A DNA stretch of 64,000 bases from Butyrivibrio proteoclasticus (GTDB lineage: Bacteria; Bacillota; Clostridia; Lachnospirales; Lachnospiraceae), in assembly GCF_900115735.1 (NCBI RefSeq), contig NZ_FOXO01000006.1, positions 1 through 64,000 on the forward strand, given 5' to 3'. Of the stretch, positions 1 through 64,000 are shown piece by piece; position 1 is the first letter of the stretch, and every line of letters starts with the position of its first letter. A model generated the notes under the pieces. That model saw only the letters and a list, made by a program, of their open reading frames with translations, made no database searches and was not told the origin of the DNA. Made by a program: the position numbers and the translations under genes.

Positions 1-216
1 TGCTATCTTCATCATATGACGGGGCGTTGCCTGGCCTTTTCTGATTCTTTCATATGTTGCATAAAGATCAGAAAGGTCCATCTCCTCCACGAATGCGCTT
101 ACCAGGCGTACCGGATCGTCATCTGCTACTGATAGGTCTATGTCGAGCGGAAGTTTTATTTGATGATTTAAGGAAGAAAGGCTATAATTTCCTTGTAAGA
201 TTTTATTTAGTAGCAT
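1..216 (-). CDS. IS1182-type transposase, N-terminal part, runs off window
   Basis: An open frame of 72 codons reads leftward from an ATG at 214-216 and leaves the window without a stop. The peptide has the layout of the N-terminal domain of IS1182-family transposases: a short leader, then PLDIDLSVADDDPVRLVSAF, VEEMDLSDLY, and an ATPRHMMKI segment (DUF772-like). The DDE catalytic core would lie outside the window, so an intact gene cannot be told from a remnant. A strong hairpin at 233-262 sits just upstream of the start. Family assignment is from remembered sequence pattern. Confidence 0.72.
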   Translation of the reverse strand, partial: MLLNKILQGNYSLSSLNHQIKLPLDIDLSVADDDPVRLVSAFVEEMDLSDLYATYERIRKGQATPRHMMKIA

Positions 217-232
217 AAATATATTTTACAGC

Positions 233-262
233 AAAAACCAGGCTTTTCGAAGCCTGGTTTTT
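233..262. terminator. Bidirectional intrinsic terminator-like hairpin
   Basis: Perfect inverted repeat AAAAACCAGGCTT / AAGCCTGGTTTTT around a TTCG tetraloop, with T-runs in both directions. It lies upstream of the transposase start and would block transcription entering the insertion sequence. Confidence 0.75.
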
Positions 263-275
263 GTGTTTTGGGCAT

Positions 276-323
276 AAAAAGGGAGCTGAGCACTAATTAC
301 TTAGTGCGACAGCCCCTTTTTTT
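276..323 (-). terminator. Terminator of the beta-helix enzyme gene
   Basis: Read on the minus strand this is a long hairpin (outer GGGGCTG / CAGCTCCC, inner GCACTAA / TTAGTGC around GTAA) ending in a T-run. It starts about 16 bp past the stop codon of the minus-strand gene at 339. Confidence 0.75.
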
Positions 324-338
324 ATTCTTAGATTCTTA

Positions 339-2345
339 TTATAAAACTAAGCGTTCCCATATGAGGACTTCTTTGGATGAAGCGGTGCTAAGTGGTCCTG
401 GTATGGTCTCTGATGAGCGGTGGTTACCGAGAAGATCGCGATCAAAAGTGATTGGTGTGCCATCTGGATTTTCAAACTTCTGCTCTGGCTCGAAGGCGAC
501 ACCGAGACATTCTGTAGAGAGTATTCCACATGAGAAGTCTTTGAGGGCTTTGTCATAATTGGTTTTCAAGTAATAGTCGCCATCTTTTTCTTTTAGTTCG
601 ATAGTTACTTTTGATTTCTTATCTACAAGCTTATTTTTCTCTTTCTTATAAACAGTTGCTCCATTGAAGTAAGCATTTCCATCAACCCATACAGGGAGGT
701 GACCAAAGTGAGCTTCTGCAAGATGGCCCATATCAGGGTCTTTTTCAAGGTCAAACTGATCAGCCCATTCTTCATAAGTCGGAAAGATATCAAATGGGGC
801 AGTTCCAACAGTCTTGTAGTCAGCATCTGCAGCAGTTTTCTTTTTGTCATCAATTTTGTGCTGCTGAACAAAGATGTTATTGTAGATCCTGTCGTCACCA
901 TGAAGAATTGTCATAAAGCCGGCAACCTCTGTTCGGTGGCGAATGTGATATGGAGTATATCTTGGCTCACGCTGACCATTGATAATACTGTCTACTCCTG
1001 AATTTATCAGGCTGAAGCCGCCAAGGATAAGGTTGTGCAGAACTGCGATTCCTTCACTTGGAATAGTGATTGCAACAGGTGAGAGCAGAATATTGTTATC
1101 TATAAGAGTAGGGCCATGGCCAACCTCTATAAATACGTCAGTGTTAAACATTGCACCGGGACCCTGCTGTACGCCATCGGGTCTGGTGTTGTCGTGCATA
1201 AGGTTCTGACTTACTCTTGCACCCTGTGCCTGCCAGTCGAGCCATACTCCCATAATGCTGTGATGGATATGGTTTCTTCTGATTGTCACATCGATTGCTG
1301 CATGAAGCTTGATTCCAGCTGTTTCAGCGCCGCCAAGCTGCTGAGAAGTGCAGACGTCGTGAATCTCACAGTCCTCAATAGTTGAGAATACAGCTCCCAT
1401 CCTACCTACGATACCTGTCTGTTCACAGTGGTGAACGTGGCAGCGACGGATAAGATGATGACCGATGTTTTCTTTTAACCAACCATGGTACTGACCACGG
1501 CAGACAGCATCTCTTTCCATCTGTGTTGGGCTCTTAACGTGTCTCTTGGTGAAGTACATATCATTTTCCGGATCAAGATATTTTCCAAGAGAGATTCCAC
1601 AGCATTTACTTCCGTAAATCTCGCAATCTTCAATAATCCAGCCTTTGCTCCAGTGAGGGCCGATCATGCCATCCTGGTAAGCAGCAGGAGGAGCCCAAGT
1701 GGTAGCTGCTTTACAAATTGTAAAGCCACTTACAGTTATGTAATTTATGCCATTCCCTTCAGGCATAAAGCAGTTTCGCCTTACTAAAAATTCCACATTT
1801 TCTTTATTGGGGTCAAGGCCCTGGAAGTTACCATACAGAACAGTCTCATCGCCATCCTGCTCTGTGTACCAGAGATATTTTGCGGCCTCCTGATCCCAGG
1901 CCAAAGGATCCGGTTTTCCTTTCTGACATTCTGCGAGAGATGTAGTTTCAAACATCATGCTGTTATTGATAAAAACAGCTCCGGTATGCCTTACGATAGG
2001 GGCAAAATACCAGTCTCCGTAAACTCTTGTAGTGTATGGATTGTAATCTCCAAAGATACTATTCTTAACAGTAGTTTTCCAGAGATTTCCCTTAACCTTT
2101 TTCCAGTTTTTGGCTTCCTCAGCACCTGTGATAACAGCAGCAAGAGGAGTTTCAGAACGGTAAACTATAGGAGCTTCACATGTTCCTGCATTCCTAGGAG
2201 CAACGTATTCTCTATAGATACCGGGCTTAACAACGACTTCATCCCCAGACTGCGCTATATTTGCAGCCGCACCAATGCACTTAAATGGGCGGTTTATGCT
2301 TCCGTCTCCATCGCGAAAAGCATTGGCGTCAACGTAGTAGATCAT
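339..2345 (-). CDS. Right-handed parallel beta-helix glycan-active protein (GH141-like), cytosolic
   Basis: 668 residues. The N-terminus (YYVDANAFRDGDGSINRPFK followed by a DEVVVKPGIYREYV segment) is typical of right-handed parallel beta-helix carbohydrate-active proteins. Repeated short coils such as IEDCEIYGSKCCGISLG and IRRNHIHHSIMGVWLDWQA follow through about residue 430. The overall shape resembles GH141-type enzymes (fucosidase, xylanase or pectin-side-chain activities), but the substrate cannot be read from sequence. No signal peptide is visible, so action on imported oligosaccharides in the cytosol is inferred. The start at 2345 is preferred over an in-frame ATG at 2360 because AAGGAG at 2351-2356 lies 5-6 nt before it, inside the longer reading. 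Divergent from the LacI regulator with an operator-like site between them. Confidence 0.75.
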   Translation of the reverse strand: MIYYVDANAFRDGDGSINRPFKCIGAAANIAQSGDEVVVKPGIYREYVAPRNAGTCEAPIVYRSETPLAAVITGAEEAKNWKKVKGNLWKTTVKNSIFGDYNPYTTRVYGDWYFAPIVRHTGAVFINNSMMFETTSLAECQKGKPDPLAWDQEAAKYLWYTEQDGDETVLYGNFQGLDPNKENVEFLVRRNCFMPEGNGINYITVSGFTICKAATTWAPPAAYQDGMIGPHWSKGWIIEDCEIYGSKCCGISLGKYLDPENDMYFTKRHVKSPTQMERDAVCRGQYHGWLKENIGHHLIRRCHVHHCEQTGIVGRMGAVFSTIEDCEIHDVCTSQQLGGAETAGIKLHAAIDVTIRRNHIHHSIMGVWLDWQAQGARVSQNLMHDNTRPDGVQQGPGAMFNTDVFIEVGHGPTLIDNNILLSPVAITIPSEGIAVLHNLILGGFSLINSGVDSIINGQREPRYTPYHIRHRTEVAGFMTILHGDDRIYNNIFVQQHKIDDKKKTAADADYKTVGTAPFDIFPTYEEWADQFDLEKDPDMGHLAEAHFGHLPVWVDGNAYFNGATVYKKEKNKLVDKKSKVTIELKEKDGDYYLKTNYDKALKDFSCGILSTECLGVAFEPEQKFENPDGTPITFDRDLLGNHRSSETIPGPLSTASSKEVLIWERLVL

Positions 2346-2387
2346 AAAAACTCCTTTCATACAAAGTAGACAATAAAGTTTAGTTTT

Positions 2388-2401
2388 GTTTAACGATTAA
2401 C
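2388..2401. promoter_or_regulatory. LacI-type operator-like site, beta-helix gene side
   Basis: GTTTAACGATTAAC, a partial palindrome with the central CG usual for LacI-family sites. It lies between the predicted -10 of the minus-strand beta-helix gene and its start codon. Closely related sites occur at 2545-2558 and 3649-3664. Confidence 0.55.
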
Positions 2402-2416
2402 ATCAAATATGTATTT

Positions 2417-2445
2417 ATACTATGATTGAAATTCCTAAAAGTCAA
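2417..2445 (-). promoter_or_regulatory. SigmaA-type promoter for the beta-helix gene
   Basis: On the minus strand TTGACT (2445-2440), a 17-bp spacer, then TAGTAT (2422-2417). The LacI-type site at 2388-2401 would overlap the early transcribed region, consistent with repression. Confidence 0.45.
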
Positions 2446-2506
2446 TGACAATTGCACAAAAAACGGCACAATTATCAATCAAATTGGTGTTATTGCACAA
2501 AAAGTA

Positions 2507-2538
2507 TTGACAACAAAGTGGCGCAAGCGTAATAATAT
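2507..2538 (+). promoter_or_regulatory. Possible promoter of the first LacI-type regulator
   Basis: TTGACA at 2507-2512, followed by an AT-rich region with TAATAA after 17 bp or TAATAT after 20 bp. The operator-like site at 2545-2558 is immediately downstream, as expected for self-regulation. The -10 is imperfect. Confidence 0.35.
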
Positions 2539-2544
2539 ACATAT

Positions 2545-2558
2545 GTTTAACGATTTAC
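2545..2558. promoter_or_regulatory. LacI-type operator-like site, lacI side
   Basis: GTTTAACGATTTAC; the first 11 bases match the site at 2388-2401. It lies 26 bp before the regulator start codon. Confidence 0.5.
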
Positions 2559-2583
2559 TACAAATCACACATGGGGAAGTAAT

Positions 2584-3633
2584 ATGGTGACACTCAAGGA
2601 GGTTGCAGAAAGATGCAACGTGTCTGCCACAACAGTTTCCAACGTTATTAATGGCAAGGCAAAGACCAGCGAAGAAACTAAAAACAGAATAATGCAGGTG
2701 ATAAAAGAAACTGGTTATAAGCCAAACACAATTGCTCAGGGGCTTAGAGTAAAAAAGACCAGAACAATAGCCGTAATAGCAGAGGATATTGCGCAGTTCA
2801 CATCACCGCCAATGATTGAGAGCATCATGGAGACCTGCGAAAAAAAGGGCTACAGGGTCGTTGTCCATAACCTCAGACTTTACGACAGGTGGTCCGATAC
2901 CTGGTACGGCCAGGAGGATGAGTATCACTCAGTCCTTGATCCTGTGATAAAAGATATTCTTTCCGCTCAGATAGACGGAGTTATCTATCTTGCAGGACAT
3001 GCCAGGATCATAAAAACATTTAACGCAGGATTCAATCTTCCTATAGTTATGTGTTACGCCTACTCCGAATCGCCACACATACCGTCAGTGGTGATCGATG
3101 ATGAAAAGAGCTCCTATGAAATGGTGTCCTACCTCATAAAAATGGGGCATGAGCGAATAGGATTCATAGGGGGTCGAATGGACAATATTCATACAGCGCA
3201 GCGTTTGATGGGGTATCAAAAAGCAATGTATGAAAACGGTCTCTTGTTTGATCCAAAGCTTGTTTACTATGGCGACTGGTCAAGGAAAGCCGGGCATGAA
3301 GGTGCCAAGGCATTACTTGAACGGAATGTAACAGCAATATTTGGAATTTCAGATAGGATGACCGGCGGCGTATATGACTATCTTGAGGAAAAAGAGCTGA
3401 TCGTGGGAAAAGATATTTCGGTAGCGGGATTTGATAATGAGAGTATTGCCGAGTTTTTTAGACCAAAGCTCACTACAACTGAATTACCGCTTAGAGAAAT
3501 CGGAGCAAAATCAGCCGAACTCTTACTTGATAAGCTTGAAGGCGCGAATGGGGATTCGCAAATTGGGGATGAACCGAAAGTTTACAAGTATCCGTGCAAG
3601 ATGATAATAAGAAGATCAGTTTCTGAAAAGTAA
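2584..3633 (+). CDS. LacI-family transcriptional regulator
   Basis: 349 residues, normal for the family. Residues about 1-50 form the LacI helix-turn-helix and hinge helix (LKEVAERCNVSATTVSNVIN, then TGYKPNTIAQGLR). The rest is a periplasmic-binding-protein-like effector domain, including VVIDDEKSSYEMVSYLIKMG and the late FDNESIAEFFRPKLTT segment. Preceded by GGGGAAG about 5 nt before the ATG. It is divergent from the beta-helix enzyme and 48 bp upstream of an ABC importer operon. Three GTTTAACG-type sites surround it, so it probably controls itself, the enzyme and the importer. The inducer is likely a sugar from the imported glycan (inference). Confidence 0.9.
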   Translation: MVTLKEVAERCNVSATTVSNVINGKAKTSEETKNRIMQVIKETGYKPNTIAQGLRVKKTRTIAVIAEDIAQFTSPPMIESIMETCEKKGYRVVVHNLRLYDRWSDTWYGQEDEYHSVLDPVIKDILSAQIDGVIYLAGHARIIKTFNAGFNLPIVMCYAYSESPHIPSVVIDDEKSSYEMVSYLIKMGHERIGFIGGRMDNIHTAQRLMGYQKAMYENGLLFDPKLVYYGDWSRKAGHEGAKALLERNVTAIFGISDRMTGGVYDYLEEKELIVGKDISVAGFDNESIAEFFRPKLTTTELPLREIGAKSAELLLDKLEGANGDSQIGDEPKVYKYPCKMIIRRSVSEK

Positions 3634-3648
3634 TTTTTTTTGCTATAA

Positions 3649-3664
3649 GGTTTAACGTTAAACC
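3649..3664. promoter_or_regulatory. Perfect 16-bp LacI-type operator before the importer operon
   Basis: GGTTTAACGTTAAACC is a perfect palindrome with a central CG. It follows TATAAG (3644-3649), which could be a -10 element, and sits just before the ribosome site of the first permease. It is the strongest of the three related sites. Confidence 0.65.
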
Positions 3665-3681
3665 ATCGGGAGGTATTAGGG

Positions 3682-4590
3682 GTGTCAAAAAAGAAGATCT
3701 ATTCTCTGAAACTATTTCTATTAGTACTACCGTTTATTGTTTTGGTTCTACTCTTTAGCTACTATCCGCTATATGGCTGGATGTATGCATTCTATGATTA
3801 TAAACCACCAAAAACTTTGGCAAACTGTCCATTTGTAGGACTTAAATGGTTTGCATCACTGGTAAATAGTGAGACTAAAATTCAACAGATTGTTCAGGTG
3901 CTGAAAAACACATTTGCCATGAGTGGATTAACACTCGGTACCAGCTGGCTTCCAATGATCTTTGCGGTTTTCCTCAATGAGATCAGAGGAGTGAAATTCA
4001 GAAAGTTTGTACAGACAGTTACAACACTTCCAAACTTTGTGAGCTGGGTAATGGTTTATTCCATAGCATTTTCATTGTTTAACAGCACAGGAATGCTCAA
4101 CTCTCTCTTATTAAAATCAGGACTCATTGAACAGCCCATTCTCTTTTTACAGTCATCAAGCCATGTTTGGTTTACTCAGTGGTTATGGCTCACATGGAAA
4201 AACCTTGGCTGGGCAGCAATCATGTATATCGCTGCAATTTCGAGCATTGATGATGAAATGATCCAGGCTGCGAGAGTTGATGGAGCAACCAGAATGCAGA
4301 TAATATGGCACATTACTATTCCAAGTCTTTTGCCTACTTATTTTGTTCTTCTGGTACTTAACGTAGCGAACTTCCTAAATAATGGAATGGAGCAGTATTA
4401 CGTGTTCCAGAACGCTTTCAACAAAGAATATATCCAGGTTCTTGATCTTTATGTTTACAACATGGCGATGGGCAGCGGCGGTTATTCAGTTTCAGTTGCA
4501 ATCAGCATGCTTAAGAGCTTGGTAAGCGTAGTGCTTTTGGTCATAGTTAACGGAGCATCAAAGAGAATCCGTGGCGAGAGCATACTTTGA
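3682..4590 (+). CDS. Carbohydrate ABC importer, permease 1 (LplB/MalF type)
   Basis: 302 residues with about six membrane spans. It carries the inner-membrane coupling loop characteristic of binding-protein-dependent importers (EMIQAARVDGATRMQIIWH, the EAA loop). The N-terminal FSYYPLYGWMYAFYDYKP resembles LplB-type permeases of polysaccharide or complex-sugar importers. The start is a GTG preceded by GGGAGG at 3668-3673. It is the first gene of a permease-permease-binding protein operon with 12 bp to the next gene. No ATPase is encoded nearby; such systems often share an MsmK/UgpC-type ATPase encoded elsewhere (family knowledge). Substrate unknown. Confidence 0.9.
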   Translation: MSKKKIYSLKLFLLVLPFIVLVLLFSYYPLYGWMYAFYDYKPPKTLANCPFVGLKWFASLVNSETKIQQIVQVLKNTFAMSGLTLGTSWLPMIFAVFLNEIRGVKFRKFVQTVTTLPNFVSWVMVYSIAFSLFNSTGMLNSLLLKSGLIEQPILFLQSSSHVWFTQWLWLTWKNLGWAAIMYIAAISSIDDEMIQAARVDGATRMQIIWHITIPSLLPTYFVLLVLNVANFLNNGMEQYYVFQNAFNKEYIQVLDLYVYNMAMGSGGYSVSVAISMLKSLVSVVLLVIVNGASKRIRGESIL

Positions 4591-4602
4591 TGGAGGTTTG
4601 AG

Positions 4603-5529
4603 ATGGGACAGTCAAAAGAAAAAGGTTCAACAATAAAAGTAAGCGCGGGAGACAGAACAGTTGAAATTGTCTGCTACATAGTTTTCTCTATAGCAGCATT
4701 CCTGTGTCTTTATCCGTTTTATTACATAGTTATCAACACAATCAGTGCCAATGACTTGAGCGCCAAGGGAGATATTCTCTTCTGGCCACAGGGAATTCAT
4801 TTTAAGAACTACCTGTCAGCCTTCAGAATTGACGGACTTTTAAGGGCCTTTCAGATATCTCTTATGAGAACAGTTCTTGGTACTGCACTTACAGTATTTG
4901 CTTCAGCATTTCTTGGATTCATGTTTACTCAGGAAAAGATGTGGCTTAGAAAGTTCTGGTACAGACTTATTGTGGCAACAATGTATTTCAATGCCGGAAT
5001 TATCCCATGGTTCCTCGTAATTAAGACCATGCATCTTACAAATAACTTCTGGGGATACATACTTCCGGCAATTGTATCACCGTTCAACCTGATCCTGACC
5101 AAAACATTCGTTGAGTCAGTGCCAAAAGAGCTGCAGGAAGCAGCCGAGATGGACGGCGCAGGAGTTTTGACAGTGTTCTTTAAGATAATTATTCCTGTAA
5201 TCAAGCCTATTATGGCAACAGTAGCAATTTTTTCAGCAGTAAGTCAGTGGAATGCCTTCCAGGATACGCTTCTTCTTATGACAGATACAAAGCTTTATCC
5301 ACTGCAGTTTGTGCTCTATCAGTACTTGAATCAGGCAAGCTCACTTGCATCACTTGCCCAGAGCAACACAAGCACATCATCACTTGCAGCTGCAGCAGCC
5401 ACAACGCAGACCACAACCAGTGTACGAATGACCATCACAGTAATCGTCGTGCTCCCAATCATGCTTGTATACCCAATCTTCCAGAAGTACTTCGTAAAAG
5501 GAATCATGATTGGGGCAGTCAAAGGCTAG
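4603..5529 (+). CDS. Carbohydrate ABC importer, permease 2 (YtcP/MalG type)
   Basis: 308 residues, about six membrane spans, with the EAA loop (ELQEAAEMDGAGVLTVFFKI) and the C-terminal YFVKGIMIGAVKG ending found in YtcP-type permeases. It would pair with the preceding gene to form the membrane channel. An Ala/Ser/Thr-rich stretch near residues 245-272 (SSLAAAAATTQTTTSV) is a flexible loop. The ATG has GGAGG about 8 nt upstream. A 75-bp gap leads to the binding-protein gene. Confidence 0.9.
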   Translation: MGQSKEKGSTIKVSAGDRTVEIVCYIVFSIAAFLCLYPFYYIVINTISANDLSAKGDILFWPQGIHFKNYLSAFRIDGLLRAFQISLMRTVLGTALTVFASAFLGFMFTQEKMWLRKFWYRLIVATMYFNAGIIPWFLVIKTMHLTNNFWGYILPAIVSPFNLILTKTFVESVPKELQEAAEMDGAGVLTVFFKIIIPVIKPIMATVAIFSAVSQWNAFQDTLLLMTDTKLYPLQFVLYQYLNQASSLASLAQSNTSTSSLAAAAATTQTTTSVRMTITVIVVLPIMLVYPIFQKYFVKGIMIGAVKG

Positions 5530-5610
5530 CGAGAGCGTAAGTTCCTTATGAAGCCAACCCAATCCTGGGTTGATATAAATGTTAAAAGAGGTTAAAAAGG
5601 AGGAATGAAA

Positions 5611-7395
5611 ATGAAGTTTAAGAAATTTGCTTCTCTTGCTCTTTCCACAGTTATGGCAGCATCAATGCTTGCCGGATGTGGAAGTGGAGCAGCAGAGAGC
5701 ACAGGAACAACCAGTAACCAGACAGAAACAAAAACAGAAACAGCAACAGCAACAACTACTGAGACAGCAGGTGGGGATACTGCCGCAGCAAGTGAAGTTT
5801 CACATGACTCTGAGTACACTGTAGATTTCTATGATGTAGCAGCTAACTTCCAGGGTGTACAGTCAGGTTGGTATGGCAAGATTGTAAAAGACAAATTCAA
5901 CATGAACCTTAACATCATTGCACCACAGGTATCAGGCGATGGAGCAGCTCTTTATCAGACACGCTGCGCAGCAGGTGCTCTTGGAGATCTGATCATTCTT
6001 GATAACGCTGATATGCAGGAATGCGTAGAGTCAGGACTTATCCATGATCTTACAGATGTTATCGCTCAGTATCCTAACCTTTCCAAGTATATGGAACAGA
6101 TCAAGGCATTTAACGCAATGCTTGGTGATGGCAGCAAGATCTACGCTATTCCACTTGAGATGAATACAAACGGACCTACAGCTTATAAACAGCTTCACGT
6201 TTACACATATCCTCGTATGGGATGGGATATGTACAATGAAGTTGGTGCTCCTGAGCTCAAGAACACAGATGACCTTCTTAACTGTCTTGCAGATATCCAG
6301 AAGGCACATCCACAGAACGATAAAGGTGACCCTGCATATGCTATCAGTCTTTGGAAAGACTGGGATAGCCAGTATATGGAGTGTGTAGCTCAGCTTACAA
6401 AGTGGTATGGACAGGAAGTAAACGGATCAGTTCTTATCGGAACAGATAATTCAATCGTTCCCCTTACAGACAAGGCCGGTGCATATTACAAGATGCTTAA
6501 ATTCTTCTATCAGGCTAACAAGATGGGCCTTGTAGATCCTGACTCAGCTACTCAGGACTGGAACATGATGGTTTCAAAGATGCAGGACAAGAGAGTATAC
6601 CTCTACTGGTATAGCTGGCAGTATGGATTCTGGAACACTCCTGCAAAGGGTGAGGAAGGTGTTAACTACATCGAGATTCCTGTAGCAGATACAAACCTCT
6701 ACCAGGCATCAGATACATATTATGGTGACGGACGTGTTATCGCAGTTGGTTCACAGGTTTCAGACGAGAACTTTGCAAGACTTATGGAGTTCCTTGACTG
6801 GTATGCTTCACCAGAAGGTGTACAGATCCAGCACGGCGGCACAGAAGGCCTTATCTACACTGTAGAAAACGGCAAGTATGTTCTTACAGAAGACGGACTT
6901 AACAGATTCTCAGCAGAAGTTGCAGTTCCTGAAGATCAGGGCGGCGGAAACTGGAACGATGGTAACAACCAGATCAACCAGTGGATCGTAGCAAGCTGCG
7001 ATATTAATCCAGATACAAACGAGCCTTATGGAACAGATATGTGGTCATCAACAATCAAGATGAACGAGACAAAGACTACAAAAGAGTGGTCAGAGAAGTT
7101 TGGCGCAGCTGATGACGTTGAATATCTCTTAAAGAACAACATGATGACAGTAGTTCCAAGTATCAACATTGCACTTGCAATCGATACAACAGATATCAGC
7201 CTTATTCGTAAGCAGTGCGGCGATATCATCAAGGATGCTTCCTGGAGAATGGTATTTGCAACAGATGATGCAGATTTCGAGAAGCAGTGGGATGACATGA
7301 CTTCACAGCTCGAAGGCCTTGGATGGGCAGACCTTACAGCATTTGATACAGAGAAGTATGGTCCAATGCTTGAGGCAAGAAAAGCAGCACAGTAA
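5611..7395 (+). CDS. Extracellular sugar-binding lipoprotein of importer 1
   Basis: 594 residues. A basic N-terminus and hydrophobic segment end in the lipobox LAGC, so Cys23 would be lipidated after signal peptidase II cleavage. A Ser/Thr/Glu-rich linker of about 45 residues precedes a type 2 periplasmic-binding-protein fold (family 1 solute-binding, LipO/YtcQ-like). The start at 5611 is chosen because AAAGGAGG (5597-5604) lies 6 nt before it and directly abuts an alternative ATG at 5605. The protein is rich in Trp and Tyr, usual for glycan binding. It ends just before a strong terminator. Substrate unknown. Confidence 0.9.
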   Translation: MKFKKFASLALSTVMAASMLAGCGSGAAESTGTTSNQTETKTETATATTTETAGGDTAAASEVSHDSEYTVDFYDVAANFQGVQSGWYGKIVKDKFNMNLNIIAPQVSGDGAALYQTRCAAGALGDLIILDNADMQECVESGLIHDLTDVIAQYPNLSKYMEQIKAFNAMLGDGSKIYAIPLEMNTNGPTAYKQLHVYTYPRMGWDMYNEVGAPELKNTDDLLNCLADIQKAHPQNDKGDPAYAISLWKDWDSQYMECVAQLTKWYGQEVNGSVLIGTDNSIVPLTDKAGAYYKMLKFFYQANKMGLVDPDSATQDWNMMVSKMQDKRVYLYWYSWQYGFWNTPAKGEEGVNYIEIPVADTNLYQASDTYYGDGRVIAVGSQVSDENFARLMEFLDWYASPEGVQIQHGGTEGLIYTVENGKYVLTEDGLNRFSAEVAVPEDQGGGNWNDGNNQINQWIVASCDINPDTNEPYGTDMWSSTIKMNETKTTKEWSEKFGAADDVEYLLKNNMMTVVPSINIALAIDTTDISLIRKQCGDIIKDASWRMVFATDDADFEKQWDDMTSQLEGLGWADLTAFDTEKYGPMLEARKAAQ

Positions 7396-7419
7396 TAACA
7401 ACATTGCAAAAAATACAGA

Positions 7420-7458
7420 AACACTCTATGCTAAAATATAAGCATAGAGTGTTTTTTT
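7420..7458 (+). terminator. Intrinsic terminator of importer 1 operon
   Basis: Perfect stem AACACTCTATGCT / AGCATAGAGTGTT followed by a T-run, 24 bp after the binding-protein stop. Confidence 0.9.
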
Positions 7459-7479
7459 GAGCTTATTGAGGATTAATGT

Positions 7480-9948
7480 ATGACATATTTCACATGTTTC
7501 TTTTTGGATAATGAAAAAGATATAATCGTAAACCTGTACAAAGACCTGGGTAAGATGTATTACGTACTGACAACGCCCAATCACGGCACAGGGAACCTTA
7601 TTCGAAACCTTGCAAGCATATGCAAACTTCCTCTTTCCAAGGGGGATAATGACATGCTTGTCATTCGCGGTGAAGTGCCATGCTTTGTGGATTCCTGCAA
7701 TTCAGAGAGCTACGTTTTCATGCTTGGTGGAACAGAGATAGCCAGTATTTACCCGGATGGTCATGTCACTGTTAAGGCAACCATACCTGCAATTGCCAAG
7801 ACTCTTATGAGTCAGACAAAAGATTTTAAGCTGGAACTGGACAAGACAATATTTAAGACCAGAGTTCGCAAGGACCTTAAGTTCCGTGCGGACCTTCACA
7901 CGCATATGAACGGAAATCTTCCGGGTGATGTGCTTATTGCATTGGGAATAGCTCATCAGATAAGATATCCTCTTTATTATGTAAAAAAACTTGATCTAAA
8001 GCTCACACCCATGCAGTGGGAGAAAGTTAATGCCCAGAGAGAAAAGGTAGCAAGACAGTTTGTTACATCAGGACTTCAGGGAAAATATCTCGACAGACGA
8101 ATCAATGACAATACGTTCATTAACTTTGCGGACCTTATCTTAAATAATCTTGATAACGCAGAGATGAATATAGTTAAAATCCGCGGTTCCCTTGCTGTTA
8201 TTAAGGATGGGCAGGCCGTTTTCACAAACCTTGAGAAAGTCTATCTTTATCGCTATGTCTTTTGCAAGGGAAAAGAGAGCGAAGAAAAAATAAATCTGCA
8301 CAGTGTGGACCTGATCCCGGATGCAGATGTAAAGGCTTATCTTAAGCAGATGCTTACTGATAAGGAAAATGCTTATTACTGTAAAAATACAATCTTTCAG
8401 GATAAACTCCTGTGGATAGCAAGAAACTACAAAGCACAGGGCGTTTATTACGCAGAGATTAGTGATACTACTCTTGTTAAAAAGTATGAGTCACTTGAAA
8501 TGCTAAGGCAACTTCATGAGGTAATGCCTCATATTTACCGTGAAACCGGCGTAATGATCAGGTTCCTGGCAGCTATGCGTAGAATTCCTCTGACCATTGT
8601 AAAAGATGCAGTGACTCCGTCTGATTACATTGAACAGAACCTTGAGGTTTTGAAAGCTACAGCGCTTGATCCATATGTCGCAGGATGCGATTTTGTCGGT
8701 GAAGAGATAAATGACATAATCACGCTAAAACCTGCATTTCAGGAAATCGTAAAAATCGCAGCCAAGGACCCTAGCTTTGTTATAAGAGTCCATGCCGGAG
8801 AAAACGACAGCCAGAAAGATAATATCGCCCACAGCATTGCCTGCGTAAAAGATTCTCTTGCTCCTGGCCAAAAGATGCCAAGGATGCGTCTTGGGCATGG
8901 CCTTTACACCTACAGTCCTTCTTCCAAGAAAGGAAAAGAGGTATTAAAGCAGCTTAAGGAAAATAATGTCGTCCTTGAATTCCAGATCACAAGTAATGTG
9001 CGACTTAATAACTTAAATTCATTGGAACATCATCCTCTTAAGCAGTATCTGAAACAGGGCATACGATGCGTTCAGGGTACAGATGGAGCGGCTTTGTACG
9101 GAACATCATCAATTGATGAGCAGCTGTCACTGGCAAAAATGCTTGGATTGTCAGATGCTGAGCTTCAGCTCATGAAAGATGCTGAGACACAGATAATAAA
9201 AGAAGCTCAGGAAGCATATTCTTTAAAGAAAGCTTTCTTTGCTGATCTCATAAAAGACAGAGACATGGAAGAAGTTCTTTTGGAAAAAATGCAGACTGTA
9301 AAGATTTCAAAAGGCAAAACCAAAAAAGAGCCAAAACTGGATTCTAATCAGGAATTAAAAGAACAGATCAGCGAGATCACATGGGACAGATTCCCGGTTG
9401 TGCTTATTGGAGGAAGCTTTAACACTGAGAGCAGAGCGACCAAGGTCAGCAAAAAGGCAGCAGAGCAGATGGATTCTCTGTTGGAGTACTTAAATCCTGA
9501 AGAGGTGTGCTTTGTTATCGGACACAAATTGGCCGGGTATGAAAAGTACCTGATAAATCATAACAAGAAGGGATTCAGGATATACAGTGTCGTTCCTTCG
9601 CTGATGGATAAAAAAGAAATAGATAAAATTAAAGCTTGCGGAGTACAGGTAAGAGTATCACCGGAAGCCCAGGGAATGGGAATATATAAGAGCTTCAACT
9701 ACGAGATATTTGAGCGAAGACCTTCCGCAGTTATTGCCTTTGATGGCAACAGTGCTGCTGCAAATCTCATTCAGGAAGCAAAAAATGGAAAGGGTAAATC
9801 TGCAATATTCGTATGGGAGCACTCCAAAAACCTGATGCAGAAAGCTAAATCCCTTCATGGATATGTGTTTACTTTTGGAGATGAAGTAAACATTGTGGAT
9901 CTTTTAAATGATATTCAAAAAGATCTGATGAATTCCATCAAACAGTAA
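7480..9948 (+). CDS. Adenosine-deaminase-like protein fused to a SLOG-like domain
   Basis: 822 residues in three parts. Residues 1-130 are an unrecognised N-terminal region. Residues about 131-600 carry the metal-dependent adenosine/AMP deaminase pattern: HxH (LHTHMNG, H140 and H142), GCDFVGEE (401-409), HAGEN (H438, E441), LGHGL (H473) and TDGA (D535). The second Asp of the usual DD pair is Gly536, so substrate or activity may differ. Residues about 636-822 look like a SLOG/Rossmannoid nucleotide-binding domain: a VVLIGGSFN strand-loop, FVIGHKLAGYEKYLI, SAVIAFDGNSAAANLI and a final VFTFGDEVNIVDLL. The gene starts right after a terminator and overlaps the convergent LacI gene by 11 bp. Function unknown; nucleoside or nucleotide-derivative processing or signalling is inferred. 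Confidence 0.8.
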   Translation: MTYFTCFFLDNEKDIIVNLYKDLGKMYYVLTTPNHGTGNLIRNLASICKLPLSKGDNDMLVIRGEVPCFVDSCNSESYVFMLGGTEIASIYPDGHVTVKATIPAIAKTLMSQTKDFKLELDKTIFKTRVRKDLKFRADLHTHMNGNLPGDVLIALGIAHQIRYPLYYVKKLDLKLTPMQWEKVNAQREKVARQFVTSGLQGKYLDRRINDNTFINFADLILNNLDNAEMNIVKIRGSLAVIKDGQAVFTNLEKVYLYRYVFCKGKESEEKINLHSVDLIPDADVKAYLKQMLTDKENAYYCKNTIFQDKLLWIARNYKAQGVYYAEISDTTLVKKYESLEMLRQLHEVMPHIYRETGVMIRFLAAMRRIPLTIVKDAVTPSDYIEQNLEVLKATALDPYVAGCDFVGEEINDIITLKPAFQEIVKIAAKDPSFVIRVHAGENDSQKDNIAHSIACVKDSLAPGQKMPRMRLGHGLYTYSPSSKKGKEVLKQLKENNVVLEFQITSNVRLNNLNSLEHHPLKQYLKQGIRCVQGTDGAALYGTSSIDEQLSLAKMLGLSDAELQLMKDAETQIIKEAQEAYSLKKAFFADLIKDRDMEEVLLEKMQTVKISKGKTKKEPKLDSNQELKEQISEITWDRFPVVLIGGSFNTESRATKVSKKAAEQMDSLLEYLNPEEVCFVIGHKLAGYEKYLINHNKKGFRIYSVVPSLMDKKEIDKIKACGVQVRVSPEAQGMGIYKSFNYEIFERRPSAVIAFDGNSAAANLIQEAKNGKGKSAIFVWEHSKNLMQKAKSLHGYVFTFGDEVNIVDLLNDIQKDLMNSIKQ

Positions 9949-10951
9949 AGACTCTTGTGGATTCCCTAAGGTGGATGGTGTGCTCAACTGTTATGAGAGT
10001 TCTTTTCTCTGTGCCGGTAAGAAGACCATACATGGCTTCGCCTGCATAAGCACCCATTTGACGTGCGTCAAAGTGAGCGGCGGTGATGGAAGGCGAATGG
10101 TGCGCAAGGTCACTGCTGTCGTAGCAGGCAGCCAGGAGTACATCACCCGGAACAGATAAGCCCATTTTTGTAAGGGCATCGCAGGACCAGCCGGCAGTTA
10201 CATCATCGCAGCAGATTATTCCATCGCAACGGCGCTGAACAGCTGTTTCTACAGCTATTTTACAGGAATTGTAATTGGAGACGTCTCTGAAAATAAGATT
10301 GGGGTCAGGATCGATGCAGAAGTCAGAAATTCCCATCATAACGCCTTCAAGTCTTTTTATGTTGACGTTGTAATTCATATTTCCGCCTATAAAGGCTATG
10401 CGCTTGCAGCCATTGTTCATAAGGTTTGACGTTAATTCCCTGCAGGCAAGGGCTGTATTGGGTTCCACCATTACGGCATTTTTAATTCCGGAACCTACAA
10501 CTACAACAGGTATATTCTTCTTTTTAAGATATGAGTGGCTCTTTTCACCGGTAATGGCGCGAGTATATATCACGCCGTCAAGTGCCCCTTTTTCCACAGC
10601 GGGGATAAGAGGTTCATACTCATCGGTATTACACAGGATCAGAAGTGTTTCATAGCCGTGATCTGCCAGAGCCCCTGCGGCTCCAAGAAGACACAGGTGA
10701 AAAAATTCTGATTCATACAAAAGATCTCTTGATAAGACTACGCCAACATTACCACTTTTTCCATTGGAAGGAGTGGTATTTTTTTGCCTGTTCTGAGAAG
10801 GAGAGCTGTAGTCCAGTTCTCTTGCGGCTTCAATGACCTTTTTTCTTGTCTCTTCTGAGACCCTTCCATTTCCGGATAAGGCCCTTGAAACAGTTGTGGT
10901 GGAAATATTCAATTTTTCAGCTAGTTCGTTTAACCGTATTTCTTTTCCCAT
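9938..10951 (-). CDS. LacI-family transcriptional regulator, probably leaderless mRNA
   Basis: 337 residues. The N-terminal helix-turn-helix is clear (LNELAEKLNISTTTVSRALS, then GRVSEETRKKVIEAARELDY), followed by a Ser/Asn/Lys-rich linker and an effector domain with SRDLLYESEFFHLCLLGAAG and GGNMNYNVNIKRLEGV. It is divergent from the second ABC importer and probably controls it. There is no ribosome site upstream. A near-consensus promoter (10959-10987) places the transcript start at or next to the ATG. The last 11 bp overlap the end of the convergent deaminase-like gene. Effector unknown. Confidence 0.88.
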   Translation of the reverse strand: MGKEIRLNELAEKLNISTTTVSRALSGNGRVSEETRKKVIEAARELDYSSPSQNRQKNTTPSNGKSGNVGVVLSRDLLYESEFFHLCLLGAAGALADHGYETLLILCNTDEYEPLIPAVEKGALDGVIYTRAITGEKSHSYLKKKNIPVVVVGSGIKNAVMVEPNTALACRELTSNLMNNGCKRIAFIGGNMNYNVNIKRLEGVMMGISDFCIDPDPNLIFRDVSNYNSCKIAVETAVQRRCDGIICCDDVTAGWSCDALTKMGLSVPGDVLLAACYDSSDLAHHSPSITAAHFDARQMGAYAGEAMYGLLTGTEKRTLITVEHTIHLRESTRVFTV

Positions 10952-10958
10952 AGTTTTG

Positions 10959-10987
10959 ATTATAGTTTGGCAAATTCAAAATGACAA
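10959..10987 (-). promoter_or_regulatory. SigmaA promoter of the second LacI gene
   Basis: Minus-strand TTGTCA (10987-10982), exact 17-bp spacer, perfect TATAAT (10964-10959). Only 7 nt separate the -10 box from the ATG, so transcription should begin on the start codon. Confidence 0.7.
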
Positions 10988-11010
10988 TCAATTTTGCACA
11001 AAAAAATTGA

Positions 11011-11040
11011 AATTGCGCGGATGGTGCGCAAAATTGCGCA
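11011..11040. promoter_or_regulatory. TGCGCA inverted-repeat cluster between LacI 2 and importer 2
   Basis: The segment carries three TTGCGC/TGCGCA elements; TGCGCA-AAAT-TGCGCA at 11025-11040 is nearly palindromic. It lies upstream of the LacI promoter and between divergent genes. Related TGCGCAA and TGCACG motifs recur at 14747-14765 before the GH2 gene, so it may be a regulator site shared by this locus (inference). Confidence 0.4.
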
Positions 11041-11079
11041 CAGATTATAAAATATTCGTAAATTTGATATAAAAACTTT

Positions 11080-11099
11080 GAATTATTTGAAAATAATTC
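11080..11099. promoter_or_regulatory. Perfect 20-bp palindrome upstream of importer 2
   Basis: GAATTATTTGAAAATAATTC is a perfect palindrome about 32 bp upstream of a perfect TATAAT (11131-11136) that probably serves importer 2. No good -35 box fits that -10, so an activator may bind here. Confidence 0.4.
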
Positions 11100-11130
11100 A
11101 TCTAGAGGCTTTTGGGCACAATTACTAAAA

Positions 11131-11136
11131 TATAAT
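11131..11136 (+). promoter_or_regulatory. Perfect -10 box of importer 2 operon
   Basis: TATAAT, 43 bp before the first permease ATG. The region 16-18 bp upstream holds no convincing -35 hexamer. Confidence 0.4.
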
Positions 11137-11179
11137 CATGGATTTCGAAAATTTATAAATACTGCACATAGGAGAGGGT

Positions 11180-12112
11180 ATGGAAAAAAGTAAAACGAAG
11201 ACTCCATTTATGAAGGTAATAAAAAGGCATTGGCTACTTCTACTGATGCTTTTACCGAGTCTTTTATATGTGATCATTTTCAGTTATGTTCCAATGACAG
11301 GAATAATTCTGGCTTTTAAAAAATATCAGTATGCAGGAGGAATTTACTTTTCTCCCTGGAATGGCCTGAATAACTTCAAAGCTCTTTTGATCTCAGGGAA
11401 ACTTGGGATGGTTACAAGAAATACGCTGCTGTACAACATAGCCTTTATAACTTTGGGTGTCTTATTTGAAATGGGTAGCGCAATTTTGCTCAACGAGTTG
11501 TTCTCCAAATACTTTAAAAAGATTACTCAGTCACTTATGTTTTTGCCCTACTTCATAAGCTGGGTTGTAGCAGGCGCCATAATGTACAACATTTTTAACT
11601 ATGAAAAAGGCGTATTTAACCACGTGCTCACATCCCTTGGAGCAAATGCATTTGACCTCTACAACACACCGTCAGCATGGATCATAGTCATAATCTTTTT
11701 GAAAATCTGGAAACAGACAGGCTATGGCTCAGTTGTTTATCTGGCAGCCATTACAGGTCTTGACCAGGAAATGTTCGAGGCGGCATCAATTGACGGAGCC
11801 AGCGCCTGGCAGAAGATAAGATATCTTACTATCCCATCTCTCATGCCGACAATGATGATACTGGTTCTTTTGGGAATAGGAAATATTTTCAGAGGAGATT
11901 TTGGTCTGTTCTATCAGACAGTAAGGTCAAGCGCACTGCTTCAGCCAACAACTGACGTTATTGATACATATGTGTTCAGACTCCTCATAGACAACGGAGA
12001 TATCGGAGTATCTGCGGCAGCAAGCTTATATCAGTCAGTGCTGTGTTTCATAACCATAATGATATCCAATGGCTTAGTTAAAAAAGCTAATCCTGATTAT
12101 GCACTGTATTGA
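11180..12112 (+). CDS. Carbohydrate ABC importer 2, permease 1 (LplB/MalF type)
   Basis: 310 residues with about six membrane spans. It has the same plan as the permease at 3682: an N-terminal IIFSYVPMTGIILAFKKYQY segment and an EAA loop EMFEAASIDGASAWQKIRYL. RBS GGAGAGG lies close before the ATG. First gene of a second permease-permease-binding protein operon, 12 bp from the next gene. No ATPase nearby, as in importer 1. Sequence divergence from importer 1 suggests a different sugar. Confidence 0.9.
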   Translation: MEKSKTKTPFMKVIKRHWLLLLMLLPSLLYVIIFSYVPMTGIILAFKKYQYAGGIYFSPWNGLNNFKALLISGKLGMVTRNTLLYNIAFITLGVLFEMGSAILLNELFSKYFKKITQSLMFLPYFISWVVAGAIMYNIFNYEKGVFNHVLTSLGANAFDLYNTPSAWIIVIIFLKIWKQTGYGSVVYLAAITGLDQEMFEAASIDGASAWQKIRYLTIPSLMPTMMILVLLGIGNIFRGDFGLFYQTVRSSALLQPTTDVIDTYVFRLLIDNGDIGVSAAASLYQSVLCFITIMISNGLVKKANPDYALY

Positions 12113-12124
12113 TGGGAGGAAAAA

Positions 12125-13042
12125 ATGGCAAATCAAGTAGTTATAAATAAGCGCAGAAGGCTAAGTAAAGATGAGCTTGCGGTAAATATAGTCGGCGTTG
12201 TTCTGATAGGTATTTTTGCTCTGATCTGTGTAATTCCTTTTTACCTGATAATCATAGCTTCTTTTACCTCAGAGACATCACTTATAAGAAATGGTTATCC
12301 GCTTTTGCCGTCAATTGAAAACTTTAGTTTGGACAGTTATAAACTCAGCCTTAAAAATCCGATTGCGATACTTAAGGCATACGGAACAACAATAGGAGTT
12401 ACGGTAGTCGGAACATTTTTATCAGTCCTTTTGGCTACAATGACAGGCTACGTTCTTTCAAGAAAAGATTTTCCTTGGAGAAATAAGTTCGCATTTTTCT
12501 ATTTCTTCACAACTCTGTTCAATGGCGGACTTGTTCCATGGTACCTGCTCTGTGTTAGATACCTTAACTTTAAAAACAACTATGCGGGACTTATTTTGCC
12601 ACTGATGTTCTCTGTCTGGAACATGATAATAGCCAAATCATTCATGTCAGGGCTGCCTATGGAAATAACAGAGTCAGCAAAGATAGACGGAGCCAATGAT
12701 CTGGTCATATTTGCAAAACTTATCATTCCGCTTTCAAAGCCGCTTCTTGCGACTTTATCTCTTTTCTCAGCGCTGGCTTACTGGAATGATTGGTATAACT
12801 GCATGTTATATGTGACTGACGAAAATAAATTTACACTTCAATACTACCTGCAGAGACTTTTGGGAAGTGCGGAAGCAATGAGAATAGTTGCCGAAAAGTC
12901 AGGAATTGCTCTTCCGTCAATTCCAATCGAGAGTATGAAGATGTCCATGACAGTAATAGCTACAGGACCAATCGTGTTGCTTTACCCATTTGTACAAAGA
13001 TACTTTGTAAAGGGGTTAACTATAGGAGCAGTGAAAGGATAA
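12125..13042 (+). CDS. Carbohydrate ABC importer 2, permease 2 (YtcP/MalG type)
   Basis: 305 residues, about six membrane spans, EAA loop EITESAKIDGANDLVIFAKL and the family ending YFVKGLTIGAVKG. GGGAGG lies 5-6 nt before the ATG. It partners the preceding permease; the binding-protein gene follows after 12 bp, a tighter arrangement than in importer 1. Confidence 0.9.
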   Translation: MANQVVINKRRRLSKDELAVNIVGVVLIGIFALICVIPFYLIIIASFTSETSLIRNGYPLLPSIENFSLDSYKLSLKNPIAILKAYGTTIGVTVVGTFLSVLLATMTGYVLSRKDFPWRNKFAFFYFFTTLFNGGLVPWYLLCVRYLNFKNNYAGLILPLMFSVWNMIIAKSFMSGLPMEITESAKIDGANDLVIFAKLIIPLSKPLLATLSLFSALAYWNDWYNCMLYVTDENKFTLQYYLQRLLGSAEAMRIVAEKSGIALPSIPIESMKMSMTVIATGPIVLLYPFVQRYFVKGLTIGAVKG

Positions 13043-13054
13043 AAGGAGGTATAA

Positions 13055-14716
13055 ATGAAAAAGAAGGTATTATCGATTATTTTGTCTGTCGCTATGACAG
13101 CGGGGGTATTAACAGCTTGTGGTGAGAGCGCTTCTACAACAAGCACAGACACAACAACACAGAGCGCAGGATCGGCAGAGCAGACACAGACTTCAGCAGA
13201 GGCACCAGCAGCAGAATCAACCGATCTGTTGGCAGGTCTTCCGGCAGCAATCGGAGAAGGAACAGTAACCGCAACACCTGAGATGTACTCAGGAATTGAC
13301 TTAAGTAAGCCCTACACAGTTCAGATGTATCTTATCGGCGATACACCAAATGACTGGGACGAGGTACTTGGCCTCATAAATGACTATCTTAAGCCATTTA
13401 ACACAGATCTTAATGTAACATTCCTTAGCTGGAGTGATTACTCAACAATGTATTCACTTGTTCTTCAGGGAGGAGACGCAGACCTTATTTTCACAGCTCC
13501 ATGGTGCTACATGTACACCGAAGCTGCAAAGGGATCTTTCTATACACTGGATTCTGATTTTATTGCAAAATGTATGCCACTTACAAATAAGTATCAGGCA
13601 GCAGAGAGCTGGGATGAGACAACTCTTTCAGGTAAGACCATAGCAGTTCCATCAAACACAGCTCAGCCAATGGGTAAGATTGTAGCAATCAGACAGGATA
13701 TTGCTGACAAGTATGGAATTTCAGAGCTTAAAAGCTGGGATGATTACAAGAACTTCTCTCTTACAGTTGCAGAAAAAGAAACTCCTGAGACAGGTGTGTA
13801 TGCACTTGCTGCAGCAGGGGATAACAACGAGCTCTGGGATGTATACAGAGAGCAGTATGACACATTCCTTGCCCTGGATTCAGACTTTTTTGACATGATC
13901 TATGAGTATAAGGAAGGATCACTTCCTACAAAGGACGATATCAAGCTGGTATACGAATATGAACCTTTCCGTCAGTATGCAAAAGACATGAAGGAAATGG
14001 CTGATGCAGGCTGCTGGAGCAGATCAGCTCTTACAAATACAGTAACAGATGACGATGCTTTCGGAGCACTTCAGGGTGCATCAATTGCATGGAATGCCTC
14101 AGTATTCACATACATCAGACAGGCAGAGCAGACAGACGGTGTAGTTGGCGCAGCATATGATATTACAAAGCCACATCTTGTAGGATGCGAAGCATATTCA
14201 AACAACGACATGGCTATCACTGCAAGCTCCAAGAATCCTGAGAGAGCAGCTATGGTTCTTGATATTATGAAGATGGATACTTATGTGAACCGTCTCATTC
14301 TTCTTGGTGAGGAAGGTAAGCATTACACTATCAATGAAAACAACGAGTATACAAAAGTTGATGGAGCAACAGAAAACTATCCTCCAATGACAGTTTCAGC
14401 ATCCTGGGCAATCAAGAACGGCGAGCTTTCAGAGGCAGGCGGAGATCCTAGAGAAAAAGAGGTTTCTGACAGCTGGGAAGAAAGAGTTGTAAGCAACCCT
14501 ACTATCACATTTGTATTTGATGACACAAATGTTTCCAATGAAAAAGCAGCAGTTAATACAGTATTGAATTCTTATGTTCCAATGCTTGAGCTTGGTCTTG
14601 TAGATGATGTTGATGCTACTCTTGATAAGATGATAAAAGAGTGCTACGATTCAGGACTTCAGACAGTACTTGATGAATTCTACAGTCAGTATGAAGCTTG
14701 GCTTGCAACAAGATAA
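13055..14716 (+). CDS. Extracellular sugar-binding lipoprotein of importer 2
   Basis: 553 residues. The signal peptide ends in lipobox LTAC with Cys22 as the lipidated residue, followed by a Thr/Ser/Ala/Glu-rich linker to about residue 60. The body has the type 2 periplasmic-binding-protein pattern with two lobes. Strong AAAGGAGG ribosome site 6 nt before the ATG. A hairpin at 14778-14812 separates it from the GH2 gene, so the binding protein is probably the most abundant product of the operon. Confidence 0.88.
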   Translation: MKKKVLSIILSVAMTAGVLTACGESASTTSTDTTTQSAGSAEQTQTSAEAPAAESTDLLAGLPAAIGEGTVTATPEMYSGIDLSKPYTVQMYLIGDTPNDWDEVLGLINDYLKPFNTDLNVTFLSWSDYSTMYSLVLQGGDADLIFTAPWCYMYTEAAKGSFYTLDSDFIAKCMPLTNKYQAAESWDETTLSGKTIAVPSNTAQPMGKIVAIRQDIADKYGISELKSWDDYKNFSLTVAEKETPETGVYALAAAGDNNELWDVYREQYDTFLALDSDFFDMIYEYKEGSLPTKDDIKLVYEYEPFRQYAKDMKEMADAGCWSRSALTNTVTDDDAFGALQGASIAWNASVFTYIRQAEQTDGVVGAAYDITKPHLVGCEAYSNNDMAITASSKNPERAAMVLDIMKMDTYVNRLILLGEEGKHYTINENNEYTKVDGATENYPPMTVSASWAIKNGELSEAGGDPREKEVSDSWEERVVSNPTITFVFDDTNVSNEKAAVNTVLNSYVPMLELGLVDDVDATLDKMIKECYDSGLQTVLDEFYSQYEAWLATR

Positions 14717-14746
14717 AAAAATATGCAGTATCGTGATTTTGTGTGA

Positions 14747-14765
14747 TGCGCAACAAAAATGCACG
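14747..14765. promoter_or_regulatory. TGCGCAA...TGCACG motif before the GH2 gene
   Basis: The bases TGCGCAA, a CAAAAA spacer region and TGCACG resemble the TGCGCA and TTGCACAAA elements at 10994-11040 and 2452-2503. A shared regulator is possible but unproven. Confidence 0.25.
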
Positions 14766-14777
14766 AAATGATTATTC

Positions 14778-14812
14778 AGGGAGCAGATAATCCTGCTCCC
14801 TATATTTTTAAA
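14778..14812 (+). terminator. Intrinsic terminator after importer 2
   Basis: Stem AGGGAGCAG / CTGCTCCCT with loop ATAATC, followed by a T-rich stretch. It is only 20 bp before the GH2 start codon, so GH2 expression would depend on readthrough or processing. Confidence 0.7.
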
Positions 14813-14831
14813 CTTTATCAGGAGAGAGGAA

Positions 14832-17216
14832 ATGGAGTTAAAAGATACCAGCTTAATAAATCAAAATTGGAAATTCAACTTGGAAGATTGTAATGGAGAT
14901 ATTTTTGCAGGAGCTGAATATGATGATTCATCATGGGAAGTGTTGACGCTGCCCCACGACTGGGATACTTTTTTTGCTCCTGATAAGGATAACAAAAGCG
15001 GTGCCGGTGGCGGCTATGCAAAGGCCGGAACCGGATGGTACAGAAAAGAAGTGACCTTAAAAGACGAGGATGTCAAAGAATCAAGATATGAACTCATTTT
15101 TGAGGGAATCTATATGGAGAGTACCGTGTTTGTTAACGGCAAAAAGGTAGGTGGAAACAACTACGGATACACAACCTTTTCTGTGGATATCACAGACAAA
15201 ATAGTTCCAGGAAAAAATGTCATAGCTGTTAAAGTTAATAACAGCAAGCAGCCAAACAGCAGATGGTATACAGGCTCCGGAATATACAGAGATGTTTACT
15301 TAAGAAAACACGGAGATATCTGCACCAATCTGTTTGGGGTAAAAGTGGATACAAATACAGTTACAGATGATGGAACCTTAGCTACACTGGATTTAAGAAC
15401 TAAGATAGACAATTATTCTGATACAGACAAAGACTCAGTTATCAGATGGACAATAAAAGATAAGAGTGGAAAAGAGATTGCTGCTACAGGGGCATCCCTG
15501 TGGATAAAGTCAAAAGACAGCGCAGAAGCAGCAAGCATGATGTTTGTTAATAACCCTGTTTTGTGGTCTGAAAAAAATCCATATTTATACTCCCTTGAGA
15601 CAAGAGTATACGAAGGCGAAACATTAGTTGACAGACGCATAGAAAAAATAGGAATAAGGAAAGCTCTTTTTACCAAAGATAAGGGCTTTGTGTTAAATGG
15701 AGAGCAGGTGAAGATAAAAGGCGTATGCCTCCACCATGACAGCGGATTATTCGGCGCAGCTTTCCACAAAGAGGTCTGGAGTGAAAGATTTAAGTCACTT
15801 AAGGATATGGGTGTAAATGGAATCAGATGCTCACACAATCCTCCGGCGCCAGCCTTCCTCGATCTTTGCGATGAAATGGGCTTTATCGTAATGGATGAAA
15901 TCTGTGATGAGTGGACCCTGGGCAAGAATAAAAATGAGAACTATTATTCGGATAAACCATCCTACGGCTTTAGTCAGTTCTTTTCACTGGATGCGGAAAA
16001 AGAGCTAAGAACCATGATAAGGCGCGACTATAACCATCCAAGTATTGTTCTTTGGAGCATTGGAAATGAGATTCCGGAGCAGGGCTATGCGTCTGGGGCA
16101 CAGATAGTAAAAATGCTCTCTGACATAGTGCACTCAGAGGATTCACAAAGGCTTGTTACAAGTGCCTGCGATAACATCGCATCCCTTCCTGCAATTGCCA
16201 CCAAAGACAGCTTCCTTGAGGCTCTGGATGTAGTGGGATATAACTACGTAGGAAGGTGGCGTGAAAGAGCTGAAAGGTTCTATGAGGATGACAAGATTGC
16301 TCATCCGGAGAGGCTTTTTATCGGAACAGAGAATCCCTCTGTTTGCGGGGACAGAGGCGACTACAGCTTAGAAGGGCCAAATAACACAAACTATACTACA
16401 GCGACACTGACCCACGAAGCTTTGTGGAGATTCACTGCAAGCAGGGATTATGTGGCTGGGGATTATATCTGGACAGGAATAGATTACCTCGGGGAAGCTC
16501 ATTGGCCAAGACGCGGCGCCAACTTTGGAGCAATCGATACTGCCGGATTTAAAAAGGATGCATTTTACTATTTCAGATCTATATGGAATAAGGATGATGT
16601 GACACTACATCTTTTGCCTCATTGGAACTTTAAAGGAGACGAAGGAGAGTTTAAGCAGGTTCTTTGCTACACTAATTGCGAAAGAGTTAAGCTCTATCTG
16701 AACGGACGACTTATTTCAGAAAAGTCCGGTGCTGCGTGCCCAAGATATGGAGCTACACAGAGCTGGGATGATGAGATGAGAAGATATCATCCGACTACAG
16801 GAGACCTTCATTTATCCTGGGATGTGCCATATGAAGCAGGCGAGCTGCGGGCAGAGGGCTATATAGGAGATAAGCTTGTAAAAGAGTGTGTGGTCAAAAC
16901 TACAGGCAAAATGTCAAAACTGGCAGCAGATGTGAAGAATGTCGGAGAGTTTACGTTTGTGGAAATAAGTGCTGCAGATGAAAATGGCAATTGTGTTCTG
17001 AACGAAGATTCTGTAGTTGCTGTTAAGTATGATGATGCAGCCGAGTTTATTGGAATGGATGCAGGTAACATGCTTGATCTGTCCTGTTATAAAGAAGAAA
17101 AGAGAGCCATGCTCGCCGGAAAACTGTTGGCAGTTTTCAGGAAAAAAGAACAGGGCTCTAGGGCAACAGTTTGTTTTAAGGCAGAAGGACTATCAGAACT
17201 GAATATTGATATCTGA
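14832..17216 (+). CDS. GH2 beta-galactosidase-type glycosidase, cytosolic
   Basis: 794 residues without signal peptide. Domains in order: sugar-binding jelly roll (about 1-165, ending WYTGSGIYRDVYL), immunoglobulin-like domain (about 165-275), TIM barrel (about 280-600), and a DUF4982-type C-terminal beta domain beginning HLLPHWNFKGDEGEF. The acid/base glutamate is E413 in SIGNEIPEQ and the nucleophile is E500 in FIGTENPSV, by comparison with GH2 family members. GGAGAGAGG precedes the ATG. Beta-galactosidase is the most likely activity, though related enzymes act on glucuronides or mannosides. It probably acts on sugars brought in by importer 2. Convergent with the TrmH gene with no gap. Confidence 0.88.
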   Translation: MELKDTSLINQNWKFNLEDCNGDIFAGAEYDDSSWEVLTLPHDWDTFFAPDKDNKSGAGGGYAKAGTGWYRKEVTLKDEDVKESRYELIFEGIYMESTVFVNGKKVGGNNYGYTTFSVDITDKIVPGKNVIAVKVNNSKQPNSRWYTGSGIYRDVYLRKHGDICTNLFGVKVDTNTVTDDGTLATLDLRTKIDNYSDTDKDSVIRWTIKDKSGKEIAATGASLWIKSKDSAEAASMMFVNNPVLWSEKNPYLYSLETRVYEGETLVDRRIEKIGIRKALFTKDKGFVLNGEQVKIKGVCLHHDSGLFGAAFHKEVWSERFKSLKDMGVNGIRCSHNPPAPAFLDLCDEMGFIVMDEICDEWTLGKNKNENYYSDKPSYGFSQFFSLDAEKELRTMIRRDYNHPSIVLWSIGNEIPEQGYASGAQIVKMLSDIVHSEDSQRLVTSACDNIASLPAIATKDSFLEALDVVGYNYVGRWRERAERFYEDDKIAHPERLFIGTENPSVCGDRGDYSLEGPNNTNYTTATLTHEALWRFTASRDYVAGDYIWTGIDYLGEAHWPRRGANFGAIDTAGFKKDAFYYFRSIWNKDDVTLHLLPHWNFKGDEGEFKQVLCYTNCERVKLYLNGRLISEKSGAACPRYGATQSWDDEMRRYHPTTGDLHLSWDVPYEAGELRAEGYIGDKLVKECVVKTTGKMSKLAADVKNVGEFTFVEISAADENGNCVLNEDSVVAVKYDDAAEFIGMDAGNMLDLSCYKEEKRAMLAGKLLAVFRKKEQGSRATVCFKAEGLSELNIDI

Positions 17217-18035
17217 TCATTTTGATAATTCCCAAAAAGCTACAGCGCTTGCGGCTGCAACGTTAAGAGAATCAACGCCATGTGCCATTGGAATCTTAAC
17301 GCAATAGTCGCAGGCGCTTATTGTTTCAGTTAAAAGCCCATCACCTTCAGCACCGAGGAAAATGGCCAGTTTGTCTGCGTTTCGGAGTTCATCATCGCTA
17401 ATATCCTTAGTGTCGTTTCTAAGTGCCATTGCGACGCTCTTAAATCCAAGCTCCTTTAAACTCTCAAACTCTTTTCCCTCAGGGAGAAATGTCCAGGGCA
17501 CCTGGAATACAGTTCCCATGCTGACTCTGGCAGCGCGCCTGTAGAGCGGGTCAGTGCAGCCATGTGTGAAAAGAACAGCATCCATTGAAAGGGCAGCAGC
17601 ACTTCTTACGATGGCTCCGAGATTTGTTGGGTTGGTAACATTTTCAAGAACTGCAACTCTTCTGGCCTTTTGACATACATCAGCTACAGAAGGCAGTTCT
17701 TTTCTCCTCATAGCGCAGAGCACGCCCCTTGTAAGGTGAAAGCCTGTGATCTGCGTCAAAACTTCAGATTCAGCAACGTATATCGGAACATCGAATCTAC
17801 TGGTGATTCTCTCTATTATTTCCTTTGCCTCATTTTCAGTCTGATCTTTTTCCAGTAAAAGAGATATGGGCTCGTAGCCTGCATCCAGAGCTCTGCCTAT
17901 TACTTTGGGACTCTCTGCAATAAATATCCCAAGGTCTGGTTCATTTATGTGAAATAACTGATTCTCGGAGTACTCGTGATAAACACGAAGATCAGGAGTA
18001 TTTAAGCTTTCTATTTTGATTAAAGTTTTTGCCAT
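17217..18035 (-). CDS. TrmH/SpoU-family RNA 2'-O-methyltransferase
   Basis: 272 residues. An N-terminal substrate-binding part (about 1-110) precedes the knotted SPOUT domain with its three motifs: NVTNPTNLGAIVRSAAAL, AIFLGAEGDGL and MAHGVDSLNVAAASAVAFWE, the last holding the SAM-binding knot and catalytic asparagine. The target (23S rRNA or tRNA) is unclear. The start at 18035 (MAKTLIKIES) is chosen because a longer frame would overlap the upstream XRE gene by over 100 bp; AAGGA lies about 11 nt before it. It sits 7 bp downstream of the XRE gene and may be cotranscribed with it. Confidence 0.88.
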   Translation of the reverse strand: MAKTLIKIESLNTPDLRVYHEYSENQLFHINEPDLGIFIAESPKVIGRALDAGYEPISLLLEKDQTENEAKEIIERITSRFDVPIYVAESEVLTQITGFHLTRGVLCAMRRKELPSVADVCQKARRVAVLENVTNPTNLGAIVRSAAALSMDAVLFTHGCTDPLYRRAARVSMGTVFQVPWTFLPEGKEFESLKELGFKSVAMALRNDTKDISDDELRNADKLAIFLGAEGDGLLTETISACDYCVKIPMAHGVDSLNVAAASAVAFWELSK

Positions 18036-18042
18036 TATATAG

Positions 18043-18387
18043 TTATTCCTTTTTATTATTTTTGAGTTTTTGATAGTAGTTTGCAATTCGAATGGCTGAA
18101 TCGGAATTTTGTTGATAGGTTTGAATAAGATCAAATAGCACAGGGTCATCAGATTTATATATCGTGATGCAATTAGCTGATGGATTATTTACTTTATCAT
18201 ATAGATAATCAGAGGATGTGCCAAAAACCTGAGCTATATAGCTGATAGTCTGAAAGGATGGCTCTCTTTGTCCGTTTTCATACCTTCCATATCCCATTGC
18301 TGTCATGTTTAGTCGTCGCGCGGCTTCAGCTTTACTAATACCTAAATTTTCGCGAATTTCCTTTAATCGTCTAGAATTAAAGCTCAT
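18043..18387 (-). CDS. XRE-family transcriptional regulator
   Basis: 114 residues. A Cro/C1-type helix-turn-helix covers about residues 4-62 (LKEIRENLGISKAEAARRLN, then YGRYENGQREPSFQTISYIA). The C-terminal half is helical, with no recognised domain. AAGGAGG lies 6 nt before the ATG at 18387; a longer start at 18405 would place this ribosome site inside the gene and is rejected. A promoter and two AACC...GGTT palindromes lie just upstream, suggesting self-repression. It is divergent from the HicA/HicB pair and may help control it (inference). Confidence 0.85.
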   Translation of the reverse strand: MSFNSRRLKEIRENLGISKAEAARRLNMTAMGYGRYENGQREPSFQTISYIAQVFGTSSDYLYDKVNNPSANCITIYKSDDPVLFDLIQTYQQNSDSAIRIANYYQKLKNNKKE

Positions 18388-18407
18388 TATTTTCCTCCTT
18401 GACATAT

Positions 18408-18441
18408 AACCAATGGTTGCGATAACATAACCAACGGTTAT
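18408..18441. promoter_or_regulatory. Paired operator palindromes of the XRE regulator
   Basis: AACCAATGGTT at 18408-18418 and ATAACCAACGGTTAT at 18427-18441 are two copies of the same palindrome, AACCAAYGGTT. Their centres are 21 bp apart (two helical turns). They lie between the -10 box and the start codon of the XRE gene. Confidence 0.65.
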
Positions 18442-18470
18442 ATAGTATCAGATTTTTTTGTTATTGACAA
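18442..18470 (-). promoter_or_regulatory. Promoter of the XRE regulator
   Basis: Minus-strand TTGTCA (18470-18465), 17-bp spacer, TACTAT (18447-18442), immediately followed by the operator pair. Confidence 0.55.
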
Positions 18471-18480
18471 GTAAGATGTT

Positions 18481-18497
18481 TTTAGAATTGTTCTAAA
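18481..18497. promoter_or_regulatory. Palindrome upstream of hicAB
   Basis: TTTAGAATTGTTCTAAA is a perfect inverted repeat 56 bp before the hicA start. HicB-type antitoxins often bind palindromes at their own promoter, so this is a candidate HicB operator (inference). Confidence 0.4.
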
Positions 18498-18552
18498 TAA
18501 CGATATTCATTTGACACCAAATACGATACCAATTACAATGAGGAAAAAGAGA

Positions 18553-18822
18553 ATGTCAAGATGGGAAAAACTAATAAATAATATACTCAAAATGTCAGGA
18601 AATATGCGATTTGAAGAGCTTAAGAGGGTTTTAGAGGCATATGGGTATGTTATGCAGGGAACAAAAGGTGGGAGTAGTCATTTTACATTTAGAAAACCTG
18701 GCAAAAATCCAATAACAATCCCTGCTCATGAACCTATTAAAAAGATTTATGTAGAGATGGTTAGAAATGTAGTCTTGGAGGAAGAAGAGGACGATGAGGA
18801 AGATGAGAATGAAAAAGATTGA
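18553..18822 (+). CDS. hicA: HicA-type mRNA interferase toxin
   Basis: 89 residues from the ATG at 18553. The dsRBD-like HicA fold shows in MRFEELKRVLEAYGYVMQGT followed by GGSSHFTFRKPG, where the histidine is the catalytic residue known for this family. The C-terminus is a very acidic tail (about 13 Glu/Asp of the last 17). Earlier in-frame ATGs at 18511 and 18538 exist; 18553 is chosen because GAGGA lies about 9 nt before it. It overlaps hicB by 14 bp, typical of toxin-first HicAB modules, so the two are translationally linked. Confidence 0.82.
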   Translation: MSRWEKLINNILKMSGNMRFEELKRVLEAYGYVMQGTKGGSSHFTFRKPGKNPITIPAHEPIKKIYVEMVRNVVLEEEEDDEEDENEKD

Positions 18823-19180
18823 GGATTATGTAGACCTACCTTACAAGATGGAAATAGTAAAAGATTTAGATGAAGGCGGATATGTAGTTTCTTTTCCAGA
18901 TCTACCAGGATGCCTTACAGTAGGGGAAACAATTGAAGAGGCGATAAAGAATGCTGAGGACGCAAAACGTACGTGGCTAGAGGCTGCAATTGAAGAGCAA
19001 ATAGAAATAAGTATTCCTGAAAATAAAGAAAAGTATTCTGGTCAATTTAAGCTTAGGATTCCCAAAAGCTTGCACAGGATACTGGCTGAGCAATCAAAAC
19101 GCGAAGGAATCAGCATGAATCAGTACTGTGTATATCTCCTTTCAAGAAACATTGCTCTTAGTACAAATAAACTGAATTAA
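18809..19180 (+). CDS. hicB: HicB-type antitoxin with C-terminal DNA-binding domain
   Basis: 123 residues. The partial RNase-H-like HicB fold is clear (DEGGYVVSFPDLPGCLTVGE, then EEAIKNAEDAKRTWLEAAIE). A C-terminal ribbon-helix-helix-like segment, FKLRIPKSLHRILAEQSKRE then GISMNQYCVYLLSRN, would bind the operator. The start at 18809 has GAGGAAGATGAG before it; 18794 is an alternative. It neutralises HicA and probably represses the operon. Confidence 0.82.
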   Translation: MKKIEDYVDLPYKMEIVKDLDEGGYVVSFPDLPGCLTVGETIEEAIKNAEDAKRTWLEAAIEEQIEISIPENKEKYSGQFKLRIPKSLHRILAEQSKREGISMNQYCVYLLSRNIALSTNKLN

Positions 19181-19274
19181 TTTTCTACAAACGGATCTGA
19201 ACTATTCATATCTTTCTTTTATGCAAGGATAATATTACAATTATTCCATAATACTACCTTTTATTGGAGGTTAA

Positions 19275-20318
19275 ATGGAAGAAAAACAGCATAAGCGCAG
19301 AGTACATTATTCCGGGAAATATCCCAGAAAGTTTGAAGAAAAATATAAAGAGCAGAATCCTGAGAAGTATGCAGATACAGTGGCGAAGGTTATCTCAAAG
19401 GGCTCAACGCCTGCAGGTATGCATATTTCCATCATGGTAAAAGAAATTCTTGATGTGCTTAAAATTCAGCCCGGCGAGCAGGGGCTCGACTGTACACTAG
19501 GATATGGCGGACATACCAGAAAGATGCTGGAGCAGCTGCAGGGAAAGGGCTGTGTTTATGGCCTTGACGTCGATCCCATAGAGTCAAAAAAGACTGTGGA
19601 AAGGTTAAGAAATGCAGGTTTTGGAGAGGAGAATTTCAAATTCAGACTCATCAATTTTGCCAATATAGATAAAGTGGCTAAAGAAGCCGGGAAGTTTGAC
19701 TTTGTTCTGGCAGATCTTGGAGTTTCCTCTATGCAGATTGACGATCCCAAGAGAGGCTTTTCTTATAAGGTCGACGGACCGCTTGATCTAAGGCTTGATC
19801 CTGAGCATGGAGTATCTGCAGCAGAAAGGCTCCATAACATTACAAGGGATGAGTTTGTCGGAATGCTCATTGAGAACTCAGATGAGCCCTATGCTGAGGA
19901 AATTGCCGACAAAGTTTTTAACCTGATGAAAAAGGGGAATCCAATGGACACCACAACTGCCCTCAGAGAAGCAATTGAAGGTGCTCTGTGGAAAGTTCCC
20001 AAGGAAGAGAAAGAACAGGCTATTAAAAAGAGTTGTGCCAGAGTTTTTCAGGCGCTTCGAATAGATGTAAACAGTGAATTTGAAGTTCTTTATTCATTTT
20101 TGGAAAAGCTCCCCGGAATACTTAATCCAGGTGGAAGAGTTGCGATTTTGACTTTCCACTCAGGGGAAGACAGACTTGTAAAGAAGTCCTTTAAAGAACT
20201 GAAAAAGGGTGGAATTTACAGTGATATATCGGAGGATGTCACAAGACCGTCAGCAGAAGAGTGCAGGCTGAATCCTCGCAGTAAGTCTACCAAGATGAGA
20301 TGGGCAATTAAGGCGTAA
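19275..20318 (+). CDS. rsmH: RsmH-like 16S rRNA cytosine-N4 methyltransferase, extended paralog
   Basis: 347 residues. MraW/RsmH family: SAM-binding LDCTLGYGGHTRKMLEQL, LADLGVSSMQIDDPKRGFSY, DGPLDLRLDP, and the late AILTFHSGEDRLVKKSFK. An unusual basic N-terminal extension of about 50 residues (HKRRVHYSGKYPRKFEEKYK onward) precedes the usual TPAGMHISIMVKEIL start region, and GMHISI replaces the common HxSVLL. The gene is not beside division or cell-wall genes, where the canonical copy normally lies, so it may be a second copy with a related target. Ribosome site TTGGAGG is 6 nt before the ATG. Confidence 0.82.
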   Translation: MEEKQHKRRVHYSGKYPRKFEEKYKEQNPEKYADTVAKVISKGSTPAGMHISIMVKEILDVLKIQPGEQGLDCTLGYGGHTRKMLEQLQGKGCVYGLDVDPIESKKTVERLRNAGFGEENFKFRLINFANIDKVAKEAGKFDFVLADLGVSSMQIDDPKRGFSYKVDGPLDLRLDPEHGVSAAERLHNITRDEFVGMLIENSDEPYAEEIADKVFNLMKKGNPMDTTTALREAIEGALWKVPKEEKEQAIKKSCARVFQALRIDVNSEFEVLYSFLEKLPGILNPGGRVAILTFHSGEDRLVKKSFKELKKGGIYSDISEDVTRPSAEECRLNPRSKSTKMRWAIKA

Positions 20319-20355
20319 CAATCAAATTTGTATTGAGGTGTATTGAGGAGTTTTT

Positions 20356-21702
20356 ATGGAAAAGCGATATGTTACCGATATGACACAGGGCAATGAAATA
20401 GCGCTTCTTATTAAGTTCACTATTCCTATGCTTTTAGGTAATCTGTTCCAGCAATTTTATAATCTGGCGGACACAGTAATAGTCGGTCAGTTTGGTGGCG
20501 AATATGGTCTTGCTTCTATTGGGGCGGTAGGTAGTGTGAATTTTTTATTCTTTTCACTTTGTATGGGAATGGGTGCCGGTGTTGGTATTATGATTTCCCA
20601 GAATTTTGGTGCAGGAAAAGATGAATATGTAAAAAAGATTGTGGGAAACTCTATATACATAACCTTAGTGGCAGGTATCCTCATGAGTGTTGTAAGTGTG
20701 TTCTTTGCAAGACCAATTCTGACAATCATGGATACTCCGGAAGAATGTATGGCAGATGCTCTCTTATATATGAGGATAGTTTGCGGTGCCACATTTTTGG
20801 TTGCTGCTTATAACATGATTTCTTCAATATTAAGGGCACTTGGAGACAGCAAGACACCGCTCATTTTTCTGGTTGTGGCATGCTTTGTGAATGTAGTACT
20901 GGATCTTGTAACAGTAGTAGGACTTCATATGGGAGTTGCGGGAGCGGCGATAGCAACTGTTTTTTCCCAGACAATTGCCATGATAGGCTCCATAGCTGTA
21001 GGTGTTAAAAAGAATCCATATCTTCAACTTAATCCCAGCCATAAGGAACTTAACACAGATATCATAGATAAAGCGGTAAGACTTGGCATTCCGCTTGCAC
21101 TTCAGAATGCCCTTATAGCATTTTCATGCGTTGCCCTCCAGAGAGTCGTTAACAGCTTTGGAAGTAATGTAATGGCAGCGTACACAGCAACAGGAAGGAT
21201 TGAGCAGCTTGTTCAGCAGCCATTTGGATCTCTTGGAACTGCGGTTTCAACTTTTGCCGGACAGAATGCAGGAGCCAAAAAACTGGACAGGGTAAAAAGT
21301 GGATGTATCAAGAGCGTTTTTCTTGTTGCGGCATTTAGCATACTAATGATCATAGTTATGTTTGCGTTCGGAGAAAATATAATAAGATTCTTTACGCCTA
21401 ACGCTGAGGCTATCAGAATTGGTGCAAGGGGGCTTAGGATAACAAGTTTATTCTATTTTACGCTGGGACTCATATATGTATTCAGAGGAATGCTGAACGG
21501 TGTTGGAGATGCGGCTTTTGCGCTTATAAATGGCCTTATTGAAGTAGTGGGAAGAATTGGCTTTGCAACAATACTCATGGCTATACCAGGCGTTGGACTT
21601 TGGGGATGCTGGTATACAAACGGACTTACCTGGGCAATCACAGGACTTGGCTGTGTCTTAAGATATCTTAAGGGCAAATGGCGTACTAAGGTGTTTGCGT
21701 GA
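20356..21702 (+). CDS. MATE-family efflux transporter
   Basis: 448 residues with twelve predicted membrane spans in two repeats. The N-terminal IPMLLGNLFQQFYNLADTVI and the GGEYGLASIGAVGSVNFLFF region are typical of the NorM/DinF-like MATE group common in Clostridia. It would export drugs or metabolites using an ion gradient; the substrate cannot be inferred. It lies 37 bp after the rsmH-like gene and 78 bp before the GH42 gene, all on the same strand. Confidence 0.9.
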   Translation: MEKRYVTDMTQGNEIALLIKFTIPMLLGNLFQQFYNLADTVIVGQFGGEYGLASIGAVGSVNFLFFSLCMGMGAGVGIMISQNFGAGKDEYVKKIVGNSIYITLVAGILMSVVSVFFARPILTIMDTPEECMADALLYMRIVCGATFLVAAYNMISSILRALGDSKTPLIFLVVACFVNVVLDLVTVVGLHMGVAGAAIATVFSQTIAMIGSIAVGVKKNPYLQLNPSHKELNTDIIDKAVRLGIPLALQNALIAFSCVALQRVVNSFGSNVMAAYTATGRIEQLVQQPFGSLGTAVSTFAGQNAGAKKLDRVKSGCIKSVFLVAAFSILMIIVMFAFGENIIRFFTPNAEAIRIGARGLRITSLFYFTLGLIYVFRGMLNGVGDAAFALINGLIEVVGRIGFATILMAIPGVGLWGCWYTNGLTWAITGLGCVLRYLKGKWRTKVFA

Positions 21703-21780
21703 GAAGTAATGAGTTTTTGGGGCTTTGGTTTGGAATATAAATACCGAATCAACTGCAAATGGAAAAGGGGAAGGTAACAA

Positions 21781-23991
21781 ATGAGAAAAATATTGAACGG
21801 GGAAAGCATAACTCTTGGAACGTGTTATTATCCTGAGCACTGGGATAAGTCGCTGTGGCGAGAGGATTTGGAAAGGATGCTGTCTGTGGGGATAAAGACA
21901 GTTAGAATAGCAGAGTTTGCCTGGAGTAAGGTTGAGCTTACTGAAGGTAACTATAACTTTGATTTCTTTGATGAGTTCCTTGATCTGACGGATGAAATTG
22001 GTATGCAGGTGATCATGGGAACACCAACTGCTACGCCTCCGGCGTGGCTATCTGAGAAATATCCTGATGTATTAAATGCAAGGAAAGATGGAGTTCTTTT
22101 CAGGCATGGAATGCGTCGTCATTATAATTACAATTCTGAAAATTATCGCAGGTTGTCTTCAATAATTGTTGAGAAATTTGCAGAGCACTATGGTAAAAGA
22201 AAAAGCGTAATAGGCTGGCAGATTGATAATGAGATAAACTGTGAAATAGCCGAGTTTTACTCAGAAAGTGATGATAAAGCCTTCAACAGATTTTTGCAGA
22301 ATAAATACAAGAATCTTGATGCATTAAACGAGGCATGGGGAACAGTTTTCTGGAATCAGACCTATACTGACTGGAACGAGGTTCACATTCCGAGAACTAC
22401 TATTCAGGGAGTTGTTAACCCTCATCAGACTTTGGACTACTACAGATTTGTATCTGATAGCGCCTGCAGTTGGGCTAAGATACAGGCTGATATAATTCGC
22501 AAATACAAAAAAGAAGATGACTTCATTACAACTAACGGCATATTTGGACATGTGGATTATCAGAGGATGAGAGACGAAAGTCTTGATTTTATAACCTATG
22601 ATTCATATCCAAATTTTGCTTATACTCTTGGTGGATATGATCCTTCAGAAGACGCGCTTAGAGACAGAAAGTGGAGCAGGCATCTTACAGAGACAAGATC
22701 AATATCACCTATATTTGGCATTATGGAGCAGCAATCCGGCGCCAATGGCTGGAATTCCGGGATGGGAGCACCTACTCCAAGACCGGGACAGATTACTTTA
22801 TGGACAATGCAGTCAATTGCTCATGGAGCGGACTTTGTCAGCTACTTTAGATGGAGAACAGCTACATTTGGAACAGAGATGTATTGGCATGGAATCCTTG
22901 ATTATTCTGGAAGAGATAACAGAAGGTTAAAAGAGATTTCTGATATTAATACTAAAGTGCAGAAATTATCTGATGTTGCAGGATGCCAATATGTTGCAAA
23001 AGTTGCGGTGCTAAAAGACTACGACAATGTATGGGATGCTGAGTATGATGTATGGCATAAAAGCGTTGAGGAACAAAGCCAGAAGGCAATCATAAATGCT
23101 TCTCAAAGAACTCATACTCCGATTGATTTTGTATATCTTAGTGGATATCTCAGAAGAGATGATGCCGGTGGACATGTGAACACAGAGCGGCTGCTTGAAA
23201 AGCTTTCCCAGTATGATCTTTTGATCTATCCACATATGACAATTGTTGATGATAGATTTTTACCTGCTCTTACAAAGTATGTTGAGAAGGGCGGAAAGCT
23301 TGTAATAGGCTGCAGAAGCGGATACAAGGAAATAACAGGAAAGTGTACAATGGAGAAGCTTCCTGGAAAACTCAAACCGCTTACCGGCTGTGATATACCG
23401 GAGTATACCTACATTGCACCTGATACAGGTGATGTCCATATTAAGTGGGACGATACATTATTCACAGCAAGTGTATTTGCTGACCAGCTCACTGTGGATA
23501 ATCAGTCCGGATCAGAGGCGGATTGTGGACAAAATCGGACTGAAGAAGACAGTAGTTGTATGAATGATAAGTCTGAAGATGTTAGCAATACTGTACAGAA
23601 CTGCAAAGTTCTGGCAACTTACGAAGATGATTATTACCGAGGATACGGAGCTCTAACAGTAAATAAATACGGCAATGGCGAAGTTTATTATTACGGTAGC
23701 GCCTTTAATGAAGAGTCAGTTGAAGTCTTTTTTGACAAGCTCGGAGTGAAGAACCCATATGGAGAATATCTGGAACTGCCTGAGGAACTTGAACTTGCTG
23801 TCAGAGGGGATGGAGATAATCAATTCGCATTTATACTTAACTATTCAAAGAACGAAGTAAAGTACACAATTAAGAGTAACGTCACTGATATGATTACTGG
23901 AGAGATGGTGTCAGGATTGTGTACCATTCCAGGATATGGAGTAAGTGTTTTGAAGCTAGGTAATAATCATATTGCATCAGCTTATGCCTGA
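21781..23991 (+). CDS. GH42 beta-galactosidase, cytosolic
   Basis: 736 residues, no signal peptide. Catalytic TIM barrel starts with LGTCYYPEHWDKSLWREDLE; acid/base E151 in GWQIDNEINCE and nucleophile E316 in FGIMEQQSGANGW, by family comparison. A Rossmann-like trimerisation domain (about 390-560) and a short beta domain follow. A Ser/Asp/Glu/Asn-rich segment of about 40 residues near 575-620 interrupts the C-terminal part and is likely a flexible insertion. It would hydrolyse galactosides such as galacto-oligosaccharides taken up by importers like those upstream. GGGGAAGG precedes the ATG. Confidence 0.92.
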   Translation: MRKILNGESITLGTCYYPEHWDKSLWREDLERMLSVGIKTVRIAEFAWSKVELTEGNYNFDFFDEFLDLTDEIGMQVIMGTPTATPPAWLSEKYPDVLNARKDGVLFRHGMRRHYNYNSENYRRLSSIIVEKFAEHYGKRKSVIGWQIDNEINCEIAEFYSESDDKAFNRFLQNKYKNLDALNEAWGTVFWNQTYTDWNEVHIPRTTIQGVVNPHQTLDYYRFVSDSACSWAKIQADIIRKYKKEDDFITTNGIFGHVDYQRMRDESLDFITYDSYPNFAYTLGGYDPSEDALRDRKWSRHLTETRSISPIFGIMEQQSGANGWNSGMGAPTPRPGQITLWTMQSIAHGADFVSYFRWRTATFGTEMYWHGILDYSGRDNRRLKEISDINTKVQKLSDVAGCQYVAKVAVLKDYDNVWDAEYDVWHKSVEEQSQKAIINASQRTHTPIDFVYLSGYLRRDDAGGHVNTERLLEKLSQYDLLIYPHMTIVDDRFLPALTKYVEKGGKLVIGCRSGYKEITGKCTMEKLPGKLKPLTGCDIPEYTYIAPDTGDVHIKWDDTLFTASVFADQLTVDNQSGSEADCGQNRTEEDSSCMNDKSEDVSNTVQNCKVLATYEDDYYRGYGALTVNKYGNGEVYYYGSAFNEESVEVFFDKLGVKNPYGEYLELPEELELAVRGDGDNQFAFILNYSKNEVKYTIKSNVTDMITGEMVSGLCTIPGYGVSVLKLGNNHIASAYA

Positions 23992-24252
23992 TGTTATCAT
24001 GAATATAATTTGAAAATATAAAGAAAGAGCGCTTTTGCGTTTAGGTGAAGGAATGTTTATTAGATAATTTAGCTTGAGTGAACACATAATTTTTTTGAAG
24101 GCTGCTTATAGTGGCTGTTTTGTGTACGCTTAAACTGGATTATCATGCATTCTTAGCCTTACTGTATTAGTGGGTCTATTTGTGTGAGTCTATTTTGCGT
24201 ATGCAAGGTAGGCTCATTTTGGTATTTTAGGCAGCAGAACAGGAGGCGATAT

Positions 24253-25785
24253 ATGCTTCAGATTAAAGACTTAACTATAACACATCGCAAAGATTTTAGG
24301 ATTATTCTTGAGAAATTCAATCTAACATTAAATGACAAAGATAAGGCAGTTATCATAGGAGAAGAGGGCAATGGAAAGTCTACCCTTATGAAGTGGATAT
24401 ATGATCCGTCAATGGCCGAAGAATATACAGAATGCGAGGGAGAACTTATAACTTCAGGGGAAGTTCTGGGATACCTTCCTCAGGAACTGCCGGATGCAGA
24501 TAAAGATAAGACACTATATGAGTATTTCTCAGAGGCCAATCTCTTTTTTGACAAGGATCCAAAAGAACTAGCGGAACTGGCTAAGGAATTCAGGATACCC
24601 GTAGACTTTTTTTACAGCGACCAGAATATGGGAAGTCTGTCTGGCGGCGAGAAAGTAAAGGCTCAGCTGTTAAGAATACTGATGGATAAGCCAACAGTTC
24701 TCCTTTTGGACGAGCCTTCAAACGATATAGACATCAGTACGCTGGAACTTCTGGAGAGGCTTATAAATGGGTGGGAGCACATAGCTTTGTTCATATCTCA
24801 CGATGAGACTCTTATCGAGAATACTGCCAATGTGGTGATCCATATTGAGCAGATCATGAGGAAGACTAAGAGCAGGTACACGATCGTCAGGGACAGTTAC
24901 AGGAATTATATAGAAAAAAGAGCTGAGGACTTCCAGAGGCAGGAACAGCAGGCGCTTAATGACAGGAAAGAGAAAAAGCGCCGAGATGAGAAGTATGCAA
25001 GAGTATATAACAGTGTAGAGCATGCTCTTTCGAATGTTTCAAGGCAATCGCCAGCTGAGGGTAAAAATCTAAAGGACAAGATGCACACTGTTAAGGCCAT
25101 GGGAAAGCGCTTTGAAAAAGAAGATGAGAATATGACTAAGATGCCTGAGCAGGAGGAAGCAGTATTTTTTAAGCTGGGATCTGATGATGCCAGGATGCCT
25201 GCTGGCAAGACTGTTATAGAGTATAGCCTTGATGAACTGAGAACTCCGGATGATACGAAAATTTTGGCAAAAGATATATTTCTGAGAGTAAGAGGACCTG
25301 AGAAAATCTGCATTGTTGGAACTAACGGAGTTGGAAAGACGACTCTTCTAAAGAAGATGGTCAAAGAGCTTCTTGCAAGGAGTGATATAAAAGTTCAGTA
25401 CATGCCACAAAACTATGAGGAGCTTCTTGATCTTAATGTGACGCCTGTGGAGTTTCTTGATGAAACAGGAGATAAGAAAGTACGGACCCGCATCAGGACT
25501 TATCTTGGATCACTCAAGTATACAGCGGATGAGATGGACCACCCTATAAGAGAGTTGTCGGGCGGGCAGAAAGCAAAGGTGCTTCTACTTAAAATGAGCT
25601 TATCTGATGCGAATGTTCTTATTTTGGATGAACCAACGCGAAACTTCTCACCCCTGTCAGGGCCAATAATCAGGAAGATGATATCTCTTTTCCCGGGAGC
25701 TGTTATCAGCATCTCGCACGACAGGAAATACATAGATGAGGTTTGTACGAAGGTCTACACATTGACAGAGAATGGGCTTGAATAG
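24253..25785 (+). CDS. ABC-F family ATPase with two nucleotide-binding domains
   Basis: 510 residues, no membrane spans. Two ATPase cassettes: Walker A GEEGNGKST and GTNGVGKTT; signatures SLSGGEKVKAQ and LSGGQKAKV; Walker B VLLLDEPSNDID and VLILDEPTRNFSPLSGP. A charged helical linker of about 120 residues separates them. ABC-F proteins act at the ribosome, some giving resistance to ribosome-targeting antibiotics. The second cassette lacks the usual PTNHLD after Walker B and has PTRNFSPLSGP instead. The start at 24253 is set by AGGAGG 6 nt upstream, replacing a longer frame from 24184. A P-loop protein gene follows after 24 bp. Confidence 0.88.
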   Translation: MLQIKDLTITHRKDFRIILEKFNLTLNDKDKAVIIGEEGNGKSTLMKWIYDPSMAEEYTECEGELITSGEVLGYLPQELPDADKDKTLYEYFSEANLFFDKDPKELAELAKEFRIPVDFFYSDQNMGSLSGGEKVKAQLLRILMDKPTVLLLDEPSNDIDISTLELLERLINGWEHIALFISHDETLIENTANVVIHIEQIMRKTKSRYTIVRDSYRNYIEKRAEDFQRQEQQALNDRKEKKRRDEKYARVYNSVEHALSNVSRQSPAEGKNLKDKMHTVKAMGKRFEKEDENMTKMPEQEEAVFFKLGSDDARMPAGKTVIEYSLDELRTPDDTKILAKDIFLRVRGPEKICIVGTNGVGKTTLLKKMVKELLARSDIKVQYMPQNYEELLDLNVTPVEFLDETGDKKVRTRIRTYLGSLKYTADEMDHPIRELSGGQKAKVLLLKMSLSDANVLILDEPTRNFSPLSGPIIRKMISLFPGAVISISHDRKYIDEVCTKVYTLTENGLE

Positions 25786-25809
25786 AGACCATTTCGAAAG
25801 GAGTTGTAT

Positions 25810-26604
25810 ATGAATTATTTTATTGAAGGGCTTCAGGGAAGTGGCAAGAGTACGCTTGTAAGAAAACTTTCCGAGAAATATACTGATTATAAGGCTATAC
25901 GTGAAGGCGATTATTCACCGGTGGAGCTGGCTTGGTGCGCCTATGTTGATAAGAGAAAGTATAGTGAGATTCTTGATAAATACAGTGATATCCGCAGTGA
26001 GATAGAAGAAAAAAGCTTTGAGGAAAAGAGCTTTACAGACACAAGTCCCACGGCAGATGATCATATGATAATCTGTTATACCCAGATCATTACTGATATT
26101 CCGGGATTTCATAAGGATCTGGAGCAGTATGAAATTTATAACGGGCGTATTGACAAAGACAGCTTTAAAGATATTATTTTGAAGCGTTTTAGGAACTGGA
26201 ACGCAGATAAGTACATCTTCGAATGCTCCATTTTTCAGAACATTGTTGAGGATATGATTCTGTTCCAGAAATGCACTGACGAAGAGGTCATCGATTTTTA
26301 TAGGAAGGTAAAAGAGACTCTTACCGGCAGGAAATATCAGATATTGTATCTGAAAACAGATGATATAGCATCCAATATCGATATTATAAGAAAAGAGCGC
26401 TCAGATGATAATGGAAATGAAATGTGGTTTCCGCTTATGATGAGGTATTTTGACAGTTCACCTTATGCTATAGAAAAGAAAGTGGCAGGGACTTCGGCAC
26501 TACTTGATCATTTCAAGCATAGGCAGGAACTGGAACTTAGGATCTGCAGCGAAGTATTTGAAGGAAAATATAAAGTGATAAGTTCAAAGAATTACAGCTT
26601 ATAA
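25810..26604 (+). CDS. P-loop nucleotide-kinase-like protein of unknown substrate
   Basis: 264 residues. The first strand and Walker A are plain (YFIEGLQGSGKSTLVRKLSE), as in small nucleotide or metabolite kinases. Later residues include FECSIFQNIVEDMILFQ, a region where kinases of this fold bind substrate, and a late strand YQILYLKTDD. The start at 25810 has AAAGGAG 6 nt upstream (25797-25803); a TTG at 25804 is rejected. It is coupled to the ABC-F gene and may belong to a resistance or stress operon (inference). Substrate unknown. Confidence 0.65.
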   Translation: MNYFIEGLQGSGKSTLVRKLSEKYTDYKAIREGDYSPVELAWCAYVDKRKYSEILDKYSDIRSEIEEKSFEEKSFTDTSPTADDHMIICYTQIITDIPGFHKDLEQYEIYNGRIDKDSFKDIILKRFRNWNADKYIFECSIFQNIVEDMILFQKCTDEEVIDFYRKVKETLTGRKYQILYLKTDDIASNIDIIRKERSDDNGNEMWFPLMMRYFDSSPYAIEKKVAGTSALLDHFKHRQELELRICSEVFEGKYKVISSKNYSL

Positions 26605-26699
26605 TACTATGACAAGCAGATTCGTAAAAATACCGAAACATCTGCGAAAATATAAATTGAATATTGAAAAAGAAAAATATTATATAGGAGGAAAATTAC

Positions 26700-28196
26700 A
26701 TGACATTACTTGAGAAATACAAAGCAAAACAGAAAGAACTTAACTACCTTGGACATGCAATGTCCCTTATGCATTGGGATCTTGAGACCACATGTCCTGA
26801 TGGTGGAAAAGAGAAATTATCAGATGCCATTTCATTCTTTTCAACTGAGCATTTTAAGAAAGCAACAGACGATGAGTTCTATGGTCTTGTGTGCAAACTT
26901 TCTGAAAAAGAAGAATTCGATAAACTTGATGACGTAATGAAATTTGACATTACAAGAACCAAGGAGCAGCTTGATAAGATGAGACGTGTTCCTCAGGATT
27001 TCTACGAAGAGTATGTAAAAACCATTACTGCTTCTTCTATTGCATGGCCAAAGGCTAAACAGAACAATGACTGGAAGTCATACGAAGCACCGCTTGAGAA
27101 AACTATCAAAGCGGTTAAAGAGTATAAGAAATATGTTTCTCCTGATATGCAGCCCTATGATGCCCTTATCGATGATTATGAAAGAGGCATGACACAGGGT
27201 AAAATTGATGCAGTTTTCGAGGAGCTTAAAGAAGAACTAATCCCGCTTTTGGATAAGATTCTTGCCTGCCCACAGCCGGATCACAGCAAGTTTACCATGA
27301 AAGTACCTGCTCACGAGCAGGCTGAGCTCTGTAAGTTCCTTGTGGAGTATATGGGAATTGATATGGAAAGATTTGCTCAGGCTGAGACCGAGCATCCATT
27401 TACTACTAACATGTCTATTGATGATGTCAGGATTACAAATCATTACTATGAGAATGAGGTCATTTCCGCCATATTCTCAGCTATTCATGAGGGTGGACAT
27501 GCCATCTTTGAGCAGAATGTTGACCATAAATACGAGGGAACTGAAGGCGCGTCCATCAGTTACATGGGACTTCACGAGAGCCAGTCAAGATTCTATGAGA
27601 ATATCCTTGGAAGAAACATCAATTTTTGGAAACCAATCTGGCCAAAGGTTTGTGAGATTGTTCCGGAGCTTAAGACTGTAACACTTGAGGAATTCTATAA
27701 AGAAATCAACCACATTGAAAACAGTCTTGTCAGAACTGAAGCTGACGAGCTTACATACTGTCTCCACATTATCCTCAGATACGAGATGGAGAGAGCAATT
27801 TTCATTGATGGAGCAGATGTAAAAGACCTTCCTAAGATGTGGAATGACAAGATGGATGAGCTTCTTCATGTTGTTCCTGAGACTGATGCGCAGGGCGTTT
27901 TACAGGACATGCACTGGTCGGACGGAAGCTTTGGATATTTCCCATCATACCTTCTTGGCAGCATCTATGACGGAATGTTCCTTGAAGCAATTGAGAAAGA
28001 CCTTGGAAGTATTGATGACATCCTTGCAGCCGGAGATATAAAGAAAATCACAAAGTGGCTCAATGAGAATATACATCAGTATGGTGCAACTAGAATATCA
28101 AGCGAAGTGCTGGAAGCTGTGTGCGGACAAGAACTTTCTGCAAAGCCGCTTATCAGACACTTCAAAGATAAGTATGCAAAGATTTATAACTTTTGA
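26700..28196 (+). CDS. M32-family metallocarboxypeptidase
   Basis: 498 residues, the usual length. The zinc site is HEGGH within IHEGGHAIFEQN (HExxH), with further M32 features: LESQSRFYENILGRN-type region (here LHESQSRFYENILGRNINFW) and RTEADELTYCLHIILRYEME. It removes C-terminal residues from peptides in the cytosol. Strong AGGAGGAAAATTAC precedes the ATG. A 203-nt region with an inverted repeat (GCAGAT / ATCTGC) lies upstream within 26605-26699. It appears to be a single-gene unit. Confidence 0.92.
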   Translation: MTLLEKYKAKQKELNYLGHAMSLMHWDLETTCPDGGKEKLSDAISFFSTEHFKKATDDEFYGLVCKLSEKEEFDKLDDVMKFDITRTKEQLDKMRRVPQDFYEEYVKTITASSIAWPKAKQNNDWKSYEAPLEKTIKAVKEYKKYVSPDMQPYDALIDDYERGMTQGKIDAVFEELKEELIPLLDKILACPQPDHSKFTMKVPAHEQAELCKFLVEYMGIDMERFAQAETEHPFTTNMSIDDVRITNHYYENEVISAIFSAIHEGGHAIFEQNVDHKYEGTEGASISYMGLHESQSRFYENILGRNINFWKPIWPKVCEIVPELKTVTLEEFYKEINHIENSLVRTEADELTYCLHIILRYEMERAIFIDGADVKDLPKMWNDKMDELLHVVPETDAQGVLQDMHWSDGSFGYFPSYLLGSIYDGMFLEAIEKDLGSIDDILAAGDIKKITKWLNENIHQYGATRISSEVLEAVCGQELSAKPLIRHFKDKYAKIYNF

Positions 28197-28220
28197 TAAT
28201 ATGTTATTATTAAATAAAAA

Positions 28221-28302
28221 GGCGCCCATTGCTACCGAGTAGTGGGATTAACGTCATTTCTTTACCGTTAGGTCTTAGCAGGTAAGGGAATGGCGTTTTT
28301 TT
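28221..28302 (+). promoter_or_regulatory. Candidate guanidine riboswitch (guanidine-IV-like) with terminator
   Basis: A first hairpin, CCCA-(bulge)-CTAC / GTAGTGGG with loop CGA (28225-28246), is followed by a 15-bp stem with G-U pairs (28252-28266 with 28281-28295) and a seven-T run. This is a transcription-attenuation layout 12 bp before a guanidinium exporter gene. Short leaders of this kind before SMR or MATE exporters in Clostridia fit the guanidine-IV (mepA) class. Class is inferred from context; the consensus was not checked. The loop of the terminator (GGTC) could pair with ACC in the first hairpin. Confidence 0.55.
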
Positions 28303-28314
28303 GGAGGTAAAAAA

Positions 28315-28635
28315 ATGAAGTGGATCTATCTATTTATTGCAGGAGCTCTTGAAATTACGTGGGCGGTAGCTATGAAGATGTCTAATGGCTTTACGTTGCT
28401 GATTCCGTCAATTGTAACCGGAGTGGGATACATAGCAAGTGCAGTGTTTCTATCGATAGCACTTAAACATCTGCCGCTTGGAACTGCTTACGCTATGTGG
28501 ACCGGAATGGGAATTGTTGGAACTACATTGCTGGGAATATTTCTTTTCCAAGAAAAGCTTACTGTTCCTCAGGTAATATGTGTTATTCTGATTGTAGTTG
28601 GAATAGCAGGACTTAAAATTCTAGCAAAAGAGTGA
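28315..28635 (+). CDS. gdx: Small multidrug resistance guanidinium exporter (Gdx/SugE type)
   Basis: 106 residues, four membrane spans. IAGALEITWAVAMKMSNGF and LPLGTAYAMWTGMGIVGTT match the Gdx/SugE branch of SMR proteins rather than EmrE. The glutamate in ALEITWA is the conserved proton/guanidinium coupling residue. Functions as a dual-topology dimer exporting guanidinium in exchange for protons (family knowledge). GGAGG lies 7 nt before the ATG, directly after the attenuator T-run. The next gene begins 8 bp after the stop. Confidence 0.92.
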   Translation: MKWIYLFIAGALEITWAVAMKMSNGFTLLIPSIVTGVGYIASAVFLSIALKHLPLGTAYAMWTGMGIVGTTLLGIFLFQEKLTVPQVICVILIVVGIAGLKILAKE

Positions 28636-28643
28636 GGTACGTC

Positions 28644-29120
28644 ATGTTTAGAAAAATGAGAAGATTTGGTCAACAGATTTCAGATTCAGAGTGTATAGAG
28701 ATATTGAAGAATACTAAGAGAGGGGTTCTTTCACTAATCGGTGATGATGGTTATCCTTATGGACTTCCCATAGATCATTGGTACTGCGAAGAGGATGGGA
28801 AAATCTATTTTCATGGAGCCAAAGAGGGACATAAGATTGACGCAATCAAAACATGCGATAAAGCAAGTTACTGCGTTTATGATGAAGGATATCGCAAGGA
28901 AGGTGATTGGGCTCTAAATATTAAGAGTGTTATCATTTTTGGCAGGATCAGTCTTGTTGAAGATGAAAAAAAGGCGAGAGAAATCTGTACTGCACTAACC
29001 AGGAAGTTTACCGATGACGAAGAATATCTGGAAAAAGAGCTTAAGAATGCATTCCTTCGTGTGCAGTGTCTGGAATTTACACCGGAGCATATGACAGGAA
29101 AGCTGGTTAACGAGTCATAA
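28644..29120 (+). CDS. Pyridoxamine-phosphate-oxidase-like FMN-binding protein (NimA-like)
   Basis: 158 residues. FRKMRRFGQQISDSECIEIL, GVLSLIGDDGYPYGLPIDHW and IYFHGAKEGHKIDAIK are hallmarks of the split-barrel flavin-binding family that includes NimA-like nitroimidazole reductases. It would bind FMN and reduce small molecules, but the physiological substrate is unknown. The start at 28644 has GAGG 6 nt upstream that overlaps the exporter stop; a GTG at 28632 is rejected. It is probably cotranscribed with the guanidinium exporter. Confidence 0.85.
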   Translation: MFRKMRRFGQQISDSECIEILKNTKRGVLSLIGDDGYPYGLPIDHWYCEEDGKIYFHGAKEGHKIDAIKTCDKASYCVYDEGYRKEGDWALNIKSVIIFGRISLVEDEKKAREICTALTRKFTDDEEYLEKELKNAFLRVQCLEFTPEHMTGKLVNES

Positions 29121-29192
29121 GTGGAAAAAGTAACCGGGAATCGGGAATTTATTTCGTGTTTGAGGCTCAAGCAAAATATTATAGAAATGCAA

Positions 29193-29512
29193 GTTGACTC
29201 TATTTACGCCTCATCTCATTTGAGTCAACCAATTACCAGTGGTGAAATGACTCGTATCGCAATTTGTCTTATTTGAGTCACTGTATTTGGGAATCAAGAT
29301 TGACTGCAAATTGCAATGGTACAAAATGAGTCAATCATTTAGTTGAAAAGGATTGACCGCAAATGAAGGTTGAAGCTTATGAGTCATCTGAAAACATGAT
29401 TAGATATGACTGCAAATTGTATAATTGGATATTGAGTCAATCGCAAGTGCTTATAATTATGACTGCAAACATAGAAAGCGGATTGAGAAATGAGTTGAAA
29501 AATTGAGAAAAA
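29193..29512. repeat. Six-unit tandem array, exact 53-bp period, conserved arms only
   Basis: TGAC-starting arms occur at 29195, 29248, 29301, 29354, 29407 and 29460, exactly 53 bp apart. GAGTCA arms occur at 29222, 29275, 29328, 29381 and 29434, also 53 bp apart. Each unit reads TGACTGCAAATT, about 14 variable bases, then ATTGAGTCAAT; the arms are inverted repeats (GTTGACTC / GAGTCAAC in unit 1) with 21 bases between them. Sequence between arms is not conserved but its length is. Unit 6 is degenerate. The array occupies most of the 700-bp gap between the NimA-like gene and amt. Confidence 0.85.
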
Positions 29513-29529
29513 ATTGTATACAAAATCTC

Positions 29530-29558
29530 TTGACATGTTTTTTATACAGGAGTAAACT
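29530..29558 (+). promoter_or_regulatory. Promoter of the nitrogen-assimilation cluster
   Basis: TTGACA (29530-29535), 17-bp spacer, TAAACT (29553-29558). It directly follows the 53-bp array and precedes two terminator-like hairpins. Confidence 0.5.
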
Positions 29559-29578
29559 TCATATTCATAAAGACAAAG

Positions 29579-29611
29579 GCGTCTTAGAGAGTACTCTCTA
29601 AGGCGCTTTTT
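29579..29611 (+). terminator. Promoter-proximal terminator hairpin in the amt leader
   Basis: GCG-T-CTTAGAGAGT / ACTCTCTAAG-G-CGC followed by five Ts, beginning about 15 nt after the predicted transcript start. It may act as an attenuator of the cluster. Confidence 0.6.
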
Positions 29612-29705
29612 GATTATGGGTGCATGATCCGCGGATTACACATTTTTGTGTATACATGTATTCTGTAAAAATCTTAAAAAATAATACAGCAGGTATATTA
29701 AGACT

Positions 29706-29766
29706 AAGCGATGCAATGGGGCATCATACTACAAAAAAGTAGTGTGCCGTTGCATCGCTTTTTTTA
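29706..29766 (+). terminator. Second terminator-like hairpin in the amt leader
   Basis: Long stem AAGCGATGCAA / TTGCATCGCTT with an inner ACTAC / GTAGT stem around AAAAAA, ending in a run of eight Ts, about 60 nt before the amt start. Its position within the leader suggests antitermination control (inference). The six-base loop recalls hexaloop targets of ANTAR antiterminators, but the loop G expected at position 4 is absent. Confidence 0.7.
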
Positions 29767-29825
29767 CTGGGGAGATTTGTGAGGGTTTGAATTTTATGTT
29801 TTTCCCGGGAGAGAGGAGAAAAAGT

Positions 29826-31595
29826 ATGAGTGAGGAAATCTTAAGCGCAATTGACAGTAGTGTTTTTGGTGTTTGGTTTCTTATAGGTGCAGCATTGGTA
29901 TTTTGGATGCAGGCCGGATTTGCAATGTGTGAGGCGGGGTTTACCAGAGCCAAAAACACAGGAAATATCATAATGAAGAATCTTATGGATTTCTGTATTG
30001 GAACTGTAGTTTTTATTCTTATCGGTTTCGGATTATTTCTTGGGGAGGATTTAGCCGGAATAATCGGAAAACCGGGATTTGATATTTTTACAAATTATGC
30101 TGGTTTTGACTGGTCAAACTTCGTATTTAACCTTGTTTTCTGTGCTACTACAGCAACAATCGTTTCAGGATCAATGGCTGAGAGAACAAAATTCATTTCC
30201 TATTGTGTGTACTCGGCAGTTATCTCAGCAATCATTTATCCAATTGAAGCACATTGGACATGGGGCGGTGGATGGCTGTCACAGATAGGTTTCCATGATT
30301 TTGCAGGATCTAACTGCATCCATATGGTTGGTGGTATTTCAGCTTTTATCGGAGCCGCATTCCTTGGACCTCGTATTGGTAAGTTTGAAAAAGACAAAGC
30401 AGGAAAAGTAACAAAAGTAAATGCATTTCCGGGGCATAATCTTGTAGCAGCATCCCTTGGTGTATTCATTCTCTGGCTTGGCTGGTACGGATTTAACGGA
30501 GCAGCCTGTACATCAGTAGAGCAGCTTGGATCAGTATTTGTTACAACAACAATTGCTCCTGCACTTGCAACAGTAACATGCATGATCTTTACATGGCTTA
30601 AGTATGGAAAGCCTGATGTTTCAATGTGTCTCAATGCTTCTCTTGCAGGACTTGTAGCAATCACAGCTCCTTGTGATGTAACAGATGCTTTTGGTGCAAT
30701 TGTGATTGGTATCGTAGCAGGACTTCTTGTTTGCTTTGGTGTATGGCTTCTTGATTACAAGCTTCACGTTGATGATCCTGTTGGTGCTGTCGCAGTTCAC
30801 TGCCTAAATGGTATCTGGGGAACAATTGCAGTAGGTCTTTTTGCAACTAATTCAGCTCCCGGCTATTCAATTGTCGATGCTGCAGGAAGTGAAATGGTTG
30901 GATTGTTCTACGGTGGCGGATTTAAGCTTCTTGGAATTCAGCTTCTTGGAATGTTTTCTACAGCAGCATGGACTGCAGTTACAATCAGCATCACCTTTCT
31001 TTTAATCAAAGCAGTTTTAGGTCTTAGAGTTACAGAGGAAGAAGAAATTCTTGGTCTTGATTCTACAGAGCATGGACTTGCATCAGCATATTCAGGATTT
31101 GCGATCATGGATGTTTCAAACACATTGAACATGACAGTAAATGAAAACACAGATCTTGGTGTAAGCGACTACGAAGAGGCTTCAGAGTTCCAGAAGAAAG
31201 CTTCAGTTCCTGTCGTTACAGCACCTGTACATACAGAATCAGGAATTCACAAAGTTGTTATTATCGCAAAGTTATCCCGTTACGACAAGCTTAGACGCGC
31301 TATGAACGAACTTGGCGTAACCGGAATGACTGTTACTCAAGTCATGGGTTGTGGCGTCCAGAAGGGTTCCGGCGACATGTATCGTGGCGTCGAAATGGAT
31401 GCCACACTCCTTCCTAAAATTAAACTGGAAGTTGTTGTGAGCAAGATTCCGGTTGAAGACGTTATAGAAGCAGCAAAGAAAACTCTTTATACAGGCCACA
31501 TTGGAGATGGCAAGATCTTCGTATACAGCCTCGACAATGTAGTCAAGATCCGCACCGGAGAAGAAGGTGCTGCAGCGCTGGCAGATGTTGAGTAG
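29826..31595 (+). CDS. amt: Ammonium transporter fused to a PII signalling domain
   Basis: 589 residues. Residues 1 to about 430 are an Amt/AmtB channel of eleven spans, with pore histidines in SNCIHMVGG and VGAVAVHCLNG. After a linker, residues about 475-585 form a complete PII domain (HKVVIIAKLSRYDKLRRAMN, then VTGMTVTQVMGCGVQKGSGD and the IGDGKIFVYSLDNVVKIRTG end). In the T-loop (YRGVEMDATLLPK) the usual uridylylated tyrosine is replaced by Met. The tethered PII probably gates ammonium entry according to ATP/ADP and 2-oxoglutarate. The start at 29826 has GAGAGGAG upstream; a GTG at 29742 would lie inside the terminator hairpin. Confidence 0.92.
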   Translation: MSEEILSAIDSSVFGVWFLIGAALVFWMQAGFAMCEAGFTRAKNTGNIIMKNLMDFCIGTVVFILIGFGLFLGEDLAGIIGKPGFDIFTNYAGFDWSNFVFNLVFCATTATIVSGSMAERTKFISYCVYSAVISAIIYPIEAHWTWGGGWLSQIGFHDFAGSNCIHMVGGISAFIGAAFLGPRIGKFEKDKAGKVTKVNAFPGHNLVAASLGVFILWLGWYGFNGAACTSVEQLGSVFVTTTIAPALATVTCMIFTWLKYGKPDVSMCLNASLAGLVAITAPCDVTDAFGAIVIGIVAGLLVCFGVWLLDYKLHVDDPVGAVAVHCLNGIWGTIAVGLFATNSAPGYSIVDAAGSEMVGLFYGGGFKLLGIQLLGMFSTAAWTAVTISITFLLIKAVLGLRVTEEEEILGLDSTEHGLASAYSGFAIMDVSNTLNMTVNENTDLGVSDYEEASEFQKKASVPVVTAPVHTESGIHKVVIIAKLSRYDKLRRAMNELGVTGMTVTQVMGCGVQKGSGDMYRGVEMDATLLPKIKLEVVVSKIPVEDVIEAAKKTLYTGHIGDGKIFVYSLDNVVKIRTGEEGAAALADVE

Positions 31596-31596
31596 A

Positions 31597-31771
31597 GCAC
31601 TTGGCGAGGTATTGTCGAGCCTAGTGCGAACCATGGGTGAACACTTAGCGAGGTTCTGTCGAGCTTAGTGAGAATCCCAGAGTGATTAAGCATGAGGAAA
31701 AAAGCACGAAGTGCGATTTCCGAATGTATGTAGCATGACGAGAGCAAAGCGGAGTCATGCGTATATCACTC
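31597..31771. repeat. Intergenic GA/GA hairpin cluster between amt and asnB
   Basis: Four hairpins with an internal 5'-GA / 5'-GA tandem mismatch. Two are near-copies 44 bp apart (31597-31625 CACTTGGC / GCCTAGTG; 31641-31669 CACTTAGC / GCTTAGTG), where GGC/GCC changes to AGC/GCT and so keeps pairing. The other two lie inside a larger element closed by GAGTGAT (31680-31686) / ATCACTC (31765-31771): CAT-GA-GGAA / TTCC-GA-ATG at 31691-31726 and GCATGAC-GA / GA-GTCATGC at 31733-31760. The same plan occurs at 57724-57884 with different stem sequences. No coding frame fits here. Confidence 0.8.
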
Positions 31772-31808
31772 AAATATATATATAACTAACCACCCAGGAG
31801 GAAACAGT

Positions 31809-33392
31809 ATGTGCGCAATTCTTACATACGCAAGAGAATCGGTAAGCGAAGAATTCTTTGAAGAAATGCTGGAAAAAACAGCATCTCGTGGACCTGACAT
31901 GACAAGGATCAAAAAGGTAAAAGGCGGATGGATGGGCTTTAATCGCCTTTCAATCATGGGCCTTTCAGAGGAAGGTATGCAGCCATTCAATAATGGAAAA
32001 AATACCGTTATCTGTAATGGAGAGCTCTATGGCTTCAAAGATCTGAAAAAGTACCTGACATCTCTTGGCTACAACTTTAAGAGCGAAAGCGATTGCGAGA
32101 TACTGCTTCCTTTATATGAAAAACTTGGAACAAAAATGTTTGGTCTTCTTGATGCCGAATTTGCCTGCGTTATCTACGACGGAGATAAAAAGAAATTTAT
32201 CGCTGCCAGAGATCCAATCGGGATCAGACCGCTTTACTACGGCTATGACAGCGAAGGATACATCATTTTTGCATCAGAACCTAAGAACCTGGTGGGAGTC
32301 ACAGATAAGATAATGCCTTTCCCACCGGGGCATTACTATGAAGACGGACAGTTTGTCTGCTATAGAGATATGACTGTGGTAAAAGAAGTATCTTCAGACA
32401 GTCTCGAAGTCGTAACCGAGAAGATCCACGACAAACTCCTTAATGGAATAAAAAAGCGCCTGGACGCTGATGCTCCTGTGGGATTTCTTTTGTCCGGAGG
32501 TCTTGATTCATCACTTGTATGCGGTGTGGCAGCAAGCCTTTCAGATACGCCACTTGAGACATTTGCAATCGGCATGGACATAGATGCCATTGATCTGAAA
32601 TATGCAAGAGAAGTAGCTGATTACATCCATAGCAATCACCACGAAGTTATCATCACAAAGGAAGATGTCATTAAGGCCATAGAACCTGTTATACATGCTC
32701 TTGGAACCTACGACATCACAACCATAAGAGCTTCGATAGGAATGTATCTTCTGTGCAAGTGGATTCATGAAAACACTGATATCAAGGTGGTCCTTACCGG
32801 TGAGATATCGGATGAGCTCTTTGGCTACAAGTACACAGACTTTGCGCCAAGTGCAGAAGCTTTTCAGGAAGAAGCAGCCAAAAGAATCAGAGAAATACAC
32901 ATGTATGACGTCCTTCGAGCAGACAGATGCATAAGCGTAAATTCACTTGAAGCAAGAGTTCCTTTCGGAGATCTGGATTTTGTGGATTATGTTATGAGCA
33001 TTGACCCTGAAAAGAAATTAAACACCTACGGAATAGGTAAATTTCTTTTGCGAAAGGCCTTTGAAAAGGACGAAGTTATACCACATTCAATCCTTATGAG
33101 AGAAAAAGCGGCTTTCTCAGATGCTGTTGGACATTCCCTTAGGGACGACCTCATGGAATATGCAGATGAGAAGTACACCTACGCGGAGTATGAGAGTCTC
33201 AGGAAAAAATATACTCACGCAAAACCTTTCACGAAGGAGTCACTTCTTTATAGAGAGATATTTGAAAAATACTATCCGGGACAGTCGGATATGGTTATAG
33301 ATTTCTGGATGCCAAATAAGAACTGGGAAGGCTGTAATGTCAACGATCCATCAGCCAGAGTCCTTTCCAATTATGGCGCATCAGGTAAATAA
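31809..33392 (+). CDS. asnB: Glutamine-hydrolysing asparagine synthetase
   Basis: 527 residues. The glutaminase domain begins MCAILTYARE, so Cys2 is the nucleophile after Met removal, followed by SRGPDMTR and NGELYGFKDL. The synthetase domain carries the PP-loop SGGLDSSLVCGVA and the GEISDELFGYKYTD motif. It makes asparagine from aspartate, ATP and glutamine-derived ammonia. CAGGAGG precedes the ATG at good spacing. glnA follows after 21 bp, so the two are coupled. The synthetase part is short compared with AsnB of E. coli (about 554 residues) but complete. Confidence 0.92.
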   Translation: MCAILTYARESVSEEFFEEMLEKTASRGPDMTRIKKVKGGWMGFNRLSIMGLSEEGMQPFNNGKNTVICNGELYGFKDLKKYLTSLGYNFKSESDCEILLPLYEKLGTKMFGLLDAEFACVIYDGDKKKFIAARDPIGIRPLYYGYDSEGYIIFASEPKNLVGVTDKIMPFPPGHYYEDGQFVCYRDMTVVKEVSSDSLEVVTEKIHDKLLNGIKKRLDADAPVGFLLSGGLDSSLVCGVAASLSDTPLETFAIGMDIDAIDLKYAREVADYIHSNHHEVIITKEDVIKAIEPVIHALGTYDITTIRASIGMYLLCKWIHENTDIKVVLTGEISDELFGYKYTDFAPSAEAFQEEAAKRIREIHMYDVLRADRCISVNSLEARVPFGDLDFVDYVMSIDPEKKLNTYGIGKFLLRKAFEKDEVIPHSILMREKAAFSDAVGHSLRDDLMEYADEKYTYAEYESLRKKYTHAKPFTKESLLYREIFEKYYPGQSDMVIDFWMPNKNWEGCNVNDPSARVLSNYGASGK

Positions 33393-33413
33393 ATTTTAAC
33401 GGAGGAGAAAAAG

Positions 33414-35522
33414 ATGATAGAAGCAAGCAAATTAACAGAAGAATTTGGAAGTCTTGTATTTAATGACAAAGTAATGAGAGAACGTCTTCCAAAAGACATT
33501 TATAAGGCAGTTCATAAGACAATTGAAAAAGGAACTCACTTAGAGCTGGAGGTTGCTAACTGCGTAGCGGCAACTATGAAGGAATGGGCTGTTGAGAACG
33601 GAGCAACTCATTTTACACATTGGTTCCAGCCTATGACAGGTCTCACAGCAGAGAAGCATGACAGTTTTATTTCACCTACAGATGACGGAAGAGTCATTAT
33701 GGAGTTTTCGGGAAAAGAGCTTGTAAAGGGCGAACCTGATGCATCAAGCTTCCCATCAGGAGGACTTCGTGCAACATTTGAGGCAAGAGGTTATACAGCA
33801 TGGGATCCATCATCACCTGCATTTATCAAAGACGGATCACTTTACATTCCTACAGCATTCTGCTCCTACGGCGGTGAAGCTCTTGATAAAAAGACACCTC
33901 TTTTAAGATCAATGGAAGCTCTTTCCTATGAGGCTGTAAAACTCCTTCATCTCTTAGGTTATGAGGATGTAAACAGAGTGAATACAACAATCGGTTCAGA
34001 ACAGGAATATTTCCTTATTGATAAAGATTATTACAAAAAGAGAAAAGACCTTCTTTTCACAGGAAGAACTCTTATCGGTGCTCCTGCTACAAAGGGGCAG
34101 GAGATGGAAGATCACTACTTTGGCGTTATCAAGCCAAAAGTATCAGCATACATGCACGACCTTGATGAAGAGCTTTGGAAACTTGGAATCCCTGCAAAGA
34201 CCAAGCACAACGAAGTTGCTCCTTCACAGCATGAGCTCGCACCTGTATTTGAGACAGCAAACATCGCTGTTGATCACAACCAGCTCACAATGGAAGTTAT
34301 GAAAAAAGTTGCTGACAAGCACAATTACGCTTGTCTTTTGCATGAGAAGCCATTTGAAGGAATCAATGGTTCAGGTAAGCACAACAACTGGTCTGTTTGC
34401 ACAGATACAGGAATCAACCTTCTTGATCCGGGCAAAAATCCCGGAGAGAACACTCCTTTCCTTGTATTCCTTATGGCTGTAATTGCAGCTGTTGATGAGT
34501 ATGCACCAATCCTCAGACTTTCTGTTGCATCTGCAGGAAACGATCACAGACTTGGTGGAAATGAGGCACCACCAGCAATCATCTCAATCTTCGTTGGTGA
34601 TGAGCTGGCAGAAGTACTTAAGGCAGTAGAAGAAGGAAGTGCATACCAGAGCGCAGGCAAGGTTCAGATGGCAATGGGGGCAACAGTCCTTCCACACTTT
34701 ACAAAAGATAACACAGACAGAAACAGAACATCACCATTCGCTTTCACAGGAAACAAGTTTGAGTTCCGTATGCCAGGTTCATCAGTTTCTGTAGCAAATG
34801 CCAACATCGTCCTCAACACAGCAGTTGCAGAAGAAGTTGCAAAGCTCTATGAGAAGCTTGCTCCTTTCAAGGGCGAAGAACTTAAAGCAAAGATTGCAGA
34901 AGTTCTTAAAGAGACACTTGCAGCTCACAAGAGAGTTCTTTTCAACGGAAACGGATATACAGATGAATGGGTAGAGGAAGCAGCAAAAAGAGGTCTTCCC
35001 AACCTTAAATCACTTCCTGATGCAATGCCATACTGGATTTCAGATGAGTCAGTTGAGCTTTTCACTAAGCACGGTATCTTCACAAAAGAAGAGATTCATT
35101 CAAGATACGAGATTCTTCTTGAAAATTACTCAAAGTCAGTTCACATCGAGTCTCTCACCATGCAGGAGATGGTAAGAAAAGACCTTACAGAAGGCATCGT
35201 TGCTTACGAGAAAGATCTTGGAAAAGAAGCAATGCAGAAAAAGAGCCTTCTTGGAGAAAACGCAGCATTACTTGAAATATCACTTCTTAAGAAACTTGAT
35301 GATGCAAGCTTTGAAATGAGCAAGGCACTTGAGAAACTGGCAGAAGACACAACAATTGCTGAGGAAAAGACTGATGCACTTGAAACAGCGGCATATTATC
35401 AGAGTATAGTTCTTGCGGATATGAATGAACTAAGAAAATATGCAGATCAGGCCGAAGCCCTTATCCCTGACAAATATCTTAGTTACCCAACATACGGACA
35501 GATGCTGTTCTCTCTTAGGTAA
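33414..35522 (+). CDS. glnA: Glutamine synthetase type III
   Basis: 702 residues, the length of type III enzymes (types I and II are 350-470). Recognisable segments are MEFSGKELVKGEPDASSFPS, TAFCSYGGEALDKKTPLLRS, GSEQEYFLID, AKTKHNEVAPSQHELAPVFE and HEKPFEGINGSGKHNNWSVC. It condenses ammonium with glutamate using ATP. Ribosome site GGAGGAG precedes the ATG. It lies in the amt-asnB-glnA-gltB-gltD cluster; the gap to gltB (254 bp) holds a structured leader. Confidence 0.95.
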   Translation: MIEASKLTEEFGSLVFNDKVMRERLPKDIYKAVHKTIEKGTHLELEVANCVAATMKEWAVENGATHFTHWFQPMTGLTAEKHDSFISPTDDGRVIMEFSGKELVKGEPDASSFPSGGLRATFEARGYTAWDPSSPAFIKDGSLYIPTAFCSYGGEALDKKTPLLRSMEALSYEAVKLLHLLGYEDVNRVNTTIGSEQEYFLIDKDYYKKRKDLLFTGRTLIGAPATKGQEMEDHYFGVIKPKVSAYMHDLDEELWKLGIPAKTKHNEVAPSQHELAPVFETANIAVDHNQLTMEVMKKVADKHNYACLLHEKPFEGINGSGKHNNWSVCTDTGINLLDPGKNPGENTPFLVFLMAVIAAVDEYAPILRLSVASAGNDHRLGGNEAPPAIISIFVGDELAEVLKAVEEGSAYQSAGKVQMAMGATVLPHFTKDNTDRNRTSPFAFTGNKFEFRMPGSSVSVANANIVLNTAVAEEVAKLYEKLAPFKGEELKAKIAEVLKETLAAHKRVLFNGNGYTDEWVEEAAKRGLPNLKSLPDAMPYWISDESVELFTKHGIFTKEEIHSRYEILLENYSKSVHIESLTMQEMVRKDLTEGIVAYEKDLGKEAMQKKSLLGENAALLEISLLKKLDDASFEMSKALEKLAEDTTIAEEKTDALETAAYYQSIVLADMNELRKYADQAEALIPDKYLSYPTYGQMLFSLR

Positions 35523-35608
35523 GTATGGCCAAGATGATAACTTATCCACAGAATAGTACCTGACAAAATAAGATATATTATCATTTGTTTTTCGCTGTAC
35601 AAAGACAG

Positions 35609-35744
35609 GCATTTTAATATTGCGCAAGCAATTTCAGGGTCTTTAAAAACGTCAGTACTTATTCCCAGTATTATCGGGCATTAGTACTGCTACGTTTTTG
35701 ACGAAGCGGGAGCGTCCCTGAAATGATTGTGTAATTTAAAATGC
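35609..35744 (+). ncRNA. Structured gltB leader, three-way-junction RNA candidate
   Basis: The arms 35609-35639 and 35716-35744 pair almost fully over about 28 bp (GCATTTTAA / TTAAAATGC outermost, ATTTCAGGG / CCCTGAAAT innermost, with G-U pairs between). Two hairpins sit inside: AAAAACG...CAGTACT / AGTACTG...CGTTTTT (35645-35699) and GACG / CGTC (35700-35716). Together they form a three-way junction 32 nt before the gltB start. This could be a regulatory leader or a miniature inverted-repeat element. No known riboswitch class was recognised. Confidence 0.6.
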
Positions 35745-35776
35745 CGTCATTATATCAAAAAAGGAAGGAAGCCCAC

Positions 35777-38700
35777 ATGGAACCATGGATGAATGAAAGA
35801 GACGCCTGTGGTATAGGCGCCGTAATAAATATAGATGGAAAACCGGATAATAAAGTTTTGGACGATGCCCTTTCTATCGTCGAAAAACTTGAGCACAGAG
35901 CGGGAAAAGACGCCACAGGTAAAGTAGGCGATGGCGTTGGAATACTTCTTCAGATTTCTCACAAGTTCTTTTCAAAAGAAGCAAAAGAGCATGGAATAAC
36001 ACTTAAAAATGCCGGAGACTATGGAGTTGGAATGTTCTTTCTTCCACAGGATTCAATGAAGCGCATGTTTGCAAAGCGCATGCTTGAAGTTATTGCACAG
36101 AAGGAAAATCTTAAGGTCATAGGATGGAGAGAAGTACCTGTCCACCCTGAAATCCTGGGAGAAGTTGCCAAAAACTGCATGCCACATATTGAGCAGTGTT
36201 TCATAGAAAGACCATCAGATGTTGAAGCGGGGATTCCCTTTGACAGAAGGCTCTATTGCCTTAGAAGAGAGTATGAAAAATCTTCTGAGGACACCTATAT
36301 TTGTTCTTTTTCATCCAGAACCATTGTGTATAAAGGAATGTTTTTGGTAGGGCAGTTGCGCAATTTCTACGAAGACCTTTTATCACCTGAATACGTTACA
36401 GCAATTGCCATGGTTCACAGCCGCTTCTCGACCAATACAACTCCTTCCTGGCAGAGAGCCCATCCATACAGGATGATCGCCCATAATGGTGAGATCAATA
36501 CTATCAGAGGTAACAGCGACAGAATGCTTGCCCGTGAGGAGACCATGTCATCTGACGTATTCGGCGAAGAACTTGGTAAAGTATACCCTGTTATAGCTTC
36601 TTCAGGGTCAGATTCTGCCATGCTCGATAACACGCTTGAATTTTTGTACATGAATGGGATGGACCTTCCCCTTGCGATGATGCTCACAATCCCTGAACCC
36701 TGGAAGCACAACGACTTCATGGCTCAGGACAGAAAAGATTTTTATCATTATTACGCAACTATGATGGAACCATGGGATGGCCCTGCAGCAGTTCTTTTCA
36801 CCGATGGGGAGATGTTTGGTGCAACCCTCGACAGAAATGGACTGCGTCCATCCAGATACTATGTGACAAATGACAATAGGCTTATCCTCTCATCAGAAGT
36901 GGGAGTGCTCGACATCCCTGAAGAGAGCATTGTGAAAAAATCACGCCTGTCCCCCGGGCATATGCTTCTCGTTGATACCAGGGCCGGGCGCATCATCTCA
37001 GATGAAGAGTGTAAAGATAAATACTCAAAGGCAAAACCTTACGGTGAGTGGCTTGACCGCCACCTGCTTCATCTGGGTAAACTATCGATTCCCAACAGAA
37101 AGATCCCGACCCACTCCCAGGTGATGAGAGATAAGCTGTACAAGGTCTTTGGCTATTCCTATGAAGATGTAAAAAATCAGATCATGCCGATGGCCATGAA
37201 TGGCATAGAGCCAACGGTTTCAATGGGAACAGATATCCCTCTCGCTATGCTTTCCCAGCACCACCAACCGCTTTTTTGCTATTTTAAGCAGCTCTTTGCC
37301 CAGGTAACCAATCCGCCTATCGACTCACTTAGGGAGAAGGTGGTCACAGATACTACTGTGTATATAGGTTCTGACGGAAATCTGTTAAAAGAAAAAAGTG
37401 ATAACTGCAGAGTCCTTGAAGTCAATAATCCGATCCTGACAGGTGTTGACCTGATGAAGATCGAGGCCCTTGACCAGCCAGGATTTAAGGTAAAAAAGAT
37501 ATCTCTTTTGTACTATAAGAACACACCAATGGAAAGAGCTCTTGAGCAGCTTGATGTATCAGTGGACAGAGCAGTGGCAGATGGCGTTAACATCATCATT
37601 CTCTCAGACAGAGGCGTTGATGAAAACCATATGCCAATTCCATCACTTCTTGCTGTTTCATCAGTGGAGCAGCACCTTGTAAGGACCAAGCAGCGCACAG
37701 CGGTTTCTCTTATACTTGAGAGCGGTGAGCCGAGGGACGTTCATCAGATAGCAACTCTTCTCGGTTTTGGAGCAAGAGCCATTCACCCCTATCTTGCGCA
37801 GGAATGCATTGCGGAGCTTATCGACATAGGAATACTTGATAAAGATTACCACACTGCTATTGCAGATTATAATAAAGCCCTCCTTGGCGGCGTTGTGAAG
37901 ATCGCTGCAAAGATGGGAATCTCAACACTCCAGTCATATCAGTCTGCAAGAATATTTGAGGCAATAGGACTGTCAAAAGAGTTTGTTGATAAGTATTTTA
38001 CCGGAACAACGAGCCGTGTTGGCGGTATTGGAATCGCAGAAATTGGCGAGGACGTAGAATCAAGGCACAATAAAGCCTTCGATCCGCTGGGACTTCCAAG
38101 CGATACGACACTTGATTCTATAGGCTTCCACTCCCTTAGAAGCGGTGAAGACAAAGAAGACCACATGTATAGCCCAAAGACCATCGTAACACTCCAGAGG
38201 GCAGTAAGAGAGGGAGATTACGAGCGCTTTAAGGAATACACTCAGATGGTCGACGACGAGGACAGACCTCATACTTTAAGGGCTCTTCTTTCATTTGTTC
38301 CGGCAAAAGAGCCTGTGCCACTTGATGAAGTTGAGAGCGAAGAGCAGATAGTAAAAAGATTCCAGACAGGAGCTATGTCCTACGGCTCACTTTCAAAGGA
38401 AGCTCATGAGACTCTTGCTACAGCTATGAATCGACTTGGCGGTAAATCAAACACCGGTGAAGGCGGCGAAGATGTGGAGCGCTTTGGCACTGAGCGCAAC
38501 AGCGCTGTTAAGCAGGTGGCTTCCGGAAGATTTGGCGTTACCAGCCAGTATCTTTTAAGTGCAAAAGAGATCCAGATAAAAATGGCCCAGGGCGCAAAGC
38601 CTGGAGAAGGCGGACATCTTCCAGGTAAGAAAGTGTACCCGTGGGTTGCAAGTACCAGATTTTCAACGCCGGGAGTGGCGCTTATTTCCCCTCCACCTCA

Positions 38701-40306
38701 CCATGACATTTACTCAATTGAGGATCTGGCCCAGCTCATTTATGACCTTAAAAACGCCAATGACAACGCAAGAATTTCTGTAAAACTTGTATCCGAAGCA
38801 GGTGTTGGAACTATAGCTTCCGGCGTTGCCAAAGCAGGAGCACAGGTAATCCTGGTATCAGGCTATGACGGCGGAACAGGCGCAGCTCCTTCATCTTCTG
38901 TTCACCACGCAGGACTTCCGTGGGAGCTTGGAGTAAGCGAAGCACATCAGTCTCTTTTGGCCAATGGTTTAAGAAGCAGAGTTGTGCTTGAAACCGACGG
39001 AAAGCTTATGACAGGAAGAGATGTTGCAATCGCAGCACTTCTTGGTGCAGAGGAATTTGGTTTTGCCACAGCGCCACTTGTATGCATGGGCTGCATGATG
39101 ATGAGAGTCTGCTCAAAAGACACATGTCCTGTGGGAATTGCTACCCAGAACGAAGAACTCAGAAAAAGATTTAAGGGAAAACCTGAACATGTCATGAACT
39201 TTATGCTCTTTGTTGCAAGACAGCTCCGTGAAATCATGAGCGTCCTTGGCTTTAGAACTATAGAAGAGATGGTAGGACGTACAGATTGCCTCAAGGTTAG
39301 AAGCTACGATGGCAAAGACCCTGATATCAAGAAGAGAAAAGAGGCAGCAGACCTTAGCAGGATTCTTGACAAGGCATTTACGGAGCGAAAAGACAATCAT
39401 TTTGATCCAAAGGATGTCTATAACTTTGAACTTGAGAAAACTTTGGATTCAAGAGTCCTTATTCCTGAGTATGAGAAGAACAAGAAGAACCTTGAAAAGT
39501 CAAAGGCTTCATCACAGATAAAAATGAAAGTTGAAGTATCAAGTACAGACAGAAGCTTTGGAACACTTCTTGGCAGCAGGGTTACAAGAGACTTTGGCAA
39601 TACCTTAAGTGATGATGCGGTTTATGTTGAAGCTTTTGGTGGTGGCGGACAGTCTTTTGGCGCATTTATTCCAAAGGGCGTGACCTTAAAACTCTACGGT
39701 GATGCCAATGACGGATTTGGTAAAGGCCTCTCTGGAGGAAAAGTCATCGTAAGACCTTCCGAGAGAGCAACCTATAAAGCTCATGATAATATCATCGTCG
39801 GAAACGTAGCTCTTTATGGAGCAACAGCAGGAAAGGCATATGTATGCGGTGTTGCAGGCGAGAGATTCTGCGTAAGGAACTCCGGTGCAGTAGCTGTAGC
39901 AGAGGGCTGCGGCGATCACGGACTTGAATATATGACAGGTGGCCGGGCAGTGATCCTTGGAATGACAGGTAAGAACTTTGCCGCAGGAATGAGCGGCGGA
40001 ATAGCTTACGTACTGGACAAAGAACACACATTATATCTTCGCATGAACAAGGATATGGCCTCTCTTTATGAACTAACCGAGAAGTATGACATCGCAGAGC
40101 TTAAGAGTATTCTTGAGGATTACGAAAAAGAAACAAACTCTGAGTTTGCAAAAGAAATACTAGATAACTTTGAAGCATATATTCCTGATTTCAAAAAGAT
40201 AGTTCCAAACGACTACCAAAAGATGATAACAGCAATCGGTAGATTTGAGGAACAGGGAATAGACCATGAACATGCTGTTCTTGAGGCATTTAAGGAACTT
40301 GCGTGA
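35777..40306 (+). CDS. gltB: Glutamate synthase (GOGAT) large subunit
   Basis: 1509 residues. The class II glutaminase domain starts at Cys11 after a short propeptide (MEPWMNERDACGIGAV), so removal of ten residues exposes the catalytic Cys. The central and FMN-binding synthase domains follow (FQTGAMSYGSLSKEAHETLA, NTGEGGEDVERFG, PHHDIYSIEDLAQLIYDLKN, SGYDGGTGAAP) with the 3Fe-4S cysteines in CMGCMMMRVCSKDTCPVGIA. The C-terminal GXGXG beta-helix domain starts near TDRSFGTLLGSRVTR. It moves glutamine amide nitrogen onto 2-oxoglutarate. The start at 35777 has AAGGAAGGAA upstream; a frame from 35741 begins inside the leader stem and is rejected. Confidence 0.95.
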   Translation: MEPWMNERDACGIGAVINIDGKPDNKVLDDALSIVEKLEHRAGKDATGKVGDGVGILLQISHKFFSKEAKEHGITLKNAGDYGVGMFFLPQDSMKRMFAKRMLEVIAQKENLKVIGWREVPVHPEILGEVAKNCMPHIEQCFIERPSDVEAGIPFDRRLYCLRREYEKSSEDTYICSFSSRTIVYKGMFLVGQLRNFYEDLLSPEYVTAIAMVHSRFSTNTTPSWQRAHPYRMIAHNGEINTIRGNSDRMLAREETMSSDVFGEELGKVYPVIASSGSDSAMLDNTLEFLYMNGMDLPLAMMLTIPEPWKHNDFMAQDRKDFYHYYATMMEPWDGPAAVLFTDGEMFGATLDRNGLRPSRYYVTNDNRLILSSEVGVLDIPEESIVKKSRLSPGHMLLVDTRAGRIISDEECKDKYSKAKPYGEWLDRHLLHLGKLSIPNRKIPTHSQVMRDKLYKVFGYSYEDVKNQIMPMAMNGIEPTVSMGTDIPLAMLSQHHQPLFCYFKQLFAQVTNPPIDSLREKVVTDTTVYIGSDGNLLKEKSDNCRVLEVNNPILTGVDLMKIEALDQPGFKVKKISLLYYKNTPMERALEQLDVSVDRAVADGVNIIILSDRGVDENHMPIPSLLAVSSVEQHLVRTKQRTAVSLILESGEPRDVHQIATLLGFGARAIHPYLAQECIAELIDIGILDKDYHTAIADYNKALLGGVVKIAAKMGISTLQSYQSARIFEAIGLSKEFVDKYFTGTTSRVGGIGIAEIGEDVESRHNKAFDPLGLPSDTTLDSIGFHSLRSGEDKEDHMYSPKTIVTLQRAVREGDYERFKEYTQMVDDEDRPHTLRALLSFVPAKEPVPLDEVESEEQIVKRFQTGAMSYGSLSKEAHETLATAMNRLGGKSNTGEGGEDVERFGTERNSAVKQVASGRFGVTSQYLLSAKEIQIKMAQGAKPGEGGHLPGKKVYPWVASTRFSTPGVALISPPPHHDIYSIEDLAQLIYDLKNANDNARISVKLVSEAGVGTIASGVAKAGAQVILVSGYDGGTGAAPSSSVHHAGLPWELGVSEAHQSLLANGLRSRVVLETDGKLMTGRDVAIAALLGAEEFGFATAPLVCMGCMMMRVCSKDTCPVGIATQNEELRKRFKGKPEHVMNFMLFVARQLREIMSVLGFRTIEEMVGRTDCLKVRSYDGKDPDIKKRKEAADLSRILDKAFTERKDNHFDPKDVYNFELEKTLDSRVLIPEYEKNKKNLEKSKASSQIKMKVEVSSTDRSFGTLLGSRVTRDFGNTLSDDAVYVEAFGGGGQSFGAFIPKGVTLKLYGDANDGFGKGLSGGKVIVRPSERATYKAHDNIIVGNVALYGATAGKAYVCGVAGERFCVRNSGAVAVAEGCGDHGLEYMTGGRAVILGMTGKNFAAGMSGGIAYVLDKEHTLYLRMNKDMASLYELTEKYDIAELKSILEDYEKETNSEFAKEILDNFEAYIPDFKKIVPNDYQKMITAIGRFEEQGIDHEHAVLEAFKELA

Positions 40307-40368
40307 CTAAGGAATAGTTTTAACAGGAGCGCAGACAAAATATTGCTTTCAGAGGTGAATATAGGAAT

Positions 40369-41904
40369 ATGGGAAAAGATACAGGATTTCTTGAATATAA
40401 AAGAACTAATAATGGTGATGTGCCACCGGAAAAAAGAATAAAGAATTTTGAGGAGTTTCATACTCCTCTTGATACACAGTCAAGAAGGGAGCAGGCTGCC
40501 AGATGTATGAATTGCGGAGTGCCTTTCTGTCAGTCAGCAATGAACCTTGGGGGAATGGTAACAGGGTGTCCCCTTCATAACCTGATTCCTGAATGGAATG
40601 ATGAAATATATAAGGGACATGAAAAACACGCATTTGACAGGCTTTATAAGACAAGCAATTTTCCGGAATTTACAGGACGCGTTTGCCCGGCTCTTTGTGA
40701 AAAAGCCTGCATGTGCGGACAAAACGGTGATTCGGTTACAGTTCATGATAACGAGCTATACCTTATTGAAACAGCTTATTCAAAAGGGTATATAAAACCG
40801 GTTGTTCCTGCAATCAGAAGCGGTAAAAGGGTGGCAGTTGTAGGAGCCGGACCGTCAGGCCTTGCAGTAGCAGATGAGCTTAATCACAGAGGGCATGTGG
40901 TAGAAGTATTTGAGAGAGAAGATGAAGTGGGAGGTCTTCTCATGTACGGAATACCTAATATGAAGCTGGATAAAAGCGTAATAAAGCGCAGAAGAAAGCT
41001 TATGGAAGAGGAAGGCGTAATTTTCCACACAGGGGTAAATATCGGGGGTAGCGCTGTGGATAATTCGACTAAAACAGGTAAAAATGTGGATAATGAATTA
41101 TTATCAAAAGATATTTTGGATAACTTTGATGCGGTTGTAATGTGCTGTGGTGCAAAAAAGCCAAGACCGCTTGCTGTTGCTGACCCCGACAGTATAAAGG
41201 GCGTATATTTTGCAGTGGATTTTTTGACAAGGACAACAAAAGCTCTTTTGAAGAGTGAAGACAGAACTGTAGAATCTCTCACAAAGCAAGGCGGTTATAT
41301 TGATGCTCACGGAAAGAATGTAGTCATAGTCGGTGGAGGTGACACTGGCAATGATTGCATAGGAACAGTTGTCAGAATGGGAGCAAAATCCGTAACAGCA
41401 CTGGAAATGATGCCCAAGCCTCCGGTTGAAAGGGCAGCAAATAATCCATGGCCTGAGTGGCCCAAAATCCTTAAAACAGACTATGGACATGAAGAAGCAG
41501 TCTATGTATATGGCAGTGATCCAAGAGTTTTTGAAACTACTGTAAAGAATGTAGTTACCGATAAAAAAGGTAATATCAAGCAGCTTGAAACTGTAAAAGT
41601 TTCTTTCAAAGACGGAAAACTAACAGACGTCCCCGGTTCAGAGAAAACACTAAAGTGCGATATCTTACTTATAGCGGCAGGTTTTATCGGCTGTGAAGAC
41701 TATTCAGCAGATGTCTTCTCCCTAAAGAGAAGTCCCCGTGGCACCATAGTAACTGAACAAGACAGTTACCACATCCCAAACACCAAAATCTTTTCGGCAG
41801 GAGATATGCACCGCGGCCAATCCCTTGTAGTATGGGCAATTGCCGAAGGCAGAGCCTGTGCAAAAGAAGTAGATGGGTACCTCATGGGATATACAAATCT
41901 ATAA
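40369..41904 (+). CDS. gltD: Glutamate synthase small subunit (NADPH-type)
   Basis: 511 residues. Two 4Fe-4S cysteine sets lie at residues 46, 49, 54 and 67 and at 106, 110, 114 and 116 (CMNCGVPFCQ, GRVCPALCEKACMCGQ). FAD and NAD(P) dinucleotide folds follow (VAVVGAGPSGLAVADEL, VVIVGGGDTGNDC), then the C-terminal FAD motif FSAGDMHRGQSLVVWAIAEG. It passes electrons from NAD(P)H to GltB. The gap after gltB is 62 bp with AGAGGTGA upstream of the ATG. It ends the nitrogen cluster before a bidirectional hairpin. Confidence 0.95.
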   Translation: MGKDTGFLEYKRTNNGDVPPEKRIKNFEEFHTPLDTQSRREQAARCMNCGVPFCQSAMNLGGMVTGCPLHNLIPEWNDEIYKGHEKHAFDRLYKTSNFPEFTGRVCPALCEKACMCGQNGDSVTVHDNELYLIETAYSKGYIKPVVPAIRSGKRVAVVGAGPSGLAVADELNHRGHVVEVFEREDEVGGLLMYGIPNMKLDKSVIKRRRKLMEEEGVIFHTGVNIGGSAVDNSTKTGKNVDNELLSKDILDNFDAVVMCCGAKKPRPLAVADPDSIKGVYFAVDFLTRTTKALLKSEDRTVESLTKQGGYIDAHGKNVVIVGGGDTGNDCIGTVVRMGAKSVTALEMMPKPPVERAANNPWPEWPKILKTDYGHEEAVYVYGSDPRVFETTVKNVVTDKKGNIKQLETVKVSFKDGKLTDVPGSEKTLKCDILLIAAGFIGCEDYSADVFSLKRSPRGTIVTEQDSYHIPNTKIFSAGDMHRGQSLVVWAIAEGRACAKEVDGYLMGYTNL

Positions 41905-41920
41905 AAGTCTTATAATAAGT

Positions 41921-41955
41921 ATCCCCCAGGCAGAATTTGTTTTCAGCCCGGGGGA
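41921..41955. terminator. Hairpin between convergent gltD and mgtE
   Basis: ATCCCCC-A-GGC / GCC-C-GGGGGAT around a 13-nt loop, between two converging genes. Flanking T-runs are weak, but it probably ends transcription from both sides. Confidence 0.65.
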
Positions 41956-41967
41956 TTATTATGTCTT

Positions 41968-43332
41968 TTATATAGCCAGATGAAGAGCTCTTGTTGCAAT
42001 GTTGAAATAAACCAGCAGTGAAAGGGCATCAACAATTGTTGTGATAAACGGGCTTGCCATTACAGCCGGGTCAAATCCAAGTTTTGAGGCAAGCATAGGA
42101 AGGCAGCAGCCAACCATTTTTGCAATAAGAACTACTATCAAAAGAGTCAAGCAGATTACTGCGGCAACTGTGATAGATAGTCTGTCAAGGAAGATAAGCT
42201 TTACGAAGTTTGCGCCTGCCAGTGTCAGACCGCACAAAACAGCGACTCTGATCTCCTTCCAGATTATCTTGAAGATATCTTCAAATTCAATCTCTTTAAG
42301 AGAAAGCCCACGGATAATTGATACACTGGCCTGAGAACCTGCATTACCACCGGTATCCATAAGCATTGGGATATACGCAGTGAGGATTACATATGCTGAA
42401 AGAGCATCCTCGAATCCTGTGATGATGGCGCCTGTAAAAGTAGCACTTATCATCAAAAACAAAAGCCATGGTATTCTGCTTCTGTAGGTTTCAAAAATAC
42501 CAACCTTTGGATAAGGCTTATCTGATGGCACGATAGCAGCCATCTTTTCGATATCCTCTGTAGCCTCTTCTTCGAGGATGTCTACTACATCATCGATGGT
42601 AATGATACCGACCATGCGGCTCTCATTATCAACTACCGGCATAGCAGTGAATCCGTATTTCTGGAAGACTCTTGCAGCTTCCTCCTGGTCAGTCATGGTG
42701 TTTATGCTGATGACATTGGTGTTCATGATGTCGCCGATAATCTCATCAGGCTTCATTATGAGCAGATATCTGAGAGCAACAGTACCAACCAGTACCTTTT
42801 GTCTTGTAACTACATAGCAAATATTGATGGTCTCTGAATCTACGCCTTTTTTCCTGATCCTTTCAATGGCGTCTGCTACAGTCATGTCTTCGCGGAGATC
42901 TACATACTCCACAGTCATGATACTACCGGCAGAATCCTCAGGATACTGAAGAAGGTGATTGATATCAGCTCTGGTCTCAGGGCTTGCATTGGCCAAAATA
43001 CGCTTAACTACGTTTGCGGGCATTTCCTCAAGCAGGTCAGTAGCATCATCGGCCATCAGATTGTCAATAATGTTGGAAGCTTCACGATCAGATAGTGATC
43101 GGATAATATATTGCTGAGCATCCAATTCCAGATCAGCGAATACATCTGCAGCCATGTCTTTTGGGAGAATTCTGAACATTTTAAGAGAATCCTCGTTTTC
43201 CATCTCTCCCATAGCAGTAGCGATATCTACCGTGTTCATCTCAGAGATAGTCTGGCGAAGCTTAGTATACTGTCTGGATTCAAGAAGCTCCTGCAAGATT
43301 TCAGCGATTGTTTTTTCTTCTTGTAATTCCAT
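41968..43332 (-). CDS. mgtE: MgtE-family magnesium transporter
   Basis: 454 residues. An N-terminal superhelical domain (about 1-130, including EMPANVVKRILANASPETRA) is followed by two CBS domains (about 133-255, VADAIERIRKKGVDSE and YGFTAMPVVDNESRMVG) and five membrane spans (about 285-454, with LMDTGGNAGSQASVSIIRGL near the pore). CBS and N domains close the channel when magnesium is high. GGAG lies 9-10 nt before the ATG. Convergent with gltD. The start overlaps a short upstream ORF. Confidence 0.93.
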   Translation of the reverse strand: MELQEEKTIAEILQELLESRQYTKLRQTISEMNTVDIATAMGEMENEDSLKMFRILPKDMAADVFADLELDAQQYIIRSLSDREASNIIDNLMADDATDLLEEMPANVVKRILANASPETRADINHLLQYPEDSAGSIMTVEYVDLREDMTVADAIERIRKKGVDSETINICYVVTRQKVLVGTVALRYLLIMKPDEIIGDIMNTNVISINTMTDQEEAARVFQKYGFTAMPVVDNESRMVGIITIDDVVDILEEEATEDIEKMAAIVPSDKPYPKVGIFETYRSRIPWLLFLMISATFTGAIITGFEDALSAYVILTAYIPMLMDTGGNAGSQASVSIIRGLSLKEIEFEDIFKIIWKEIRVAVLCGLTLAGANFVKLIFLDRLSITVAAVICLTLLIVVLIAKMVGCCLPMLASKLGFDPAVMASPFITTIVDALSLLVYFNIATRALHLAI

Positions 43333-43426
43333 GATAATAATCTCCTATGAATTTGTTAATGGTGGTTAAACTGGTACTTCGACCGGGAGCAGAATCACTA
43401 CTGCATATATGTGAATCAGACTTCAT
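43301..43426 (-). CDS. Possible 41-codon upstream ORF overlapping mgtE
   Basis: An ATG at 43426 (minus strand) is preceded by AAAGGTGGTGG at 5-7 nt. The frame reads MKSDSHICSSDSAPGRSTSL and continues to a TGA at 43301-43303, overlapping the first 32 bp of mgtE in another frame. The ribosome site GGTGGTT can pair with AACCACC further down the same leader, so its use could depend on RNA folding. A leader peptide controlling mgtE is a guess; no M-box magnesium riboswitch was recognised here. Confidence 0.3.
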   Translation of the reverse strand: MKSDSHICSSDSAPGRSTSLTTINKFIGDYYHGITRRKNNR

Positions 43427-43560
43427 AAAAACCACCACCTTTCATACGAGATTTAATACCGAGTTTACTGTAACACAATTTATATTAAAAATAAATAAAG
43501 TTTTTCAATGGAATTTTTATCGGTTTAGCGTTATATTAATAGTAACATTGGAGGTGTTGT

Positions 43561-44043
43561 ATGGGGCTTTTTGATAAGTTGTTTAAAGGAAATGACATAG
43601 AAGTATCATCACCGGTAAATGGTGAATTGGTGCCGATAGAGACAGTTAGTGATCCTACCTTTGCACAGGAAATGATTGGAAAAGGAGTAGCCATTCAGCC
43701 TTCTGAAGGAAAATTTTATGCACCGGCAGATGGGAAACTTATGGCTCTTTTCCCAACGGGTCATGCATATGCTATGATTACCAAGGACGGTGCCGAGATA
43801 CTTGTACATATAGGAATTGATACTGTTAAGTTAAATGGTGAACACTATACCATTCATGCCAAACAGGGCGATGATGTGAAAAAAGGCGATCTGATCGTCG
43901 AAGTAGATCTTGAGGGCGTTAAGAATGCGGGGTTCGAAACAGTTACGCCTGTCATCATTTCTAATTCAGGAAAGTTTTCAAAAATCGAAAAGAAGAGCGG
44001 AGCCGTATCCGCAGGGGACACAGTAATTCTTTTAACTCAGTGA
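43561..44043 (+). CDS. PTS glucose-type IIA component
   Basis: 160 residues, a stand-alone EIIA-Glc (Crr-like) protein: VSSPVNGELVPIETVSDPTF, the phosphorylated histidine in EILVHIGIDTV, and the end SAGDTVILL. It takes phosphate from HPr and passes it to the IIB domain of the next gene. TTGGAGG lies 7-8 nt before the ATG. A 43-bp gap leads to the IIC-IIB gene, so this is a two-gene operon. Confidence 0.92.
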   Translation: MGLFDKLFKGNDIEVSSPVNGELVPIETVSDPTFAQEMIGKGVAIQPSEGKFYAPADGKLMALFPTGHAYAMITKDGAEILVHIGIDTVKLNGEHYTIHAKQGDDVKKGDLIVEVDLEGVKNAGFETVTPVIISNSGKFSKIEKKSGAVSAGDTVILLTQ

Positions 44044-44086
44044 CCATTGTAATGAAAATTACAATAATATAAGGAGGAACAAAAGT

Positions 44087-45526
44087 ATGATGAAGTATTT
44101 ACAGAAGATCGGGAAATCCCTGATGCTTCCAGTAGCTGTTTTACCGGCAGCAGGTATTCTCTATGGTATTGGCTATTGGATCGATCCAACTGGTTGGGGC
44201 GCTAACAGCGTTGTTGCAGCATTTTTCATTAAAGCAGCTTCTGCTATTATCGACCAGATTCCTATTCTTTTTGCCATTGGTGTATCAGTAGGTATGGCTA
44301 AAGATCACGATGGAACAAGTGCTCTTGCAGGTCTTGTTTCATTCCTTATGATCACCACATTGCTTAGCACAGGCGCAGTTGCCATGTACAGAGGTGTTGA
44401 TGCATCAGAAGTACCTGCAGCTTTTGGCAAGATCAGCAATGCCTTTATTGGTATTCTTGCAGGTGTTATAGGATCAAGTTGCTACAACAGATACAAAGAC
44501 ACCAAACTTCCTGACTGGCTTGCTTTCTTTAGCGGGAAAAGATGTGTTGCCATTGTAACTGCCGCAGCTTCGATTGTTTGCGCGGTCGTTCTTTACTTTA
44601 TATGGCCAATTATTTTCGGTGCGCTTGTTGCTTTTGGAAAAGCAATCTTAGGACTTGGCCCTATAGGAGCAGGTATCTATGTAATGCTCAATCGTGCGCT
44701 TATTCCTTTGGGACTTCACCATGCGTTAAATGCTGTATTCTGGTTTGATACAGCTGGAATCAATGACCTTGGACTGTTCTGGTCAGGAGCTGAAGGCGCA
44801 GTTAAGGGTGTTACAGGTCAGTATATGACAGGCTTCTTCCCTGTTATGATGTTCGGTCTTCCAGCCGGAGCTCTTGCTATGTACCATACAGCAAAAGATA
44901 GCAAAAAGAAGACTGCGGCATCTCTTCTCCTTGCCGGAGCTCTTGCTTCATTCTTTACAGGAATTACAGAACCTCTCGAGTTTGCATTCATGTTTATGGC
45001 TCCTGGACTATACCTTGTACATGCAGTTCTTTCAGGAATTTCTGCCATCGTATGTGCAATGCTTCCTCTTAGGATTGGTTTCAATTTTTCAGCAGGTTTT
45101 GTTGACTGGTTCCTGAGCTTTAAAGCACCTATGGCAGTTAATCCTTGGCTCCTTATTCCGGTAGGACTTGTGTTCGCAGTAATTTACTACGTTGTATTCC
45201 GTATTGTCATCGTCAAATTTGATTTAAAGACACCGGGCCGTGAGGATGACGAGGAAGAAGAAAACAAAATTGAGCTTTCAAATGATGATTTCACTACAAT
45301 GGCTAAGATTATTTTGGAAGGCCTTGGCGGAAAGGAAAACATCAAAGAACTGGATTATTGTGCAACAAGAGTGCGTGTAGAGGTTGTTGATTACACGCAG
45401 GTTGATGAAAAAACAATCAAAAAAGCCGGGGTGGCCGGAGTGGTTCGTCCATCCAAATTAACTGTTCAGGTTGTAGTAGGACCTAAGGTTCAGTTTGTAC
45501 ATGATGAGATAAAGAAGATGATGTGA
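44087..45526 (+). CDS. nagE: PTS IIC-IIB component, N-acetylglucosamine/glucose type
   Basis: 479 residues. The IIC membrane domain (about 1-385) resembles NagE: LPVAVLPAAGILYGIGYW, SGKRCVAIVTAAASIVCAV and TGITEPLEFAFMFMAPGLYL. The IIB domain (about 400-479) carries the phosphorylated Cys in LDYCATRVRVEV. Unlike E. coli NagE it lacks a fused IIA, which is the preceding gene. N-acetylglucosamine is the likeliest substrate, glucose the alternative. AAGGAGG precedes the ATG; an adjacent in-frame ATG at 44090 may be the real start. It is convergent with flagellin, 17 bp apart. Confidence 0.88.
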   Translation: MMKYLQKIGKSLMLPVAVLPAAGILYGIGYWIDPTGWGANSVVAAFFIKAASAIIDQIPILFAIGVSVGMAKDHDGTSALAGLVSFLMITTLLSTGAVAMYRGVDASEVPAAFGKISNAFIGILAGVIGSSCYNRYKDTKLPDWLAFFSGKRCVAIVTAAASIVCAVVLYFIWPIIFGALVAFGKAILGLGPIGAGIYVMLNRALIPLGLHHALNAVFWFDTAGINDLGLFWSGAEGAVKGVTGQYMTGFFPVMMFGLPAGALAMYHTAKDSKKKTAASLLLAGALASFFTGITEPLEFAFMFMAPGLYLVHAVLSGISAIVCAMLPLRIGFNFSAGFVDWFLSFKAPMAVNPWLLIPVGLVFAVIYYVVFRIVIVKFDLKTPGREDDEEEENKIELSNDDFTTMAKIILEGLGGKENIKELDYCATRVRVEVVDYTQVDEKTIKKAGVAGVVRPSKLTVQVVVGPKVQFVHDEIKKMM

Positions 45527-45543
45527 AAAGCATCATCGACTAA

Positions 45544-47457
45544 TTACTGTAATAGACTTAGAACCCCCTGATTTGTTTGATTTGCCTGAGCAAGTATTGC
45601 GTCTCCTGCATGGGCAAGAATCATACTATTGGAATACTTTACAAGTTCAGCAGACATGTCAGTATCGCGTATTAGGGATTCTGAACTTGTAGTATTTTCA
45701 ACCGTATTTTTAAGATTTTTATAGGCATGTTCCATTTGGTTCTGATATGCACCAAAGACAGAGCGTTGTTCATCAACAATCTGCCCGGCTCTTTTTATCT
45801 GCTCTATACCATTCTTGGCATCAGAAGTATTTAAGGTGTTGAGGTTATCAATTCCGAGAGAATAGGTACTTAGCACGTCATAAATAAGAGGAATGACATC
45901 ATCCGGGGTGCTTTCAGAACCTGCCTGTATTTTAAGCATCATTGCGCCACCATAGATGTTTCCATCAAAATAAGTAACAGGAACGTTTCCACGGCTTAAG
46001 CCATTATTGGTAGTTTGTGTCAGATCGATTCCTGTGATTCCCTTTATTCTTTTTATGATATCATCTGCAGTTTCTCCAACCTTAACACTCATGGATAGTG
46101 TCAAGGTTCCAATACCATTATTTCCATTCGAGATTTGTGAGCCATTTGTACCGTAAGTCAGTGTTTCAAGAGAGGATGTTCCCAGTGTAATAGAGATATT
46201 TCCTCCAAAAGCAGTTAAATCATATTTTTCATGTGTATATGGATTCTCATGTGGGCCAAATGCTCTTCTTACTGCGTTTTCAAGATTGTTACTATCTGTT
46301 GAAGATTGACTGATCAAATGAGTGAGAGAGCTATTGGTATTATAATTCCACCAGATTCCTCGTATGCGCTCATCTTTGGAATAACTGTTTGCAGATACTG
46401 AACCGGTAGATTTTACTTCGGCAGAAAAGCTGTCGGGAGGATTTGGCCTGGTATTGTCATTTTTTCCGAAGGTAAAAGAAAAAGATAATTTATCAGCGAC
46501 ATTGGTTTGTTGTCGGTTATTACCTCCGTTTTCGGGAATCATGTTATCTTCAGCACCTAGAGCATTATTGCGATACAGTAATCCGGATAAGTATTGCCAT
46601 GTTCCGCTGACAGATGATGATCCGGTATCGCCTTTAACAGTACCTCTTACAGAGTAGCTTGATGAAACATATGCTGATTTTTTATTCAGGTTGTTGATCA
46701 GCATGTCCAGAGTGGCATCTCTGTCAAGCTTAAAAGTGTAACTGGGATTTATGTTGCTGGCATCCGGATACACAGAATAGTCCATACTGGTTTCATCTAC
46801 TTTTACGGTAAAACCTTGACGTAATTCATTCTCAGAAGGCCATTTGATTTCCTTGCTTTCATATTCAGTTCCGTCAAAGCCTTTCCACTTTATTTTCACG
46901 CCATCGCTAGTTGCTTCGAAATGGAAATTATTATCATTGGGCCAGGCTGCCCTGTTTTTTTCAGTTATTTGGCCCACACCATTTACGCTTGATGTAAAAA
47001 TAGGACGTCTTTCTGTGCCTATTACTATAGGACTCATATTATTTTCGTCCCAAATTGGTCTATCGTTAAAACTTGTAACATGGAAAATTCGGTTACATTC
47101 CATTTTTATCTGTTGGATTTCTTTATCAATTGCGTCTCTGTCATCAACAGTGAGAGTATCTGTTGCAGCCTGAACACATAGCTGCGTCATACGGGCAAGC
47201 ATGAGATCTATTTCAGCAAGCGCACTATCAGCTACTTGGACGTAGGAAATCCCGTCCTGCACATTTTCAGAAGCCTGTGTAAGACCGCGTATCTGCCGCC
47301 TCATTTTTTCACTGATAGCAAGACCTGCTGCATCATCTGCCGCACGATTTATCTTGTATCCGGAAGTCAGTTTTTCTGAAGACTTGGCTTTAGTGTTGTG
47401 CATTATTCCGAGCTGCCTGTTGGAATTCAACGCAGTCATATTGTGCTGGATTACCAT
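45544..47457 (-). CDS. Flagellin with a large central variable region
   Basis: 637 residues. The conserved N-terminal coiled coil (VIQHNMTALNSNRQLGIMHN to about residue 145) and C-terminal helices (IEQIKRAGQIVDEQRSVFGA, ending QANQTNQGVLSLLQ) are plain. Between them lie about 400 residues rich in Asn, Ser, Thr and Gly, roughly twice the middle region of E. coli-type flagellins, that would form surface domains D2/D3. The start at 47457 has AAGGAGA upstream; a frame from 47541 would add a non-flagellin leader. No other flagellar gene is nearby. A sigma-28-type -10 box lies upstream. Confidence 0.93.
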   Translation of the reverse strand: MVIQHNMTALNSNRQLGIMHNTKAKSSEKLTSGYKINRAADDAAGLAISEKMRRQIRGLTQASENVQDGISYVQVADSALAEIDLMLARMTQLCVQAATDTLTVDDRDAIDKEIQQIKMECNRIFHVTSFNDRPIWDENNMSPIVIGTERRPIFTSSVNGVGQITEKNRAAWPNDNNFHFEATSDGVKIKWKGFDGTEYESKEIKWPSENELRQGFTVKVDETSMDYSVYPDASNINPSYTFKLDRDATLDMLINNLNKKSAYVSSSYSVRGTVKGDTGSSSVSGTWQYLSGLLYRNNALGAEDNMIPENGGNNRQQTNVADKLSFSFTFGKNDNTRPNPPDSFSAEVKSTGSVSANSYSKDERIRGIWWNYNTNSSLTHLISQSSTDSNNLENAVRRAFGPHENPYTHEKYDLTAFGGNISITLGTSSLETLTYGTNGSQISNGNNGIGTLTLSMSVKVGETADDIIKRIKGITGIDLTQTTNNGLSRGNVPVTYFDGNIYGGAMMLKIQAGSESTPDDVIPLIYDVLSTYSLGIDNLNTLNTSDAKNGIEQIKRAGQIVDEQRSVFGAYQNQMEHAYKNLKNTVENTTSSESLIRDTDMSAELVKYSNSMILAHAGDAILAQANQTNQGVLSLLQ

Positions 47458-47531
47458 GTAAAAGTCTCTCCTTAATTTAGTGTTTGTGGTTAGCTTCCAT
47501 GCAATATGATGCGTCCGTGCTTTCAATAATT

Positions 47532-47539
47532 GTATCGGC
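47532..47539 (-). promoter_or_regulatory. Sigma-28-type -10 element of flagellin
   Basis: Minus-strand GCCGATAC matches 7 of 8 bases of the flagellar sigma factor -10 consensus GCCGATAA and lies 75 nt before the start codon. The expected TAAA at -35 is not clear. Confidence 0.5.
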
Positions 47540-47751
47540 AATAAATATTCAAAAAATAAGCGAAATAACGATATTAATTTTCTGCTATATTTTGTGGGAT
47601 GAATAAGTTTCAGGTGAATATATTGTGTTTTGATTTTTTTATGGGAAATAATGATGAAACATTATAAAAATCTGCTAAAAATCTGCATTTTAGCATTTGA
47701 ATTTTTGTGAAAATGGCATATAATATAAATATGTATAGGAGGTACTGCTTT

Positions 47752-48393
47752 ATGGGTAAGAAGAGTATTGTGGGTGTTTTATTAATCAGTTTTTTGATAA
47801 TGGGCGTTGGCCTGTCTTATTGGAAAACAGAAGTCACCGGTCGTGATCTTAAACCGGTAATATATCTGTATCCGACAGAAGATAATACTGAAATCTCAGT
47901 AAATCTTGATTATGATGGAAATATAGTTGAGCTTATTCCTGAATTTAATGCGGAGAATACCTGGAATGTTACTGCAAATGCTGATGGAAAGATAACTTTT
48001 GAGGGCAAGCAGTATGACTACCTTTTCTGGGAAGGCGATCCTAATTTCTCCTATGATTTTTATTCAGGATTCTGTGTAGCGGGGGCTGATACAAGAGCGT
48101 TTCTTGATGAAAAGCTTCATGCTCTTGGACTTAACGATGCAGAAACAGAAGAGTTTATTGATTTCTGGCTTCCTATGATGGAAGGCAACCCATATAATAT
48201 GGTCAGTTTCCAAACTGATACATACAAAAATGGCGCTAAACTTACAGTTTCTCCTGAACCTGATACAGTTATAAGAGTATTTATGGCGTGGTATCCGACA
48301 GACAGATTTGTGAAGATTAATCCACAGTATATCGAGGGAGCTGAGAGAAATGGATTTACAGTAGTTGAATGGGGTGGAAACAAGGTAAAATAA
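47752..48393 (+). CDS. Membrane-anchored extracellular protein with KPVIYLYP motif
   Basis: 213 residues. An N-terminal hydrophobic segment (GKKSIVGVLLISFLIMGVGL) acts as a signal anchor or uncleaved signal peptide; no lipobox. The soluble part starts LKPVIYLYPTEDNTEISVNL and includes YDYLFWEGDPNF and IRVFMAWYPTDRFVKINPQY. The KPVIYLYP/LFWEG pairing occurs in uncharacterised bacterial extracellular proteins, and I know no function. The start at 47752 has AGGAGG (47737-47742) 9 nt upstream. It lies between flagellin (divergent) and aspS and ends before its own terminator. Confidence 0.7.
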   Translation: MGKKSIVGVLLISFLIMGVGLSYWKTEVTGRDLKPVIYLYPTEDNTEISVNLDYDGNIVELIPEFNAENTWNVTANADGKITFEGKQYDYLFWEGDPNFSYDFYSGFCVAGADTRAFLDEKLHALGLNDAETEEFIDFWLPMMEGNPYNMVSFQTDTYKNGAKLTVSPEPDTVIRVFMAWYPTDRFVKINPQYIEGAERNGFTVVEWGGNKVK

Positions 48394-48428
48394 AAGACCT
48401 TGAAACTATTACGATGATAGTCTAAAAT

Positions 48429-48477
48429 GTTGTGCGTAGTATTGGATTTTTTCAAAATTACGCACAACTATTTTTTT
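48429..48477 (+). terminator. Intrinsic terminator before aspS
   Basis: GTTGTGCGTA / TACGCACAAC with a 20-nt loop, followed by TATTTTTTT. Confidence 0.85.
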
Positions 48478-48516
48478 GTGTTACATTTTAAAAATATAGA
48501 AACGGAGTACATAAGT

Positions 48517-50325
48517 ATGATGCAATCACGTACACATAACTGTGGTGAGCTGCGCATGGAAAATGTCGGCGAGAGCGTTACTCTTGTTGGCTGGCTCGAG
48601 AACATGCGTGAAGTTGGAAGCGGACTTGGTTTTGTAGTTTTAAGAGACTTCTATGGCACAACACAGATCGTCCTTGAGACAGAAGAGATGGTTAAGACAG
48701 CTAAGGCCATTAATAAGGAATCAACTATTTCAGTAAAGGGTGTTGTAAGAGAGAGAAGTTCCAAGAACCCTAAACAGGTAACAGGAGACATAGAAGTTGT
48801 TCCTGAAAGCATTACTGTTCTTGGACGTTGTCGTTACAACGAGCTTCCATTTGAGATAAATCATTCAAGAGAAGCAGATGAGACAGCAAGACTTAAATAC
48901 AGATATCTGGATCTTAGAAACCCTGAAGTTAAAAAGAATATTATTCTCAGATGCAACGTTGTTGCAGCTCTTCGCCAGGCTATGACAGAGCATGGATTCT
49001 TGGAGATAACAACTCCTATCCTTACAGCATCATCTCCTGAGGGAGCAAGAGATTACCTTGTACCGGCAAGAAAGCATCCTGGTAAGTTCTATGCACTTCC
49101 ACAGGCTCCACAGCAGTTTAAACAGCTCCTTATGACAGCAGGATTTGACCGCTACTTCCAGATTGCACCTTGCTTCAGAGATGAGGATGCAAGAGGGGAC
49201 AGAAGCCCGGGAGAGTTCTATCAGCTTGATATGGAGATGGCTTTCGCTTCTCAGGAAGACGTATTTGCAGTATTAGAGGATGTTCTTCCTCCTATTTTTG
49301 CTAAGTATGGTACATACAACCGTGCGTCAGGCGCTCCATTTATGAGAATTCCATATCTTGAGGCTATGGAGAAATATGGTTCAGATAAGCCTGATCTTCG
49401 TATAGATCTTACAGTTGATGACGTTACAGAAAGTCTGGCTGATTGCGGCTTTGGACCTTTTGCAACAAAGGCAGAGGACGGCAGCGATACAAATGTAAGG
49501 ATTAAAGCTGTAGTTATTTCTGATTTCAAGGAAAGCAGAAAGTTCATTGACAAGACAATCGCTGATGTAGAAGTTCAGTCAGGGAATAAGGCTTATTGGT
49601 TCAGAATGGATGAGAACGGAGAGCTTGTTGGTGGTATTTCCAAATTTGTTGCACCTATTAAGGATGCAGTTGTTTCAGCTCTTTCACTTAAGGCTGGAGA
49701 CCTCGTAGTTCTTTCAAGCGGAAAACTTGGTGCAGTTCAGAAGACAGCAGGCGTTATCGTTAAGACATTCGGTGCTGCTGTTCCCGGACATATGGATAAA
49801 GAGCAGTATGCATTCTGTTGGATCGTAGACTTCCCTATGTATGAGATCGGTGAGGAGTCAGGAGAGCTTGAGTTCTGCCACAACCCATTCTCAATGCCTT
49901 CAGGTGGACTTGAGACACTTCTTAAGGCAGAGAGAGGTGAAATAGATCCTCTTTCAATCACTGCTGATCAGTATGATCTTGTATGTAATGGTGTAGAGCT
50001 TTCATCAGGTGCTGTTCGTAATCATGATCCTGAAATCATGATTAAGGCCTTCGAGATGGTAAGACTTGGAGAGGAAGATGTTAAGGCTAAGTTCCCTGCT
50101 ATGTACAATGCATTCTGCTATGGTGCACCGCCACACGCAGGTATTGCTCCTGGTGTAGACCGTATGGTAATGCTTCTTGCAGGTGAGGATTCAATCCGCG
50201 AGATTATTCCTTTCCCTATGAACAAGAATGCACAGGATATTATGATGGGCGCTCCCGGATACGTTACAGACAAACAGCTTGAAGAGCTCCATATTGCTGT
50301 TACAAAGACAGAAGACGAAGCTTGA
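48517..50325 (+). CDS. aspS: Aspartyl-tRNA synthetase
   Basis: 602 residues, a bacterial-type class II synthetase. The OB-fold anticodon domain is N-terminal (VTLVGWLENMREVGSGLGFV), then motif 2 (YFQIAPCFRDEDARGDRSPG), an inserted GAD domain (about 300-420), and motif 3 (GIAPGVDRMVMLLAGEDSIR). It charges tRNA-Asp; whether it also charges tRNA-Asn cannot be decided. The start at 48517 has CGGAG about 10 nt upstream; a longer frame from 48427 runs through the terminator and is rejected. An in-frame ATG at 48520 is equally possible. Confidence 0.95.
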   Translation: MMQSRTHNCGELRMENVGESVTLVGWLENMREVGSGLGFVVLRDFYGTTQIVLETEEMVKTAKAINKESTISVKGVVRERSSKNPKQVTGDIEVVPESITVLGRCRYNELPFEINHSREADETARLKYRYLDLRNPEVKKNIILRCNVVAALRQAMTEHGFLEITTPILTASSPEGARDYLVPARKHPGKFYALPQAPQQFKQLLMTAGFDRYFQIAPCFRDEDARGDRSPGEFYQLDMEMAFASQEDVFAVLEDVLPPIFAKYGTYNRASGAPFMRIPYLEAMEKYGSDKPDLRIDLTVDDVTESLADCGFGPFATKAEDGSDTNVRIKAVVISDFKESRKFIDKTIADVEVQSGNKAYWFRMDENGELVGGISKFVAPIKDAVVSALSLKAGDLVVLSSGKLGAVQKTAGVIVKTFGAAVPGHMDKEQYAFCWIVDFPMYEIGEESGELEFCHNPFSMPSGGLETLLKAERGEIDPLSITADQYDLVCNGVELSSGAVRNHDPEIMIKAFEMVRLGEEDVKAKFPAMYNAFCYGAPPHAGIAPGVDRMVMLLAGEDSIREIIPFPMNKNAQDIMMGAPGYVTDKQLEELHIAVTKTEDEA

Positions 50326-50338
50326 TAATATGATGAAC

Positions 50339-50377
50339 AAAAGCACTGTCACTGATATAATGGTGATGGTGCTTTTT
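50339..50377 (+). terminator. Intrinsic terminator of aspS
   Basis: AAAAGCAC...TCAC / GTGA...GTGCTTTTTT, 14 bp after the aspS stop. Confidence 0.8.
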
Positions 50378-50412
50378 TATAACATAGGAAATTGCTTCCT
50401 ATGTTATAAAAA
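50374..50412. repeat. Perfect 17-bp-arm inverted repeat with T/A-runs
   Basis: The arms TTTTTATAACATAGGAA and TTCCTATGTTATAAAAA flank ATTGC. It overlaps the T-run of the aspS terminator and could act as a second terminator in either direction, or be the remnant of a small mobile repeat. Confidence 0.7.
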
Positions 50413-50509
50413 AATCGCTCCGCTAAGGATGCGCACTCGCGCGATTGGAAGATGTTGCATAAATGCAACCGCGCTCGGCGCGAGAATGTCGCAAGCGACA
50501 TTCTTTTTT
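50413..50509 (+). terminator. GC-rich repeat ending in an intrinsic terminator
   Basis: A GC-rich stretch unlike its surroundings (AATCGC / GCGATT, GTTGCAT / ATGCAAC and CGCGC / GCGCG arms) ends in GAATGTCGC / GCGACATTC plus a T-run at 50484-50509. It lies directly before the glycosyltransferase start, so that gene needs a promoter inside or readthrough. Confidence 0.65.
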
Positions 50510-50532
50510 ACATTATACTTTTTGGGGGAAAA

Positions 50533-52122
50533 ATGATTTCAACTTTTAAGAAAATAAAAGACTCAAAATATTTCTATATAGTAGTTTCCGCGGCCATGCT
50601 GCTTTTGGCGCTTATCATCAGATTGTATAAACTTAGCGATATTCCAAGGGGACTACATGTGGATGAGATAGGCATGGGGTATGATTCCTGGTGCATAGCT
50701 CATTTTGGTGTAGACAGATATCTTAACCGTTTTCCGATGTATCTAAGTAATTATGGAGGTGGACAGAGCGCATTATATTGTTATCTGACAGTTCCATTTA
50801 TTCTTGTAGGTGGCTTTACTCCGCTTATGTTAAGACTGCCTTCAATGATTTTTTCAATGCTTGCAGGAATCTTTGGATGGCGCCTTGTCCGCATAGTATC
50901 AGGTAAAAGAGCCAGTCTCATTTATCTGTTTATCTTCCTTGCAATACCATATTTTACCCAGGCAGGGCGAATAGCTCTTGACTGTAATCTGATGCTTGGG
51001 CTCAGCGTCATCATGCTAAACGTTTTGGAATATTGTCTTAGAGACGAGAACTATGGGAAAAAAATCTGCTTTGTTGTTCTTGGAACAGTGACAGGAATAA
51101 CCTTTTATTCATATGCTCTCAGCGATGTTGTACTTCCGCTGTTCTACCTCTTTTTGGTGATTTATCTCATTGCAGCAAGGAAAAAAGTCGCGATTAGTTC
51201 CATAATTTCTTTTGCGGTTCCGGTTATTATTTTTGCCATTCCGCAGGTACTTTTGCAGATTGTGAATATATACGGACTTCCGGCAATACATATCGGGCCT
51301 ATGACAATTCCTATTGTCTTAAATTACAGACTTGATGACATTGTCTTTGATCAGATTAAGCCAAATCTGCGCTGGACTTTTGACAGCCTTTTCAGGGCTG
51401 ATAATACTGATTTTGATTCATTTCCTCAGTTCGGAGCGCTTTATATGTTCTCCCTTCCTGTTATAGCGTTTGGTGGGCTTCTTACGCTGACAAGACTTGT
51501 AAAAAGTGTTCGCGAAAAGAAGATAAGATTTGAAAGTGTTATCCTTATCTATACTTTTTCAGTACTCCTTTTTGGATTGTTCATACAGGGTGTTACAACA
51601 TACAGGATAAACAGTGCATTCTTTGGCCTGGCATTCTTTATTGTAGCGACTATAGAATTTCTTTTTGCAAGAAACAGGCAGAAATTTGCGTCAACTGCCC
51701 TTGCTGTTTGTCTTATGGCGCTCTACCTGATAAAGGGTGTTCAGTTTGTTGATTTCTATTTTAATAAATATGCAGATACTGTTTATCCACAGAGACTTTT
51801 TGCAGAAGACCCTACTGATGTGTATAACTTCCTTGATAGCCAACCGGAAAGTGTGAAATCAAGGCTTACTTACGTGGGTGGTGCTAATGAAGCGTATATT
51901 TATTATCTTTGGGCAAAAGAAATTTCGCCATACGAGTACGATCACAACAAATATGGCAACAATGGAGATGGATTAAAATACAGTTTCTGGGCTCCTGAGC
52001 CATATGATACAGCTTGTAATTATGTGATGTACCTTCCTGAGGATAGTGAGAGAGAGTCACTAATTGAACTTGATTTTAAAGAGTATGATTTTGGACCATA
52101 TAAAGTTTATTTGCATGAATAA
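50533..52122 (+). CDS. Multi-span GT-C (PMT/ArnT-like) glycosyltransferase
   Basis: 529 residues, about ten to eleven membrane spans. The first extracellular loop holds DIPRGLHVDEIGMGYDSW, whose acidic pair is the usual catalytic motif of lipid-phosphate-sugar-dependent GT-C enzymes (GT39/GT83-like). A C-terminal soluble part follows (SRLTYVGGANEAYIYYLWAK). It would transfer a sugar from a polyprenyl-phosphate donor to protein or glycan on the outer face. The start at 50533 has GGGGGAA upstream; a longer frame from 50452 passes through the terminator. Acceptor unknown; glycosylation of surface proteins is a guess. Confidence 0.82.
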   Translation: MISTFKKIKDSKYFYIVVSAAMLLLALIIRLYKLSDIPRGLHVDEIGMGYDSWCIAHFGVDRYLNRFPMYLSNYGGGQSALYCYLTVPFILVGGFTPLMLRLPSMIFSMLAGIFGWRLVRIVSGKRASLIYLFIFLAIPYFTQAGRIALDCNLMLGLSVIMLNVLEYCLRDENYGKKICFVVLGTVTGITFYSYALSDVVLPLFYLFLVIYLIAARKKVAISSIISFAVPVIIFAIPQVLLQIVNIYGLPAIHIGPMTIPIVLNYRLDDIVFDQIKPNLRWTFDSLFRADNTDFDSFPQFGALYMFSLPVIAFGGLLTLTRLVKSVREKKIRFESVILIYTFSVLLFGLFIQGVTTYRINSAFFGLAFFIVATIEFLFARNRQKFASTALAVCLMALYLIKGVQFVDFYFNKYADTVYPQRLFAEDPTDVYNFLDSQPESVKSRLTYVGGANEAYIYYLWAKEISPYEYDHNKYGNNGDGLKYSFWAPEPYDTACNYVMYLPEDSERESLIELDFKEYDFGPYKVYLHE

Positions 52123-52134
52123 AGATTCAATTCT

Positions 52135-52160
52135 AAATGCGGCGTAAAGCCGCATTTTTT
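52135..52160 (+). terminator. Intrinsic terminator of the glycosyltransferase gene
   Basis: AAATGCGGC / GCCGCATTT with loop GTAAA and a T-run, 12 bp after the stop. Confidence 0.9.
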
Positions 52161-52259
52161 CTAGGCTTTTATTTAATAATAAAAATAGATTCAATTTATA
52201 TTTCGTTAATTATTGCTTTGTATACTATTATTGTGACATTTTCAGATAAGGAGGCAGAT

Positions 52260-54290
52260 ATGTCAGGTAATAGTAAGAAAGCAAAAAGACAAGGAAAAAG
52301 TATTAGTGCTCAGCTTTTGCTTGTGATGTTACCTATGGTGATGGCAGCCATTGCATTTGTTACAGTATTTATTGCAATACAGGCAAAAGGGGTAATTGAG
52401 CAGCAGGCTACAAATGGACTTGCTCAGGAAGCAAGAGCTAATGCTGCTGAGATTAGCGGGACAATTGAGAGCATCAAAGTTTATTTTGATGGAATTGCAG
52501 ACAGCGTGCAGAATAACACTTTTGAAAATGATCAGGAGCTAATTGATGCCTATCAGTACACGAAGTCACAGTTTTCTGAGACATACACAGGTTTCTATAT
52601 TGGACTTTCCAATAAAGATTATATTGATATATCCGGATGGGTTCCCGATGCAGGATACGACCCTACAACAAGACCATGGTATACATATGGTAGTGCTAAC
52701 AGCACAATGACATTGAATCCACCTTCAGTTGACCTTAGTACAGGTGAGATGGTAGCGGCCATATCAAGAAAGATTACTCTGAAAGATGGAAGATCCGGCG
52801 TAATTTCATCTGATGTGTTCCTTAACGATGTTTCAAGTGAGACAAGTGCGTTTAAGCCTCTTGGAACAGGTTCAACAATGATGTTTTCAGGAACTACAAT
52901 GATCGCATCTCCTGCAGAAGACCAGATAGGAAAAGATGTATCTGAGTATCCAAATGATTCTTTTATACAGGAAGTTGCGCAGATTGTATCTGCAGGTGGA
53001 ACTAGTGAAATAAAGACAATTCATGGAACAGACGGCACAGATTACTACGTTGCATTCAATAACGTAACAGGAACAACCTGGTATCTTGTATCCTTTACTA
53101 AAGTATCTGATGTTTTGGCATCTCTTTATAGATTTATAGCAATAACAGTTTTTATAGCCCTGATAATGATAATAGCTATTGGTGTTGTAATGTACATTAT
53201 CATCAATAAGATGATAACAAAGCCGGTAAGCAGCCTTACAGACAACATTACAAGAATCGCAAATGGAGACTTTACTGTTGATATCCAAAAAGGCGGAGAA
53301 AACGAAAATGAAATTGGCGTAATGAACAACAACATGTTCAACTATGTCAACCAAATGCGAGATACTTTGTCGGAACTTAAAAATGTTACGGATAAGTTGG
53401 CTTCAGAAGCAACTAACTCCAAGAATGCATCCAGCGACTTAAATGAGCAGGCAGATGAACAGAGTAAGGCAATGCAGCAGATTCAGGGTGCTATGGACGA
53501 TATGGCGGACGCTGTTACAGAGCTTGCTAATCAGGCAACAACACTTGCGCAGGAAGTAAGTAACCTTACTGACAAGAGCCATCAGACTCAGGATACAATG
53601 GATAGCTTGGTAACAAAGGCAAAAGAAGGACAGCGAGATATGGAAGCTGTCCAGACAGGAATGACAAATATCTCATCTTCTATGGAAGATATGAACAGAG
53701 TTGTTGGAGATGTAGGAGAATCTGCTAATAAGATCAACTCTATCATAGAAATGATAACTTCAATCGCTGAGCAGACTAACCTCCTTTCACTTAATGCTTC
53801 TATCGAGGCAGCCAGAGCCGGTGAAGCAGGAAAAGGCTTCGCAGTTGTTGCAACAGAGATTGGACAGCTTGCCAATAACAGTGCTGAGTCAACTACTCAG
53901 ATTGCAGAGATCATTAAAGATATCACATCACAGATTCAGGATCTGTCAGATAAGTCCAAGACAAATATGGAAGAAATCAGCTCCAACATGGAGGCTGTTA
54001 CAACAGCAGGGTCTACATTTGAAGAAATCTTCAGAAGTCTTGACGAAGCAAGCGACATTGTTGGCGATATGATTGCCAAAGTTGGTAATGTTGATGAGAT
54101 TGCAACTTCTATGGCAGCAATTTCAGAAGAGCAGTCAGCAAGTACTCAGGAAGTCAGCGCTACAGCTACTACACTTGCTACAAGTGCTGAGCAGGTAGCT
54201 GTTAACTCAAAGGGTGTTGATAGTAGTGCTGCTGCGGTATCTGACTCATCAGATGCAATTGAAGGGCTCATCAACCAGTTTAAAATTTAA
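52260..54290 (+). CDS. Methyl-accepting chemotaxis protein with dCache sensor
   Basis: 676 residues. A first membrane span (about 20-45) precedes an extracellular dCache_1 domain with the ligand-pocket signature [20 protein letters not shown], a second span (about 290-315), HAMP ([20 protein letters not shown]), and a long cytoplasmic signalling coil with the hairpin tip [20 protein letters not shown]. The dCache motif resembles those that bind amino acids or similar small ligands. The start at 52260 has AAGGAGG (52248-52254). It is a single gene with terminators on both sides; with the flagellin gene it indicates chemotactic motility. Confidence 0.93.
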
Positions 54291-54333
54291 AGAACAATAA
54301 CCGAAATTTTGATAAAATATTTATAAATATTGT

Positions 54334-54382
54334 AGCCGGAGCCGCTAAATTCATAGAATTTACGCGGTATCCGGCTTATTTT
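54334..54382 (+). terminator. Intrinsic terminator of the chemoreceptor gene
   Basis: AGCCGGA / TCCGGCT outer stem, inner TAAATTC / GAATTTA, followed by TATTTTT. Confidence 0.85.
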
Positions 54383-54421
54383 TGATAATAATATAATATA
54401 TAGTTAAATTGCCTAACAAGG

Positions 54422-54450
54422 TTGAGAAAAAAAGGCAAAAAGTGTATTAT
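54422..54450 (+). promoter_or_regulatory. Promoter of the ATP synthase operon
   Basis: TTGAGA (54422-54427), exact 17-bp spacer, TATTAT (54445-54450): 5 of 6 matches in each box. It lies 74 bp before the first gene of the operon. Confidence 0.65.
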
Positions 54451-54524
54451 TAACTTGTTATACCATTTGTTTCACTAACAATATACGGTTTTACGATAAA
54501 AGCGGGAAGGGGTATCAGCCGGAT

Positions 54525-54803
54525 ATGCAGGCAAAGCGAATGTCAGAAATATTAAGTCAATTTGCTATGGTTGGGCAACTAGGTCTATCGCTCCTTATGC
54601 CACTTCTTATGTGCCTTTTTGTCTGTTATCTTTTATGCACCAGACTTTCAGTCGGTGCCTGGGTTTATATACCGGGGTTCATTTTGGGCCTGGGGGGGTC
54701 TATGACAACTGCTTATAAGGTTTATCTGGCAGTAATTCACAGAGAAGAGAAAAAGAAAAAAGAAAAAAACAGCACAGAAGTCTTTTTTAATAAGCACTTC
54801 TGA
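54525..54803 (+). CDS. AtpZ-like small membrane protein of the ATP synthase operon
   Basis: 92 residues with two membrane spans (about 13-36 and 44-68) and a Lys/Glu-rich tail. The GQLGLSLLMPLLMCLFVCYL and YIPGFILGLGGSMTTAYKVY segments fit the AtpZ/AtpQ group encoded at the head of F-type operons in Gram-positive anaerobes. Proposed roles are ion uptake or rotor assembly, unproven for this protein. The ribosome site is weak (AAGGGG about 12 nt upstream), so the ATG at 54540 is an alternative. Confidence 0.65.
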   Translation: MQAKRMSEILSQFAMVGQLGLSLLMPLLMCLFVCYLLCTRLSVGAWVYIPGFILGLGGSMTTAYKVYLAVIHREEKKKKEKNSTEVFFNKHF

Positions 54804-54833
54804 GGCTTTTATTGACAGGAGATTTAGGAAAGT

Positions 54834-55244
54834 ATGAAATTACAGGATGCTGTTAAGAAAGAAACGGGGATAATTGCAGCAGGAACAGCAGTTGGGGTTC
54901 TTGTGGTATATGTTGTGTTTTATGTTTTGCACATGGTTGTTCCAAGTTGGGCACCATTTGATATAAAGGTCATTTTAGGAGGAATAGGAGGCTATATTGT
55001 AGCTGTCGGAAATTTTTTCTGGATGGCAGTATCTGTGCAAAAAGTTGCATCTATAGAGGATGAAGAGAGAGCAAGAAGGACTATGAGCGTAAGCTATAGA
55101 TATAGGACTATGCTCCAGTTCCTGTGGGTGATACTTGCTATTGTCTTGCCGGTATTTAACCTGGCTTCAGGAATTGCACCGCTTTTCGTCCCGAGCATTA
55201 TAATCAAATTACGCGGGATCTTGTCTGCGGGGAAAGGAGGTTGA
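54834..55244 (+). CDS. atpI: ATP synthase subunit I-like protein
   Basis: 136 residues with four membrane spans, as in AtpI/UncI proteins that help assemble the c ring. Visible segments are TGIIAAGTAVGVLVVYVVFY, DIKVILGGIGGYIVAVGNFF and the YRYRTMLQFLWVILAIVLPV helix. Identification rests on size, topology and position between the AtpZ-like gene and atpB, 10 bp before the latter. Sequence similarity to known AtpI is weak. Confidence 0.65.
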   Translation: MKLQDAVKKETGIIAAGTAVGVLVVYVVFYVLHMVVPSWAPFDIKVILGGIGGYIVAVGNFFWMAVSVQKVASIEDEERARRTMSVSYRYRTMLQFLWVILAIVLPVFNLASGIAPLFVPSIIIKLRGILSAGKGG

Positions 55245-55254
55245 AGGCGAAGAT

Positions 55255-56025
55255 ATGAGTAATGATTTCTCAGTCGTTGGACCGAAGATATACTATACAA
55301 TCCACACAGGAATTCCGATTCTTGGTGACTTCAATATTACAGAGACGCTAATCGTCAGCTGGCTTGTAATGATAATTATCACAGGGTTGTGTATCTTCCT
55401 CACAAGAGACCTACGCATTGAGAATATTTCCAAACGACAGGCATTTGCAGAAATGCTTGTGGAAATGGGCAATAATTTTGTCCGTAACAATACTGGAGGC
55501 AATAAGTTTGATAAATTGATACCATTTGTGTCAGCTCTTTTTGCCACAAGTGTGATATCAAATCTTATCAGCCTTGTGGGACTTCGTAGTCCTACAGCAG
55601 ACTTATCGACAGAAGCCGGTTGGGCAGTAGTTGTCTTCATCATGATAACAGCTACTAAGATCAAGACCAATGGAGTTGGCGGATACTTAAAGGGATTCAC
55701 AACGCCTATAGCAGTAATGACACCATTCAATATTCTGTCAGAGCTTGCTACACCGGTTAGTATGGCTTGCCGTCATTTTGGAAATATTCTTTCGGGCGTA
55801 GTAATCGACGGACTTATCTATTGGGCTTTGGGACTTGCGTCCGCAGCACTTTTCGGACTCATTCCCGGAGTGGTTGGAAAATTCTTATCCAATATTCCAA
55901 TTCTTAGCGTAGGTATTCCGGCAATTACAGGCGTATATTTTGACTGGTTCTCAGGATGTATGCAGGCATTCATTTTCTGTATGCTGACCGTAATGTATAT
56001 CGCCAATGCGGCAGAAGAAGGCTAA
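55255..56025 (+). CDS. atpB: ATP synthase F0 subunit a
   Basis: 256 residues, about five to six membrane spans. The essential arginine lies in VSMACRHFGNILSGVVID, corresponding to the Arg facing the c ring in subunit a. The N-terminal part LGDFNITETLIVSWLVMIII matches the family start. AAAGGAGG lies upstream of the ATG. It forms the ion path with the c ring. First core subunit in the order a-c-b-delta-alpha-gamma-beta-epsilon. Confidence 0.95.
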   Translation: MSNDFSVVGPKIYYTIHTGIPILGDFNITETLIVSWLVMIIITGLCIFLTRDLRIENISKRQAFAEMLVEMGNNFVRNNTGGNKFDKLIPFVSALFATSVISNLISLVGLRSPTADLSTEAGWAVVVFIMITATKIKTNGVGGYLKGFTTPIAVMTPFNILSELATPVSMACRHFGNILSGVVIDGLIYWALGLASAALFGLIPGVVGKFLSNIPILSVGIPAITGVYFDWFSGCMQAFIFCMLTVMYIANAAEEG

Positions 56026-56082
56026 GCATAAATTAAAAACTAAATATTGAAAAATTATTTAAATCAAAAAACCATATTTTAG

Positions 56083-56376
<294 letters not shown>

Positions 56377-56406
56377 TCTCTAATTTTTTAAAAGGAGAAT
56401 ATATAT

Positions 56407-56937
56407 ATGCAATTACAGGCTCTAATGATGCTTTCTGCGGAGAACACGCAGGAGCTGGTTACATTGGTTCCCTGGACATTTATCGCAACGATAATCAACT
56501 TGTTCATTCAGATGTTCCTGATAAAGAAGTTTCTTTTCAAGCCTATCAATGAGATTCTTGAAAAGAGAAAAAATCTTGCTGATAAGACAATCAGGGAAGC
56601 TAGAGAGGCCAAGGAAGAAGCCGATTCTCTTAAAGATCAATACGAAGATAGCCTGACCAGTGCTCATGCTGAGGCTGCGAAGATTGTATCTGACGCGCAG
56701 AAAGAGGCGCAGAACAAAGCTGATGCCCTTGTAAAAGAGGCACAGGAAGAGGCAGCAGGCATCAAAGCCAGGGCGGCTGCTGATATTGAGCAGGAAAGGA
56801 AAAAGGCGGTCAACGAGGCCAAAGACGAGATTGGCTCACTTGCAATGGATATTGCAGGCAAAGTTGTTGAAAAAGAAATCAATGAAGCCGATCATAAGAA
56901 ACTTATTGATGAGTTCATCAATCAAGTTGGAGCATAA
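56407..56937 (+). CDS. atpF: ATP synthase F0 subunit b
   Basis: 176 residues: one N-terminal membrane helix (about 17-38, VPWTFIATIINLFIQMFLIK) followed by a long charged coiled coil rich in Ala, Glu and Lys (EILEKRKNLADKTIREAREA onward). It is the peripheral stalk joining F0 to F1 through the delta subunit. AAAAGGAG precedes the ATG. A 248-bp gap filled by two copies of a 119-bp repeat separates it from atpH. Confidence 0.95.
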   Translation: MQLQALMMLSAENTQELVTLVPWTFIATIINLFIQMFLIKKFLFKPINEILEKRKNLADKTIREAREAKEEADSLKDQYEDSLTSAHAEAAKIVSDAQKEAQNKADALVKEAQEEAAGIKARAAADIEQERKKAVNEAKDEIGSLAMDIAGKVVEKEINEADHKKLIDEFINQVGA

Positions 56938-56951
56938 ATTAAGAGACAAAA

Positions 56952-57184
56952 AACAGTCCGAAAGCATTTACTGCTGAGGACGTAAGAAAGTGAGTCGAGT
57001 GTGAGCATGCCCTTGCCGAAGGCAAATTTGTTGGCATGCGAATCAGAGTTTCGACGAAGGAAAAAATAGAAACAGTCCGAAGCATTTACTGCTGAGGACG
57101 TAAGAAAGTGAAACAAGGGTGAGCATGCCCTTGCCGAAGGCAACTTAAATGGCATGCGAATCAGAGTTTCGACGAAGGAGAAAC
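56952..57184 (+). repeat. Two direct copies of a 119-bp structured repeat between atpF and atpH
   Basis: Copies start at 56952 and 57071. Each begins with hairpin GTCC-GA-(A)AGCA-TTTAC-TGCT-GA-GGAC (internal GA/GA tandem mismatch), then GCATGCC / GGCATGC enclosing CTTGCC-GAA-GGCAA, then a shared end GCGAATCAGAGTTTCGACGA. The copies differ mainly in loops. The second copy ends in AAGGAG, which is the ribosome site for atpH; the first has AAGGAAAA instead. No coding frame. Confidence 0.85.
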
Positions 57185-57185
57185 T

Positions 57186-57725
57186 ATGAGTAAAGCTGGA
57201 GATCTTTATGGGCAGAGCCTATATGATCTGGCAGCGGAATCAAACCTATCGGATGAAATATTGGGCGAAATGGAGGTAATTAACGGAATCTTCAAAGAGA
57301 ATCCGGATTATGTAACACTCCTCTCGGAACCCTCAGTCCCAAAGAAGGAAAGACTTCAGTTGGTTGACCAGGCACTTGGTGATGGTTGCCAGGAGTACCT
57401 TTTAAACTTCATCAAGATTCTCATTGAGAAGGGAATTTTAAGAGAGTTTTCTGCATGTCAAAAGAGATACAGAAGATGCTACAACGAGGAACACGGCATT
57501 GCTGATGCCCTTGTTACTACGGCAGTAGCCTTAGATGATTCTCAGCTTTCACTTCTCAGGGCAAAACTTGAGAATATAAGCGGCAAGAAAGTATTGCTAC
57601 GACAGAAGGTTGATGGCAGCGTTCTTGGTGGCGTGAGAGTAGATCTTGAGGGACAGCTCTTTGACGGAACAGTAAAGGGCAGGTTATCCGAGCTTCGCAG
57701 AAGAGTCGACGAGACAGTAATTTGA
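57186..57725 (+). CDS. atpH: ATP synthase F1 subunit delta
   Basis: 179 residues. OSCP/delta family: N-terminal helical domain (GDLYGQSLYDLAAESNLSDE) and C-terminal part with VDGSVLGGVRVDLEGQLFDG, matching the conserved end of the family. It joins the top of the alpha/beta hexamer to subunit b. Its ribosome site (AAGGAG, 5 nt before the ATG) is supplied by the end of the second upstream repeat copy. Confidence 0.93.
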   Translation: MSKAGDLYGQSLYDLAAESNLSDEILGEMEVINGIFKENPDYVTLLSEPSVPKKERLQLVDQALGDGCQEYLLNFIKILIEKGILREFSACQKRYRRCYNEEHGIADALVTTAVALDDSQLSLLRAKLENISGKKVLLRQKVDGSVLGGVRVDLEGQLFDGTVKGRLSELRRRVDETVI

Positions 57726-57884
57726 TAACACAAATGTCGCAGTAATAAATGCGAGTGTGCTTGCACAATGAGCATTGAGTACTTGCGACATGCAAATACA
57801 TGAGGAAGTAGTGCAATAGCACGGATTCCGAATGTATGAAGAATTGCGAAAGTTGCATGCAACGGAGCAATTCGGGGTGTTATC
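57724..57884 (+). repeat. Structured GA/GA hairpin element between atpH and atpA
   Basis: The element is closed by GATAACAC (57724-57731) / GTGTTATC (57877-57884). Inside are an ATGTCGCA / TGCGACAT stem (57734-57741 with 57784-57791) enclosing AATGC-GA-GTGTGC / GCACA-AT-GA-GCATT (57748-57776), then ATACAT-GA-GGAA / TTCC-GA-ATGTAT (57796-57837), then GAATTGC-GA / GA-GCAATTC with an inner GTTGC / GCAAC (57841-57873). It matches the plan of 31680-31771 with different stem sequences, so pairing is conserved over sequence. Confidence 0.8.
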
Positions 57885-57911
57885 AAAAAATAAAAATGGT
57901 CGGAGGAAAAT

Positions 57912-59432
57912 ATGGAACTAAAACCAGAAAAAATATCCGAGGTCATTCGAAGCCAGATAAAGAATTATCAGAATGCAATTATTCAGAACGAGACTGGTAC
58001 AGTTCTTACAGTTGGTGATGGTATCGCACGTGTAAGCGGACTTTTGAACTGTATGTCAGGTGAGCTTTTGGAGTTTGAGAATGGTACATTCGGAATGGCT
58101 CAGAACCTCGAGGAAACAGTAGTATCTGCGGTTTTGTTCGGCGAGGATGTAGGAATCAGCGAAGGACAGACCGTTAAGCGTACAGGAAGAGTCGTATCTG
58201 TTCCTGTAGGAGAAAAAATGATTGGACGTGTTGTTAACGCCATTGGTCAGCCAATCGACGGAGCAGGCCCAATCGAAACAACAGAATTCAGACCAGTTGA
58301 ATCACCAGCTCCTGGTATCATTGCCAGACAGCCGGTTAAGGAGCCTCTTCAGACTGGTATTAAGGCTATCGATTCAATGATCCCTATCGGTAGAGGTCAG
58401 CGTGAGCTTATCATTGGCGATAGACAGACAGGTAAGACAACAATTGCCATCGATACAATCCTTAACCAGAAGGGCAAGGATGTTATCTGTATTTATGTTG
58501 CTATCGGACAGAAACGTTCAACAGTAACAGCTCTTGTTGAAGACCTTAAAAAGGGCGGAGCTATGGACTACACAATCGTTGTAGCAGCTACAGCTTCAGA
58601 ACCAAGCCCACTGCAGTACATTTCACCATACACAGGCTGTGCTATGGGTGAGTACTTCATGTATAAAGGAAAACACGTGCTTTGTATCTACGACGACTTG
58701 TCCAAGCATGCCGTAGCTTACCGTGCACTCTCCTTGCTGATCAGAAGACCACCGGGACGTGAAGCTTATCCTGGAGACGTTTTCTATCTGCATTCAAGAC
58801 TTCTTGAAAGAGCTGCCAAACTCTCAGAAGAAAATGGAGGAGGCTCACTTACAGCCCTTCCTATCATCGAGACACAGGCAGGTGATGTATCAGCGTACAT
58901 TCCTACAAATGTTATCTCCATCACAGATGGACAGATATTCCTTGAGACAGAGCTTTTCCACTCAGGAATCATGCCAGCGGTTAACCCTGGTATTTCAGTA
59001 TCCCGAGTTGGTGGTAATGCTCAGATCAAGGCTATGAAGAAGGTTGCCGGTACACTTAAACTTGTATATTCACAGTACCGTGAACTTCAGAGTTTCGCTC
59101 AGTTCGGTTCAGATCTGGATGAGGATACCAAGGCACGTCTTGCTCAAGGTGAACGTATTGTTGAAGTTCTTAAGCAGGACAAGAATCAGCCTGTTCCTGT
59201 AGAAAAGCAGGTAGCTATTCTTTATGCTGTTGTCAACAATATCCTTATCAAGGTTGCTGCTTCTGATGTTGCAGAGTATGAAGCCGGACTTTATGAATTC
59301 CTTGATAGCAATCCTACCGGAATCGCAGCTATGCGTGAGATCCGTGAGACTGGAAAGCTTGAGGCTGAAACAGAAGCTAAGCTTAAAGAGACACTGAACG
59401 CTTATACTGAAAACTTTTTAAAGAGAAAATAA
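57912..59432 (+). CDS. atpA: ATP synthase F1 subunit alpha
   Basis: 506 residues. Non-catalytic nucleotide-binding subunit: N-terminal beta barrel ([20 protein letters not shown]), P-loop [34 protein letters not shown], and the conserved arginine finger region [25 protein letters not shown] lies 6-7 nt before the ATG. Length and motifs are normal for the family. Confidence 0.97.
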
Positions 59433-59448
59433 TCAGGAGGAAAACTAA

Positions 59449-60306
59449 ATGGCTGGATCAATGAAAGCTGTTAAACTCCGAATAAAAAGCGTCCAGAGCA
59501 CAATGCAGATAACGAAGGCTATGCAGCTGGTAGCAGCTTCAAAACTTCGTAAAGCTAAAGAGAAAGCTGATAATTCAAAGCCTTATCTTGAGACAATGCT
59601 TGCAACACTTACAGATATAGCCAACGGAAACAATGATTTCCGTTCAATCTACACCAAGAGTGGAAATGATAGATGGCTGTATGTTGTAATTGCCGGAGAC
59701 AGAGGTCTTGCAGGCGGCTACAACTCCAACCTGTTTAAATTTGTTGAAGCTGAGATCAAGGATAAGAACAATGTAACAGTTCTCCCTATCGGTAAAAAAT
59801 CTGTGGAGTTCTTTAAGCATAGAAATGTGCCTATCCTCACAGAGGAATACGCCGAAGTTGCCAAGGTAAACATTTCAGACTGTTTCCAGGTAGCCAAGCT
59901 TATCTGCGGATCGTATGGCGGTGACGGTTTCGGACATGTCTTCCTGTGCTACACGAATTTCGTGTCCATGCTTTCTCAGGTGCCTACCTCATCATCACTT
60001 CTTCCGCTTTCAGATCTTAAATCTGAAAATGTGGAAAGCGATGGTAAAGCCAAAGACCTGATATTGTATGAGCCTGACAGTGAGACAGTGTTTAATGAGA
60101 TTGTTCCAGAGTATCTTGCTGGAATTCTGTATTCAAGTATTAACATTTCTTATGCATCAGAGCTTGCCGCTCGTAGAACAGCTATGGAGGCAGCTACAGA
60201 CAATGCAGAAGAGATGATCGATAGCTTGAGCCTCTACTATAACAGAGCCCGTCAGGCAAGCATTACTCAGGAAATTACTGAGATTGTTGCTGGAGCGGAA
60301 AGCTGA
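59449..60306 (+). CDS. atpG: ATP synthase F1 subunit gamma
   Basis: 285 residues. The N-terminal helix MKAVKLRIKSVQSTMQITKA and the C-terminal helix AARRTAMEAATDNAEEMIDS form the rotating shaft; the central Rossmann-like domain contains IAGDRGLAGGYNSNLFK. It lies 16 bp after atpA with AGGAGG upstream. A 239-bp repeat-filled gap follows before atpD. Confidence 0.95.
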   Translation: MAGSMKAVKLRIKSVQSTMQITKAMQLVAASKLRKAKEKADNSKPYLETMLATLTDIANGNNDFRSIYTKSGNDRWLYVVIAGDRGLAGGYNSNLFKFVEAEIKDKNNVTVLPIGKKSVEFFKHRNVPILTEEYAEVAKVNISDCFQVAKLICGSYGGDGFGHVFLCYTNFVSMLSQVPTSSSLLPLSDLKSENVESDGKAKDLILYEPDSETVFNEIVPEYLAGILYSSINISYASELAARRTAMEAATDNAEEMIDSLSLYYNRARQASITQEITEIVAGAES

Positions 60307-60499
60307 ACACTTAGCGAGATGATAATCGAGCTTAGTGTGAAGCTTGTTCTGGCGAGTGCGAAGCACGAGAGCAGAACATCCGATTTATATCTAGCGAGGT
60401 ATTTTCGAGCTTGGTGTACTAGCTTGTTCTGTCGAAGCTGCTCTGCAGCTGAGAGCAGAACTTCCTCTGACTAGTAACAGTACCGCGAGAGCAGAACTT
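60307..60499 (+). repeat. GA/GA hairpin cluster between atpG and atpD
   Basis: Four hairpins and one truncated copy, each with the internal GA/GA tandem mismatch: 60308-60337 (CACTTAGC / GCTTAGTG, as at 31641), 60345-60378 (TGTTCT / AGAACA with inner GTGC / GCAC), 60389-60415 (ATCTAGC / GCTTGGT) and 60426-60461 (GTTCTG / CAGAAC with inner AGCTGC / GCAGCT). GCGAGAGCAGAACTTCC near 60484-60500 is the 3' half of another copy. They fill the gap; no coding frame fits. Confidence 0.8.
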
Positions 60500-60518
60500 C
60501 CGCAGATTCTGGAATTAA

Positions 60519-61943
<1,425 letters not shown>

Positions 61944-61960
61944 TAGCAAAGGAGTAACCT

Positions 61961-62383
61961 ATGTCCACTTCTTATCATTTACAGGTTGTGTCCCTGGATG
62001 GTCTGGAATTTGAAGGCGAAGTTCAGAAAATACTGCTCCGTACAATAGATGGTGATGTGGAGATTCTTGCCCGCCACACCAACTACTGTACTGCTATTGG
62101 TATGGGAACCGCCAAAGTGACCATGGACGACGGCCAGGAAAGAAAGGCTGCCTGTATCGGTGGAATGCTTTCGGTTATGAACGGAGAAGTCAGAGTTCTT
62201 CCTACTACGTGGGAGTGGAGCGAAGACATCGATGTTGATCGTGCTAAAGCTGCCAAGGCAAAAGCTGAAGAAACTCTTAAGAATCAGCAGCTTGATAAAG
62301 AAACACGTATCCGTGCAGAAGCCAAGCTCTACAGAGCTCTCGTAAGAATCGGTTCCTCCGGACAGGAAAGTAAATATAACTAA
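61961..62383 (+). CDS. atpC: ATP synthase F1 subunit epsilon
   Basis: 140 residues. N-terminal beta sandwich (YHLQVVSLDGLEFEGEVQKI and GDVEILARHTNYCTAIGMGT) and a C-terminal helical hairpin (RAKAAKAKAEETLKNQQLDK) that can inhibit ATP hydrolysis. AAAGGAG is upstream of the ATG, 17 bp after atpD. It closes the operon before a strong terminator. Confidence 0.95.
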   Translation: MSTSYHLQVVSLDGLEFEGEVQKILLRTIDGDVEILARHTNYCTAIGMGTAKVTMDDGQERKAACIGGMLSVMNGEVRVLPTTWEWSEDIDVDRAKAAKAKAEETLKNQQLDKETRIRAEAKLYRALVRIGSSGQESKYN

Positions 62384-62388
62384 TAACT

Positions 62389-62424
62389 AAAGCCGTCAGA
62401 GCTTAGCCTCTGGCGGCTTTTAAG
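62389..62424 (+). terminator. Terminator of the ATP synthase operon
   Basis: AAAGCCG-T-CAGAG / CTCTG-G-CGGCTTTT hairpin, 6 bp after atpC. Confidence 0.85.
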
Positions 62425-62506
62425 TTTTATGCTAATACCAAAATACTTGCGTTTTGTATATGCGTAAGTATTGCTCTGAATAACTTGTAAGAAATTGGTA
62501 GGTAAT

Positions 62507-62774
62507 CGGCTCCGTACGCCACCATTGACTGAACCTAAGGAAAACGCCTTGGTCTGCGAGCCGACGGTGAGGATGATGGGAACAGTAGATATTATCTCAC
62601 CGTCGGATTCAGCATTGTAGCGTTTCCCTCAGAACCCGTCAATGGCGAGCACCTTCGGTGTGGCTGGGTGTTATTGCCTCGGGCTCTGACTCCAGGAACA
62701 GTAGGGGCGGCTATTTTCAAGGATGTATGGCCGAAGCTTTCCAATGCAAGCGTGCTCACATTGGAAAGTTTTTT
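62507..62774 (+). ncRNA. Large pseudoknotted structured RNA with its own terminator (raiA/CsfG-like?)
   Basis: About 270 nt without a plausible ORF, far more GC-rich than its surroundings. Pairings: CGGCTC (62507-62512) / GAGCCG (62558-62563); hairpin ACC-T-AAGG / CCTT-GGT between them; CCGACGGTGAG (62561-62571) / CTCACCGTCGG (62596-62606); CCATTGAC (62522-62529) / GTCAATGG (62638-62645), which crosses the first stem as a pseudoknot; CACC-TTCG-GGTG near 62650; TCAGA-A-CCC / GGG-C-TCTGA. It ends in the terminator CTTTCCAATG / CATTGGAAAG plus six Ts (62737-62774). Size, context and complexity recall the raiA/CsfG RNAs of Clostridia, but I could not compare it with their consensus. No clear promoter was found. 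Confidence 0.75.
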
Positions 62775-62836
62775 GGCATATATTGTTTTTTGAAGTCCAC
62801 TCACTGCTTATAGATTTTCTCCTTTTCATCCTGTCA

Positions 62837-63025
62837 TACGGATAATTCCAGCACCATTCTTTATTTTTATCCGTACAATATGGTTATTTTTTGCTCAATG
62901 ATCTTTCATTTTACGGATAAGATTGCACGATGTATGCTGTCTTATCCGTATGCCACGCGGGAAATGAAGCTTATATTGACCGATTTTACGGATAAGATGA
63001 CACTCTATCAGCATTCTTATCCGTA
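62837..63025. repeat. Three-unit tandem array, exact 75-bp period
   Basis: TACGGATAA at 62837, 62912 and 62987 and its complement TTATCCGTA at 62867, 62942 and 63017. Each pair is separated by exactly 21 bases and each unit by exactly 75 bp. Units 2 and 3 extend the arms to TACGGATAAGAT and preceding ATTT. The 21-base and 36-base segments between arms are unrelated between units. The design parallels the 53-bp array at 29193. No gene is seen here. Confidence 0.85.
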
Positions 63026-63071
63026 CCTCTGCCAGAAGTATCGGAATTTTCATAGACAAAAATGTCGTTCC

Positions 63072-63303
63072 GGGCATATAGCTATTTTTTCAAGTTAACA
63101 CATCCATCGGCAAATTTTCAGGAAGTGAAAATGGGCATATACGTGAAAAAATGGATTTACACATCCATTAGATGAGTGAAATGAAACAAAGTATTATCAA
63201 TTATTGGATGTTGTAACTTCATAAAAAGCCGTATATGCCCAAACTAACGAATCAAAAATCCTGGCAATGGATGTTGTAAGTTTGAAATCAGGCTTATGTG
63301 CCC
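63072..63303. repeat. Four-unit array of GGGCATATA...ACATCC elements, two forward and two inverted
   Basis: Forward units start at 63072 and 63133 (61 bp apart): GGGCATATA, about 16 variable bases, then ACACATCCAT. Inverted units end in TATATGCCC at 63240 and TATGTGCCC at 63303 (63 bp apart), each beginning GGATGTTGT 26 bp earlier. Arm-to-arm offset is 26 in all four. The inner pair faces each other across about 35 bp. From 63304 to 63590 I see nothing except AT-rich sequence and a possible degenerate fragment near 63405. Confidence 0.75.
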
Positions 63304-63596
63304 AAAATAGAATTTTCGTTTTCTTCGCACTCTTGTATTGGAAACTGCGGCCATAAAGCCCTTCACATGCTTGAAAATAGCCACCACTACTGTTCCTGCC
63401 TAATATCCAACAACTTACGCATATACAAAGAGAGAGCATTATGCTTTAGGTAAAACTCATTCAATGATAATCTTCAATATTTAAAGGTGTCATCCTATGC
63501 AGCTTATGCTATTTAAGATAGAATTGCTATTGTAGAGTTTTCAGAATTTTTGATAAAATGAACACTATATTAGCAAATGCTGAATGGGGAATGACT

Positions 63597-64000
63597 ATGA
63601 AAAGACTATATATTGTGTTGATGATTATGATTCTTATATGCGGATGTTCAGCGCATAATGACAAAAACTTAAATGTGTCTGAGAGCACTGACACTATCAC
63701 TGAAGAGAGGGGCTCTGACGATGTCACTATAACACTTCTGTCAGATGATGTAAGTGAGGAGTCGGTAAATAAAGTTAAGGATGCATGGAGGCAATTGTCA
63801 GTAATAGTTCCCATTTTTGATATTGAGATTGCAATTGGTCCCTCTACAAGGCATGAACAGAGAGATGGACTGGTCAATTTTACTGAGTTAGAGATCGGTT
63901 CTGACGATTTCTATGAAATATTTGTTAATAAGTGTACAGGTTTACCTTATTGGAAGGTAGTTGGACTCTCAGAATACGCATTTGGATATACACCTGTCAA
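63597..64000 (+). CDS. Unknown lipoprotein, N-terminal part, runs off window
   Basis: 134 codons are visible with no stop. The N-terminus MKRLYIVLMIMILICGCSAH is a signal peptide with lipobox ICGC, so the second Cys would be lipidated. A Ser/Thr/Asp/Glu linker to about residue 40 leads to a domain with TLLSDDVSEESVNKVKDAWR and FDIEIAIGPSTRHEQRDGLV; I do not recognise it. The start at 63597 has GGGGA 6 nt upstream; an in-frame ATG at 63591 is too close to that site. Confidence 0.7.
   Translation, partial: MKRLYIVLMIMILICGCSAHNDKNLNVSESTDTITEERGSDDVTITLLSDDVSEESVNKVKDAWRQLSVIVPIFDIEIAIGPSTRHEQRDGLVNFTELEIGSDDFYEIFVNKCTGLPYWKVVGLSEYAFGYTPV

What the first reader, a model, noticed from the sequence alone, without database searches (positions are those of the whole stretch)
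56952..60499. Family of covarying hairpins with invariant GA/GA tandem mismatch in three ATP synthase intergenic gaps
At least nine hairpins in the atpF-atpH, atpH-atpA and atpG-atpD gaps share one plan: outer stem, then 5'-GA on each strand (tandem GA mismatch), then inner stem and loop. Outer stems are GTCC/GGAC, AATGC/GCATT, ATACAT/ATGTAT, GAATTGC/GCAATTC, CACTTAGC/GCTTAGTG, TGTTCT/AGAACA and GTTCTG/CAGAAC. Their sequences are unrelated yet each pairs, and GA/GA is constant. Changed sequence with kept pairing is the mark of selected RNA structure. Tandem sheared GA pairs are known protein- or RNA-docking motifs. Being inside an operon whose subunits are needed in unequal amounts (c, alpha and beta in excess), they may set RNA processing or stability.
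Basis: partly seen in the sequence, partly recalled or inferred. Interest (0 to 1): 0.9.

Follow-up and report, generated by a model that had tools for sequence, protein, structure and literature searches.

The report
MITE-derived RNA hairpins at stop codons
The hairpins between the ATP synthase genes are copies of repeated structured elements scattered through Butyrivibrio genomes, at least one type of which is a small transposon-like repeat in related bacteria, and here they mostly sit in the sense direction right at the stop codons of operon genes, where they may act on the messenger RNA.

Summary
The hairpins are real and more than chance, but they are not one atp-specific family. The window is from a Butyrivibrio genome. 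The atpH-atpA gap holds Rfam RF01699 (Clostridiales-1 RNA, family C); the amtB gap a truncated copy. The atpF-atpH gap (family B) and atpG-atpD gap (family A) hold elements absent from Rfam. A and C are dispersed repeats, and near relatives lack some copies (gap 186 vs 20 nt, 248 vs 54 nt). Outside Butyrivibrio, RF01699 is the body of a MITE-like repeat: terminal inverted repeats, 6-7-bp target duplications in 20 of 23 copies bearing both ends, near-identical copies, random orientation. My searches found no report of this. In Butyrivibrio, the copies of A and C examined lie on the strand of the upstream gene (97 of 103) and mostly start within 12 nt of its stop codon (79 of 103), unlike a MITE and a MITE-like repeat of the same genome. 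Stems covary. Best reading: structured repeats of mobile origin (C: from its relatives; A: inferred), kept as intercistronic RNA modules that act on mRNA decay, processing or termination. That function is inferred, not shown. The atp-stoichiometry idea is not supported.

The parts
56954..57066 (+). Family B element, copy 1, in the atpF-atpH gap (hairpin 1 with GAA/GA loop, linker CGTAAGAAAGTGA, hairpin 2 with nested GAA-loop hairpin)
   Evidence: CM R2 122.5 bits; member of the training set
57073..57185 (+). Family B element, copy 2; runs up to the atpH start codon
   Evidence: CM R2 144.3 bits; member of the training set; related sequences in L052, L066, L082, L104
57165..57185 (+). Hairpin B3 AGTTTC-GACGAAGGA-GAAACT holding the atpH Shine-Dalgarno; 4 of 6 pairs change on both sides, three of them together in L066 and one in this copy
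   Evidence: (helix 5, 100% of cells paired); five sequences are informative
57723..57885 (+). Clostridiales-1 (RF01699) element in the atpH-atpA gap with its closing helix; the atpH stop TGA (57723-57725) can pair with TCA (57883-57885)
   Evidence: Rfam hit 57726-57882, 97.9 bits, cut-off 48; sequence
60303..60378 (+). Family A unit 1, at the atpG stop codon: hairpin A1 (GA/GA loop, U.U mismatch) plus hairpin A2 (GTTCTG/CAGAAC)
   Evidence: (CM R1 88.7 bits; member of the training set)
60383..60462 (+). Family A unit 2
   Evidence: 71.9 bits; member of the training set
60487..60502 (+). 3'-tail-only partial copy of family A (GAGAGCAGAACTTCCG)
   Evidence: direct repeat D1; tail repeats also in L052, L063, L080, L104 (by eye)
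31593..31677 (+). Family A variant (two A1-type hairpins) starting at the TAG stop of the upstream ammonium-transporter-like gene
   Evidence: 31593-31645, 41 bits; 31637-31707, 32.6 bits; empty in AE2015
31667..31771 (+). Truncated Clostridiales-1 element without the long first hairpin
   Evidence: 46.9 bits, just under the cut-off of 48

Best explanation
The hairpins are copies of short structured intergenic repeats. Family C (RF01699) is, in other Lachnospiraceae genera, a MITE-like repeat with a conserved folded core (shown). In Butyrivibrio nearly all examined copies lack the mobile ends, lie in the sense direction, mostly between co-directional genes, and often begin at or pair with the upstream stop codon (shown). 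Family A, with no detected sequence kinship to C, has the same placement (shown). Most likely (inferred, about 0.45 for this last step) they are kept as intercistronic RNA modules: a compact fold right after the stop codon that blocks 3'-5' decay or guides cleavage, and so sets the separate stability or translation of the genes on either side. The tandem GA loops would be stable non-canonical pairs within these folds; the antisense strand would carry TC/TC and A.C mismatches instead, so the fold is best in the sense strand. In gap 1 a covarying hairpin also encloses the atpH Shine-Dalgarno, which suggests some control of atpH initiation.
For: RF01699 in the gap; 15 copies over cut-off in the own genome; a match in 45 of 80 family genomes, own included, 35 over cut-off, and in 7 of 7 further Butyrivibrio genomes. 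Both ends plus a 6-7-bp duplication in 20 of 23 copies outside Butyrivibrio, control 0; 21 copies in one genome 94-100% identical. Presence/absence: 11 of 14 collinear length differences between the own contig and AE2015 (117 kb aligned) carry a structured repeat (assignment by eye). Gap 2 is 186/186 identical to L051 although the flanking atpH and atpA are 93% identical, and absent in relatives at 97-98%. A family A unit nested inside a C element in two genomes (L387, L388). Orientation, same strand vs opposite: C own 17/1, A own 25/0, A other Butyrivibrio 28/1, C other Butyrivibrio 27/2; controls C other genera 18/21, hc1 15/12, hc2 10/6; own stop within 12 nt 11/18, 21/26, 27/30, 20/29 against 4/41, 3/28, 3/16. 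Stop codon wholly inside the closing helix in 20 of 31. Covariation.
Against: No expression, decay or binding data. Only 1 of 46 examined Butyrivibrio C copies shows TIR plus TSD (L355), so the mobile origin of the others is inferred from their relatives. Family A's ends were not searched systematically for TIR or TSD and none were noticed; no parent enzyme was found for C. Several family A sites recur at what look like orthologous genes in several species (by eye), so loci are not all independent and A is partly stable. The nested A units are not at stop codons, and some A variants follow T-rich runs rather than stops. Sense bias could be survival bias. Matches were picked by covariance-model score, which favours pairing, and orientation rests on a simple ORF finder. 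Several stretches fold no better than shuffles.
Confidence: 0.55

Rival explanations
1. Passive debris: the elements are decayed repeat copies without function. Only sense copies at gene ends survive because antisense or misplaced copies harm operon expression.
For: High turnover between near relatives; copies in other genera are in random orientation; many partial and tail-only copies.
Against: Stems keep pairing while the sequence changes; family A sits at apparently orthologous stop codons in several species; two families without detected kinship share the same placement; exact abutment on the stop codon is more than survival would need.
Confidence: 0.28
2. Targeted insertion: in Butyrivibrio the elements enter DNA at stop codons or after T-rich ends in a strand-specific, perhaps RNA- or transcription-coupled way.
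For: Sense orientation and stop abutment; several family A variants follow TTTTTTGTG-like runs; a clean site TTTTTTGTG|GCACAAAAA for another family.
Against: No target duplication or enzyme found for A; the one Butyrivibrio C copy with TIR and TSD is antisense, as for ordinary DNA transposition; closing helices differ from copy to copy (17 distinct of 18); A units nested inside C elements.
Confidence: 0.1
3. ATP-synthase-specific regulators that set unequal subunit synthesis.
For: Three gaps of the operon are occupied, and hairpin B3 encloses the atpH Shine-Dalgarno with covariation. Family A recurs at the atpG-atpD gap: 12 of the 16 long gaps there, by eye.
Against: Same A and C elements at many other loci; most related atp loci have short gaps at these places; relatives carry RF01699-like elements in other atp gaps.
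Confidence: 0.05

Closest known systems
Rfam RF01699 Clostridiales-1 RNA (Weinberg et al. 2010, PMC2864571; table passages seen)
   Same: Gap 2 matches the full model at twice the cut-off; 31667-31770 is a truncated match.
   Different: Rfam types it Gene; sRNA, and the 2010 table rates it 'probably' an RNA and probably not cis-regulatory. Here it is the core of a MITE-like repeat in other genera and a mostly sense, intercistronic element in Butyrivibrio.
bcr1-bcr18 repeats of the Bacillus cereus group (PMC3446304, passages seen)
   Same: Interspersed intergenic repeats, some MITE-like, some with conserved RNA structure, found in UTRs and operon gaps of transcripts; bcr3 presence correlates with longer mRNA half-life.
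   Different: Other taxa; no sequence comparison was made; stop-codon placement with one orientation is not mentioned in the passages I saw.
ERIC and Correia MITEs (review PMC10969869, passages seen)
   Same: MITE insertions near genes change transcript processing by RNase III or RNase E.
   Different: No sequence relation was tested; here placement is at the stop codon and in one orientation.
REP/BIME palindromes (recalled; abstract start of PMC3733652 seen in a listing)
   Same: Small palindromic repeats for which a role in mRNA stabilisation has been proposed.
   Different: Larger multi-hairpin folds with tandem GA loops; no REP motif was searched for.

Membership tests
Clostridiales-1 RNA (RF01699) | Match to the covariance model above the gathering score | tested here: met
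   57726-57882: 97.9 bits vs 48. Families A and B do not reach it; one sub-threshold match, 29.5 bits, E 0.001, spans the end of atpG and family A unit 1.
Families A and C being one family | Sequence-structure match of model R1 (family A) to C elements | tested here: not met
   R1 over 17 own C loci and 6 loci of other genera: one match, in L016, which is the real A variant next door. The 29.5-bit RF01699 match above leaves distant kinship open.
MITE (RF01699 element in other Lachnospiraceae) | Terminal inverted repeats | tested here: met
   TGATRCCAGGGTCAAAAGG ... CCTTTTGACCCCNACATCA, read
MITE (RF01699 element in other Lachnospiraceae) | Target-site duplications | tested here: met
   20 of 23 with 6-7 bp; shifted-end control 0
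MITE (RF01699 element in other Lachnospiraceae) | A transposase that can move it | tested here: inconclusive
   30 loci of the right end examined in 5 genomes; none of 10 ORF starts read looked like a transposase; no family search was run on them
MITE (the copies in this window) | TIR and target duplication | tested here: not met
   C copies only: no right TIR-like end with TSD at the window copies; 1 of 46 Butyrivibrio C copies has it; exact right-end pattern in 0 of 41 genomes of the genus
Kink-turn | 3-nt bulge next to tandem GA pairs | tested here: not met
   Loops are symmetric 2x2, or 3x2 in B copy 1; definition recalled
Intrinsic terminator | GC-rich hairpin followed by a U-run on the sense strand | tested here: inconclusive
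   One sense-strand scan hit in the three gaps, 57013-57025, a 5-bp stem with weak tail ATTTGTTGGC; two on the antisense strand
Known riboswitch or other Rfam class for A and B | Rfam match | tested here: not met
   No family other than RF01699 at E<=5 over 56900-60560, and no match over the repeats in 20 further loci at gathering scores

The most novel reading that the evidence does not exclude
Butyrivibrio uses structured repeats as genome-wide stop-codon modules: two families without detected kinship (A, and RF01699 of MITE origin) have both come to embrace the stop codon of operon genes in the sense strand. This would point to one shared machinery (a protein, nuclease or the terminating ribosome) that reads a helix closed at the stop codon together with tandem GA loops.
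Probability: 0.22. Interest if true: 0.85.

Novelty: new variant of a known kind. Interest (0 to 1): 0.6.

Why it matters
It would reclassify an orphan Rfam sRNA family as the core of a transposon-like repeat, and show one genus in which such repeats line up with stop codons inside operons. That is a testable case of mobile repeats becoming RNA regulatory parts, and a caution against reading covariation in dispersed repeats as proof of a dedicated regulator of one operon.

Tried and rejected
Chance hairpins: rejected by shuffles, although over whole contigs the GA/GA class is only mildly enriched or not enriched (an earlier scan with a stricter outer stem, did not list GA/GA among its 12 commonest classes).

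One common family for all hairpins: rejected; three sequence families, and model R1 does not find C elements. A weak RF01699 match at family A unit 1 (29.5 bits) leaves distant kinship open.

Intrinsic terminators or internal promoters: little support (one promoter-like match, inside atpF, against 6.3 in shuffles; one sense-strand terminator-like site in the gaps).

Parent transposase: not found in the sample. Y1 transposases and reverse transcriptases were considered but not searched. No RNA-seq was available, and R-scape is not among the tools.

Literature: searches of the held open-access library. Of the five papers listed only the 2010 paper was opened (passages); no listed title treats RF01699 as a mobile element. 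The library lacks most subscription journals.

Rows dropped: L018 from the C counts (its match spans family A unit 1); L118, L119, L123, L127 from the A counts (second tandem copies), leaving 26 of the 30 loci delivered of 68 hits. A in other Butyrivibrio: the 30 loci delivered of 175 matches. C in other Butyrivibrio: 29 of the 30 loci delivered of 129 matches; L347, at a contig end, was dropped. In one search also L354 and one tandem copy in L281. hc1: 28 of 30 loci fitted my pattern; hc2: 16 copies found by pattern in the stretches. C in other genera: 41 copies picked by me from the best-scoring listed matches of 7 genomes. Many genome searches scored only part of their candidates (e.g. 150 of 1231), so copy numbers are lower bounds.
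Full report
Setting. The window is the first 64 kb of contig G000:C45 of a 4.17-Mb genome. Its AtpH is 99% identical to that of Butyrivibrio sp. Su6 and AE2015. The hairpins lie in an atp operon (genes named from their sequence).

What is in the gaps. The atpH-atpA gap (57726-57882) is Rfam RF01699, Clostridiales-1 RNA, 97.9 bits against a cut-off of 48. The 31667-31770 stretch is a truncated copy without the first long hairpin (46.9 bits). The atpF-atpH gap holds two copies of a 107-nt unit (family B). The atpG-atpD gap holds two units of a two-hairpin element (family A) and a tail fragment. A and B have no Rfam match of their own; a sub-threshold RF01699 match (29.5 bits, E 0.001) spans the end of atpG and family A unit 1.

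More than chance. Strict GA/GA hairpins: 5 in the four gaps against 0.15 in shuffles. Family A: 23 units, 12 of 20 pairs with changes on both sides, 93.9% of cells paired, slid controls 21-48%. GA is on both strands in 22 of 23 units for hairpin A1 and 20 of 23 for A2, so not invariant. Family B: 6 units, 8 of 29 pairs with changes on both sides. In the hairpin that holds the atpH Shine-Dalgarno, three pairs flip together in L066 and one differs in this window's copy 2. These controls do not replace R-scape.

Dispersed. RF01699: 15 copies over cut-off in the own genome, 19 matches at E<=0.001, and 4 to 42 matches in each of seven further Butyrivibrio genomes. Family A: 68 hits at E<=1 in the own genome, 16 to 47 at E<=0.001 in six further Butyrivibrio genomes. 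In a sample of the family, 4 of 39 other genera have family A matches at E<=1e-6, the best 53.9 bits. The gap-1 sequence itself has no close second locus by BLAST, but model R2 (family B) finds 65 other loci in the own genome at E<=1. Those read are mostly two repeats that I call hc1 and hc2. hc2 is 145 bp (one copy 141), with an 11-bp TIR and 8-bp target duplications in 15 of 16 copies: a MITE. hc1 has TIR-like ends but no clear duplication. I read a shared internal plan with family B by eye (hairpin 1, CGTRAGAA linker, hairpin 2 with a nested hairpin).

Turnover. In 63 related atp loci the three gaps vary: atpF-atpH 248 nt here, 54 in Su6 and AE2015; atpH-atpA 186 here, 20 in both; atpG-atpD 239, 48 and 160. 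Gaps over 90 nt occur in 4 of 63, 1 of 61 and 16 of 56 loci respectively; 12 of those 16 hold family A by eye. Other Butyrivibrio carry RF01699-like elements in atpE-atpF or atpB-atpE instead (L063, L066, L076-L078, L085, by eye). The 186-nt gap 2 is identical to that of L051 while atpH and atpA are 93.1% and 92.7% identical; Su6 and AE2015, 97-98% identical in those genes, lack it. Over 117 kb aligned to AE2015 there are 14 collinear breaks with length differences of 30 nt or more, and one 36-nt gap inside an alignment that I did not assign. Of the 14, 11 carry a structured repeat: C or A variants at 31594, 48481 (in AE2015), 57721, 104464, 137408; B at 56988; hc1 at 69001; two further families at 35522 and 107876, and at 50379 and 111990 (assignment by eye). 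In AE2015 and in L051's genome a family A unit lies inside a C element (L387:563-634 in 475-661 and the same in L388), which suggests that A can insert as well.

RF01699 is a MITE-like core outside Butyrivibrio. In a family sample 45 of 80 genomes match (own included), 35 over cut-off, two reaching the scoring limit of 30. In G044, 21 copies are 94-100% identical. The repeat extends about 30 nt past the Rfam model to a second end that mirrors the first. Of 23 copies bearing both ends, 20 are flanked by 6-7-bp direct repeats; shifted ends give none. A right-end pattern finds 51 places in G044 and 5 to 13 in four other genomes, none for the reversed control. No parent enzyme was found.

Placement in Butyrivibrio differs. 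With one method for all sets, the upstream ORF is on the element's strand vs the other strand: C own 17/1, A own 25/0 (1 none), A in other Butyrivibrio 28/1 (1 none), C in other Butyrivibrio 27/2. Controls: C in other genera 18/21 (2 none), hc1 15/12 (1 none), hc2 10/6. The upstream gene's own stop lies within 12 nt of the element start in 11/18, 21/26, 27/30 and 20/29 (79 of 103) against 4/41, 3/28 and 3/16. Fisher tests against the controls give p from 0.035 to 1.6e-6 for orientation and 0.017 to 3e-12 for stop placement; shared loci make these too optimistic. The closing helix of C is longer than the model (mean 1.87 further pairs, random partners 0.77; other genera 0.78 and 0.44), and in 20 of 31 copies the stop codon lies wholly in its 5' arm (other genera 1 of 4). 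In this window the atpH stop TGA can pair with TCA. One of 46 Butyrivibrio C copies still has TIR and a 6-bp duplication, and it is antisense (L355).

Reading. Shown: structured repeats, dispersed (A, C) and polymorphic; RF01699 a MITE-like core in other genera; sense, often stop-abutting placement in Butyrivibrio for two families without detected kinship. Inferred: that the folds were kept because they act in the mRNA. The closest precedent I saw is the bcr repeats of the B. cereus group, where transcripts with bcr3 live longer, a correlation the authors do not claim as causal (PMC3446304, passages); ERIC and Correia elements change RNase processing (PMC10969869, passages). The alternative that only harmless sense copies survive is not excluded.

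Limits. Matches were chosen by score and many candidates were not scored; genes were called by a simple ORF rule; the Butyrivibrio sets are not phylogenetically corrected; no expression data were available.

Noticed in passing
G000:C45:69004-69148 (L181) and 29 further loci L152-L180: hc1: about 145-bp near-identical repeat in the own genome (44 BLAST matches, 40 of 81 candidates scored), orientation mixed; hairpin 3 shows a compensatory change in L146 (by eye).
   Followed up: partly
L182-L199, e.g. L183:2019-2163: hc2: 145-bp MITE, TIR GTTACTGTTCA, 8-bp target duplications in 15 of 16 copies.
   Followed up: partly
L387:475-661 and L388:454-640: Composite: a family A unit inside a Clostridiales-1 element, after its ACATGAGG.
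   Followed up: partly
window 35523-35753 and C45:107877-107980: Another repeat family (core CGTCAGTACTTAT...ATTAGTACTGCTACG) present here, absent in AE2015, clean empty site at 107876.
   Followed up: no
window 50380-50502 and C45:111991-112116: About 125-nt repeat inserted in the T-run after terminator-like hairpins and ending in a terminator-like hairpin of its own; absent in AE2015.
   Followed up: no
C45:137408-137510 (L141): A family A variant sits after the T-run that follows a SAM riboswitch aptamer; AE2015 lacks it.
   Followed up: no
L080, L104, L076, L077, L085 (atp gaps): 3'-tail-only copies of A and RF01699-like elements, some in arrays, follow full copies in the same direction.
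   Followed up: no
G080:C21:10255-10292 (L371): Two element ends joined head to head without a core (38-bp palindrome), as if the core had been lost.
   Followed up: no
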